This document shows, one piece after another, positions 1 to 48,030 of a stretch of 48,030 nt of DNA (the stretch's first letter is position 1; each line of letters begins with the position of its first letter). A program made the translations under genes and the position numbers. The notes beneath the pieces are model-generated. The model did not search any database. It saw only the letters and a program-made list of their open reading frames with translations, and was not told the DNA's origin. The stretch comes from Candidatus Magasanikbacteria bacterium CG10_big_fil_rev_8_21_14_0_10_36_32 (GTDB lineage: Bacteria > Patescibacteriota > Patescibacteriia > Magasanikbacterales > GWA2-37-8), in the NCBI GenBank assembly GCA_002778465.1, contig PFBV01000005.1:71534-119563 (forward strand), in the 5' to 3' direction.

Positions 1-234
1 TATTTGCATCAAGGTGGAAATGAAAATAAGCGACCGGAAAAAATAGTTTTAACCGGTGGCGCGGCTATGATGCCGTATTTAGCGGAATATTTAGAGGATA
101 CCTTTAAAATAAAATGTTATCTTGGCGATCCGTGGGCCAGAGTTGTCTATCAAGATAAATTAAAACCGGTTCTTAATGAAATTGGACCGAGAATGTCAGT
201 CGCTGTCGGATTGGCTTTGCGTAAATTGTCATAA
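1..234 (+). CDS. pilM: Type IV pilus assembly protein PilM-like, C-terminal part (5' truncated by window edge)
   Basis: Open frame from base 1 (YLHQGG...); VLTGGAAMMPYLAEYLED and PRMSVAVGLALRKL resemble the C-terminus of PilM/actin-fold ATPases; followed by pilus genes. Confidence 0.65.
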   Translation, partial: YLHQGGNENKRPEKIVLTGGAAMMPYLAEYLEDTFKIKCYLGDPWARVVYQDKLKPVLNEIGPRMSVAVGLALRKLS

Positions 235-244
235 TTTTTTAATT

Positions 245-640
245 ATGCCAAGTAAAGAAAAAATAGACAAACCACACATTCTATTGATTGAAAGCGATGA
301 GTTTTTGGGCGGTATTTATGAAAAAAATTTGTTAATGGAAGATTTTAAAGTCACTCGGGCGATTAATGGTGAGCGGGGGTTAAAGTTGGCAGAAACCAAA
401 AAACCGGATTTGATACTATTAGCCGTATTATTGCCAAAAATTAACGGATTTGAAATTTTGGCGGAATTAAAAAAAGATAATGCAACTAAAAATATACCGG
501 TAGTTATGTTAACTAAGCTTGGTTCCAAAGAAGATGTTCAAAAAGGTGCGGTTTTGGGGGCGGCGGATTATTTGATTAAGGGACATTTTAGACCATCTGA
601 GCTTGTGGATAAAGTAAAAGTAATTTTGTCGTTTTTCTAA
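245..640 (+). CDS. Response-regulator receiver-like protein (stand-alone), phospho-acceptor Asp replaced by Ala
   Basis: MPSKEK...HILLIESDEFLGGIYEKNL...KPDLILLAVLLPKINGFEIL...VVMLTKLGSKED...ADYLIKGHFRPSELV; start ATG at 245 rather than the upstream in-frame ATG at 176. Confidence 0.85.
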   Translation: MPSKEKIDKPHILLIESDEFLGGIYEKNLLMEDFKVTRAINGERGLKLAETKKPDLILLAVLLPKINGFEILAELKKDNATKNIPVVMLTKLGSKEDVQKGAVLGAADYLIKGHFRPSELVDKVKVILSFF

Positions 641-696
641 ATGTGTGATATAATAAGAAACAATTAAACAACTATCCAAGAAAGGGGGTGACAATT

Positions 697-1125
697 ATGA
701 ATAAAAAAGGTTTTACCTTGATTGAATTATTGGTGGTTATCGCCATTATTGGCTTGTTGTCAACTTTGGCAGTCGTGGCTTTAGGTTCAGCTCGTGAAAA
801 AGCTCGCGATTCAAAGCGTTTGTCAGATGTGAAACAAATGCAGACAGCTTTGGAACTTTATTTCACCGATTATAATACTTATCCGACTTCCACCGTGGCT
901 TCATTGGGTACAGGCAGTGCTTTGTGTTTAGGAAGCGAAGGTTGGGCAGCTACTTGTACAGGAAATCCTTATATGGGCTTAGTCCCGAAGGATCCGCAAG
1001 ACCCGACACAGGTTTATACCTATGAAGGTTCTGCTGCTACCGATTATACGATTACCGCAGTGTTAGAAGGTACAGTAAACGGCTTGACCGGAACTGTTAG
1101 CGCAACACCAAGTGGTATTCAATAA
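697..1125 (+). CDS. Type IV prepilin-like protein (N-methylation motif)
   Basis: [29 protein letters not shown] motif, SD GGGGGTGA upstream, terminator downstream. Confidence 0.93.
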
Positions 1126-1145
1126 TTTTTTGAAAATTATATTTA

Positions 1146-1171
1146 AAAACTCCGCCGAAAGCGGGGTTTTT
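1146..1171 (+). terminator. Rho-independent terminator of pilin gene
   Basis: CTCCGC CGAAA GCGGGG followed by TTTTT. Confidence 0.7.
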
Positions 1172-1187
1172 AAATTTGATAATAAAA

Positions 1188-1220
1188 AAGCCCCGGCGAA
1201 ATTAATTTCGTCCGGGGCTT
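1188..1220 (-). terminator. Terminator of cassette A (minus strand)
   Basis: AAGCCCCGG(A)CGAAATTAATTTCGCCGGGGCTT stem followed by T-run on minus strand. Confidence 0.8.
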
Positions 1221-1228
1221 GATGTGTT

Positions 1229-1235
1229 AAAGAAC
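1229..1235 (-). promoter_or_regulatory. boxA-like GTTCTTT(AACACA), 3' copy of cassette A
   Basis: Minus strand: TAG GACT GTTCTTTAACACATC then terminator hairpin. Confidence 0.6.
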
Positions 1236-1239
1236 AGTC

Positions 1240-1587
1240 CTACATAAACAAGTGGATGATGTAACCGAAGAGAAGAATTAGCAATGGTGTCACAAAAGGC
1301 TTGAGAATTAAAATTACTTTTTCGCTGGTGATTCGGTCTGTTTTTTTCTTGTCGTCGTTCTCGTCTTTTTCCTGATATGTCAGGTAACGGACAGTCAGAC
1401 TGATGCCGACGGCGGCGACAATGGACAGTTCTGGTAGGCCGAAGACCGGTACTATGAACCACCCCCACAGCATGCTCAGCACGAATCCGCTGATAATAGT
1501 ACCGAGAGCCAGAAGTAACACGACACCCAGAGCGCTGGCGAGAATTGTCAGAATGCAAACGAAAATCGTTGTCAATTTCTTAAACAT
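1240..1587 (-). CDS. Cassette A: small multi-TM membrane protein, unknown function
   Basis: 115 aa with several hydrophobic helices; SD AAGGAG upstream of ATG; own promoter and terminator; GC-richer codons than neighbours. Confidence 0.8.
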   Translation of the reverse strand: MFKKLTTIFVCILTILASALGVVLLLALGTIISGFVLSMLWGWFIVPVFGLPELSIVAAVGISLTVRYLTYQEKDENDDKKKTDRITSEKVILILKPFVTPLLILLFGYIIHLFM

Positions 1588-1637
1588 CTCTTTTCTCCTT
1601 GTTTTTGAGCCAATTTAATGGCCTTGGTTGATTTTTA

Positions 1638-1644
1638 AAAGAAC
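1638..1644 (-). promoter_or_regulatory. boxA-like GTTCTTT(TAA), 5' copy of cassette A
   Basis: Begins 6 nt downstream of the -10, i.e. approximately at +1. Confidence 0.6.
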
Positions 1645-1649
1645 GGAGT

Positions 1650-1678
1650 ATTATAGCATATTTTGGGAGTTTTGTCAA
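1650..1678 (-). promoter_or_regulatory. Sigma70-type promoter of cassette A
   Basis: TTGACA-17-TATAAT on minus strand. Confidence 0.85.
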
Positions 1679-1748
1679 GAGTTTCCAAAAGCGAGTTTTT
1701 TTGCTTTTTATTCCAAAAATGATATAATTAGAGCAATAAAATATTATT

Positions 1749-4560
<2,812 letters not shown>

Positions 4561-4600
4561 TAAGATTGATAAAATAATTTTGATTTTTGAAACAGTATTT

Positions 4601-7135
4601 ATGTACATTCGTTGGTTTAAGGATCTAACATTAAAAGATTTGCCGTCCGTTGGCGGAAAGAATGCTTCTTTAGGTGAATTATATTCAAAATTAATTTCAA
4701 AGGGTATTAGAGTACCCAATGGTTTTGCTATCACCGCTGGAGCTTATCAGCATTTTATCAAAGCTAATAAATTAGATAAAAAAATAAAAGACGCTTTAAA
4801 AAAATTAGACGGTAAAAAAGTGAAAGCTTTATCCGCTGTTGGCAAAAAAATCAGAGAAATGATTTTGGCGGCTGATATGCCAAAAGAAATTGAAATACAA
4901 GTCGTGTCGGCTTATCATGATTTAGCAAAAAAAACGAAACGGCATGATTTAGATGTGGCGGTGCGCAGTAGCGCAACGGCTGAAGATTTGCCTGACGCCA
5001 GTTTTGCTGGACAACAGGAAACATATTTAAATGTTCGCGGAGAAAAAGAATTGTTGATGGCGGTAAAAAAATGTATGGCTTCACTTTGGACCGATCGGGC
5101 CATTTCTTATCGTGATGACAAAGACTTTGATCACATGGAAATATCATTGTCGGTTGGTATTCAAGAAATGATTCGTTCTGATTTGGGACAAAGCGGAGTA
5201 ATGTTTACTTTGGATACCGAATCAGGTTTTCGCGGTGTAGTTTTAATTAATGCCGCATATGGTTTAGGCGAATATGTGGTAAAGGGTCGGGTTGTACCAG
5301 ATCAATTTTATGTTTTTAAAGGAGGTTTGATGCAAAAAGGCTGTCGTCCAATTATTAGCCGACGAATTGGCTCAAAAGAAGTTAAATTGGTTTATAATAA
5401 AAAATGCGGAACTAAACAGTTGCCCGTGTCTCCGGTTGAACGGGAAAAATTTTGTATATCTGATGATGATGTGACGGTTTTAGCCAAGTGGGGTGTTTTA
5501 ATTGAACAACATTATGGACGTCCAATGGATATTGAATGGGCGAAAGATGGTTATACTGGTCAATTATTTATTGTGCAGGCTCGTTCAGAAACGGTTAAAT
5601 CGCAGGATAAAATTAATATTATTGAAACCTATAAATTATCTAAAAAAAGTGAGGTGTTATTAGAAGGTATAAGTGTTGGACAAAAAATCGGTGTCGGAAA
5701 AGTTAGAATTATTGAATCGCCCAATAAAATGAAACAATTTAAAAAAGGTGAAATTTTAGTTACTCGGTTAACTGATCCTGATTGGGAACCTATTATGCGC
5801 CAAGCCAGCGCTATTATTACCGAACAGGGCGGAAAAACTTCACATGCGGCTATTGTTAGTCGTGAATTGGGTACGCCTTGTATTGTTGGGGCTGAAAAAG
5901 CTCGTCAAATTTTAAAGAACGGAGAAACAGTTACTGTTTCGTGCGCTGAAGGAGAAATAGGATATATATATCGTGGAACGTTGCCGTTTGTGGTGGAAAA
6001 AACGGAATTAAAAAAAGTTGAAAAATTACATACCAAAATAATGATGAATGTTGGGGATCCGACCACAGCTTTTAATTTGGCAGCTATTCCAAATGACGGC
6101 GTAGGTTTGGCGCGTGAGGAATTTATATTTACCGATTTTATTAAAATTCATCCGATGGCTTTAGTTAATTATGCAAAAATTAAAGACAAGGAAGTTAAAG
6201 AAAAAATTGACACCATGACTATCGGTTATAAAGATAAAACCCAATTTTGCGTTGATAAATTAGCTGAAGGTATCGCATTTATCGCCGCCGCTTTTTCTCC
6301 GAATGACGTAATTGTCCGTTTGTCTGATTTTAAAACAAATGAGTATGCTTCATTAATTGGAGGTAAGGAATTTGAACCAAAAGAGGAAAATCCGATGATG
6401 GGTTGGCGTGGCGCGTCCAGATATTATGATCCAAAATATAAAATTGGTTTTGAAATTGAGTGTCGGGCGATTAAAAAATTACGTGAGGAATGGGGTTTAA
6501 AAAATGTTATTATAATGATTCCTTTTTGCCGCACACCGGAAGAGGGGAAGAAAGTTATTGCGATAATGAAAGAATTTGGCTTAGAACGTGGGAAAAATGG
6601 TTTACAAGTTTATGTAATGTGTGAGATTCCATCCAATGTGATTTTGGCGAAGGAATTTTCTGAAATTTTTGATGGTTTTAGTATTGGTTCAAATGATTTA
6701 ACTCAATTGACTTTGGGCGTTGATCGTGATTCATCGTTAGTTAGTCATATTTATGATGAAAATAATGAGGCGGTTAAATCATTAATTAGCAGAGTTATTA
6801 AAGTGGCACATAAATATGGACGGAAAGTTGGAATTTGCGGACAGGCGCCGAGTGATTATCCTGCTTTCGCTGAGTTTTTGGTACGTGAAGGGATTGATAG
6901 TATTTCTTTAAATCCTGATACTGTTTTAAAAACTCGTCAACGTATTGCCGAGATGGAACATAAGTTAGGGCGACGTGTGTTTAAAAAAATAGGCTCAACT
7001 TTAAAATCAAAAACATTTTTAGTTGTTAGTTTGGTTTGTTTGGCGACTGTAATTGGAGGATACTTTGCTCTACATGCTGACAATTTAGAAACAATGGAAT
7101 TTCAGCAATTGGCAGCTTTTGAACATTTGTGTTAG
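4601..7135 (+). CDS. ppsA: Phosphoenolpyruvate synthase-like, with C-terminal hydrophobic segment
   Basis: VGGKNASLGE N-terminus, GGKTSHAAIVSRELGTPCIVG phosphohistidine domain, PEP-utiliser C-terminal domain; C-terminal TFLVVSLVCLATVIGGYFAL. Confidence 0.93.
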   Translation: MYIRWFKDLTLKDLPSVGGKNASLGELYSKLISKGIRVPNGFAITAGAYQHFIKANKLDKKIKDALKKLDGKKVKALSAVGKKIREMILAADMPKEIEIQVVSAYHDLAKKTKRHDLDVAVRSSATAEDLPDASFAGQQETYLNVRGEKELLMAVKKCMASLWTDRAISYRDDKDFDHMEISLSVGIQEMIRSDLGQSGVMFTLDTESGFRGVVLINAAYGLGEYVVKGRVVPDQFYVFKGGLMQKGCRPIISRRIGSKEVKLVYNKKCGTKQLPVSPVEREKFCISDDDVTVLAKWGVLIEQHYGRPMDIEWAKDGYTGQLFIVQARSETVKSQDKINIIETYKLSKKSEVLLEGISVGQKIGVGKVRIIESPNKMKQFKKGEILVTRLTDPDWEPIMRQASAIITEQGGKTSHAAIVSRELGTPCIVGAEKARQILKNGETVTVSCAEGEIGYIYRGTLPFVVEKTELKKVEKLHTKIMMNVGDPTTAFNLAAIPNDGVGLAREEFIFTDFIKIHPMALVNYAKIKDKEVKEKIDTMTIGYKDKTQFCVDKLAEGIAFIAAAFSPNDVIVRLSDFKTNEYASLIGGKEFEPKEENPMMGWRGASRYYDPKYKIGFEIECRAIKKLREEWGLKNVIIMIPFCRTPEEGKKVIAIMKEFGLERGKNGLQVYVMCEIPSNVILAKEFSEIFDGFSIGSNDLTQLTLGVDRDSSLVSHIYDENNEAVKSLISRVIKVAHKYGRKVGICGQAPSDYPAFAEFLVREGIDSISLNPDTVLKTRQRIAEMEHKLGRRVFKKIGSTLKSKTFLVVSLVCLATVIGGYFALHADNLETMEFQQLAAFEHLC

Positions 7136-7152
7136 TTTTATACAAAATTGAA

Positions 7153-7174
7153 AACTCCCCAATATTGGGGAGTT
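7153..7174 (+). terminator. Terminator of ppsA
   Basis: Perfect palindrome AACTCCCCAATATTGGGGAGTT + T7. Confidence 0.85.
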
Positions 7175-7186
7175 TTTTTAAAAAAA

Positions 7187-7208
7187 TGCCCCGTTGGATA
7201 ACGGGGCA
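7187..7208 (-). terminator. Terminator of cassette B
   Basis: TGCCCCGTT ATCC AACGGGGCA + T7 on minus strand. Confidence 0.85.
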
Positions 7209-7209
7209 G

Positions 7210-7216
7210 AAAGAAC
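7210..7216 (-). promoter_or_regulatory. boxA-like GTTCTTT, 3' copy of cassette B
   Basis: Between stop codon and terminator; no 5' copy seen for this cassette. Confidence 0.45.
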
Positions 7217-7238
7217 TGTGGAATGAACTATTTGTGGG

Positions 7239-7475
7239 TTAGCAACCGCCGCAACCGCCGCAGCCGTCATCGTCATCGCCGTGGTTGCACTTGCAGCCGT
7301 CACAGCCGTGATCGTTGAATTCCAGGGTTTTGCCGTCGGGCAGGCGTTTGATTTCACCATCTCTGATCAATTCTTCGAGAAATTGCTTGGCTTCGTCCTC
7401 GTCTATTTCATAACCCTGGACCAAGGCCTTAATGAAGTCTTCCTCGAGTATCTGAACAACTCTCTTTCCGCACAT
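7239..7475 (-). CDS. Cassette B: small protein with Cys/Asp/Gly-rich C-terminal tail
   Basis: 78 aa ending DHGCDGCKCNHGDDDDGCGGCGGC; SD AAGGAGG; own promoter (TTGACA at 7552-7557, TATTTT at 7529-7534) and terminator. Confidence 0.85.
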   Translation of the reverse strand: MCGKRVVQILEEDFIKALVQGYEIDEDEAKQFLEELIRDGEIKRLPDGKTLEFNDHGCDGCKCNHGDDDDGCGGCGGC

Positions 7476-7599
7476 ACTTTCCTCCTTGGCTATTTGAGCA
7501 CTTATTTGCTCGGTAAATGATTAAAATAAAAATATCATATTATTTATATTTTGTCAACTATCACAAAAATAAAACATTTTATTCAACAACAAACAAAAA

Positions 7600-7620
7600 A
7601 ACAGCACACATTGAGCTGTT
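7600..7620 (-). terminator. Terminator downstream of tRNA-Asp
   Basis: AACAGC...GCTGTT followed by T-run on minus strand. Confidence 0.75.
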
Positions 7621-7638
7621 TTTTCGCGAAATTCCTAG

Positions 7639-7712
7639 CGGGTCGGACGGGACTCGAACCCGCAACTTCCGCCGTGACAGGGCGGTGCTCTAACCAGTTG
7701 AACTACCGACCC
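7639..7712 (-). tRNA. tRNA-Asp (GTC)
   Basis: Cloverleaf GGGTCGG...CCGACCC; anticodon loop CTGTCAC; G73; CCA not encoded. Confidence 0.96.
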
Positions 7713-7731
7713 AGATGGTAATTCGTATTAA

Positions 7732-7760
7732 ATTATAGAATAGAATTAAGGTTTTGTCAA
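7732..7760 (-). promoter_or_regulatory. Promoter of tRNA-Asp
   Basis: TTGACA-17-TATAAT upstream of tRNA. Confidence 0.85.
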
Positions 7761-7765
7761 GAGAT

Positions 7766-7870
7766 AAATCAAAAAGGCTCCGGGAGTGTTCGGCGAAAGA
7801 TCAGAATCAAAGGAGGGGGATGATTCTGCCAGACACCAAACACTCTCGGAGCCATTATTGTTAAGTTTGT
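7766..7870 (-). ncRNA. Candidate structured small RNA / elaborate rplT-operon terminator with anti-SD-like apical loop
   Basis: GGCTCCGAGAGTGTT ... AACACTCCCGGAGCC 15-bp stem (one mismatch), inner stem AGAATCA/TGATTCT, loop TCCCCCTCCTT; T-run follows; possible promoter TTGACA-17-TAATTT at 7877-7905. Confidence 0.5.
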
Positions 7871-7888
7871 ACAATTAAATTAGCATGA

Positions 7889-8251
7889 TTAATTAATTTT
7901 GTCAACTTTTTTGACCGCTTCAACCAATTTGGTAAAAACCACTGGAAATTCTTTGGCTAATTGAGCCAAAATTTTTCTGTCTAAAGCAATATTCTTCTTT
8001 TTTAAAGCGTCAATAAATTTACTGTATGACATTCCGTGGTAACGGACGGCGGCATTAATATTTACTTGCCACAAAGCACGATTCAAGCGTTTTTTTGTTT
8101 TGCGTGAATTGAATGCGTGTTGTCCGGCTTTCATTTTTGCCGTTTTGGCCAATTTAATTTTTGATTTTCTTCCCCAACGAAAACCCTTAGTATGTTTCAA
8201 AATACCTCGGCGATGTTTGGCATGTTGCATTCCACCTTTAATCCTGGACAT
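7889..8251 (-). CDS. rplT: Ribosomal protein bL20
   Basis: HRRGILKHTKGFRWGRKSKIKLAK... typical L20. Confidence 0.96.
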   Translation of the reverse strand: MSRIKGGMQHAKHRRGILKHTKGFRWGRKSKIKLAKTAKMKAGQHAFNSRKTKKRLNRALWQVNINAAVRYHGMSYSKFIDALKKKNIALDRKILAQLAKEFPVVFTKLVEAVKKVDKIN

Positions 8252-8312
8252 AGTATGTGTTTGTTAATTTATAAGTTATTTACTATTCAGCTTTTAGGCT
8301 GTTTTAGTTTGT

Positions 8313-8507
8313 TTATTTTACAATATTATCTTTAACAAAATGATGCATAGTTTTGCTCATTGTCACGTCAGAACGTTTGTTGCGTCTAGTGTTGCCTGTT
8401 TCGCGGCTGTTAAAGTGGCCTTGTCCGGCGGTTTTTTTAATTACTTTGCCGGTTTTGGTTACTTTAAATCTTTTACTGATTGATTTTTTTGTTTTTAATT
8501 TACCCAT
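8313..8507 (-). CDS. rpmI: Ribosomal protein bL35
   Basis: KLKTKKSISKRFKVTKTGKV; position between infC and rplT. Confidence 0.95.
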   Translation of the reverse strand: MGKLKTKKSISKRFKVTKTGKVIKKTAGQGHFNSRETGNTRRNKRSDVTMSKTMHHFVKDNIVK

Positions 8508-8535
8508 AGTAAAATATTATTATATTTTTTTAAAA

Positions 8536-9084
8536 TTAATTTTTAGCAAAAGTGGCGGTAACGACATTGCCTTGTCGTTCAGGATCTTGTTCAAATCTGA
8601 TTGGCTGAATGGCAGAAATTTCATTTATAGCTTTTTTTAACATTTCCATAGCCAAAGCGCCTTGTTGCATTTCTCGTCCACGTAAAAACACTTCCATTTT
8701 TACTTTGTGTCCATTGTTTAAAAATTCTAATGCTTGATTTTTTCTTATTTCTAAATCATGTTGACCGATACGTAAAGATAATTTTACGCATTTAGTTTTG
8801 ATTACATGCTGATGCGCTTTTTTTAAGCGGTCAGCTTTTTCTTGTTGGTACTGATATTGTCCAAAATTCATTATTTTGGCGACAGGAGGATCGGCTTTTG
8901 GATTTATTTCTACTAAATCCATTTCTTGTTCACGAGCTAAACGGATAGCTTCACCTGTATTTAAAGTTCCCAGATGTTCTCCTTCGCTTCCCAAAACTAA
9001 AACAACAGGCGCTTTTATGCCTTCATTATAAACAAATTGTTTTTTTGGTTCAATTTTTGGACGTCTTCGTCTTGAAATTCTCAT
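8536..9084 (-). CDS. infC: Translation initiation factor IF-3
   Basis: NTGEAIRLAREQEMDLVEINPKADPPVAKIMNFGQYQYQQEK. Confidence 0.97.
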   Translation of the reverse strand: MRISRRRRPKIEPKKQFVYNEGIKAPVVLVLGSEGEHLGTLNTGEAIRLAREQEMDLVEINPKADPPVAKIMNFGQYQYQQEKADRLKKAHQHVIKTKCVKLSLRIGQHDLEIRKNQALEFLNNGHKVKMEVFLRGREMQQGALAMEMLKKAINEISAIQPIRFEQDPERQGNVVTATFAKN

Positions 9085-9099
9085 AATTATATATTTTTG

Positions 9100-9494
9100 T
9101 GGAAGTGGCGAGAGTTGAACTCGCGTCTAAAAAACCACAACCTTACCTTCTACATGCTTAGTCTTCTTATTTTTTTAACCGGGCAAATCAAAGAAAACGA
9201 AAGCTTGACCGGCGAGCCGGAGAATTGTCGTTTGTTTTATACCGGCGGATAAAACATTCCAAGCCCAATGGTTTGCGCCGCCTTCAGTTATTAGGCGTCA
9301 CTGAGACGACGGAAGCCGCTAAATTAAGCAGCTACAGGCGCGAAGCTGTAAGCCGGGCTAAAAGCACTGGCAAAAGCAGCTTTGGCCTTTGAAAATAAGT
9401 TGGCACTTATTAGTTGCCCCAACAATTAACGAGGACTGAGGCCTCCTCGGCATGCCAACAAAATCGTAATTTTCTATCGAAACCCATCACCCCC
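9100..9494 (-). ncRNA. ssrA: tmRNA
   Basis: 5' GGGGGTGATGGGTTTCGA, 3' GCGAGTTCAACTCTCGCCACTTCC-A pairing with GGGGGTG; internal tag ORF ending GTAGCTGCTTAA; adjacent smpB. Confidence 0.95.
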
Positions 9495-9528
9495 AAATTA
9501 TGAAACTTGAAATTAGAAATACGATATT

Positions 9529-9978
9529 TTAAGCTCTATTTTTCAATGTGCGTCTTATTTCGCGTTCTGTATCCCGATTTTTTATAGTTTCCCGTTTATC
9601 ATATTGTTTTTTTCCGCGAGCAACAGCAATTTCTACTTTTATAAATCGGTTTTTAGTATACACCCGAAGGGGGACGATTGTCAAGCCCTGTTCTTGCGAT
9701 TTTTCGCGTAAATAATCAATTTCACGTTTGTGTAGAAGTAATCGCCGACTTTTAGTCGGTTCGTATTCTGGCAGGGGACCAGCTTGCTTATATGGGCTGA
9801 TATTCATATTAGTCAAAAAAGCGTTGTTTTTATGGAAAGTAACAAAGGTTCCTTTTAAACTGGCTTGACCATTTTTTACCGATTTTGTTTCTTGTCCGGA
9901 TAAAACAATACCGGCCTCCAGTTTTTCTAGGATTTCATAATCAAAAAATGCTTTTTTATTGTCGGCCAAATTATTCAT
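9529..9978 (-). CDS. smpB: SsrA-binding protein SmpB
   Basis: EILEKLEAGIVLSGQETKSVKNGQASLKGTF; ARGKKQYDKRETIKNRD. Confidence 0.97.
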   Translation of the reverse strand: MNNLADNKKAFFDYEILEKLEAGIVLSGQETKSVKNGQASLKGTFVTFHKNNAFLTNMNISPYKQAGPLPEYEPTKSRRLLLHKREIDYLREKSQEQGLTIVPLRVYTKNRFIKVEIAVARGKKQYDKRETIKNRDTEREIRRTLKNRA

Positions 9979-10128
9979 ATTAAAAGGTAATTTATCATAT
10001 TTTTATCGTAAAAGCAATTGTTTACTTTTTTGATTATTTATGTTAAAATTATTTTAAAGTTTATAAGTGAATACGAATGAGTGAAATATAAAAATTTTGA
10101 TATTTCATTCCTGATCAAACAATTATAT

Positions 10129-10929
10129 ATGTCTGAAAAAACCAGAATAATTTCTTTTCATCCAAAATTAGCTGCCGTAATAGACGCTATTATTAACCTT
10201 ATTTTGTTGTACGGTTTACAAACTGTAAGTACATGGTGGGTGTTTGGTTTGTGGATAGTAGTTCGGCTGGTTTTGTGGGCGATGTTAATTCGTTTAGTTT
10301 ATTATCCGAAAGGCATTAGTAGACTGAGGCATTTTGCAGCTTTAGCTTTCTTTAGTTTAAGTATTATTATTGGTTTGATGATTTTTGCTGATTGGGTTTG
10401 GTCTTGGCGTCTATTGTCAGTTGTATTTATTATTTTTTCTGGCGTAAGTTTTTGGCTTTTGCCGGAAGGTGATTCCGGTTTGTCTTTTGTGTTAAAACCA
10501 TATCGTCGATGGTTGTTTTTGATGGATGTATTTGGTTTGGCCGGATTGTGGGGCGGACTTTATGCAATTTTATCATTTCAACTTTTTACTCAAGGCTGGT
10601 TTTGGTTGGAGGCAATTTTGGGCACGCTTATTTCAACCATCATTGCTTGTTGGTGGTGGAAGGAATATGATATTGAATTTTCACGGCGGTTTTGGTTGGG
10701 TGCATTATTATTAACAGTGTTGATTTTTGAGTTATCATGGATTGTTTGGCGTTGGCCTCTGGGTTATGTGATAAATGGAATGATGGTAGTTTGGTTTTGG
10801 TATAATTTGTGGCTGATTATCAGATTTAATTTAACAAAAGAAGGTGTTAATTGGAAGAAACAAACATGGTTTTTGGGATTTAATTTATTTTTCTTTATTT
10901 TATTTTTATTAATTATAAAATGGAAGTAA
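10129..10929 (+). CDS. Multi-pass membrane protein, unknown function
   Basis: Trp-rich polytopic protein; start could be GTG at 10081. Confidence 0.75.
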   Translation: MSEKTRIISFHPKLAAVIDAIINLILLYGLQTVSTWWVFGLWIVVRLVLWAMLIRLVYYPKGISRLRHFAALAFFSLSIIIGLMIFADWVWSWRLLSVVFIIFSGVSFWLLPEGDSGLSFVLKPYRRWLFLMDVFGLAGLWGGLYAILSFQLFTQGWFWLEAILGTLISTIIACWWWKEYDIEFSRRFWLGALLLTVLIFELSWIVWRWPLGYVINGMMVVWFWYNLWLIIRFNLTKEGVNWKKQTWFLGFNLFFFILFLLIIKWK

Positions 10930-10930
10930 T

Positions 10931-12034
10931 ATGATTCCTCCGCATTTACCAGCCCCATCAAGTAAAATTAAAAATCATGAGTTTTTGAAAAGGATGAAAT
11001 TTTTAGCGGTGATTATTGGTTTTGGTTTAATAACTGGCGGTGCAAGCGCCATGATGGTTTTTGGTTGGTTATGGCCTTATTATGGCAGTAGTAACGGTAT
11101 TGAGTATCAACAAACTGACAACAATGTAAATTTTACCCAACCTGATCCGATGATTTTTAAAGAGGTCGGAGAAAGAGTTTATTCGATTTTTTCAGAATTG
11201 TCATCTTTTGATCAAGTTAGTTATTTAAATCAAAAAAATAAAATGGGTGAGGCAGCGGCGGTCGGGTCGGATGGTTGGCTGGTGATGTTTTTAAAAGATA
11301 AAAAAACTTTTAATAATTATAAAAAATGGCGTGCTTTAAGTTATGATAATATTCTCTATAAAACCGATATCGCGCTTTATGATAATTATACCAGATTAGC
11401 TTATTTTAAAATTTCTTTAGCCAGTGTCACTAGTACCAGTGAACAAAGTGAATTACAAATGAAGGTGGTTGGATTTGCTGAAAATATAAATTCCGGTGAA
11501 AATTTAGAAGCGTTTGTTAATAATAATTGGCATAAAACTCAAGCAGGAGAATTATGGCGGGGAGTTTTTAGTGATATCCATTTAGATTCAGCAATTAATT
11601 ACGCTTATGATTTATCCGGTGGTTCGTTGAAACTGGGTACTTTGGTGATGAATGCCCGTGGGAGATTGGCTGGTTTTGTGGTTGAAAATAATCGTTTATT
11701 GCCATGTAGCGCTGTTACCAGAGTTTTGCCAAAAGTTTTAAATCAGAAGAAAATAATTTATCCGTCTTTTGGTGTAGCTGGTTGGTTTAGTGACGAACAG
11801 CCGATTATTTTAGCCGATAAAAATATTAGCGGATTTGCTGTATATGATGTTTGGTCAAGAAGTTCTATTTTGCAACGGGGTGATATTCTTTTAGAAATTA
11901 ATGGACAAACGGTTAAAGATGAGAATTTGTGGTATAATTTAGGTAACGATTTGGTACATTTGAAAATTTTGCGTCGCGGACAGACATTAGAGAAAGATGC
12001 GAAATTATTGTCGGCTGGTCCCTTGTCGTACTAA
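10931..12034 (+). CDS. Membrane-anchored HtrA/trypsin-like protein with PDZ domain, probably catalytically dead
   Basis: N-terminal TM, VGSDGWLV, TDIALYD, DLSGGSL, C-terminal PDZ-like (RGDILLEINGQTVKD). Confidence 0.7.
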   Translation: MIPPHLPAPSSKIKNHEFLKRMKFLAVIIGFGLITGGASAMMVFGWLWPYYGSSNGIEYQQTDNNVNFTQPDPMIFKEVGERVYSIFSELSSFDQVSYLNQKNKMGEAAAVGSDGWLVMFLKDKKTFNNYKKWRALSYDNILYKTDIALYDNYTRLAYFKISLASVTSTSEQSELQMKVVGFAENINSGENLEAFVNNNWHKTQAGELWRGVFSDIHLDSAINYAYDLSGGSLKLGTLVMNARGRLAGFVVENNRLLPCSAVTRVLPKVLNQKKIIYPSFGVAGWFSDEQPIILADKNISGFAVYDVWSRSSILQRGDILLEINGQTVKDENLWYNLGNDLVHLKILRRGQTLEKDAKLLSAGPLSY

Positions 12035-12069
12035 AATTTATAAGCTTATTAATTTATTAACTAAAATAT

Positions 12070-12684
12070 ATGTGGTCGGTTATTTTAAAAAAGTATAAAA
12101 TTATTGTTTTATTTTGTGTGGCCGGTGGAATGATGTTTGGATTATTGAGTTTATTGTTACCAAAACAGTATAGTGCCGAAAGTCAGCTGTATGTGATGAC
12201 TGATGGACGTGGTGGTATGGCGGAGGTGGTTTCAATTCAATCTGTTAAATATTTAACTAAAAGTTTAAAGTATTTAATTACTACATCTGATTTTTCTAAA
12301 AAAGTGATTGATGGTCCGGATGCTAATTTTGATCGTGAACGCTGGATTGGTTTGGATGAACGGACACAGCGTTATATGTGGAAGAGGAATGTTCAGCCTT
12401 GTTTAAAAGAAGGAACAGGTATAATTCGTTTAAAAGTTTATAGTGAAAACAAAGCCGACGCTTTGGTATTTTCACAAGCGGTGACCCAAACAGTCATTCA
12501 GAGAGGTTTTGAATATTTAGGTGAAGGAGTGGTGGTAAAAGTTGTTAGTGAATCAATAGTTTCCAAATGGCCGGCTCGGCCGTGTTATGGTTGTAATATA
12601 TTTCTAGGATTTTTGATTGGTGGTTTATTAAGTTTGGTTTGGATTATTCGCCGGCATTCAAAACGACATTTCTTTTTTAACTAA
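12070..12684 (+). CDS. Wzz/YveK-type chain-length determinant-like protein
   Basis: Two TMs flanking soluble domain; LLPKQYSAESQLYV motif. Confidence 0.7.
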   Translation: MWSVILKKYKIIVLFCVAGGMMFGLLSLLLPKQYSAESQLYVMTDGRGGMAEVVSIQSVKYLTKSLKYLITTSDFSKKVIDGPDANFDRERWIGLDERTQRYMWKRNVQPCLKEGTGIIRLKVYSENKADALVFSQAVTQTVIQRGFEYLGEGVVVKVVSESIVSKWPARPCYGCNIFLGFLIGGLLSLVWIIRRHSKRHFFFN

Positions 12685-12710
12685 AAAAATAATTAAAAAA
12701 TCAAAAATTA

Positions 12711-12737
12711 AAAAACCCCGAACGAATCGGGGTTTTT
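12711..12737 (-). terminator. Terminator of cassette C (bidirectional)
   Basis: AAAAACCCCGA ACGAA TCGGGGTTTTT. Confidence 0.8.
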
Positions 12738-12742
12738 GGTTT

Positions 12743-12749
12743 AAAGAAC
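12743..12749 (-). promoter_or_regulatory. boxA-like GTTCTTT(AAAC), 3' copy of cassette C
   Basis: Between stop codon and terminator. Confidence 0.6.
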
Positions 12750-12759
12750 GGAAGTTAAT

Positions 12760-13581
12760 TTACTCGGCCAACTTGGCCATCTTTCGGAAAGCGAGCTTTT
12801 GCAGGTCGCTTCCGGCCGGTGCGAATTTATAGACCCATTTCCAGTCGTAGTAATCCTCGGCTGTCTGGGACATTTTGATTAGCACCATTTGGAAAGTTTT
12901 TTGACTGTTTTTGCCATCTTCGTAATATGTTTTTATGGCAATATCAAGCCAGTTGTCGAATGATGGGGTCAGTTTGTTCAGCTTCTCGAGCGCCAGCGGA
13001 CGGTAGTAAGTGTTGTCGGTGTCGCTTGGGGGTGACATTTTAAACACCCATGTCCAGTCGTCGGTGGTAACGGCTACATCCGACATTTGGTACAGTGAAG
13101 TGAAAAACATGTCTTCATCGTCGTAGCGTGAAGCAAGAGTTACATGGAACCAACTGTGAAAATCACCGGATACATCGGCCATATCAAACATTTTTAGTCT
13201 GGCGGCATTGGCCAGCGCGGTGTCATTCGTTCTGCTGGCGAGCAGATATGCTTCAATAAATTCGTCGGAGATAACTGCCAGACCGAACATTTTGTGAGCG
13301 ACGGTGTTTTCAAGGTCGCCACCCCAATTGGCGCAAATGCCGACTTGATCCCAGTCGTCAAACGATTTGGCCGTCTTGGCCATTTCCACAGCTGCGGCGT
13401 GTCTCACGGATTCGTTGCTACTGCTGTGGCAAATATTGTTGTAGTTTTCGAAATTTGCCGGCGGTTCATTGACTTCGACGGCGAGGTTATTTTCGCCGCC
13501 CAACGACGGATTGCATCCGTGGATCAGGAATGACATCATGAAAAAAACCAGAATGGTGAACATTACGTAAAAACGAGTCAT
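12760..13581 (-). CDS. Cassette C: lipoprotein with imperfect ~32-35 aa helical-type repeats
   Basis: Signal peptide with lipobox-like FLIHGC; repeated pattern A..KM..(L/M)A..(F/Y)DDW..V; SD AAAGGAGG. Confidence 0.85.
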   Translation of the reverse strand: MTRFYVMFTILVFFMMSFLIHGCNPSLGGENNLAVEVNEPPANFENYNNICHSSSNESVRHAAAVEMAKTAKSFDDWDQVGICANWGGDLENTVAHKMFGLAVISDEFIEAYLLASRTNDTALANAARLKMFDMADVSGDFHSWFHVTLASRYDDEDMFFTSLYQMSDVAVTTDDWTWVFKMSPPSDTDNTYYRPLALEKLNKLTPSFDNWLDIAIKTYYEDGKNSQKTFQMVLIKMSQTAEDYYDWKWVYKFAPAGSDLQKLAFRKMAKLAE

Positions 13582-13627
13582 TATGACCTCCTTTTGGCTC
13601 CGCCTTTGTGGTGGATAGCCGATTGTT

Positions 13628-13634
13628 AAAGAAC
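13628..13634 (-). promoter_or_regulatory. boxA-like GTTCTTTAACAAT, 5' copy of cassette C
   Basis: One mismatch to E. coli rrn boxA GCTCTTTAACAAT; starts 9 nt downstream of -10. Confidence 0.65.
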
Positions 13635-13642
13635 TTATGTTG

Positions 13643-13670
13643 ATTATACGCTTTTTTTTTATTTTGTCAA
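13643..13670 (-). promoter_or_regulatory. Promoter of cassette C
   Basis: TTGACA-16-TATAAT on minus strand. Confidence 0.8.
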
Positions 13671-13740
13671 TTGTTGACTGTATATAAAAACCTTTCGAAA
13701 AATTGGGAAGTGAGGTATTTAATATAAATTTAAGTTATGA

Positions 13741-14628
13741 TTATTTTCCTGTAAATAAACAGACGATTGTTTCGCCCAGTGGCCATTTTTTATGGTCAGC
13801 TTGAATTAAACCGGCCAAAGAAAGAATGCTGTTAGGAGAAGGGGAATCTTTTTGATTGGTTTTTTTGTAAATTTTAAGTGCTTCTTTTATTTCTTTATTA
13901 TTAACAACCCAGGCGTTGCCACGACTTTTTTTTGCGGCCTCGGTGACTGTTTTTGTTCGATGGGCGATTTTGTCTACAATCGCCGATGCTAAACTTAATG
14001 TTTTTACGGTTGGTCGAATTTTTTGTTCCATAGCGTCTGCCAACGGATGACAGGCGTCAGTTTGAACAATGTGAATTTGCGGATTAATTTTTAATTTTTT
14101 AAAACCACGGTAAAGTCCTTCGGCGGTCGTACCGCTTGAAGTCGGAATAAAAACAGCTGACAAATTTTTTATTGTTGCGAGTTCTTTTGCTAATTGTTCA
14201 TATCCGATTAATGAACTATTGTCTGTTGATTGGCGTAAATTTTTTGCCATTTTATTTTTTTCCATTTGAAATGCTTGTTGTTTCGGATTGTTAGTTTGTT
14301 TTAGAAAAATATTTTTGTCTAATAATTTTTTTATTATTTTTTTCTTTTCTAAATCTATCTTTTTACCGATAAAAATTGTTAAGGTTAGTTTATTCTTAGT
14401 TTTTTTATTGTATTTTTTTATCGATTGAGCGGCGGCAATGGCGGCGTTACCAGAAGATGAAATAACAAAATTACGCCAGCCGGATTTTATATGGTAGGCA
14501 ACCATTATTGGTAGGGAGCGTCCTTTGTGAGAACCTAATGGGTGTTTATCTTCTCGTTTGATATATAAATCAGCCTTTAATTTTAAAGTTTTTTTAAGTT
14601 TGTTGTTTTTTTCTTGGGGAGTTATCAT
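13741..14628 (-). CDS. PLP-dependent fold-type-II enzyme (threonine synthase/dehydratase-like)
   Basis: YIKREDKHPLGSHKGRSLP and SSSGNAAIAAA PLP-binding motifs; SSGTTAEGLYRG. Confidence 0.8.
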   Translation of the reverse strand: MITPQEKNNKLKKTLKLKADLYIKREDKHPLGSHKGRSLPIMVAYHIKSGWRNFVISSSGNAAIAAAQSIKKYNKKTKNKLTLTIFIGKKIDLEKKKIIKKLLDKNIFLKQTNNPKQQAFQMEKNKMAKNLRQSTDNSSLIGYEQLAKELATIKNLSAVFIPTSSGTTAEGLYRGFKKLKINPQIHIVQTDACHPLADAMEQKIRPTVKTLSLASAIVDKIAHRTKTVTEAAKKSRGNAWVVNNKEIKEALKIYKKTNQKDSPSPNSILSLAGLIQADHKKWPLGETIVCLFTGK

Positions 14629-14632
14629 AACT

Positions 14633-14661
14633 TGACCTAATTTATATTTTATTCTATAATA
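14633..14661 (+). promoter_or_regulatory. Promoter of LysW-like gene
   Basis: TTGACC-17-TATAAT. Confidence 0.7.
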
Positions 14662-14697
14662 CTTTCACTATTTAAGTAATATTTTAATATTAATTTT

Positions 14698-14862
14698 ATG
14701 AAATTGATTTGTCCAGAATGTAAAAATGAAGTTGGTTTATCTTCTTATCCTAATTTAGCTGAAAATCATGTGATTGAATGTAATTTTTGCGGTATTACTT
14801 TAATGGTTAAAAAAATTGAAAATGATATTGTTGAGGCAGAGGTGGTTGATGAAGGAAAATAG
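14698..14862 (+). CDS. Small zinc-ribbon LysW-like protein, 54 aa (below the ORF-track cutoff)
   Basis: MKLICPECKNEVGLSSYPNLAENHVIECNFCGITLMVKKIENDIVEAEVVDEGK; CPxC...CxxC; upstream promoter. Confidence 0.75.
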   Translation: MKLICPECKNEVGLSSYPNLAENHVIECNFCGITLMVKKIENDIVEAEVVDEGK

Positions 14863-16242
14863 TTAATTTATCAATGATTCTATCATTCCACGAAAACCAT
14901 GACTGCCGAGAAAAATTACCGCGTCATTTGAAGATAATTTTTCTTTTAAATAATTAATTAATTCTTTATCGTTTTCAATGTATTTAGTTGTTTGATTAGT
15001 TTGAGAGATAATTTTTGCCAATCTAGCGCCGTCCAAGACGGCGTTTTTGTTTTCCGTGTCAATTTTAATTTTTGTTAGACGGGGAATAATGACTTCATCG
15101 GCATTGTTGAAAGCATTATTATATTGTGGCGCGGCATTGATTTGGCGGTTGCCGGTATTTGGTTCAAAAATGGCATAAATTTTTCCGGTAAATATTTTTT
15201 TTAAAGTAGATAAAGCCGATTTCGCTTTAGTTGGGGAGTGGGCAATGTCGTCAAAAATAAATGCGCCGTTAATTTCGCCTCGTTTTTCTAAACGGCGTTT
15301 AATTCCTTTAAATTCGGCGATAGCTTCAATAATCAATTCTGGTTGAATTCCAATTTCTTTGGCCATGGCGAAAACGCCGCAAATATTTTCCGCCATATAT
15401 TCGCCAAGCATGGGAGATTTTATTGAGTAAATTTCGAGGTTATGTTTAATTTTAAATTGAATGCCATTTTTATTCATTAAAATATTGTTGTAGCAGTAGT
15501 CGTTTTTATCTGTTTTTCCGTATGTTTTTAGTGGCGCAACCGGTTTATTTAAAGACAAAAGTTTTTGAATATTTTGGTCGTCAGTACAGGTTACCACAAT
15601 TCCAGACGGTGGAATCATGGCTAATAATTTTTCAAATGCTTCGTAATAACTTTTTTCAGTTGGATATACATCTAAATGATCCCATGATAATCCAGTTAAA
15701 AGAAGATGTGTTGGTTTATAAGAGAAAAATTTAGCGTTTAAATTATCTTGGCTGGTTTTATATTCATCACCTTCCATTATTGACCAGTCACCGCCATCAT
15801 CGCCGGCACTAATTGATAAGTTGGTACATAAACCGCCGAACATATAAGCTGGTTTGAAATTGGCTTTGATTAAAATCCATGATAATAAAGCGGCGGTGGA
15901 TGTTTTTCCATAAGTGCCAGCACAAACAATAGAATTTTTTCTTATTAGATTTTGTGATATAAGTTCCGGATATGAGAGGTGAGGAATTTTTTCATTGTTG
16001 ACCTTTAGCCGTTCGGGATTTTCTGAGCCGGCCACATTTCCAACTACGACTAAATCCGGCGTTCTCATTTTTTCAGGATGCCAGCCGGGATAAAATTCAA
16101 TTTTATGTTCTTGCAGATGTGTTGAAATTGGTGGATAAAATCCAACATCAGAGCCGGTCACTTTCCAACCCTTTTTTTTCCAGAGTATAGCCAGCGCGCT
16201 CATTCCTACGCCGCAGATTCCGATGAAGTGAATGTGTTTCAT
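14863..16242 (-). CDS. mpl: Mur ligase, Mpl/MurC-like
   Basis: HFIGICGVGMSALAIL, GTYGKTSTAALLSWIL, MEGDEYKTS, FDDIAHSPTKAK. Confidence 0.8.
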   Translation of the reverse strand: MKHIHFIGICGVGMSALAILWKKKGWKVTGSDVGFYPPISTHLQEHKIEFYPGWHPEKMRTPDLVVVGNVAGSENPERLKVNNEKIPHLSYPELISQNLIRKNSIVCAGTYGKTSTAALLSWILIKANFKPAYMFGGLCTNLSISAGDDGGDWSIMEGDEYKTSQDNLNAKFFSYKPTHLLLTGLSWDHLDVYPTEKSYYEAFEKLLAMIPPSGIVVTCTDDQNIQKLLSLNKPVAPLKTYGKTDKNDYCYNNILMNKNGIQFKIKHNLEIYSIKSPMLGEYMAENICGVFAMAKEIGIQPELIIEAIAEFKGIKRRLEKRGEINGAFIFDDIAHSPTKAKSALSTLKKIFTGKIYAIFEPNTGNRQINAAPQYNNAFNNADEVIIPRLTKIKIDTENKNAVLDGARLAKIISQTNQTTKYIENDKELINYLKEKLSSNDAVIFLGSHGFRGMIESLIN

Positions 16243-16257
16243 AAATAAATCAGTTGT

Positions 16258-16905
16258 TTATTTTAAAACATTTTTTAACTCATCAATATCCGTCTGCCAA
16301 TTTTTTTTATCAAACCATTCAAATCCGTTGAATTGGGTTTTGTAAATTGCTGCTGAATCTTTTGCACTGCCAAGGCAAACGAATTTTTTTCCATTTTCTT
16401 TCGCCCAGACAATTGCCTTGGTCATCATGCCGATTCCCAAATTGGCAATGTTGGCTTCCAAATCATAAAAAGGATAAGTGTAATGCAAACAATCGGCGCC
16501 GGCATAGCAGATGCAATAGCCAACAATTTTTTCATTGATTGAATATTTTAAAAGCAAATTGAAATTACTTTCTTCGGTCAAAAGTTCTTTAATTTTGTTG
16601 GCGGAAAAAGTTTTTTCGCCGAATTTGGCGGAATAATAATCATGTCCGAGTTTGTGTATCCGCCAGTCATAATCCGGATGGGGGAGTTTGATGATTTCCA
16701 TTTTAACATCTTCAGTTTTCCGCAATACCCGGCGGTTTTCGCTGGACAATTCAAAATCATTTAAATTAATCCGGACGCTCCGGGTCTGGTTCATTATTCC
16801 TTTTCCCACACGTGTAAAAACATAGCCATGTTCATACATATCATTGACATTTTTTTCAGAAAAATCATTTATTATTTTTTTGTTCCAAGATAAATAATTG
16901 CTCAT
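16258..16905 (-). CDS. GNAT/FemX-like acyltransferase family protein
   Basis: C-terminal LGIGMMTKAIVWAKENGKKFVCLGSAKDSAAIYKTQFNGFEWF; operon context. Confidence 0.5.
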   Translation of the reverse strand: MSNYLSWNKKIINDFSEKNVNDMYEHGYVFTRVGKGIMNQTRSVRINLNDFELSSENRRVLRKTEDVKMEIIKLPHPDYDWRIHKLGHDYYSAKFGEKTFSANKIKELLTEESNFNLLLKYSINEKIVGYCICYAGADCLHYTYPFYDLEANIANLGIGMMTKAIVWAKENGKKFVCLGSAKDSAAIYKTQFNGFEWFDKKNWQTDIDELKNVLK

Positions 16906-16911
16906 ATTAAA

Positions 16912-18045
16912 TTAATGGAAGGATAGCCATACGGCGACAAAAACAAAAAAAGCATGAATTAACCAAAAACGCATAACAATTTTTTCTTCACTCCAACCGT
17001 GAAATTCAAAATGATGATGTAGCGGAGCCATCTTGAAAAATCGACGACCAAACACGCGGCGGAAAAAAACTTGAATGACAACTGAAAAAGCTTCTAAATA
17101 AAAAATAAAACCAATAATAGGAAGCAGTATAGTTTTGTTGATAGCAATAACATTAATAGCCAACAAAGCACCTAAACCTAGCGAGCCGACATCTCCCATC
17201 TGAAAACGCGCCGGTTTAATGTTAAAATATGTATAAGCAATTAAAGTGCCAACTACAGTGGCGTTTAATAGAGTAAAAGCAACTCGTCCCTCAATCCAAC
17301 TGATAAGTGTTAATCCTAAGAATGTGAACAATAAAGAACCACCAGCCAAACCATCTAGTCCGTCGGCAATATTAACCGCATTGGCTGTAAACATAACTAA
17401 TAGAATAACCAGCGGAATAATTAGCCAGCCGAGATTTATTTGACCATCATACGGAACCCACAAAGAACGCCAATCGCCTCCGAGTTTTGCATAAATCCAC
17501 CAAGCAGTGACACTTCCCGCCAAGAGTTGAAAAAATAATTTTTCATGGACCAAAACGCCGCGGCCAGGATGAGAACCAAAAGCCCCAATAAAATTTTTTA
17601 AATAAGTTAATGGTAAAGTTATTTTATACCACAAACGGGTTTGCCAAGATTTATGAATACGCATTAAAGTTTTTACATGTTCTATGGAACGAAATCGTCT
17701 TTTTTTGCCAAAAATATTAAGCAAATCGTCAGCTGCTCCCAACATAGCGGAAATTCCCATTACACCGATTGGTACAAAAGTATATTTTCTTTCCCAGTTA
17801 AAAATTAAAGTTATGATGGTAACAACAAAAATTACCAATATTCCACCCATGATAGGCGTACCTATTTTTGAAGAACGTTCACTGCTACGCAGAGTGAAAT
17901 CAAATTCGTTGCGTCGTGTAATATTAAGTTTGTATAGTAGTTTAATTAGTAAAGGAGCTAAAACAAAAGAACCGACAGTTGCGGACAATAGATAAATCAT
18001 AGCTTGTTCAAGTAGTTCCGGAGAAAATGGTTCACAAGACATCAT
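16912..18045 (-). CDS. mraY: Phospho-N-acetylmuramoyl-pentapeptide-transferase
   Basis: TPIMGGILV, NIADGLDGLAGG, GDVGSLGLG, APLHHHFE motifs. Confidence 0.95.
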   Translation of the reverse strand: MMSCEPFSPELLEQAMIYLLSATVGSFVLAPLLIKLLYKLNITRRNEFDFTLRSSERSSKIGTPIMGGILVIFVVTIITLIFNWERKYTFVPIGVMGISAMLGAADDLLNIFGKKRRFRSIEHVKTLMRIHKSWQTRLWYKITLPLTYLKNFIGAFGSHPGRGVLVHEKLFFQLLAGSVTAWWIYAKLGGDWRSLWVPYDGQINLGWLIIPLVILLVMFTANAVNIADGLDGLAGGSLLFTFLGLTLISWIEGRVAFTLLNATVVGTLIAYTYFNIKPARFQMGDVGSLGLGALLAINVIAINKTILLPIIGFIFYLEAFSVVIQVFFRRVFGRRFFKMAPLHHHFEFHGWSEEKIVMRFWLIHAFFVFVAVWLSFH

Positions 18046-18054
18046 AATATTTTT

Positions 18055-18873
18055 TTAAAGTTTAATTCTCCTGATTTCCAGTGTTTTCGCGTTTTTAGCT
18101 TCCAAAAAAGTTTCGTTAGCAATACCTGTTTGATTTTTTTCCAGCCATTGCTGTTCTAATAAATTTTTGGTTGGATTATTAATGATAATTTCTCCGCGTG
18201 TTATTCCGTGTCCATATTGTCCTTCACTTGACCATGCTCGGCTGTGGACATACCTTATTGTTTGTCCGTCGTTGTCGGTAATCAATAAAATGTGATTGCG
18301 GTTAAGTTTTGGACCAGTTTCCATCATTATTATTAAATCTGCCGGCATTATTTTTTGCCAATCAGTATTTTGTGTACCGTTGGCGATTAAAATTGTGTTG
18401 GAATCTTGAGAATAAGTTAACACTGACATATTTTCAATTGGCCGCAAATGATTAATTAATCGTCGAAAAAAGTTTTTATTTTCAAAATTGAAATGTCTGG
18501 CCAAATTAAAATTATTTGTTTCTTTAAAATGATTAATTAAAACATGACTGACAAATCCGGCGCAATCAATCCCCAGATTATTGTCAATCAAAAATCGTCT
18601 AATGCATTCGGTTACCGTTGCTGTTTCATTTTCTCCCCCCAAATGGCAATGTCCTGTATGATCAAAAATATCTTTGTGGTATTGAATTGAAAGTATTTTT
18701 GCTTCTTCAACAATTTCTTTTGGCGAACCGCGACCAATCAATCCACGAAGTTGTCCGCGACGATTAATGCGGGCATTATTAAAATAAGGACAACGTACGC
18801 CTTTAAGATCATCAAATGGCAGGTTAAAAAATTCATCAATTTTTTGTTCAGCTGCAGGTGAGAGCATATTCAT
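18055..18873 (-). CDS. NlpC/P60-like (CHAP/amidase-type) cysteine peptidase candidate
   Basis: LGIDCAGFVSHVL (Cys motif), RNHILLITD (His motif); in cell-wall operon. Confidence 0.55.
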   Translation of the reverse strand: MNMLSPAAEQKIDEFFNLPFDDLKGVRCPYFNNARINRRGQLRGLIGRGSPKEIVEEAKILSIQYHKDIFDHTGHCHLGGENETATVTECIRRFLIDNNLGIDCAGFVSHVLINHFKETNNFNLARHFNFENKNFFRRLINHLRPIENMSVLTYSQDSNTILIANGTQNTDWQKIMPADLIIMMETGPKLNRNHILLITDNDGQTIRYVHSRAWSSEGQYGHGITRGEIIINNPTKNLLEQQWLEKNQTGIANETFLEAKNAKTLEIRRIKL

Positions 18874-18915
18874 TTAAAGTTTACCTTATGATTTTAGATG
18901 ATAAACAGATTTTTT

Positions 18916-20145
18916 TCAATATTTTAAGGTTTTTATAAATTTTATCAGTTTTAAACCGCAATCATTAAATGTTTTGTGTTTTGACATAATTCCTTGGTCA
19001 GTCTGTATGCGTAAAAGGTCAGAATCGATTTTTTCATTTTGATATTGGATAAAATTGAAATTATTTTTTTTATTTATTTTTATTTTAGGTAAATGGTATA
19101 TATCGGCCGTAACGCGTTGAATTATTTGCGCGCCGTTGTTTATTTTTATCAGTTTTAAACCGTTTGAATTTAAATTTAATAAACTGGATAAATGCGCATC
19201 AAAAACAGTGATTGATTGTTTTTTGTCACGAACTCTTTGTTGCAATTGAGATTCGTAAGTAGTACTAGCTGGTTGGCGAGCATTAATTTCTATTAGATAA
19301 AGCCGTCCCGTTTTTGTTTCTAAGACAGCATCAATTCCGTATAATCCACGCCAACCATCTTTGGATAATTTTTTCCCAACTTCAATAGCTATTTTTTTAT
19401 ATTGTTTAATTTGCGCAGGTGTTAAAATTTTATCTGGCAAAAACCAGTCATTTCCCACTGTGGCAAATTTATTGTCAGTAAATGGTTTGAGGCCAGTGAT
19501 TTGATAATTGATATTTCCGGTCATTATTTTTTTGTTCCAGACGATGTTATTATTGGTAAACATTGGACCGTCAATAAATTTGCTCAGCCGCGCTTCTCGT
19601 TCGGGAAATTGTTTTTTAATTTTTGATAATTGGCGCGAGGAAGTGATTAAAATAGTTCCGCTGCCGGTATGAGAACGATTATATTGCAGAATGAATTTTG
19701 TTCCGGTCCAAGTAACATTTTTTAATTTGTCAATTTTTATTAATGGCAGGAATTTTTTTAAACTACCCAGCCAAAGTACTTGAGATATTTTTTCTTCTAC
19801 TTGAGCGGCCAGTATAGCTGGAGGGTTGAGTAATTGCCACTTGTGTTCTAAACAAATATTTTCAATTTGTATTGTGTTTTTAAAAACCATAACATAATCA
19901 CCGGCGGATATGTTTTCAGCCGTTTGCGGATGGGCGAGCATTTCGCGCGTATCTAGTGTTTTTTTTTCGCTAATCAAAATAATCCGCTTGTTTGTTTTGG
20001 CTATTTTTCGGGCAAAGCCGGTGGCGTTTGTTATGATAAAATAATCGGGTTGGTTTTGTTCCATTCCGAGGGCTCTTTCTAAATCACGGCAGATATAAAA
20101 AATCCGCCTTTTTTTTGCTTTTTTATGCGGGTTGTTTGCTTTCAT
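18916..20145 (-). CDS. ATP-grasp domain protein
   Basis: LYGIDAVLETKTGRLYLIEINARQPAST ATP-grasp metal/ATP motif. Confidence 0.75.
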   Translation of the reverse strand: MKANNPHKKAKKRRIFYICRDLERALGMEQNQPDYFIITNATGFARKIAKTNKRIILISEKKTLDTREMLAHPQTAENISAGDYVMVFKNTIQIENICLEHKWQLLNPPAILAAQVEEKISQVLWLGSLKKFLPLIKIDKLKNVTWTGTKFILQYNRSHTGSGTILITSSRQLSKIKKQFPEREARLSKFIDGPMFTNNNIVWNKKIMTGNINYQITGLKPFTDNKFATVGNDWFLPDKILTPAQIKQYKKIAIEVGKKLSKDGWRGLYGIDAVLETKTGRLYLIEINARQPASTTYESQLQQRVRDKKQSITVFDAHLSSLLNLNSNGLKLIKINNGAQIIQRVTADIYHLPKIKINKKNNFNFIQYQNEKIDSDLLRIQTDQGIMSKHKTFNDCGLKLIKFIKTLKY

Positions 20146-20197
20146 AAACTTTTTACTTTATAATGAATAATAACGGAAAAAAAGGATTTTGACAAGT

Positions 20198-21139
20198 ATG
20201 AATTTATTACATCAAGAGCTTAAAAAATACGGTTCGGTTAAAACCAATGTGTTGTTGTCTAGACACACTACTTTTAAAATCGGCGGTCCGGCCGAGTTTT
20301 TGGTGACCGTTGATGATAATGATAAATTGGCAGGTTTGTTGGTTTTTTTACAAGCCGAAGGTGTTGAATATTTTGTGTTAGGTGGTGGTTCGAATGTATT
20401 ATTTCCTGACGATGGTTTAAGGGGGGTAGTTGTTAAAATTTCCAGTGGAAAGATGAGGGTTGATGACCAGATAATTGAAGCTGATGCCGGTGTTAGTTTG
20501 ACTGATGCAGTCAATTTGGCAACTAAAAATTCTTTGTCCGGTTTGGAATGGGCAGCCGGAATACCCGGCACAATCGGCGGGGCAGTTCGTGGTAATTCTG
20601 GAGCGATGGGTCAGTGCATGAGCGATAGTATTGTTAAGGTTTTGGTGTGGCAAGATGGAGAGATAAAAGAATTTTTAAAAGAAGAATGCGGATTTTGCTA
20701 TCGGGGCAGCCTTTTTAAAGATACGGCCGGGATGGTTGTCCTGAAAGTCTGGTTAAAATTAGCGTCCGGACAGGCCGGCGCGATTTTGAAAACAATTCAG
20801 GGTTATTTGGAACAACGGCAGGGAAAATTTCCGCCGTTTCCTTCGGCCGGAAGTTTTTTTAAAAATTTAAAAATTGATGAATGGCCGGGAAAAATTGAAG
20901 ATTTACCGGAAATGTTTCAAACTCGCGGGATGATTCCGACTGGATGGTTGATTGACGGTTTGGATTTGCGCGGGTTTAAAATCGGTGGTGGTGGAGTATC
21001 ACAGGAACATGGAAATTTTTTGGTTAATTTTGGCGGTGCTACCCAGGCAGACATTTTGTCGGTGGTTGATGAGGTGCAGAAAAAAGTGTACAATAAGTAT
21101 GGTGTGACAATCGAACCAGAAGTGGAAATTATACATTAA
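20198..21139 (+). CDS. murB: UDP-N-acetylmuramate dehydrogenase
   Basis: HTTFKIGGPAEFLV, GGGSNVLF, AGIPGTIGGAVRGNSGA, PSAGSFFKN; start taken as ATG 20198. Confidence 0.95.
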   Translation: MNLLHQELKKYGSVKTNVLLSRHTTFKIGGPAEFLVTVDDNDKLAGLLVFLQAEGVEYFVLGGGSNVLFPDDGLRGVVVKISSGKMRVDDQIIEADAGVSLTDAVNLATKNSLSGLEWAAGIPGTIGGAVRGNSGAMGQCMSDSIVKVLVWQDGEIKEFLKEECGFCYRGSLFKDTAGMVVLKVWLKLASGQAGAILKTIQGYLEQRQGKFPPFPSAGSFFKNLKIDEWPGKIEDLPEMFQTRGMIPTGWLIDGLDLRGFKIGGGGVSQEHGNFLVNFGGATQADILSVVDEVQKKVYNKYGVTIEPEVEIIH

Positions 21140-21162
21140 AATTAAAAAAATTTTTATTTAAT

Positions 21163-21525
21163 ATGGTAAATATGAATATAATCATTACTGGTCGCGGTAT
21201 AGAGCTCACTGAGCCTATCAAAGAGTATATTGAAAAGAAAATCGGCGGATTGGATAAATTTTATGACCGGGTTATAAAAGCTGAGGTGAAGGTTGGTAAA
21301 CAAAGTCAGCATCATTTAAAAGGAGATATTTTTGTTGCGGAATGTAAATTGGATGTGCCTGGAGTTGATCCTTTCGCTTCAGTTAATGAAAAAAATTTAT
21401 ATAAAGCGATTGATAAACTTCGTGATTATTTAGAAAATGAGTTAAAAAAACACAAAGTAAAACAGCGTGAAAAAACAAAAAAAGCTAAACGTGTCGTTCG
21501 ACAATATAAAGCATATCAAGATTAA
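21163..21525 (+). CDS. hpf: Ribosome hibernation-promoting factor / RaiA family
   Basis: MNIIITGRGIELTEPIKEYIEKKIGGLDKF. Confidence 0.92.
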   Translation: MVNMNIIITGRGIELTEPIKEYIEKKIGGLDKFYDRVIKAEVKVGKQSQHHLKGDIFVAECKLDVPGVDPFASVNEKNLYKAIDKLRDYLENELKKHKVKQREKTKKAKRVVRQYKAYQD

Positions 21526-21535
21526 AAAATTTTTG

Positions 21536-23812
21536 ATGTTTGAATTGCTAAAAAAAATATATAAAAAAGTTCAGCCCATTGTCCTTCCACTAATGGGCTC
21601 TTTTTTCATCGCCGCTGGTTGGGATTGGTATCACGTGGCGTATCGACCGCATTGGCGTTGGGGGCTAATTTTTTTTCTGACTTTGTTTGGAATTTTTGTT
21701 GGTTATTGGTTTTTTAAAAAGATATACCGTTATTTGACGGAAAAGTTTGGTCGGCATGCTTTTTGGAGAAGCAATTATTTTTTTGTTTTTCTTGATCAGT
21801 TATTTTTTATTTTTTCTTTAGTTTTTTTAATATTTTTCAGCCGCTACGAATTATTAAGTTTTGTTTATTTTTTCGCCGTTCTCGGATTATTATTTTGGAG
21901 AATGGATAAATTTTTGACTTCACATCCGTTGGCGGAAAATTGGCGTAAAATTAATCGTTTAATTTTTTCTTTAGCCGGTTTTATTTTTTTGTTGAATGGA
22001 TTTTTTCAATATTTCGCCTATTTTTATTACATTTTAGATTCCAATATAAAATTTTATAATATTGTTTTATTTCGCGCTTGGGCGGTAACAATGTTTTGGT
22101 TGTTTTGTTTTTCTTTAGCCAGTTTGATTTATTTACGTTTTAATGGTCGCGGGCGTTATGCAATCCCTGTTTTTTTAACGGTGATTTTTTTGGTGGCGAT
22201 TTTTATAGGATTGGTTAATTCAGCTACTCTGTATCATTCAAGTTTGTATTTGAATCCGATAGTTTGGGAACATGCCAGTGGTTCAGGATTTTTTGTATTT
22301 TATAAAACAGCCGTTGTGTTGGCATTGTTATTTTTGTTAGTTGCTGTTTTATCAATTTTATTTTTTCGTCGATATTTTAAAGCCCAGCGTTTGTTCGCTA
22401 AAAGTTATTGGTATTATTACAATCTCGCCATTATTCTGGTGGCGGCGATGTCTTTTGTTACTGTTGCTTCGTTGCGCAATACGCCGGAAGCAATGATTAT
22501 CAAATCATTTTACAGATATTTTAAAGGTCAAACCGCGCAAGTGGAATTGTCTTCGGCTTTATCTGCCAAGCTGGAACGGTTCGGTTTAAAATATAATCTG
22601 AATGAATTTTATATCAGCAAAAAAGATAAAGTTTATTCTCAGGAAAAAATTTTATTGCCGGAAAAGTTTTCCAATCAAAAACCGAATGTTATTATCGTAT
22701 TTTTGGAATCTTTTTCTTCACGTTTGACCGATGTTTACAATTCCCGTCTGGTCGGTTTGACACCCGGACTTGGACAAATGGCCTCTGATTCACAGACGAC
22801 TATTTTTCATAATTTATACAATCCTTCCACCCCGACTGTCACCGGTTTAATGGCGGAATTGTGTTCTTTTTTGCCGCCGACCGGTCATAATGAAATTGAA
22901 CAGGAAAAACATTTACAGGGCCACCATCTGCTTTGTTTACCTAGAATTTTAAATGAAAATGGTTATAATTATAATTTGTATATTACCGCCGTAGAAAAGG
23001 AATTTGCCAATAAGGGTAAAATTATTGAAAGTATGGGTATAGAGAATTTTTGGGGAACAAAAGAATTGGCAAAAAAAATAGATGGACAGCCTTTGGCTTG
23101 GGGGTATTCTGATCATCAGATGTTTCCGGTGTTTTTTGACCAAATTCAAAATTTATCACCTGAAGAAAAACCTTTTTTAGTCATGATTTCTACCATAGAC
23201 ACTCATCCGCCGTTTGATTTGGTTAAAGATGTGATGCCATATCAAGACGGCGCGAATAATTTGTTGAATTCTATTCATACCACCGACGATGCTTTTGGAA
23301 AATTTTGGGATGAATTTGTTAAAAGTGAATTTTATCAAAATACGATTGTAATTGCTGTTGCTGATCATGCTGTTTTTCCAACTGCTTACACCAAAGATTA
23401 TTTTCCGCAAGAAACCGGCAAGATGAATTTTTATGACGAGTTGGCTTTTATGATGTATGTGCCGGAAAATATTTTGTCCAAGACTGTTTCTACATATTCT
23501 TCAGGTTTAGATTTGACACCGACAATTTTACAGATGCTTAATATTAATATTTCCAATTCTTTTGAAGGTCATTCCATTTTTGACGACAGGGAGCAATATC
23601 CTAATTTGCTTGGTATGCATGAATTTGGTTTGTATATCAATCAGTTGGATGAGAACGGAAAACGAATAATTGATTATACCGTGCCGAATGATTTAGATTG
23701 CAATAAAAATATTTCAATTAACACTTCAAGTCCGCTGACTCTGTGCGAATTTTTGGATTTTTATCAGTGGAAACGGCAGATGTTTGAGCAGGGGAGATCA
23801 TGGTATAAATAA
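21536..23812 (+). CDS. LtaS/MdoB-type sulfatase-fold phosphoglycerol transferase-like membrane enzyme
   Basis: N-terminal TMs; NVIIVFLESFSSR, NPSTPTVTGLMAEL, STIDTHPPF, VIAVADHA. Confidence 0.85.
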   Translation: MFELLKKIYKKVQPIVLPLMGSFFIAAGWDWYHVAYRPHWRWGLIFFLTLFGIFVGYWFFKKIYRYLTEKFGRHAFWRSNYFFVFLDQLFFIFSLVFLIFFSRYELLSFVYFFAVLGLLFWRMDKFLTSHPLAENWRKINRLIFSLAGFIFLLNGFFQYFAYFYYILDSNIKFYNIVLFRAWAVTMFWLFCFSLASLIYLRFNGRGRYAIPVFLTVIFLVAIFIGLVNSATLYHSSLYLNPIVWEHASGSGFFVFYKTAVVLALLFLLVAVLSILFFRRYFKAQRLFAKSYWYYYNLAIILVAAMSFVTVASLRNTPEAMIIKSFYRYFKGQTAQVELSSALSAKLERFGLKYNLNEFYISKKDKVYSQEKILLPEKFSNQKPNVIIVFLESFSSRLTDVYNSRLVGLTPGLGQMASDSQTTIFHNLYNPSTPTVTGLMAELCSFLPPTGHNEIEQEKHLQGHHLLCLPRILNENGYNYNLYITAVEKEFANKGKIIESMGIENFWGTKELAKKIDGQPLAWGYSDHQMFPVFFDQIQNLSPEEKPFLVMISTIDTHPPFDLVKDVMPYQDGANNLLNSIHTTDDAFGKFWDEFVKSEFYQNTIVIAVADHAVFPTAYTKDYFPQETGKMNFYDELAFMMYVPENILSKTVSTYSSGLDLTPTILQMLNINISNSFEGHSIFDDREQYPNLLGMHEFGLYINQLDENGKRIIDYTVPNDLDCNKNISINTSSPLTLCEFLDFYQWKRQMFEQGRSWYK

Positions 23813-23883
23813 ATAAGTTTTAAAAGCAGAAAAAGGCCGATTTGGTCTTTTTTGTTTTGTTTAATTTTAGCCAAATTAAACCC

Positions 23884-23912
23884 TTGACAAAACCCTTTAT
23901 TTATGATATAAT
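23884..23912 (+). promoter_or_regulatory. Promoter of cassette D
   Basis: TTGACA-17-TATAAT. Confidence 0.85.
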
Positions 23913-23917
23913 AATTC

Positions 23918-23924
23918 GTTCTTT
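23918..23924 (+). promoter_or_regulatory. boxA-like GTTCTTT(AA), 5' copy of cassette D
   Basis: Starts 6 nt downstream of -10; then CCTGTTAAAAACAGG hairpin before SD. Confidence 0.6.
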
Positions 23925-23974
23925 AAAAAAACAAACAAGTCCTGTTAAAAACAGGTAAAACAATGGAGAAAAAA

Positions 23975-24397
23975 ATGACAAACACTCGGAGAATATCTCT
24001 GATCCTGCGTTGGTCGGTTTTGACCACCATCATCGTCGGTCTGTTTTGGATCGTCATGTGGATAGTCACTGGCGAGATGCCGACGGTGGATAAGATTCAA
24101 CTGACTACGGAGTCAGTTGTGATGCTGCCCTTCGCTATTCCGCGTCTCTGCGACGCACTGTTCGTCGGTATCGTAGTCGCTGCCCACATCGCCATGTTTA
24201 CGTCTAAAATCGTGAACAAACAGAATGATAGTGGCGTTGTTGTTGGATTGAAAGCCGGACTGAGCACTGGACTGGGTGTCGGATTGATTGCTGGAATGAC
24301 TTTGGGACTGTTCTTCGGACTGGTCGCTGGAATATTGGTCGGACTGTTCTACGGGTTGATTTTCTTGATCAAAAAGATATTTTCACATTCTCTCTGA
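23975..24397 (+). CDS. Cassette D: membrane protein with glycine-zipper-like C-terminal region
   Basis: SD GGAG 23965-23968 favours ATG 23975 over 23963; GVVVGLKAGLSTGLGVGLIAGMTLGLFFGLVAGILVGLFYG. Confidence 0.85.
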   Translation: MTNTRRISLILRWSVLTTIIVGLFWIVMWIVTGEMPTVDKIQLTTESVVMLPFAIPRLCDALFVGIVVAAHIAMFTSKIVNKQNDSGVVVGLKAGLSTGLGVGLIAGMTLGLFFGLVAGILVGLFYGLIFLIKKIFSHSL

Positions 24398-24446
24398 TGA
24401 TATATTGTTCGCTATCTGATGGTCAGCGACTGTAAGTAAACCAACC

Positions 24447-24453
24447 GTTCTTT
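24447..24453 (+). promoter_or_regulatory. boxA-like GTTCTTT, 3' copy of cassette D
   Basis: Between stop codon and terminator. Confidence 0.5.
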
Positions 24454-24458
24454 CCCAC

Positions 24459-24485
24459 CTACCTGCCGGTAGGCAGGCCTGCCTG
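24459..24485. repeat. GC-rich nested palindrome in cassette D 3' UTR
   Basis: CTACCTGCCGGTAGGCAGGCCTGCCTG; contains hairpin CTACC-TGCC-GGTAG and perfect palindrome GGCAGGCCTGCC. Confidence 0.7.
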
Positions 24486-24499
24486 TTCAGTACAAACCG

Positions 24500-24518
24500 C
24501 CCCGCGTAAAACGCGGGG
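24500..24518 (+). terminator. Terminator of cassette D
   Basis: CCCCGCG TAAAA CGCGGGG CTTTTTTT. Confidence 0.88.
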
Positions 24519-24638
24519 CTTTTTTTATTTAAAATTTATGATATAATTACACGTAGATAATACAAGAGGGCAAACCCATTTTATCTGCATTTCGTTTACT
24601 TAATTTGATAATAGAATAATCATCTATCTAATTTTTTT

Positions 24639-26897
24639 ATGTCTAAAAAATACAATATTTTTGAAGAAGAAATTTTGCAAAATTTACGCAAGGCTGAGCC
24701 GGAACGATTTAAAACCGGCATGGTCGGCGGGGGAGAATATTTTAATTTGCAGGGGTTAGATTTGGAACCGCCAGTTGGTGTTGATATTAAAAAAATGGAA
24801 CAATTGGCGAAAATTATGCGCGCGTTGATTTTTATTGCTGTGGAAGCCGGCCAATCAGGACATCCGGGTGGTAGTAGTTCCAAAGTAGAACAATTTTTAG
24901 CTATGACTTTGGGTGGAGTAATGGCTTTTGATCCGATTTGTCCAAAACATCCTGGCCGTGACCGTGTGGTCTGGAGCGCTGGACATTGTACACCTGCTTT
25001 GTATGGCGGGTTAGCTTTATTTTATGAATCATTGCGTCGCACAGGACGACAATTCGCTCCAGCAGTAGTGAAGCCGGTTATGCCTGAAGATTTAATTCGT
25101 TTTCGTCACATTGATGGTCCGCAAGGTCATATTGAAAGTTATTATCCGTTGGCGGATACTTGCACTGGTCCGTCAGGACATGGTTTGTCCGCCGCTTTAG
25201 GTATGGCTTTGTCGCATAAATCCAGCGGATTAAATACTAAAGTTTGGGTTTTGATGGGTGATGCTGAGACAGAGGAAGGAATGAGTTATGAAGCTCGCAA
25301 TATTGCCGCGGCCACCGGACAAAATAATTTAATTGTCAGTTTGGATTATAATCATTTTGGTATTGACGGTCCGATTGAAGAAGCGGTAGCTTCGCCTTAT
25401 TTAAATCATTGGTTGGGGATGGGTTGGAATGTAATTGAAGTGGACGGTCATAATTTTTCTGAACTAATTTCAGCTTATCGTTTGGCATCGCGAGGAATAG
25501 GCAGAAATAATTTGCCGACCGTTATTTTGGCACACACTATAAAAGGAAAATGTTATGGTGTTAAAGAAAATTCAGCCGGTTCACACGGTTCTCCAGCCAA
25601 ACATGAAGATTATGTTGAATTAATGAATAAAATGGGTTTTGACATTGAAGGCAAGGCAGGCAATGTCGCTTTGGATATAGAAAAAGTTTTGGAAGATTTG
25701 TCTGATGATAGCGCAAAATATGTTGTTGAACAATTAGAAGAGGATGCTAAACGAATTGTTCCTGAAGGACAAGCAATGGAAGAAATTAAAAAAGCGTTGA
25801 AGGGTCGTCCTATTGTTGATCCAATGTCAATTAAACGTCCGGAAAACTTGCCGGCGGAATTGATATTTGAAGAAGGTTCGTCTGTGTCTACTCGCAAAGC
25901 TACGGAAGCTTGGTTTAAATGGATGATGCAACAAACTACTTTTTTTTATGTTGGCACCGGAGATTTAAGTAAATCTATTTTAACCGCCGAGGCTGAAAAT
26001 GTTTACGGATTAATCAGTCGACAAAATCCGTTTGGTCGGGGAATTCGTTTTGGTATTGCTGAACAAAATATGGCGATGATGTCTGCCGCTTTGACTCAGG
26101 ATATTTTACCTGGTGGTTATCATCCTATTTCCGCTTTTGGTTCGTACGCCGTTTTTACTTCAATGATGAGTAATTGCGTTCGTCTAGCTTTAATCAGCAA
26201 TCATTTGAATCCTGACCACCGTGGATTTTTTATTATGATAGCGGCTCATGATGGTCCGGAAACAGGAGAGGACGGTCCGACCCACCAAGGTTTGTACTGG
26301 ATGAGTATGTTTAATGCTTATCCGGGTATTAAAGTTTATAAGCCGTTCGACGCCAATGAAGCAATTGAAATGATGTTTTATGCTTTGGAAAAAGGCGAAC
26401 CAATTGCGCTGTCTTTAGTCCGCTCTAACACGCCGGTTTTAAAAAGAGAAGAGGATGTTCCACTGGCCAACGAAGCTGTTAACGGCGCTTATGTTTATAA
26501 GAAATTTAAAAACAATGGTAAACAAAAAATTGTTTTGGCGATTTCTGGTATACAGGTTTTAATGAATGTTTTAGAAACAATGCCTGAATTGGAAGCTAAA
26601 AATATGGATGTTAAAATTATTAATGTCACTTCGCCGGAATTATTTGAAGATTTGTGCCGTCGCGATCCGAAAAAAGCCTTAGAAATTTTACCTGATGAAG
26701 AACGTGCATTGGTGGTGGCTTTGCATAATGGTTGGCAAGGGTTTTTGTATCCGTTTTTATTACCGCCGGATTATGCCGGAAAAAATATCAGTATTAATCA
26801 ATTTTTACGGTCGGGAAGTATTAAAGAAGTTTATGAATATGCCCAAATGACGCCGCAGGATTTATTGCGGAAAATTAGTCGGGCGATTAATCATTAA
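24639..26897 (+). CDS. tkt: Transketolase
   Basis: AGQSGHPGGSSS, GDAETEEGMSYEA, EDGPTHQG, FGIAEQNM. Confidence 0.9.
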   Translation: MSKKYNIFEEEILQNLRKAEPERFKTGMVGGGEYFNLQGLDLEPPVGVDIKKMEQLAKIMRALIFIAVEAGQSGHPGGSSSKVEQFLAMTLGGVMAFDPICPKHPGRDRVVWSAGHCTPALYGGLALFYESLRRTGRQFAPAVVKPVMPEDLIRFRHIDGPQGHIESYYPLADTCTGPSGHGLSAALGMALSHKSSGLNTKVWVLMGDAETEEGMSYEARNIAAATGQNNLIVSLDYNHFGIDGPIEEAVASPYLNHWLGMGWNVIEVDGHNFSELISAYRLASRGIGRNNLPTVILAHTIKGKCYGVKENSAGSHGSPAKHEDYVELMNKMGFDIEGKAGNVALDIEKVLEDLSDDSAKYVVEQLEEDAKRIVPEGQAMEEIKKALKGRPIVDPMSIKRPENLPAELIFEEGSSVSTRKATEAWFKWMMQQTTFFYVGTGDLSKSILTAEAENVYGLISRQNPFGRGIRFGIAEQNMAMMSAALTQDILPGGYHPISAFGSYAVFTSMMSNCVRLALISNHLNPDHRGFFIMIAAHDGPETGEDGPTHQGLYWMSMFNAYPGIKVYKPFDANEAIEMMFYALEKGEPIALSLVRSNTPVLKREEDVPLANEAVNGAYVYKKFKNNGKQKIVLAISGIQVLMNVLETMPELEAKNMDVKIINVTSPELFEDLCRRDPKKALEILPDEERALVVALHNGWQGFLYPFLLPPDYAGKNISINQFLRSGSIKEVYEYAQMTPQDLLRKISRAINH

Positions 26898-26901
26898 TTT
26901 T

Positions 26902-28314
26902 ATGTCTATACCAATGTTAAAAATTTTACAGGATAAAAAATTGACGCCGTTGGTGGATATTAATCCAGACTTGGATAATTTAGGCACAGAATCGGCTTTT
27001 AGTTTTGGAGCTGAAGTGTTGGCGTTAGAAAAAGAAAAAAAGTTTCCGCAAATTTATAAATTTCATATTGGAGATACTGGCCCGACTACTCCGGAACCAA
27101 TTATTGAAACAGCGGTTAAAGCGTTGAAAAACAAACAGACTAAGTATGGACATTTTCTCGGTTTTCCGCAGGTGAGAGAAAATATTGCTCGTCATGTTTC
27201 CGAATTGTCTGGTGTGGAAATAAAAATTGAAAATGTGATGTTGGAACCGGGCGGTAAACCGGCAATTGAATTGGCATTGCAGGCATTAGTCGGACATGAC
27301 GATTATGTTGTGGGGCAAAATCCCGGTTTTCCAATTTATGAATCATTGGCTGGATTTTATACTAGAGGAAAATATATTCCATGGTTAGCAGGTTACAGTG
27401 TCGCCAATAAAGCCGTACTGGAATTTAGAGTAGAAGATTTGGAAGAAATTATGAAATCAGGAAAAAAAGTAAAATTGTTGATTATTAATACTCCACAAAA
27501 TCCGACCGGAATGGTTTTGTCCGAGGATAAATTGTCCGCCATTGCCGAATTGGCAAAAAAATATAAATTTATGGTTTTATTTGATGATATTTATGACCGG
27601 ATACTTTTTGGAGGTAAAAAACATGTTAGCCTATTGTCGTTTCCTGGTATGCTTGATTACACCATAAATTTAAGCGGTTATTCCAAAAATTATGCTATGA
27701 CTGGTTGGCGATTGGGTTATGTTGTTGCGCCGGCTTGGTTGATAGAAATTTTTGGCCGACTAGCTGTTAATAAATGGAGTTGTGTTAGCAGGGTGAATCA
27801 AATCGTGGCTGGTGCTATTTTTGGCGATGTGGAATTGGATGGTGTTAAATATGAAAGTTTAAAGGAAAAGCTGGATCCATTGGTGGAAAAAGATGTAGCT
27901 GAGTATGAACACAAAGGAAAATTTTTAGTTGAAACCTTGCGTTTATTGGAACCGTATGTGGTGCCAAATGAAGTGGAAGGGGCTTTTTATGATTTTCCGA
28001 ATATCCACGCGGTATTGGAATTGCCATATGTTAAAAATGAATTGAAAATTAGTTCAGATAAAGATTTTTCCAGATGGCTTCTCTATGAAAAAGGTTTTGC
28101 TGCTTTACCTGGCGGAGATTTCGGACAAGCCGGTCGTGGACATTTACGATTGTCTTACGCTGAAGACAGAAATAAACATATTATTCCTGGCGTAAAACAT
28201 TTCGTGAATATTGTATTAGAATTGATTGAAAAATCCGGATTAAAATCGCCGCTGACGGTCATTGAAGCTGAGAAACGGATTGAAGAATTAACGGATAAAT
28301 ATTTTCAAGATTAA
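26902..28314 (+). CDS. Class I/II PLP aminotransferase
   Basis: INTPQNPTGMV, SGYSKNYAMTGWRLGY. Confidence 0.9.
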   Translation: MSIPMLKILQDKKLTPLVDINPDLDNLGTESAFSFGAEVLALEKEKKFPQIYKFHIGDTGPTTPEPIIETAVKALKNKQTKYGHFLGFPQVRENIARHVSELSGVEIKIENVMLEPGGKPAIELALQALVGHDDYVVGQNPGFPIYESLAGFYTRGKYIPWLAGYSVANKAVLEFRVEDLEEIMKSGKKVKLLIINTPQNPTGMVLSEDKLSAIAELAKKYKFMVLFDDIYDRILFGGKKHVSLLSFPGMLDYTINLSGYSKNYAMTGWRLGYVVAPAWLIEIFGRLAVNKWSCVSRVNQIVAGAIFGDVELDGVKYESLKEKLDPLVEKDVAEYEHKGKFLVETLRLLEPYVVPNEVEGAFYDFPNIHAVLELPYVKNELKISSDKDFSRWLLYEKGFAALPGGDFGQAGRGHLRLSYAEDRNKHIIPGVKHFVNIVLELIEKSGLKSPLTVIEAEKRIEELTDKYFQD

Positions 28315-28329
28315 TGATTGATAATTTTT

Positions 28330-30846
28330 ATGGCAGTAAATTTAATTTCTGAAATTGTTGATGATCGCCACCGTTATCGCGGTTTATCTTCAGCGGAAGC
28401 GGAGACTCGTCTTAAAAAATTCGGTTATAATTTTCGGAAAAAATCCCGGAAATTTATTTGGTTAAAAAGATGGGGACGGATTTTTTCTGAACCGATGATG
28501 ATGTTAATAATGGCCACGGCTCTTCTTTATTATATTATTGGTGAAAAAGTGGAAGCGACAATTTTTATTTTATCAATTGTGCCAATCGGTTTTATCCAAT
28601 ATTTTCAGGAGAAAAGAACGGATACGGCTGTTGCGCTTTTGGATAGTATGATGGTCGAACAATGCAAGGTGTTTCGTGATGGAAATTTAATTACCATTGA
28701 TATAAAAAATTTGGCGCCTGGTGATTTAGTTTATTTGACCGCTGGAGATAAAATTCCGGCTGACGGATATTTGTTGAATAGTTCCGGTTTATCAATCGAT
28801 GAATCCTTGATGACCGGAGAATCAATGCCTGTAATTAAAGAACAAGTACCTAAAGATGTTAATTTAATTAAAAATGAACATTCTTTAAAACAAGGTACGA
28901 TGATTGTGCAAGGCGAAGGAACAATGTTGGTAGAATTAACAGGAGAAAAAACAGAATATGGTCAGCTTGGTTCATTGTTGGAAAAAATTAAAAAAAATGA
29001 CACGCCATTGCAGAAAAAAATAAATCGTTTGGTAAAAGGGGTTGCTTTAGTGGCAATTTTTACCGTGGTGGTGGTTGGTGGAATATTAACATATATTCAT
29101 GGCTGGAAAGAAGGAATTTTAAGCGCTTTAACCATGGCCATGTCTCTTATACCGGAGGAGTTTCCTGTGGTATTTAGTGTTTTTCTAATTATGGGTGTGT
29201 GGCGGATGGCTAAGAAAAATGCTTTAGTAAGAGAAATGACTACTGTGGAAACATTAAGTTCAGCCACAATAATTTGTACTGATAAAACAGGCACATTAAC
29301 AGAGGGTAGAATGACTTTGCAAAAAATTTATTACAATGGAAGAATTTTTGATTTAAAAAAAGTTTTGCCGCCGGAGAATGAATCATTATATTTTTTTACC
29401 AATGCTTTATTGTCTTTGGAAAAAATTGCCACTGATCCGATTGAAATTGAGGTACAACGCTATGCTGATTCGGTTTTAAATATAAAAACAAATGATTTTT
29501 TTGAACAGTATGAATTATTGAATGATAGTCCGTTTGACGCGAATACAAAAATGGTACATCATGTTTGGCAAAATAAAAATAATAAAGAAATAGGTCAATA
29601 TTCAGTTGGAGCGCCAGAATCTATTTTTAATGCCTCTAATTTATCAGCCGATGAACGCTTGGCCATAGTAAAAATTTATGAAAGTTTGGCCGAGGACGGT
29701 TATCGGGTGGTGGCTTTGGCTAGAAAAGATAATTTGCGTGGAGAGGAAATTGTGTTGAGTGATTTAAAATTTATCGGATTGTTGGCCATGAGTGATCCTC
29801 CGCGTCAGGAAATTTCTGATTCAATTAAAATTTGTCAGGAAGCAGGTGTCCGTGTGATTATGGTGACAGGTGATAATTCTTTAACGGCCCATACCATTGC
29901 TTCTCAAATAAAATTAAAGCATAATGATAAAATTATTACCGGTGCCGAATTGGACAAAATTTCCCCGTCCGCTTTAAAAAGAATAGTTGCTACCCATGAT
30001 ATTTTTGCTCGAGTTAGACCGGAACATAAATATCTTATTGTGGAAGCTTTGCAAAATAATGGAGAAGTGGTAGCGATGACCGGTGATGGTGTCAATGATG
30101 CTTTGGCTTTGCGTAAGGCGGATATTGGAATCGCGATGGGTTTGAGAGGTACTGAAGTAGCAAGAGCTGCCGCAGGTATGGTTTTGACCGATGATAATTT
30201 TTCTACCATTGTTCAGGCAATTCGCGAGGGGAGACGAATTTATTATAATTTACAACAAGCTTTTGTTTTTCTTTTGTCTTTTCATTTGCCGATTATTGGC
30301 TTAGCTATTTTGCCATCGTTGTTTGGACAGCCATTGATGTTTTTGCCAATCCATATTATATTTTTGGAATTGATTTGTGATCCGGCCTCAGTTTTGGGTT
30401 TTGAAAAAGAACGTCCGGCGCGCAATATTATGAAAGAACCGCCGCGACCAGCAAACGAACCGTTGATAAATCCGAGATTGTGGAAACAAATCATTATTCA
30501 AGCGGTAAGTATTTTTTTGGTCAGTTTCGGTTTTTATTATTATTTTGGTTTTAGATTAAATGATTTGGAATTAGGTAGAACATGGGCATTTGGCGCATTG
30601 ATTGTTTCACAAACCTTGCTGATTATTTTAACGCGTGAATGGCAACAGATTAAAAGTAATCGTTGGTTGTTGGGAATAGCTTTCTTGACTTTAGTCGGTT
30701 TAACTTTGATTTTATTTGTTCCTGTGTTGCGGAATGTTTTCCATTTAGTGCCGATTTCGTGGCCGATGTATGGGATAATGTCAGGAGTGGCTTTATTTAT
30801 GATGTTATTTACCAGTTTATTTGTGATTAAAAGAAGACATATATAA
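28330..30846 (+). CDS. P-type cation-transporting ATPase
   Basis: DESLMTGES, IPEEFP, CTDKTGTLTEG, MTGDGVNDALALRKADIGIAMG. Confidence 0.95.
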   Translation: MAVNLISEIVDDRHRYRGLSSAEAETRLKKFGYNFRKKSRKFIWLKRWGRIFSEPMMMLIMATALLYYIIGEKVEATIFILSIVPIGFIQYFQEKRTDTAVALLDSMMVEQCKVFRDGNLITIDIKNLAPGDLVYLTAGDKIPADGYLLNSSGLSIDESLMTGESMPVIKEQVPKDVNLIKNEHSLKQGTMIVQGEGTMLVELTGEKTEYGQLGSLLEKIKKNDTPLQKKINRLVKGVALVAIFTVVVVGGILTYIHGWKEGILSALTMAMSLIPEEFPVVFSVFLIMGVWRMAKKNALVREMTTVETLSSATIICTDKTGTLTEGRMTLQKIYYNGRIFDLKKVLPPENESLYFFTNALLSLEKIATDPIEIEVQRYADSVLNIKTNDFFEQYELLNDSPFDANTKMVHHVWQNKNNKEIGQYSVGAPESIFNASNLSADERLAIVKIYESLAEDGYRVVALARKDNLRGEEIVLSDLKFIGLLAMSDPPRQEISDSIKICQEAGVRVIMVTGDNSLTAHTIASQIKLKHNDKIITGAELDKISPSALKRIVATHDIFARVRPEHKYLIVEALQNNGEVVAMTGDGVNDALALRKADIGIAMGLRGTEVARAAAGMVLTDDNFSTIVQAIREGRRIYYNLQQAFVFLLSFHLPIIGLAILPSLFGQPLMFLPIHIIFLELICDPASVLGFEKERPARNIMKEPPRPANEPLINPRLWKQIIIQAVSIFLVSFGFYYYFGFRLNDLELGRTWAFGALIVSQTLLIILTREWQQIKSNRWLLGIAFLTLVGLTLILFVPVLRNVFHLVPISWPMYGIMSGVALFMMLFTSLFVIKRRHI

Positions 30847-30850
30847 AAAT

Positions 30851-31894
30851 ATGACCGAATCGCTGGAAAAAATTTTAGCTGGTGAAAAAAAATACCGTTT
30901 GAAACAAATCGAAGCGGCAAAATTTGATCCGCGGATTAATAATTTTTCAGAAATTTCTACTTTATCAAAAGAGTTGAGAGAAAAATTAAAATCAGTGCCA
31001 TGGTTATCGGTAAAATTAGCTGTTTTACAGGAAAGTCGGATAGATAATACTAAAAAAGCAATTTTGGAGTTATCCGATGGAATGGTGGCGGAAACTGTTT
31101 TGATGGGGAGGAAAATGAAAAAGAAAATTAAAAATGCCGAGGAAAGATATACCATATGCGTGTCGTCTCAGGTTGGTTGCGCTATGGGTTGCAGTTTTTG
31201 CGCTACAGGAATAGGAGGGTTTAAAAGAAATTTGTCTGCTGAAGAAATAATTGATCAGTTTAGATTTTGGCAACGGTGGCTTTGTGTTAAAAATGGAAAA
31301 ATAGATAATGTTGTTTTTATGGGGCAAGGTGAGCCGCTATTAAATTATGACGAAGTAAAACAAGCTATTATTATTTTATTAAAAAATACTGAGATAGGAC
31401 CGACAAAAATTACTTTATCTACCGCTGGCATTATGTCTAGTATGGAAAAAATTTTAACAGATATAGATTTCCCCCCCGTTCGTGTCGCCATTTCGTTGCA
31501 TAGCGCTGTAAATGAAACAAGAAAAAAAATAATGCCATCGCACCAAAATAATTTCTTTGAATTTTTGCCGATTTGGGCAAAAAAATACCACGAAAAATTT
31601 TCCAGCCGGACACATTTTTTGGGATTGGAATATCTTTTGTTGGATAGTATTAATGATGATGAGAAACATTTAAAAGTTTTTATTAAATTAGCTTCAAAAG
31701 TGGGGCGAGTGAGAATTAATTTAATTCCTTATAATGCGGTTGGTGGTTCGTTGCGCGGTTCTAAAGAAGAGGTAATCAAACATTGGCATAATATTTTGAT
31801 GAAAAGTGGTTTTACTACCACCATTCGTCACTCACAAGGAGCTGATATTGACGCTGCTTGTGGACAGTTGGCAAATAAAATGGCAAATTGTTAA
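30851..31894 (+). CDS. rlmN: 23S rRNA (adenine-2503-C2)-methyltransferase family radical SAM enzyme
   Basis: CVSSQVGCAMGCSFCATG; VFMGQGEPLLNYDEV; ISLHSAV. Confidence 0.93.
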   Translation: MTESLEKILAGEKKYRLKQIEAAKFDPRINNFSEISTLSKELREKLKSVPWLSVKLAVLQESRIDNTKKAILELSDGMVAETVLMGRKMKKKIKNAEERYTICVSSQVGCAMGCSFCATGIGGFKRNLSAEEIIDQFRFWQRWLCVKNGKIDNVVFMGQGEPLLNYDEVKQAIIILLKNTEIGPTKITLSTAGIMSSMEKILTDIDFPPVRVAISLHSAVNETRKKIMPSHQNNFFEFLPIWAKKYHEKFSSRTHFLGLEYLLLDSINDDEKHLKVFIKLASKVGRVRINLIPYNAVGGSLRGSKEEVIKHWHNILMKSGFTTTIRHSQGADIDAACGQLANKMANC

Positions 31895-31895
31895 T

Positions 31896-33629
31896 ATGTT
31901 AAAATATACAGTTGAAAATAAATTTAAAGAATTAAGTTGGTTATCCGGATTGTTTTTGGTTTTAGCATTATTGATTATTGGTCGGCTTTTTGTTATACAA
32001 ATAATGCAGCGTGATTATTATGCCACTATGGCTTTGGATACCCATGAAATTTATCAAAAATTACATCCGACACGAGGGCAGATTTATTTTCAGGATTCTA
32101 GAACAGGAATTGAATACCCGGCGGCGGTTAATCGTCAATATTATCAAATTTTTGTTGTTCCATCAGAAATTAAACTTGAAGATGTAGCTAGTTCCACTCA
32201 AATTTTAATGGATATTTTACAGTTGCCGGAGGATAAAAAAGATGATTTGATTAAAAAATTAAGCAAAGAAAATGATCCTTATGAATTGGTGGCTAAAAAA
32301 ATTACTGAAGAAAAGATGACTGAAGTAATGGCAGTTGGAATGAAAGGTGTTTATCAGATACCGGAGATATACCGTTACTATCCTGAAGATAATTGGAGTG
32401 CGGGTGTATTGGGATTTTGTTCAATGGATACTGAAGAAAACTTGACTGGCAATTATGGAGTTGAAGGATATTGGAATAAAATTTTATCTGGACAAAGCGG
32501 ATTTTTATTTGGTGAACGCGCGGCGCGCGGTGGCTGGATTTCGTTGGCCGGCATGACATCAATGGCGGCAGAAAATGGTGCTGATTTGGTTTTGACAATT
32601 GATAGAGCGCTGCAATATCAAGCTTGTTCCAGATTAAAAAAAGGAATGGAGGAATATGGGGCGATAAATGGTTCGCTGGTTATGCTTGATCCAAACAATG
32701 GCGCAATTTTAGCAATGTGTAGTGTTCCTGATTATGATCCTAACAATTATTCAAAAGTTGATGATTTAAGTGTTTATAATAATACGGCGATTTTTACTCC
32801 ATATGAACCGGGTTCTGTATTTAAACCGGTCGTTATGTCTATTGCTTTGGATTTAAATTTAATTAACCCAAACACAACTTATAATGATCCTTGTTCACGT
32901 CAATTTGGACCATATACTATTCACAATGCGTCAGAAAAGTGTTATGGTAATGGCGTTACTATGACGCAAGTTCTTGAAAATTCAATAAATACGGGGATGA
33001 TTTGGGTGGAAGAAAAAATTGAGCGTAAGATTTTGAAAGAGTATATTGAAAAATTTGGTTTTGGAGAAAAAATTGGTGTGCCTTTGGACATGGAAATGCC
33101 TGGCAATATTTTGTCTTTAAATGATAAATCACCGATTTATGCCGCTCAAGCATCATTTGGACAAGGTCTAACAGTGACTCCGTTGCAGTTGGCGCAAGCA
33201 TATTCTGTTTTTGCCAATCAAGGTAAAATGTATCAGCCACAATTGGTTAAAGAAATACGTTACACAGATGGTCGGCGTGAAAAAATAGATCCGAAACTTA
33301 TTGGGCAGATTATTTCTCCGAGAACTGCCAAAATGATTGGTGCCATGCTGACTTCTGTAGTTGAAAAAACTTATTGGAGAACGGTTAAATTAGATAAATA
33401 TTATGTAGCCGGAAAAACCGGTACGGCGCAGATTCCCGGTTTGGGTGGATACAAAGAAGAAACTAATCATACTTTTGGCGGTTTTGCTCCAGCCACTAAT
33501 CCTAAATTTGTTATTGTAATAAAATTTGAAGCACCGGAACGGCAATGGGCGGAATCAACCACCGCCGCTATTTTTAAAGATTTGGCGCAATTCGCTTTGA
33601 ATTATTACGGGGTAAAAGGAGACAGATAA
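31896..33629 (+). CDS. Penicillin-binding protein 2 / FtsI-type transpeptidase
   Basis: YEPGSVFKP (SxxK), NSINTGM (SxN), AGKTGTAQIPG (KTG). Confidence 0.93.
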   Translation: MLKYTVENKFKELSWLSGLFLVLALLIIGRLFVIQIMQRDYYATMALDTHEIYQKLHPTRGQIYFQDSRTGIEYPAAVNRQYYQIFVVPSEIKLEDVASSTQILMDILQLPEDKKDDLIKKLSKENDPYELVAKKITEEKMTEVMAVGMKGVYQIPEIYRYYPEDNWSAGVLGFCSMDTEENLTGNYGVEGYWNKILSGQSGFLFGERAARGGWISLAGMTSMAAENGADLVLTIDRALQYQACSRLKKGMEEYGAINGSLVMLDPNNGAILAMCSVPDYDPNNYSKVDDLSVYNNTAIFTPYEPGSVFKPVVMSIALDLNLINPNTTYNDPCSRQFGPYTIHNASEKCYGNGVTMTQVLENSINTGMIWVEEKIERKILKEYIEKFGFGEKIGVPLDMEMPGNILSLNDKSPIYAAQASFGQGLTVTPLQLAQAYSVFANQGKMYQPQLVKEIRYTDGRREKIDPKLIGQIISPRTAKMIGAMLTSVVEKTYWRTVKLDKYYVAGKTGTAQIPGLGGYKEETNHTFGGFAPATNPKFVIVIKFEAPERQWAESTTAAIFKDLAQFALNYYGVKGDR

Positions 33630-33660
33630 AAAAAATTAAAATATAAAAATTAAATAATTT

Positions 33661-34953
33661 ATGTTTATATCTATTTTACAATCAATACTTCGAGTTTTGG
33701 CTAAAACCATACTTAAGAAATATCATCCTGATGTCGTGGGCATTACAGGGTCAATCGGAAAATCTTCCACCAAAGAAGCAATAGCGGTGGTTTTACAAAC
33801 AAAATTTGATGTTCGAGCCAGTTCAAAAAATTATAATAATCAAATTGGTTTACCTTTGACCGTTATTGGTGTGGAAAAAACACCCGGTAAATCTTTGTTG
33901 GGTTGGTTGATGGTTTTTAGTAAGGCTTTAAAATTGATATTTTGTCGTGATTGTAATTATCCTGAAATTTTAGTGTTAGAGATGGGGGCTGATCGTCCTG
34001 GTGATATACAATATTTGGTAGATATTGCGCCTTGTAAAGTAGGTGTGTTGACTTATATTTCACATGTTCATACTGAATTTTTTAAAACAATAAAAAAAAT
34101 TGCTCAAGAGAAAAGAACAATTTTATCGCATTTGAACGAAGATGATTTTGCTGTAGTTAATTTTGACAATGATTTGGTTGTGCAAAATTCTAAAAATAAA
34201 GCCGAAACATTAACTTATGGTTTTAAAGAGGGGGCTGATTTTCAAGCGACCGATGTCAATATAATAATTGATCCGAATACCGGTTGGCCCACAGGACTTA
34301 ATTTTAAAGTTACACATGACGGAAGTTTTATTCCGGTTTTTATGTCTGGTGTAATGGCCGAACATTTAATTCCGACTTTTTTAGCCGGATTGGCGGTTGG
34401 ACATATTTTTGGGGTTAATCTGGTGGAAGCGGTTGATTCTTTACGTAAATTAAATCCGTTGCCGGGACATATGCGGATTATCTCTGGCATTAAAAATACT
34501 GTAATTATTGATGATACATATAATTCCAGTCCTGAACCGACAAAATCAGCTCTATCAACTTTGTCGCGGATTAAAATTAAAACTGGCGCGGAACGTTATG
34601 CGATTTTAGGAGATATGTTGGAACTTGGACAAGAAACAGAATTTGCTCATCGGCAAATTGGTTTTAAAGTGGCTGAATTAGGTATTGATGTTTTAATTAC
34701 TATTGGTGAAGCATCAAAACATACTGCCGAAGCGGCAAGAGAAGCGGGAATGGATGAACATAAAGTTGTGATGTTTGAAAATATTGAATCCGCTGGGAGA
34801 TTTTTACAAGAAGTATTAGAAGAAGGGGATGCTGTTTTAATCAAAGGGTCGCAAAGTATAAGAATGGAAAAAATTGTCAAGGAAATTATGTCAGAACCTT
34901 TGCGTGCTAAAGAATTATTGGCTCGTCAGGATTCTGATTGGATGAAGAAATAG
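33661..34953 (+). CDS. murF: UDP-N-acetylmuramoyl-tripeptide--D-Ala-D-Ala ligase-like
   Basis: VGITGSIGKSSTKE, LEMGADRPGDI, IDDTYNSSPEPTKSAL. Confidence 0.9.
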   Translation: MFISILQSILRVLAKTILKKYHPDVVGITGSIGKSSTKEAIAVVLQTKFDVRASSKNYNNQIGLPLTVIGVEKTPGKSLLGWLMVFSKALKLIFCRDCNYPEILVLEMGADRPGDIQYLVDIAPCKVGVLTYISHVHTEFFKTIKKIAQEKRTILSHLNEDDFAVVNFDNDLVVQNSKNKAETLTYGFKEGADFQATDVNIIIDPNTGWPTGLNFKVTHDGSFIPVFMSGVMAEHLIPTFLAGLAVGHIFGVNLVEAVDSLRKLNPLPGHMRIISGIKNTVIIDDTYNSSPEPTKSALSTLSRIKIKTGAERYAILGDMLELGQETEFAHRQIGFKVAELGIDVLITIGEASKHTAEAAREAGMDEHKVVMFENIESAGRFLQEVLEEGDAVLIKGSQSIRMEKIVKEIMSEPLRAKELLARQDSDWMKK

Positions 34954-34962
34954 AGAATTTAT

Positions 34963-34999
34963 AAAATAAAAAATCCACCAAAGATGGATTTTTTATTTT
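34963..34999. terminator. Bidirectional terminator between murF and Memo-AMMECR1 gene
   Basis: Perfect 15-bp inverted repeat AAAATAAAAAATCCA/TGGATTTTTTATTTT. Confidence 0.85.
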
Positions 35000-35016
35000 A
35001 TAAAAGTTAAAAACAG

Positions 35017-36558
35017 TTATTTTTCCGCAAATACTTGAGCAGTGAAGATATAAATTTCTGACGAACTATCTTGCCAGCAATTTTTAGGCAAGCCGGCTTT
35101 TTCAACGCATAAATTATTTAGAAAAGTTTCTTTATCCCAGTTCATTTCTGTTGCTACTTGAGGCAGGAAAACGCCGCTTTGACGGCCTTTTTTAATATAA
35201 ACGCCATGAGTACCTATTTCAATGGAATCGGCGTTGTTAATTTGTTTCATCGGAGAAAGAACAGAAATTTCAATGGTAATGAGATTTAATTCATTGATTT
35301 GTAATGGTTCAAAGCGCGTATCGTTAAACGCGGAGGATAAAGCCATATTTTTTATAACATCAGCTAATATGATGTCGGGTTCAAAGATGCCAATGCAGCC
35401 GCGCAACTGACCATCTTTTTTAAGAGTTACAAAAGCGCCACGTTGTTGGTTAAAAATTTTCGGAAGTTTTTGTATATCCGGTTGATATTCTTGTTTATTA
35501 AAAGCCATCACTAAAGATTGGCGAGCAATATCCAATGCCAATTTTTGTTCATTGGAATTTAATTCAGCAGTAATAGTTTGGTTTATCATATTATAATCGT
35601 TAAAAATAATTGAGGCGTATCCAACCGTTTGATTTTTTGAATCAGGCGCGTAGTCACCGCTGTTGGCATATTTTAATAATTGGCCGTTCCAATTTAATTT
35701 TTTAACCAGCTCTAATCCGGAAGCGATTGGTTGTTGACCGCAGGCTAGGGTGGCGACTTGCGGACGGTTCAATTCGGTTAACTCAGTAATTTTATTTTGG
35801 AATTTATTCGCGTCGCCAGTCAGAATTGCTTTAATTGTTTCGTTGTCTAAATAATTAGCGTCTTCATAAGTCGGATAATGAGATAAGTCAGAACTGATAA
35901 TAATTAAAGTTTTATTATCTATTGTTTTAGCCAAAATATCAGCTAATGCGTTGGCTGATTCAGATTGTTCGTTGCCGAATAACAGGGGAACGATTTTTGT
36001 TTCGGAACCAAGCGTTTTTATTATAAATGGAACAATCACTTCCAATGAATGTTCCGGTGTGTGTGGTTTTTTGTCGGAAAAAACAATGGAAGTTTTTTTT
36101 AATTGCTCAATAAATATTTGATCAACTTTTATTTTTCCGAGCGGTGAATTCCAACTGTCATGCGTATCGGCGGCCACGCCGTCAAATTGAATATTATGAC
36201 TTTGTCCAATTAAAATAACTCGGTCGTATTTATTTTCTCCAAGATTTTTAAAAGCGTAAGCAGTCACTTGTCCGGAATAGTCATATCCGGCGTGGGGAAC
36301 AATTATCATTTTTGGCGTACCCGAAGTGGTAGTTGTTTCCGCTTGGGACAAAAAATCATTGATTTGATTATTTAATTCGTTTTGATTATTGGAATAATAT
36401 TTTCCGGCGGCAATTGGTTCACGAATATTTTTTGGTGTGGTTGTTGAGGAAGTTGATTGTGGCAAAATAACTGATTGGTTAGTTTTGTAAATAAAAAAAC
36501 AGGCGGCGATGATTCCCACTGAAATCAAAATAAAAATTAGAAATAGTTTAACTGACAT
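35017..36558 (-). CDS. Memo (AmmeMemoRadiSam protein B)-AMMECR1 (protein A) fusion with N-terminal TM anchor
   Basis: MIIVPHAGYDYSGQVTAYAF, IGQSHN, SSDLSHYP (Memo); GAFVTLKKDGQLRGCIG, NDTRFEPL (AMMECR1). Confidence 0.9.
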   Translation of the reverse strand: MSVKLFLIFILISVGIIAACFFIYKTNQSVILPQSTSSTTTPKNIREPIAAGKYYSNNQNELNNQINDFLSQAETTTTSGTPKMIIVPHAGYDYSGQVTAYAFKNLGENKYDRVILIGQSHNIQFDGVAADTHDSWNSPLGKIKVDQIFIEQLKKTSIVFSDKKPHTPEHSLEVIVPFIIKTLGSETKIVPLLFGNEQSESANALADILAKTIDNKTLIIISSDLSHYPTYEDANYLDNETIKAILTGDANKFQNKITELTELNRPQVATLACGQQPIASGLELVKKLNWNGQLLKYANSGDYAPDSKNQTVGYASIIFNDYNMINQTITAELNSNEQKLALDIARQSLVMAFNKQEYQPDIQKLPKIFNQQRGAFVTLKKDGQLRGCIGIFEPDIILADVIKNMALSSAFNDTRFEPLQINELNLITIEISVLSPMKQINNADSIEIGTHGVYIKKGRQSGVFLPQVATEMNWDKETFLNNLCVEKAGLPKNCWQDSSSEIYIFTAQVFAEK

Positions 36559-36600
36559 ATTATATGTATGTCATTTTATCAAAAAAATAGTTAGGTGTAA

Positions 36601-36636
36601 AACAAAAACACCCGGCACAAGCCGAGTGTTTTTGTT
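36601..36636 (-). terminator. Terminator of HU gene
   Basis: AACAAAAACAC..GGC acaa GCC..GTGTTTTTGTT. Confidence 0.75.
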
Positions 36637-36651
36637 TTTGTGGATTTGAAA

Positions 36652-36933
36652 TTACAATACTGCTTCTTTTGCAGCTTTGGCGACGCGGAATTTAACCACG
36701 GTTTTCGCCGGAATCTGAATGGTCGCTCCAGTAGCCGGATTTCGGCCGGTGCGGGCGGCTCGGTTCATTTTAACCAATTTACCCAAACCTGGGACAACGA
36801 ATACGCCGTTTGTTTTGACTTCTTTATAAGCCATTTCCACCATGGCGTCTACGAAGCCAACGACGTCTTTTTTGCTAAGGCCTGTTTTTTCCGCTAAGGC
36901 GGATAACAGGGCGGACTTAGTCATGCCTGCCAT
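36652..36933 (-). CDS. hup: HU/IHF-family DNA-binding protein
   Basis: MTKSALLSALAEKTGLSKKDV...GLGKLVKMNRAARTGRNPATGATIQIPAKTVVKFR; N-terminal extension of the track ORF not needed. Confidence 0.95.
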   Translation of the reverse strand: MAGMTKSALLSALAEKTGLSKKDVVGFVDAMVEMAYKEVKTNGVFVVPGLGKLVKMNRAARTGRNPATGATIQIPAKTVVKFRVAKAAKEAVL

Positions 36934-37037
36934 AAAAATTAAATTAAGAATAAATATTATATTTGTTGGATATATTATACAGCCTATTGAAAAAAGATGC
37001 AAATATCCAGCTATCCACAAGTGGATAAAAATAAAAA

Positions 37038-37060
37038 GAGGATAGATTTTGTCTATCCTC
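37038..37060 (-). terminator. Terminator of cassette E
   Basis: GAGGATAGA CAAAA TCTATCCTC TTTTT on minus strand. Confidence 0.85.
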
Positions 37061-37067
37061 AAGAGAG

Positions 37068-37074
37068 AAAGAAC
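37068..37074 (-). promoter_or_regulatory. boxA-like GTTCTTT, 3' copy of cassette E
   Basis: Stop TAA-TCC-GTTCTTTC then terminator. Confidence 0.5.
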
Positions 37075-37077
37075 GGA

Positions 37078-37470
37078 TTACCGGATGTGTTCAACAAGCA
37101 GTCCCAGATCGCCGGGCATATAAGTGTGATTGATGTAATCAACTAGCAAAGCGTCCAGCGCATCTTGATCAAGAGTTGTTTTGCCGTAGGCGGGATTTTT
37201 CCGTTTGGAGCGCTGAATATTTGCGGCCGCGTTTGGCGCCCAATTCCAAATATCTTTCCAGAGCCGGCGTTTGACTTTTTTTAGTTTTTCGGCGCTGGAT
37301 TTTGAAACAACAAAACAAGTTGAGAGGAATAAAATTGCCAGTTCTCTGGCCATATTCTCGTCAATTATATCATCGCCCCAGACCTTTAAAAAATTTTTCG
37401 CGTGAATTGATTTGCGAAAATGCTTCGCCTCTGTCTCAAGAATTTTGGCCATTTCTCCGTTTGTAATCAC
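37078..37470 (-). CDS. Cassette E: unknown soluble protein, GTG start
   Basis: SD AGGAGG before GTG at 37470; N-terminal part of the track ORF (to 37596) is translated tRNA. Confidence 0.75.
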   Translation of the reverse strand: MITNGEMAKILETEAKHFRKSIHAKNFLKVWGDDIIDENMARELAILFLSTCFVVSKSSAEKLKKVKRRLWKDIWNWAPNAAANIQRSKRKNPAYGKTTLDQDALDALLVDYINHTYMPGDLGLLVEHIR

Positions 37471-37491
37471 TTGTTCCTCCTGTTTGTTGTT

Positions 37492-37498
37492 AAAGAAC
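37492..37498 (-). promoter_or_regulatory. boxA-like GTTCTTTAACAA, 5' copy of cassette E (directly after tRNA-Glu)
   Basis: tRNA 3' end-CCA-AAAAAAA-GTTCTTTAACAACAAACAGGAGG. Confidence 0.65.
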
Positions 37499-37508
37499 TT
37501 TTTTTTGG

Positions 37509-37580
37509 TACCGCCAAGGGGAATCGAACCCCTATAACAAGCTTGAGAAGCTTGTGTCCTAACCGTTAGACGATGGCGGC
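37509..37580 (-). tRNA. tRNA-Glu (CTC)
   Basis: GCCGCCATCGTCTAACGGTTAGGACA...anticodon loop TTCTCAA...GGGGTTCGATTCCCC; CCA follows at 37506-37508. Confidence 0.95.
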
Positions 37581-37594
37581 GATAAACAAATTTC

Positions 37595-37623
37595 ATTTTA
37601 GCAGAAAATTTTTGTTAAGTCAA
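37595..37623 (-). promoter_or_regulatory. Promoter of tRNA-Glu
   Basis: TTGACT-17-TAAAAT. Confidence 0.75.
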
Positions 37624-37644
37624 CATAAGATATGTAAATAAAAT

Positions 37645-37669
37645 GACCACCCCGATAAACGAGATGGTC
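37645..37669 (-). terminator. Terminator of cassette F
   Basis: GACCATCTCG/CGGGGTGGTC 10-bp stem incl. G-U pairs, then TTTT. Confidence 0.65.
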
Positions 37670-37721
37670 GTAGAATAGAAACCGGTTTTTGTCCGGCTAT
37701 GAACAGCAGATGTAGAATTTT

Positions 37722-38012
37722 TTAGAGCAAGTTGCTCTGGTCGATGTTGTTATACAATTTTGTGACATCTTCATCAGTGATAGATCCTGTTCTTATCAGA
37801 AAGTTCACCGTGATGTATCCGCCGTTTTTTGTTTCGAACGGATCGGATTTTATTTCGTTTGACTCCAAGCCGTCGTTGTAATATTCAACACCCTCACAAT
37901 TAGGCATGTCATCCGTATAATTTTCGTGATAATAAACAATGTGTCCATGATATTCAGCTGTGATATTGGGGTCGTCGAAATCGTGTCGGCTTTCTATGAT
38001 GAATCTGGCCAT
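37722..38012 (-). CDS. Cassette F: small acidic protein, unknown function
   Basis: 96 aa; SD AGGAGA; boxA-like and palindromic leader upstream. Confidence 0.75.
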   Translation of the reverse strand: MARFIIESRHDFDDPNITAEYHGHIVYYHENYTDDMPNCEGVEYYNDGLESNEIKSDPFETKNGGYITVNFLIRTGSITDEDVTKLYNNIDQSNLL

Positions 38013-38047
38013 TTTTTTATCTCCTATTGCATTTAAGGTTTATATTT

Positions 38048-38104
38048 AAAGAACGTTTGTTTTTCTACCCTTGTTTCAACTCGGAACTAGTTCCGAGTTG
38101 AAAA
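38048..38104 (-). promoter_or_regulatory. Cassette leader module copy 1 (hairpin + GTTCTTTAA)
   Basis: TTTTCAACTCGGAACTAGTTCCGAGTTGAAACAAGGGTAGAAAAACAAACGTTCTTT; contains 30-bp perfect palindrome. Confidence 0.75.
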
Positions 38105-38178
38105 GGGGTGGCGAACTTGGTAAGCGTGTTCGCCGGAGACGTTGGGAGGAGAGTTGAATGTCAGCAGGGGGGGTCGAG

Positions 38179-38277
38179 CTAGGCGACGATGCAGACCACG
38201 GTTATGATCAGGAACGCTGTGCTGACGATCATGGCCACCTGTTTAACGGTCAGCTTTTTCGTCTGATAGAATACCAT
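38179..38277 (-). CDS. Cassette G, second small ORF: 32-aa single-TM peptide
   Basis: MVFYQTKKLTVKQVAMIVSTAFLIITVVCIVA; overlaps upstream ORF by 28 nt. Confidence 0.4.
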   Translation of the reverse strand: MVFYQTKKLTVKQVAMIVSTAFLIITVVCIVA

Positions 38278-38390
38278 ACGGCCTTCATCAACGAATATAG
38301 ACCCATGCCAATCATGCCCAAAACGATGCCTGCCGAAACGAACAGAAGCATTAGTATTAGTGGACCGCATTCTACGAAAAACTCGTACAT
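38250..38390 (-). CDS. Cassette G, first small ORF: 46-aa single-TM peptide (not in ORF track)
   Basis: MYEFFVECGPLILMLLFVSAGIVLGMIGMGLYSLMKAVWYSIRRKS; SD AAAAGGAG 7 nt before ATG. Confidence 0.65.
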   Translation of the reverse strand: MYEFFVECGPLILMLLFVSAGIVLGMIGMGLYSLMKAVWYSIRRKS

Positions 38391-38407
38391 TTTTTTCTCC
38401 TTTTTGA

Positions 38408-38464
38408 AAAGAACGTTTATTTTTCTATCCTTGTTTCAACCCGGAAGTAATTTCGGGTTGAAAA
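38408..38464 (-). promoter_or_regulatory. Cassette leader module copy 2 (hairpin + GTTCTTTT)
   Basis: 50/57 identical to copy 1, offset exactly 360 nt, with compensatory stem change. Confidence 0.75.
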
Positions 38465-38538
38465 ATTTAAGTAAATTTTTAAATTGCTGGGTTGCTCACA
38501 TGTTGGAAAATAACTTTTCCATTTATTCGCAACTGAGA

Positions 38539-38567
38539 ATTATAACATATTTTGTGGATTTTGTCAA
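38539..38567 (-). promoter_or_regulatory. Promoter of tandem cassettes G-F
   Basis: TTGACA-17-TATAAT on minus strand. Confidence 0.85.
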
Positions 38568-38661
38568 GAGTATTATTTGGCTAATATAAGATAAAATAAA
38601 AACTTGACTTTTACGTATTTTCACGATTATAATATATCAAAATGATTATAAGCATGGATAT

Positions 38662-39912
38662 ATGGCATTTATTAAAAATCAAACAACAAATCAAACCGCT
38701 CCGCTAGCCGAAAGAATGAGACCGGTTAATTTTGAGCAATTTTTTGGGCAGGAAGATGTGGTTGGAAGCGGAAAAATTTTGCGGAAATTGATTGAGAATG
38801 ATGATTTAGCCTCGTTGATTTTTTGGGGTCCGCCAGGTGTTGGTAAAACCACTTTAGCGCGGATTATCGCCGAACAGTCAAAAGCTGAATTTTGTGGTTT
38901 GTCGGCGGTGATGAGTGGAAAGGAAGAATTGAAAAAAATTATTGGACAGGCCAGAGAATTATTAAAGACATCCGGCCGACGGATGATTTTGTTTATTGAC
39001 GAAATTCATCGATGGAACAAAGTTCAGCAGGACGCTTTATTGCCTTATGTTGAAAATGGGGAAATAATTTTAATCGGAGCGACCACTGAAAATCCGTCGT
39101 TTGAAATCATTGGGGCTTTATTATCGCGTTCGCGGGTTTTTATTTTACGGCATTTATCCGAAGAAGATTTAATAAAAATAATTAAACAAGCGTTGGTTGA
39201 TCCGGAACGCGGTTTTGGAAATTTTAAAATAAACATTGCCGACGAAACAATCGGTTTGTTGTCTGAATTGGCCGGCGGTGACGCCAGGACGGCTTTGAAT
39301 GGTTTGGAATTGGCGATTAAAGTAAAAAGTAAAAATAATAAGACTAATATTCAAATTTCCAGTGAAGATATTAAAGAAGCTTTACAGCGGACACATTTGG
39401 TTTTTGATAAAAAAGGGGAAGAATTTTATAATTTAATTTCTGCTTTACACAAATCAATGCGAGGCAGTGATCCGAACGCCGTTTTATACTGGCTGGCACG
39501 GATGTTGGAAGGTGGAGCTGATCCGCTTTATGTCGCTCGTCGGGTTTTAAGATTTGCCAGTGAAGATATTGGCATGGCTAATAGCGAAGCAATGATTCAG
39601 GCTAATGCCGCTTATGACGCCTGTCATAAAATTGGTTTTCCGGAATGCACCGTTCATTTGGCGCAGGCGGTTGTTTATTGCGCTAAGTCACAGAAATCAA
39701 ACTTACTTTATCGCGCTTATAATGCCGCCGCCGAGGATGCCAAAAACACCTCTCATTTGGGAGTGCCAATTCATTTGCGAAATGCGCCGACTAAGTTTAT
39801 GAAAAATATTGGTTATGGAAAAGATTATAAATATAACCCTGAATACGATGAACCTGTTGTGCAGGATTATTTACCGGAGCAGTTAAAAAATAGAAATTAT
39901 CTAAAAAAATAA
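38662..39912 (+). CDS. rarA: RarA/MgsA-type AAA ATPase (replication-associated recombination protein A)
   Basis: FFGQEDVVG, WGPPGVGKTTLARIIA, FIDEIHRWNKVQQDALLPYVE, TTENPSFEI. Confidence 0.95.
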   Translation: MAFIKNQTTNQTAPLAERMRPVNFEQFFGQEDVVGSGKILRKLIENDDLASLIFWGPPGVGKTTLARIIAEQSKAEFCGLSAVMSGKEELKKIIGQARELLKTSGRRMILFIDEIHRWNKVQQDALLPYVENGEIILIGATTENPSFEIIGALLSRSRVFILRHLSEEDLIKIIKQALVDPERGFGNFKINIADETIGLLSELAGGDARTALNGLELAIKVKSKNNKTNIQISSEDIKEALQRTHLVFDKKGEEFYNLISALHKSMRGSDPNAVLYWLARMLEGGADPLYVARRVLRFASEDIGMANSEAMIQANAAYDACHKIGFPECTVHLAQAVVYCAKSQKSNLLYRAYNAAAEDAKNTSHLGVPIHLRNAPTKFMKNIGYGKDYKYNPEYDEPVVQDYLPEQLKNRNYLKK

Positions 39913-39913
39913 T

Positions 39914-40444
39914 ATGAAAAAATTATTATTACATACTTGTTGCGCGCCATGCAGTATTGCCATAATTGACGAAATGAAAAATCAGTTTCAGCTGACGGTA
40001 TTTTTTTATAACCCGAATATTTTTCCGGAAGATGAATATTTGAAAAGAAAAGCTGAGGTGATTAAAATTTGCCAAGAGTGGGGAGTGTCAATGATAGATA
40101 TGGATTACGAAACGGATAAATGGAATCAATCAGTGATTGGTTTGGAAACAGAACCGGAATCAGGTGTTCGTTGTTTGACTTGTTTCCAATTTCGTTTGAC
40201 TCGAACAGCTGAATATGCCAAACAAAATAATTTTGGTTATTTTGCAACCAGTTTAACTATGGGTCGTAATAAAAAAGCTGAAGTTATAAATCCAATCGGG
40301 TTAGCTTTGGCAGAAAAATTAGGTGTTATATTTTACGCGGAGGATTGGAAGAAAAATGGCCGGCAGGAAAAAGGTAGACAATTAACAGTAGAAAAAAAAA
40401 TTTATCGGCAAAGTTATTGCGGTTGCCTATTTTCTATAAAATAA
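39914..40444 (+). CDS. queH: Epoxyqueuosine reductase QueH family
   Basis: LLLHTCCAPCS, FFYNPNIFP, CLTCFQFRL, YCGCLFS. Confidence 0.9.
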   Translation: MKKLLLHTCCAPCSIAIIDEMKNQFQLTVFFYNPNIFPEDEYLKRKAEVIKICQEWGVSMIDMDYETDKWNQSVIGLETEPESGVRCLTCFQFRLTRTAEYAKQNNFGYFATSLTMGRNKKAEVINPIGLALAEKLGVIFYAEDWKKNGRQEKGRQLTVEKKIYRQSYCGCLFSIK

Positions 40445-40877
40445 TTTTTCGTCCGCCATTTGATAAATGTTTAATTGTCACTGAGACAATTTTTTTATTT
40501 TTAAGAAGTTTTTTTATTTTTTCTGGCCATTCAATAACACAAATCGTGTCTGGTTTACTAAGATAATCTTCTGCGCCAATGTCAATCAATTCTTGCTCAT
40601 TGTTCAATCGGTATGTATCAATATGAACGAAAGTTTTTGTGTTTTTGTGTTTTGATATTTTCGTGTCATATACTCGCATTAGCGCAAAAGTCGGGCTGGT
40701 AATTTCTTTTTTAATATTGAAGCCGCGCGCTAAACCTTTAACTAAAGTTGTTTTGCCGGCGCCCAAATTTCCCGTTAAACATAAAATATCACCGCTTTTT
40801 AGACGATCGGATAGATTTTGTCCGATTTTTTCCATTTCTTTATCGGTTTTTGCCGTTAATTCCATATTTTTAAACAT
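40434..40877 (-). CDS. tsaE: tRNA t6A biosynthesis ATPase TsaE
   Basis: LTGNLGAGKTTLVKGLARG, SPTFALMRVY, HIDTYRL, VIEWPEK. Confidence 0.93.
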   Translation of the reverse strand: MFKNMELTAKTDKEMEKIGQNLSDRLKSGDILCLTGNLGAGKTTLVKGLARGFNIKKEITSPTFALMRVYDTKISKHKNTKTFVHIDTYRLNNEQELIDIGAEDYLSKPDTICVIEWPEKIKKLLKNKKIVSVTIKHLSNGGRKIIL

Positions 40878-41017
40878 AAGTGAAATTTATAGGACGTATT
40901 ATAGTAATTTAACCGTAAAGTGTCAATAAATAACCGTTATTTGAGTTTTGACATTTTTGGATCATTTCTTTATAATATTAACACTTGTTAAAACAGTTTA
41001 AATAATCCAATAAATTT

Positions 41018-43081
41018 ATGAAAAGAAAATTAGAATGGTTAATTAAGATTTTAATCTATAGCACTTTCTTTATTCCGCTGGTAGTAATACCAGGTTCTTT
41101 TATTTTTCCATTTATCGTTCCAAAAATTTTATTATTTAGAACATTAGTTACCATAATGTTGGCGGCTTTTGTTATACTTTTATTTATTAATTGGAATGAG
41201 TATAAACTAAAATTTACACCAATCACAGTTGCTTTGTTTATTTTTTTATTGAGTTTTATTATTTCAACTTTTATTGGCGTTGATCCTTATCATAGTTTTT
41301 GGGATAACCACGAAAGAATGCTGGGTTTGTTTACGATATTTCATTTTATCGCTTATTATTATTTGTGCAGTACCGTTTTTAAAAATTGGACAGAATGGAA
41401 ATGGGCATTGCGATTTTTTTTATTGGCCGGCAGTTTAGTAATGTTTATTGGTGCATTACAGGTTGGCAGCCCTCAATTATTGTTAAATGGCGGAGCGGAA
41501 CGTGTTTCCAGCACACTAGGAAATTCAATTTATGTGGGAGGTTACGCTTTGTTTTTGATTTTTACGGCCACCTTGCTGATTGTCAAGGAAAAAAATAATT
41601 TTTGGCGCGGAACTGAGATATTGGTGATGGTTTTAGCTTTTTTGAATATCTTTTTTAGCGGTTCCCGCGGCGCATTTTTAGGTTTATGTGTCGGTGCAGT
41701 TGTGGCTTTAGCTGTTTATGTATTGGTTTTAAAACAATATAAAAAAATTAGATTCACCATTGCTGGATTATTAGGTTTATCTGTGGTTATATTATCTTTA
41801 TTTTATACTTTTCGCCAAACTCAATTTGTTCAAAATATTCCTGCTTTAGGACGAACAGTTAATACAACATGGTCGGTTTTAACCGCTACTGCTCGTTGGA
41901 AAGCGTGGGAAGTGGGCATTAAAGGATGGAACGCTCGTCCGGTTTTTGGTTGGGGGCCGAATAATTATTTTTATGTGTTTAATCAACTTTATAATCCCCA
42001 TATGTTGGATCATAATTGGGGAGAAACCTGGTTTGATAATGCTCATAATATTTTAATAAATACAATGACCGTACAAGGAACTGTCGGTATTTTGTCTTAC
42101 CTTGCTATTTTTATTATAGCTATTATTTCTTTGGTTGGCGCGTTTAGAGCGGGACAGGTTGATTATCATATTTTTATTATCGGTGGCGGTTTTCTTGTGG
42201 CGCATTTGGTTCAAAATGTAACAGTGTTTGAAAATCCAACCTCATATCTTTATTTTATGTTTTGGCTGGCCATGATTAATCGTCTGACATCAGCAAATAA
42301 AGAAAACGCATTATCTGATCAACGTATACAAATCAAAAATAAAAATGAGCAGGCTGCAAATAAGCAAGTTGGTCCGGGATTGTGCTTAACGGTCGGAATA
42401 ATTTCATTTATCTGTATTTTATTATTTGATTTACAGCCGGCGCGAGCTAATAATTTAGCTTTGCAAGCAATTAAAAAATTAAATAGTAATCCACCACAGG
42501 CAGTTCCTTTAATGAAAGAAGCTTTAGCTTTTAATTCGCCGCATATTGATGATATTCGAAGTGATATCGCGCGTACTTCTTTGCAAGTGGCTAATAATTT
42601 TAATCAACAATTAGGTTTGCAAATGACAAAAGAAATATTGGATTTAGCTTATAATAATTTAAAAAAGAATTTAGATTTACATCCGCGAGATATTCGTAAT
42701 CAGATTACTTTGGCTAGTATGGATGAATTTAGGGCTCGTTTTTACAATGATGTGCAATATCTTGTTTCTGCAGAGAATCTTCTTGAAGATGCGTTATCAT
42801 ATTCTCCCACTCGACAACAAGTTTTGTATTCATTAGCATCTTTAAAAATGGATATCAATAAACCGCAAGAGGCCATTAGATTACTGGAGCAGGCCATTAA
42901 TGACAACGCAAATATCGGAGAAAGCTATTGGCGATTGGCTTATGTTTATCAGTCATTAAATGATATGCAAAAAGCCAGAGAAATTTTAGATTTAGGAAAG
43001 GATAATAATGCTTTTTTTAGTGACAATGATAAAAATATAATCGCTCAATATTTATCTCCAGTTTTAAACGAAACCAAGTAA
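41018..43081 (+). CDS. O-antigen ligase/polymerase-like membrane protein with C-terminal TPR region
   Basis: Polytopic; SGSRGAFLGL, WGPNNY, YNPHMLDHNWGETWFDNAHN; TPR-like C-terminus. Confidence 0.85.
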   Translation: MKRKLEWLIKILIYSTFFIPLVVIPGSFIFPFIVPKILLFRTLVTIMLAAFVILLFINWNEYKLKFTPITVALFIFLLSFIISTFIGVDPYHSFWDNHERMLGLFTIFHFIAYYYLCSTVFKNWTEWKWALRFFLLAGSLVMFIGALQVGSPQLLLNGGAERVSSTLGNSIYVGGYALFLIFTATLLIVKEKNNFWRGTEILVMVLAFLNIFFSGSRGAFLGLCVGAVVALAVYVLVLKQYKKIRFTIAGLLGLSVVILSLFYTFRQTQFVQNIPALGRTVNTTWSVLTATARWKAWEVGIKGWNARPVFGWGPNNYFYVFNQLYNPHMLDHNWGETWFDNAHNILINTMTVQGTVGILSYLAIFIIAIISLVGAFRAGQVDYHIFIIGGGFLVAHLVQNVTVFENPTSYLYFMFWLAMINRLTSANKENALSDQRIQIKNKNEQAANKQVGPGLCLTVGIISFICILLFDLQPARANNLALQAIKKLNSNPPQAVPLMKEALAFNSPHIDDIRSDIARTSLQVANNFNQQLGLQMTKEILDLAYNNLKKNLDLHPRDIRNQITLASMDEFRARFYNDVQYLVSAENLLEDALSYSPTRQQVLYSLASLKMDINKPQEAIRLLEQAINDNANIGESYWRLAYVYQSLNDMQKAREILDLGKDNNAFFSDNDKNIIAQYLSPVLNETK

Positions 43082-43123
43082 TTATTTTGTGAGTTGTAGA
43101 TAAATTTTTTTAATCAGAAAAAA

Positions 43124-44539
43124 ATGAATAAGCTGCAAATTAAAGAATATTTTAATAAGATATCCAACGAGCGTGACAAATGGCGTCGTCGCAATTCTTA
43201 TTATCATAAAGATATCCAATTTTTATTAAGTTTTTTAATCCCGAGACAGAGCAAGGTATTAGACGTTGGTTGTTCTACGGGAGATGTTTTGGCGTCAATA
43301 CATACAAATGTTGGCAAAGGCATTGATTTTAGTCCGGCTATGGTGGCAGTAGCCAAAAGCAAATATCCTAGTTTGAATTTTGAAGTAATGGATGTGGAAA
43401 ATTTAGAATTGAATGAAAAATATGATTATATTATTTTATCTGACGTTATCGGTTTTTTGAATGATGTACAGGGGACTTTTCAAGGATTACACAAAGTATC
43501 CCACAATAAAACAAAAGTTATCATCACTTGTTGCAGTCAATTTTGGGAACCGGCTTTAAAATTATTTGGAAAATTACATTTGAAAATGCGTCAGCCGATA
43601 CAAAATTGGTTATCCAGAGGCGACATAGAAAATATCCTTTATTTAGCTGGTTTTGAAGTCATAAAAAAAGGTGAGCGATTATTGTGTCCAAAGTATATTC
43701 CGTTGATTTCCACTTTTTTAAATAATGTTGTAGCAAAATTGCCGCTGATTAGAAGATTGTGTCTAGTTAATTATTTTATCGCTCGTCCGAAAACGGGTAA
43801 TCAAATTACGTCAATTCCGGCAGCGACAGTTTCAGTAATAATTCCCGCACGTAATGAAAAAGGAAACATAGAAGATGCTATTAAACGCGTACCTAAAATG
43901 GGTGAGCATACTGAAATTGTGTTTGTGGAAGGTCATTCCACTGATGAAACTTTACAGGAAATGGAAAGGGTGAAAATAGCTTATCCTAATGTTGATATAA
44001 AAATTTTAGTACAAGACGGAAAAGGCAAGGGTGATGCTGTACGTAAAGGTTTTGATGCGGCTTGCGGTGATATTTTGATGATATTAGACGCGGATTTAAC
44101 GGTTCGTCCGGAGGAGTTACCTAAATTTTATCAGGCCATTACTAATGGGGCGGGGGAATTTATTAATGGTTCACGATTGGTTTATCAGCTTGAAAATGAT
44201 TCAATGCGAACTTTGAATATAGCCGGGAATAAATTTTTTAGTCTAATGTTTAGTTGGTTGTTAGATCAGCGAATTAAAGACACCTTATGTGGAACAAAAG
44301 TTTTACGAAAGGAAAATTATGAAAAAATTAAAAAAGGACGGGAATTTTTCGGAGACTTTGATCCGTTTGGTGATTTTGATTTATTATTCGGCGCGGCCAA
44401 ATTAAATCTCAAGATTATTGATTTACCAATAAGATATCAAGCGAGAAGTTATGGTATTACTAATATTTCAAGATTTAAGCACGGTTGGTTGTTGTTAAAG
44501 ATGGTTTTATTTGCCATGAGAAAAATTAAATTTGTTTGA
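43124..44539 (+). CDS. Fusion: class I SAM methyltransferase + GT2 (dolichol-P-mannose synthase-like) glycosyltransferase
   Basis: VLDVGCSTGDVLASI (SAM motif I); VSVIIPARNEKGNIEDAI, ILDADLTVRPEELPKF (GT2). Confidence 0.88.
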   Translation: MNKLQIKEYFNKISNERDKWRRRNSYYHKDIQFLLSFLIPRQSKVLDVGCSTGDVLASIHTNVGKGIDFSPAMVAVAKSKYPSLNFEVMDVENLELNEKYDYIILSDVIGFLNDVQGTFQGLHKVSHNKTKVIITCCSQFWEPALKLFGKLHLKMRQPIQNWLSRGDIENILYLAGFEVIKKGERLLCPKYIPLISTFLNNVVAKLPLIRRLCLVNYFIARPKTGNQITSIPAATVSVIIPARNEKGNIEDAIKRVPKMGEHTEIVFVEGHSTDETLQEMERVKIAYPNVDIKILVQDGKGKGDAVRKGFDAACGDILMILDADLTVRPEELPKFYQAITNGAGEFINGSRLVYQLENDSMRTLNIAGNKFFSLMFSWLLDQRIKDTLCGTKVLRKENYEKIKKGREFFGDFDPFGDFDLLFGAAKLNLKIIDLPIRYQARSYGITNISRFKHGWLLLKMVLFAMRKIKFV

Positions 44540-44571
44540 TTATAAATAGTTTATAAATTATTTTTTTAAAT

Positions 44572-45591
44572 ATGCTTAAAGCATTAATCACAGGAATTAC
44601 AGGTCAAGATGGTTCATATTTAGCGGAATTTTTATTGGACAAAGGATATGAAGTACATGGAATAATTCGCCGATCCAGTACTTTTAATACTTCGCGCATT
44701 GGTCATCTTTATCAAGATCCACATGTTAACGGGGTAAAGCTGTTTTTACATTACGGCGATCTTACTGATGCGAGTAATTTAAATCGTATTTTGGAAAAAA
44801 CCAGACCGGATGAAATATACAATCTTGGTGCCCAGAGTCATGTTAAGGTCAGTTTTGATTTACCGGAATATACCGCTGACACTGTCGCTATTGGAACATT
44901 GAGAATTTTAGATGCGATTCGTGAAACTGGATTGAAAGTAAAATTTTATCAGGCCGGTTCATCAGAGATGTTTGGTAAAGTTAAAGAAACTTCACAAACA
45001 GAAATTACTCCCTTTAATCCGTGTAGTCCCTATGGTTGTGCCAAGGTTTTTGCTCATCAGTTAGCTGTAAATTACCGAGATTCATACGGTATGTTTATTT
45101 GTAATGGAATTCTTTTTAATCATGAATCACCACGTCGTGGCGGTACATTTGTGACTAAAAAAATAACCGCCGGTTTAGCTGCTATAAAATCAGGTGAGCA
45201 AGAAAAATTATACTTGGGAAATTTGGAAGCTAAACGAGATTGGGGTTATTCAAAAGATTATGTAGAAGCGATGTGGAAAATGCTCCAACAGGAAACCCCG
45301 GATGATTATGTGATTGCCACAGGGGAAACCCGCACTGTGCGGGAATTTGTTGAAGAAGCGGCTAAATATTTTGGTTTTGATATTGTTTGGCAAGGAAACG
45401 GAATGAACGAAAAAGGTGTTGATAAAAATACGGGAAAAACGATTATTGAAATTGATGAAAGATATTTTCGTCCGACTGAAGTAGATTTACTTCTTGGTGA
45501 TGCTACCAAAGCTAAAAAGATTCTCGGTTGGGAACCAAAAGTTAAATTTAAAGAGTTGGTAAAAATAATGTGCCAGGCCGAAGAAAAATAA
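44572..45591 (+). CDS. gmd: GDP-mannose 4,6-dehydratase
   Basis: [47 protein letters not shown]. Confidence 0.96.
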
Positions 45592-45603
45592 AAGTAGTTG
45601 TTT

Positions 45604-46362
45604 ATGAAGAAAGAAAATTTTTCCGACCTTTCTATTTATACGACCACATTATACAAGGAAGATAAAGTTTCCAAATTAAGGCAGAAATTAGCTGCAAGAT
45701 TTTTAGAAAACGCGGCTAATCTTGGTGTAAGGTGTATAATTGTGGATGGCGGTTCCAATGAAAAATTTTTAAATAAAGTCCACTCTTATAAAAATGTTGA
45801 ATTGGTAATTATACCTAAATTAAAAATGGGCATTAGCAGAAGGAAAGCTTTAAAATTAGCGGTAAACAGATCAGATACTTCTTATTTTTTATGGTCTGAA
45901 CCGGAAAAGTATGATTTAATAAGGCCGATTTCTTTGAAAAAAATGATTTGGAAATTAAGAAAAAATACGGCGGATATAGTGGTACCTAGAAGGTTAAGTA
46001 AAAATTCTTATCCAAAATTACAGGCTCAACTTGAAACAAAAGCTAATGCGAAAGCAAAAGAATTAATGGGGGATAATTTTAAATTAAAAGGGGAATTGGA
46101 TTTGTGGTTTGGACCAAAAATGTTTAACAGAACCGGTGCTAATTTTTTTTTAAATTACAAAGGAAGACTTGATAAGTGGGATGTCATTATTAAGCCAGTA
46201 ATTTTAGCTTTTCAGAAAGGAAAAAGAATTTGTTCAGTAGATGTTGATTATACTCATGATATTTTACAAAGTTCCGCCGAAACAGGTGATAAATCAATGG
46301 AAACAAAAAGATTAGAGCAGTACATGATGATTTTAGCAGAGTTAGAAAATAAATTTAAATAA
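45604..46362 (+). CDS. Glycosyltransferase-like protein of unknown specificity
   Basis: Nucleotide-sugar-transferase-like fold hints ([29 protein letters not shown]); located between gmd and fcl. Confidence 0.45.
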
Positions 46363-46381
46363 AATATAATTCATAAACAGT

Positions 46382-47338
46382 ATGGAGAAAAACGCTAAAG
46401 TTTATGTTGCTGGACATACCGGGCTTGTTGGTTCGGCTATAGTTAGAATTTTACAGTCACAGGGATATACAAATATTATTTTTCGGACCTTTGTTGAATT
46501 AGATTTAACCAATCAGCAAGCAACAGCTGATTTTTTTATGGCGGAAAAACCAGAATATGTTTTTTTAGCAGCAGCCAAAGTTGGCGGAATATTGGCAAAT
46601 AGTATTTATCCGGCAGAATTTATTTATCAAAATTTGCAAATTCAAAACAATATTATTCATTCGGCTTATTTAAACGGGACTAAGAAATTATTATTTTTAG
46701 GATCATCCTGTATTTATCCAAAAAATTGTCCTCAGCCGATTAAAGAAGAATATTTATTGACTGATATATTGGAATCGACTAATGAACCATACGCCATCGC
46801 TAAAATTGCTGGAATAAAAATGTGTCAAAGTTATAATCGTCAGTACGAAACTAATTTTATTGCTGTCATGCCGACTAATTTGTATGGTATTAAAGATAAT
46901 TTTGATTTAAAAAACTCTCATGTTTTACCAGCCATGATTCGTAAATTTCATGAAGCGAAAGTAAAAGGGGAAAACGAAGTTGTTTTGTGGGGTACCGGTG
47001 CGCCATTACGAGAATTTTTATGCGTTGATGATATGGCTGAAGGTTGTATTTTTTTGATGAATCATTTCAATCCGACTAAAGAACAAAATGAAAAAGGAGA
47101 AATTTTTATGAATTTAGGTACTGGCGAAGATTTGACCATTAAGAATTTGGCGGAAAAAGTTCAGCAGGCAGTTGGTTTTGAAGGTAAAATAGTTTGGGAT
47201 GATTCAAAACCAGATGGAACAGCAAGAAAGTTATTAAATGTTGACAGAATAAGGCAGTTGGGATGGAAACATAAAATTGATTTAGATGAGGGGATTAGAG
47301 TGGCATACAGATGGTTTACTGATAATTATAAACGATAA
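46382..47338 (+). CDS. fcl: GDP-L-fucose synthase
   Basis: [51 protein letters not shown]. Confidence 0.95.
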
Positions 47339-47357
47339 GACCCTTCTTAATTGGTTT

Positions 47358-47391
47358 AAAACACTGAAAATATTGGTTTTTCAGTGTTTTT
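47358..47391 (+). terminator. Terminator after fcl
   Basis: AAACACTGAAAA TATTGG TTTTTCAGTGTTTT. Confidence 0.8.
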
Positions 47392-47489
47392 TGTGGATAA
47401 CTTTTTGATACCGCTTGACACCTAATGATACCTTGATATATAATATGGAATAGTTTTTATTACTTAAACTTAATTTGTAAAAATAAAAT

Positions 47490-47939
47490 ATGATTCAAGA
47501 TGTTATCGTAAAACCGTTAAAAAAAATAGTTGATGAACGCGGTTGTATTATGCACATGCTAAAAGCTACCGATCCTGAATTTAAACAGTTTGGAGAAATA
47601 TATTTTTCCACGGTTTACCCGGGAGTAATCAAAGGTTGGCATTTTCATGAAACAATGACTTTAAATTATGCTGTGATAAAAGGAAATATCAAATTAGTTC
47701 TTTTTGATCAGCGCGAAAATTCACAGACTAAAGGTGAAGTACAAGAGATATTTTTGGGAGATAAAAATTATTGTTTAGTTACTGTTCCGCCGGGAATTTG
47801 GAATGGTTTTAAAGGGATTGGTTTAGAAGAAGCTATTGTGGCCAATTGTGCAACTCATCCCCACGATCCGTTAGAAATAAAAAGGGTAGATACATTTACC
47901 GACCAAATTCCTTATGATTGGAACATAAAATATGAATAA
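47490..47939 (+). CDS. Cupin, dTDP-4-dehydrorhamnose 3,5-epimerase-like
   Basis: DERGCIMHMLKATDP, VIKGWHFHETMTLNYAVIKGNIKLVLFD, VPPGIWNGF. Confidence 0.85.
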   Translation: MIQDVIVKPLKKIVDERGCIMHMLKATDPEFKQFGEIYFSTVYPGVIKGWHFHETMTLNYAVIKGNIKLVLFDQRENSQTKGEVQEIFLGDKNYCLVTVPPGIWNGFKGIGLEEAIVANCATHPHDPLEIKRVDTFTDQIPYDWNIKYE

Positions 47940-48030
47940 AAAAGTTTTTATTACCGGTTCTGGCGGTTTTGTTGGAAAAAATTTATATAAGTTAGCCAAG
48001 GAGAGCGCTTTTGATGTGTATGGAGTTGAT
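47932..48030 (+). CDS. NAD-dependent epimerase/dehydratase, 5' part (truncated by window end)
   Basis: MNKKVFITGSGGFVGKNLYKLAKESAFDVYGVD Rossmann motif; overlaps preceding stop. Confidence 0.8.
   Translation, partial: MNKKVFITGSGGFVGKNLYKLAKESAFDVYGVD

Follow-up and report, generated by a model that had tools for sequence, protein, structure and literature searches.

The question raised by this locus is why two nearly identical short segments of DNA stand in front of two open reading frames (ORFs) that have nothing in common with each other. The segments, at positions 38048-38104 and 38408-38464 of the window (the whole stretch of 48,030 nucleotides that was analysed, taken from a source genome of 879,704 bp in six contigs), lie on the minus strand, each 5' of an ORF. 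As the preliminary description had stated, they are 50/57 identical (88%), are placed 360 nt apart and are followed by ORFs, F and G, without mutual similarity. In a search of the whole 0.88-Mb genome one copy matches the other at E = 9e-15, and neither sequence search nor a covariance model (CM) built from both copies finds a third. The reading that we consider probable, if far from secure, is that a hairpin-boxA leader was duplicated locally and is one instance of a boxA-type leader class found before accessory genes, NusB-S10 being the factor that would bind the boxA part.

Two leaders in a putative transcription unit

Judged from sequence signals, both leader copies would belong to a single transcription unit extending from a promoter at 38567-38539 to a terminator at 37669-37645. 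The features of this unit and of its neighbour, in the direction of transcription, are as follows.

38539-38567, minus strand: predicted promoter TTGACA-17-TATAAT with a TG extended -10, which would drive the unit (12/12 consensus match)
38408-38464, minus strand: leader copy 2, 57 nt, consisting of hairpin, linker AAGGATAGAAAAATAAAC and GTTCTTT (repeat comparison; fold z -2.5)
38434-38463, minus strand: hairpin of copy 2, with 12/13 pairs kept on this strand and an A.C mismatch at columns 12/21
38408-38414, minus strand: boxA-like core of copy 2, reading GTTCTTT and continuing with TC in place of AA (sequence; genome-wide class)
38250-38390, minus strand: ORF G1, 46 aa, one transmembrane segment, ribosome-binding site (RBS) AAGGAG, orphan
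about 38179-38277, minus strand: possible transmembrane ORF G2 of 32 aa, in overlap with the 3' end of G1 (low coding score)
38110-38134, minus strand: extra hairpin in the interval from ORF G2 to leader copy 1, with arms GGCGAAC and GTTCGCC spaced by 11 nt (fold z -4.2)
38048-38104, minus strand: leader copy 1, 57 nt, consisting of hairpin, linker AAGGGTAGAAAAACAAAC and GTTCTTT(AAA) (repeat comparison; fold z -4.3)
38074-38103, minus strand: hairpin of copy 1, palindromic without mismatch over 30 bp
38046-38054, minus strand: boxA-like element GTTCTTTAA of copy 1 (sequence)
37722-38012, minus strand: ORF F, 96 aa, acidic and soluble, orphan (no relatives detected)
37645-37669, minus strand: predicted intrinsic terminator closing the unit, 10-bp stem and T-rich tail
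37490-37498, minus strand: neighbouring boxA-like element GTTCTTTAA (continuing CAAC), after tRNA-Glu and 5' of the orphan ORF 37470-37078

Scored for coding potential, F (0.10) and G1 (-0.07) lie within the range seen for conserved short genes, whose 5th percentile is -0.23, but on the low side of it. No homologue of F was found in 57 relatives, GTDB contigs or phages, and none of G1 in plasmids; a weak PHROG match of G1 to a holin (E 0.014) was not counted as evidence. The description of G as small transmembrane peptides applies clearly to the ORF at 38390-38250, and the second, overlapping one (about 38277-38179), which appears in the mechanical ORF list in a longer form (38179-38370), is possible. 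Beyond the terminator, a few bases after the tRNA-Glu gene (37506-37580), come GTTCTTTAACA, an RBS and the 130-aa orphan ORF 37470-37078 (minus strand), which may be transcribed from the tRNA-Glu transcript and has GTTCTTT and a terminator again 3' of its stop codon.

The GTTCTTT(AA) word marks a class of orphan genes

The final 7-9 bases of the repeat, GTTCTTT(AA), are frequent in leaders of this genome. There are 55 occurrences of GTTCTTTAA, 24 of them outside predicted ORFs, and within 120 nt before start codons it is found 23 times in the sense and 3 times in the antisense orientation, compared with 0-7 on either strand for shuffled words; perfect GTTCTTTAACA words occur elsewhere in the genome 12 times. 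The shorter GTTCTTT is found within 90 nt before the starts of 63 genes in sense (11 antisense) and within 35 nt after the stops of 35 genes in sense (4 antisense), in the latter case 2-28 nt from the stop codon. The two placements are associated, since 16/63 genes with a 5' element also carry the 3' one, against 19/902 of those without (p=2.5e-11); one gene with both is found at 12760-13581 of the window, minus strand. A terminator follows GTTCTTT at 30/35 of the 3' sites, compared with 232/873 other genes (p=1.4e-12). At the other end, the word starts 5-9 nt past the -10 box in 20/149 strict promoters, and the same spacing is seen in 10/135 strict promoters of a relative of the same family (G013); control words within 20 nt of the -10 box number 0-1 for four of five words and 3 for the fifth. 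The 5' placement is seen in G013 and the 3' placement hardly (9 vs 4), and in the genomes of the family and order promoter-plus-element arrangements are more numerous than matches to a reversed pattern used as control. A ranking of k-mers over the whole genome did not single the word out among intergenic 8-mers; the tests of strand and position did. A role of the 3' element in read-through into the next gene was considered and set aside, the downstream gene being co-oriented in 18/30 cases vs 128/231 (p=0.7).

The genes that carry the element differ from the remainder of the genome. In a tblastn comparison with the 844 kb of G013, no homologue was found for 43/48 genes with a 5' element (ORF F is among the 48), against 353/917 other ORFs (p=9e-13). 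Their GC content is 0.42 vs 0.36, a shift that persists among orphans (0.416 vs 0.363, p=8e-8), lipoboxes are present in 10/47 of them vs 21/861 others, and N-terminal hydrophobic segments are enriched. Because the ORF calls are mechanical (longest ORFs with an RBS-based choice of start), individual members of this set may be wrong. What is observed of the element, besides its sequence, is enrichment, strand bias, fixed spacing and an association with orphan, GC-shifted, lipoprotein or membrane genes. In the standard order a sigma70 promoter with an extended -10 would come first, then GTTCTTTAA at or adjoining the point where transcription begins, an RBS, a lineage-specific ORF and its stop codon, often with GTTCTTT again immediately 5' of an intrinsic terminator. 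The proposal that the leader is a standard part and the ORF variable cargo is accordingly supported at genome scale for GTTCTTT(AA), which precedes dozens of unrelated orphan ORFs with constant spacing from the promoter, but not for a family of 57-nt leaders.

Such an arrangement invites the question of whether DNA is exchanged at GTTCTTT, or at the longer leader, so that foreign ORFs are brought in between a resident promoter and terminator. This would account for the element flanking many ORFs at both ends, for the orphan status and raised GC content (0.42 vs 0.36) of the genes and for the succession leader-G-leader-F, which resembles an inserted cassette. It would also fit the leaders and terminators common to unrelated ORFs: several leaders of 62-77 nt that are 83-87% identical precede ORFs without similarity, and an identical 46-nt element-plus-terminator is common to two neighbouring genes. 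However, a word of 7 nt is very short, and it keeps to set places relative to the -10 box and to terminators, which one would expect of an RNA or initiation element. Integron cassettes likewise consist of tandem unrelated small ORFs with a palindromic repeat between them, and the attC core sites, RYYYAAC and GTTRRRY, lie 3' of each ORF. Here the repeat precedes the ORFs, its arms read TTTCAAC and GTTGAAA and do not conform to that consensus, and neither an integrase nor another recombinase was identified. The leader had been suggested as a functional or recombining unit; we regard such an exchange of DNA as unlikely.

A still less likely reading is that GTTCTTTAA is an initially transcribed sequence, with G at +1, that influences initiation or promoter escape without binding Nus factors. 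The spacing of 5-9 nt to the -10 box does place the G near +1, but the same word is also found between stop codons and terminators, and its occurrences in the repeat are some 125 nt away from the promoter or internal to the transcript.

Fold and relatives of the 57-nt leader

The remainder of the leader is dominated by a 13-bp stem. On the ORF strand both copies fold better than their shuffles (z -4.3 for copy 1 and -2.5 for copy 2), and neither hairpin scored terminator-like when assessed as an intrinsic terminator (hairpin plus T run). Two changes between the copies had been taken as signs of selection on RNA structure. The double change from T-A to C-G is present, at columns 9/24. The supposed change from G-C to G-U falls at columns 12/21 and appears as G-U only on the plus strand; because both ORFs are on the minus strand, where it reads A.C, the pair is broken. 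What is left is one compensatory pair, a score that 249/500 shuffles also reach, and with two sequences a structure slid by -1 has an identical covariation score. Moreover, where a palindrome is near-perfect, one double change may also be the product of template switching between its arms. The argument from covariation is weak and had been overstated.

The proposed check, a search with a CM of both copies, was run over the genomes of the class and yielded only these two copies in their own genome and matches at E<=0.1 in 22/383 other class genomes, where ~38 would be expected by chance. Leader patterns sought in 384 class genomes matched at chance positions outside the own genome. The 14 GTDB-contig matches to GTTGAAACAAGGRTAGAAA come from scattered phyla and the upstream stem of the leader is in none of them; the stem pattern has 4 matches in viruses, none with the element downstream. 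At the gathering score, Rfam models detect only tmRNA and tRNAs (the tmRNA gene, with tag ANLFSKAKAAFASAFSPAYSFAPVAA, is at 9099-9494 of the window, minus strand). The freshwater-2 model RF02980 was rejected as a candidate, with 24.6 and 16.4 bits vs a gathering score of 49.9 and with matching letters that are largely RBS and start codon; a search with it over 192 genomes gave no match anywhere, its controls likewise being without a match, and is given no weight. Because the CM, pattern and ORF searches gave no relatives, the test for a conserved RNA family failed: the leader is without homologues beyond its two copies and its covariation equals that of controls. The leader was copied locally, and a family of whole leaders is not supported.

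These results would also suit a recent local duplication without function, in which the leader was copied once, has not diverged and acquired its double change via template switching between the arms. Two copies only, no homologues and weak covariation speak for it. The leader nevertheless keeps 50/57 bases alike between ORFs that are without any similarity, and its 3' end coincides with the genome-wide element, which makes a functionless copy very unlikely in our judgement. Least probable of the readings considered is a DNA operator, in which a dimeric regulator would bind the palindromes and so keep them conserved; the 30 bp of copy 1 are palindromic throughout, centre included, and the change at columns 12/21 keeps G-U on the non-ORF strand only, but the palindrome of copy 2 is imperfect, both copies are well within the transcript and conservation in the non-palindromic 26-nt part equals that in the arms. 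As a separate observation, a 24-nt palindrome, AAATACCCATTTAAATGGGTATTT, is repeated at several gene ends on three contigs of the genome (C2, C3 and C6).

Comparison with boxA, and a possible role of Nus factors

Our preferred reading, a duplicated leader in which a 13-bp hairpin and an A-rich linker are followed by the boxA-like GTTCTTT(AA), each copy preceding a small orphan ORF in what would be one transcription unit, draws on the comparison with boxA, the site of NusB-S10. The gamma-proteobacterial boxA consensus is GYTCTTTAANA (PMC5725501), which GTTCTTTAAAT of copy 1 matches at 10/11 positions and GTTCTTTTCAA of copy 2, where TC replaces AA after the core, at 9/11. BoxA sites in mRNA leaders number 0-7 per gamma-proteobacterial genome and have a role tied to Rho, examples being those of suhB in Escherichia coli and of a ParE-like toxin gene in Citrobacter koseri (PMC5725501). 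They resemble the present element in their core, GYTCTTTAA, in their position 25-65 nt before the start codon and in the unrelated genes downstream (PMC5725501), and differ from it in that here ~50 genes in 0.88 Mb carry the element, which is promoter-locked and repeated before terminators in a genome where no Rho RNA-binding domain was found. The promoter and the sense-strand bias place the element, like a boxA, in sense orientation and upstream of genes, within what would be transcribed sequence. NusB is encoded in the genome (PF01029, E=7.9e-39). The Rho RNA-binding domain, PF07497, was absent from this genome and from 27/27 genomes of the family and order, and the same search found it in 9/14 control genomes; because no such domain was found, Rho antitermination, or any role in opposing Rho, is unlikely.

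Binding of the element by NusB-S10 is plausible on these grounds. NusB-S10 would bind it on the nascent RNA and tune the expression of accessory genes, through control of access to the RBS or through modification of RNA polymerase. More tentatively, it is possible that in ultra-small bacteria that appear to lack Rho a boxA-type word tags the start and the terminator of mostly secreted or membrane orphans, which would constitute a Nus-factor regulon or a cassette for newly acquired genes; we know of no established role for a boxA directly before terminators. The two-copy leader would by itself be a local curiosity, but the boxA-like word sets ~50 orphan genes apart from those that are conserved in this minimal genome. 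Should Nus factors bind it, these bacteria would control accessory genes generally, and without Rho, by a signal known from rRNA, and a role of NusB-S10 beyond antitermination would become testable, with GUUCUUUAA and GUUCUUUAACA as candidate element RNAs. In related genomes the element would also help to tell which orphan genes are real and where they start.

For the hairpin, two known arrangements serve for comparison. Lambdoid nut sites have boxA first and then the boxB hairpin. Many other leaders in this genome resemble them in having a short A/U-loop hairpin 3' of the element (n=34, mean stem score 8.8 vs 4.9 for shuffled sequences, p=2e-4), a result that is only suggestive because promoter leaders without the element also have an excess of hairpins, although a smaller one (p=0.02). 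The two leaders studied here differ from nut sites in having the hairpin 5' of the element, and to our knowledge no N-like protein is known here. Among the mRNA leaders this order is peculiar to these two copies. It is the order of rRNA operon leaders (boxB-boxA), which share with the repeat a hairpin, an A-rich linker and a boxA. The rRNA leader of this genome, inspected 5' of the 16S gene at about 65,800-66,120 of contig C2, has a hairpin followed by AAGGTGTAGAAA, with AAGG-GTAGAAA before boxA, and then boxA-like AGTACTTTGACAAC; the repeat differs in not being 5' of rRNA, and the mRNA element and the rRNA boxA are not identical, since the rRNA leader has AGTACTTTGACAAC and not GTTCTTTAA. In the two copies the element lies within the transcript, so that the upstream hairpin may, as we conjecture, act either as a boxB-like part or as an element of 5'-end processing or stability. 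The likeness of the AAGG-GTAGAAA linker is not kept in the rRNA leaders of relatives, several of which have hairpin arms like AAAAAAGAG and CTCTTTTTTCTTT and then a boxA-like TTGACAA stretch.
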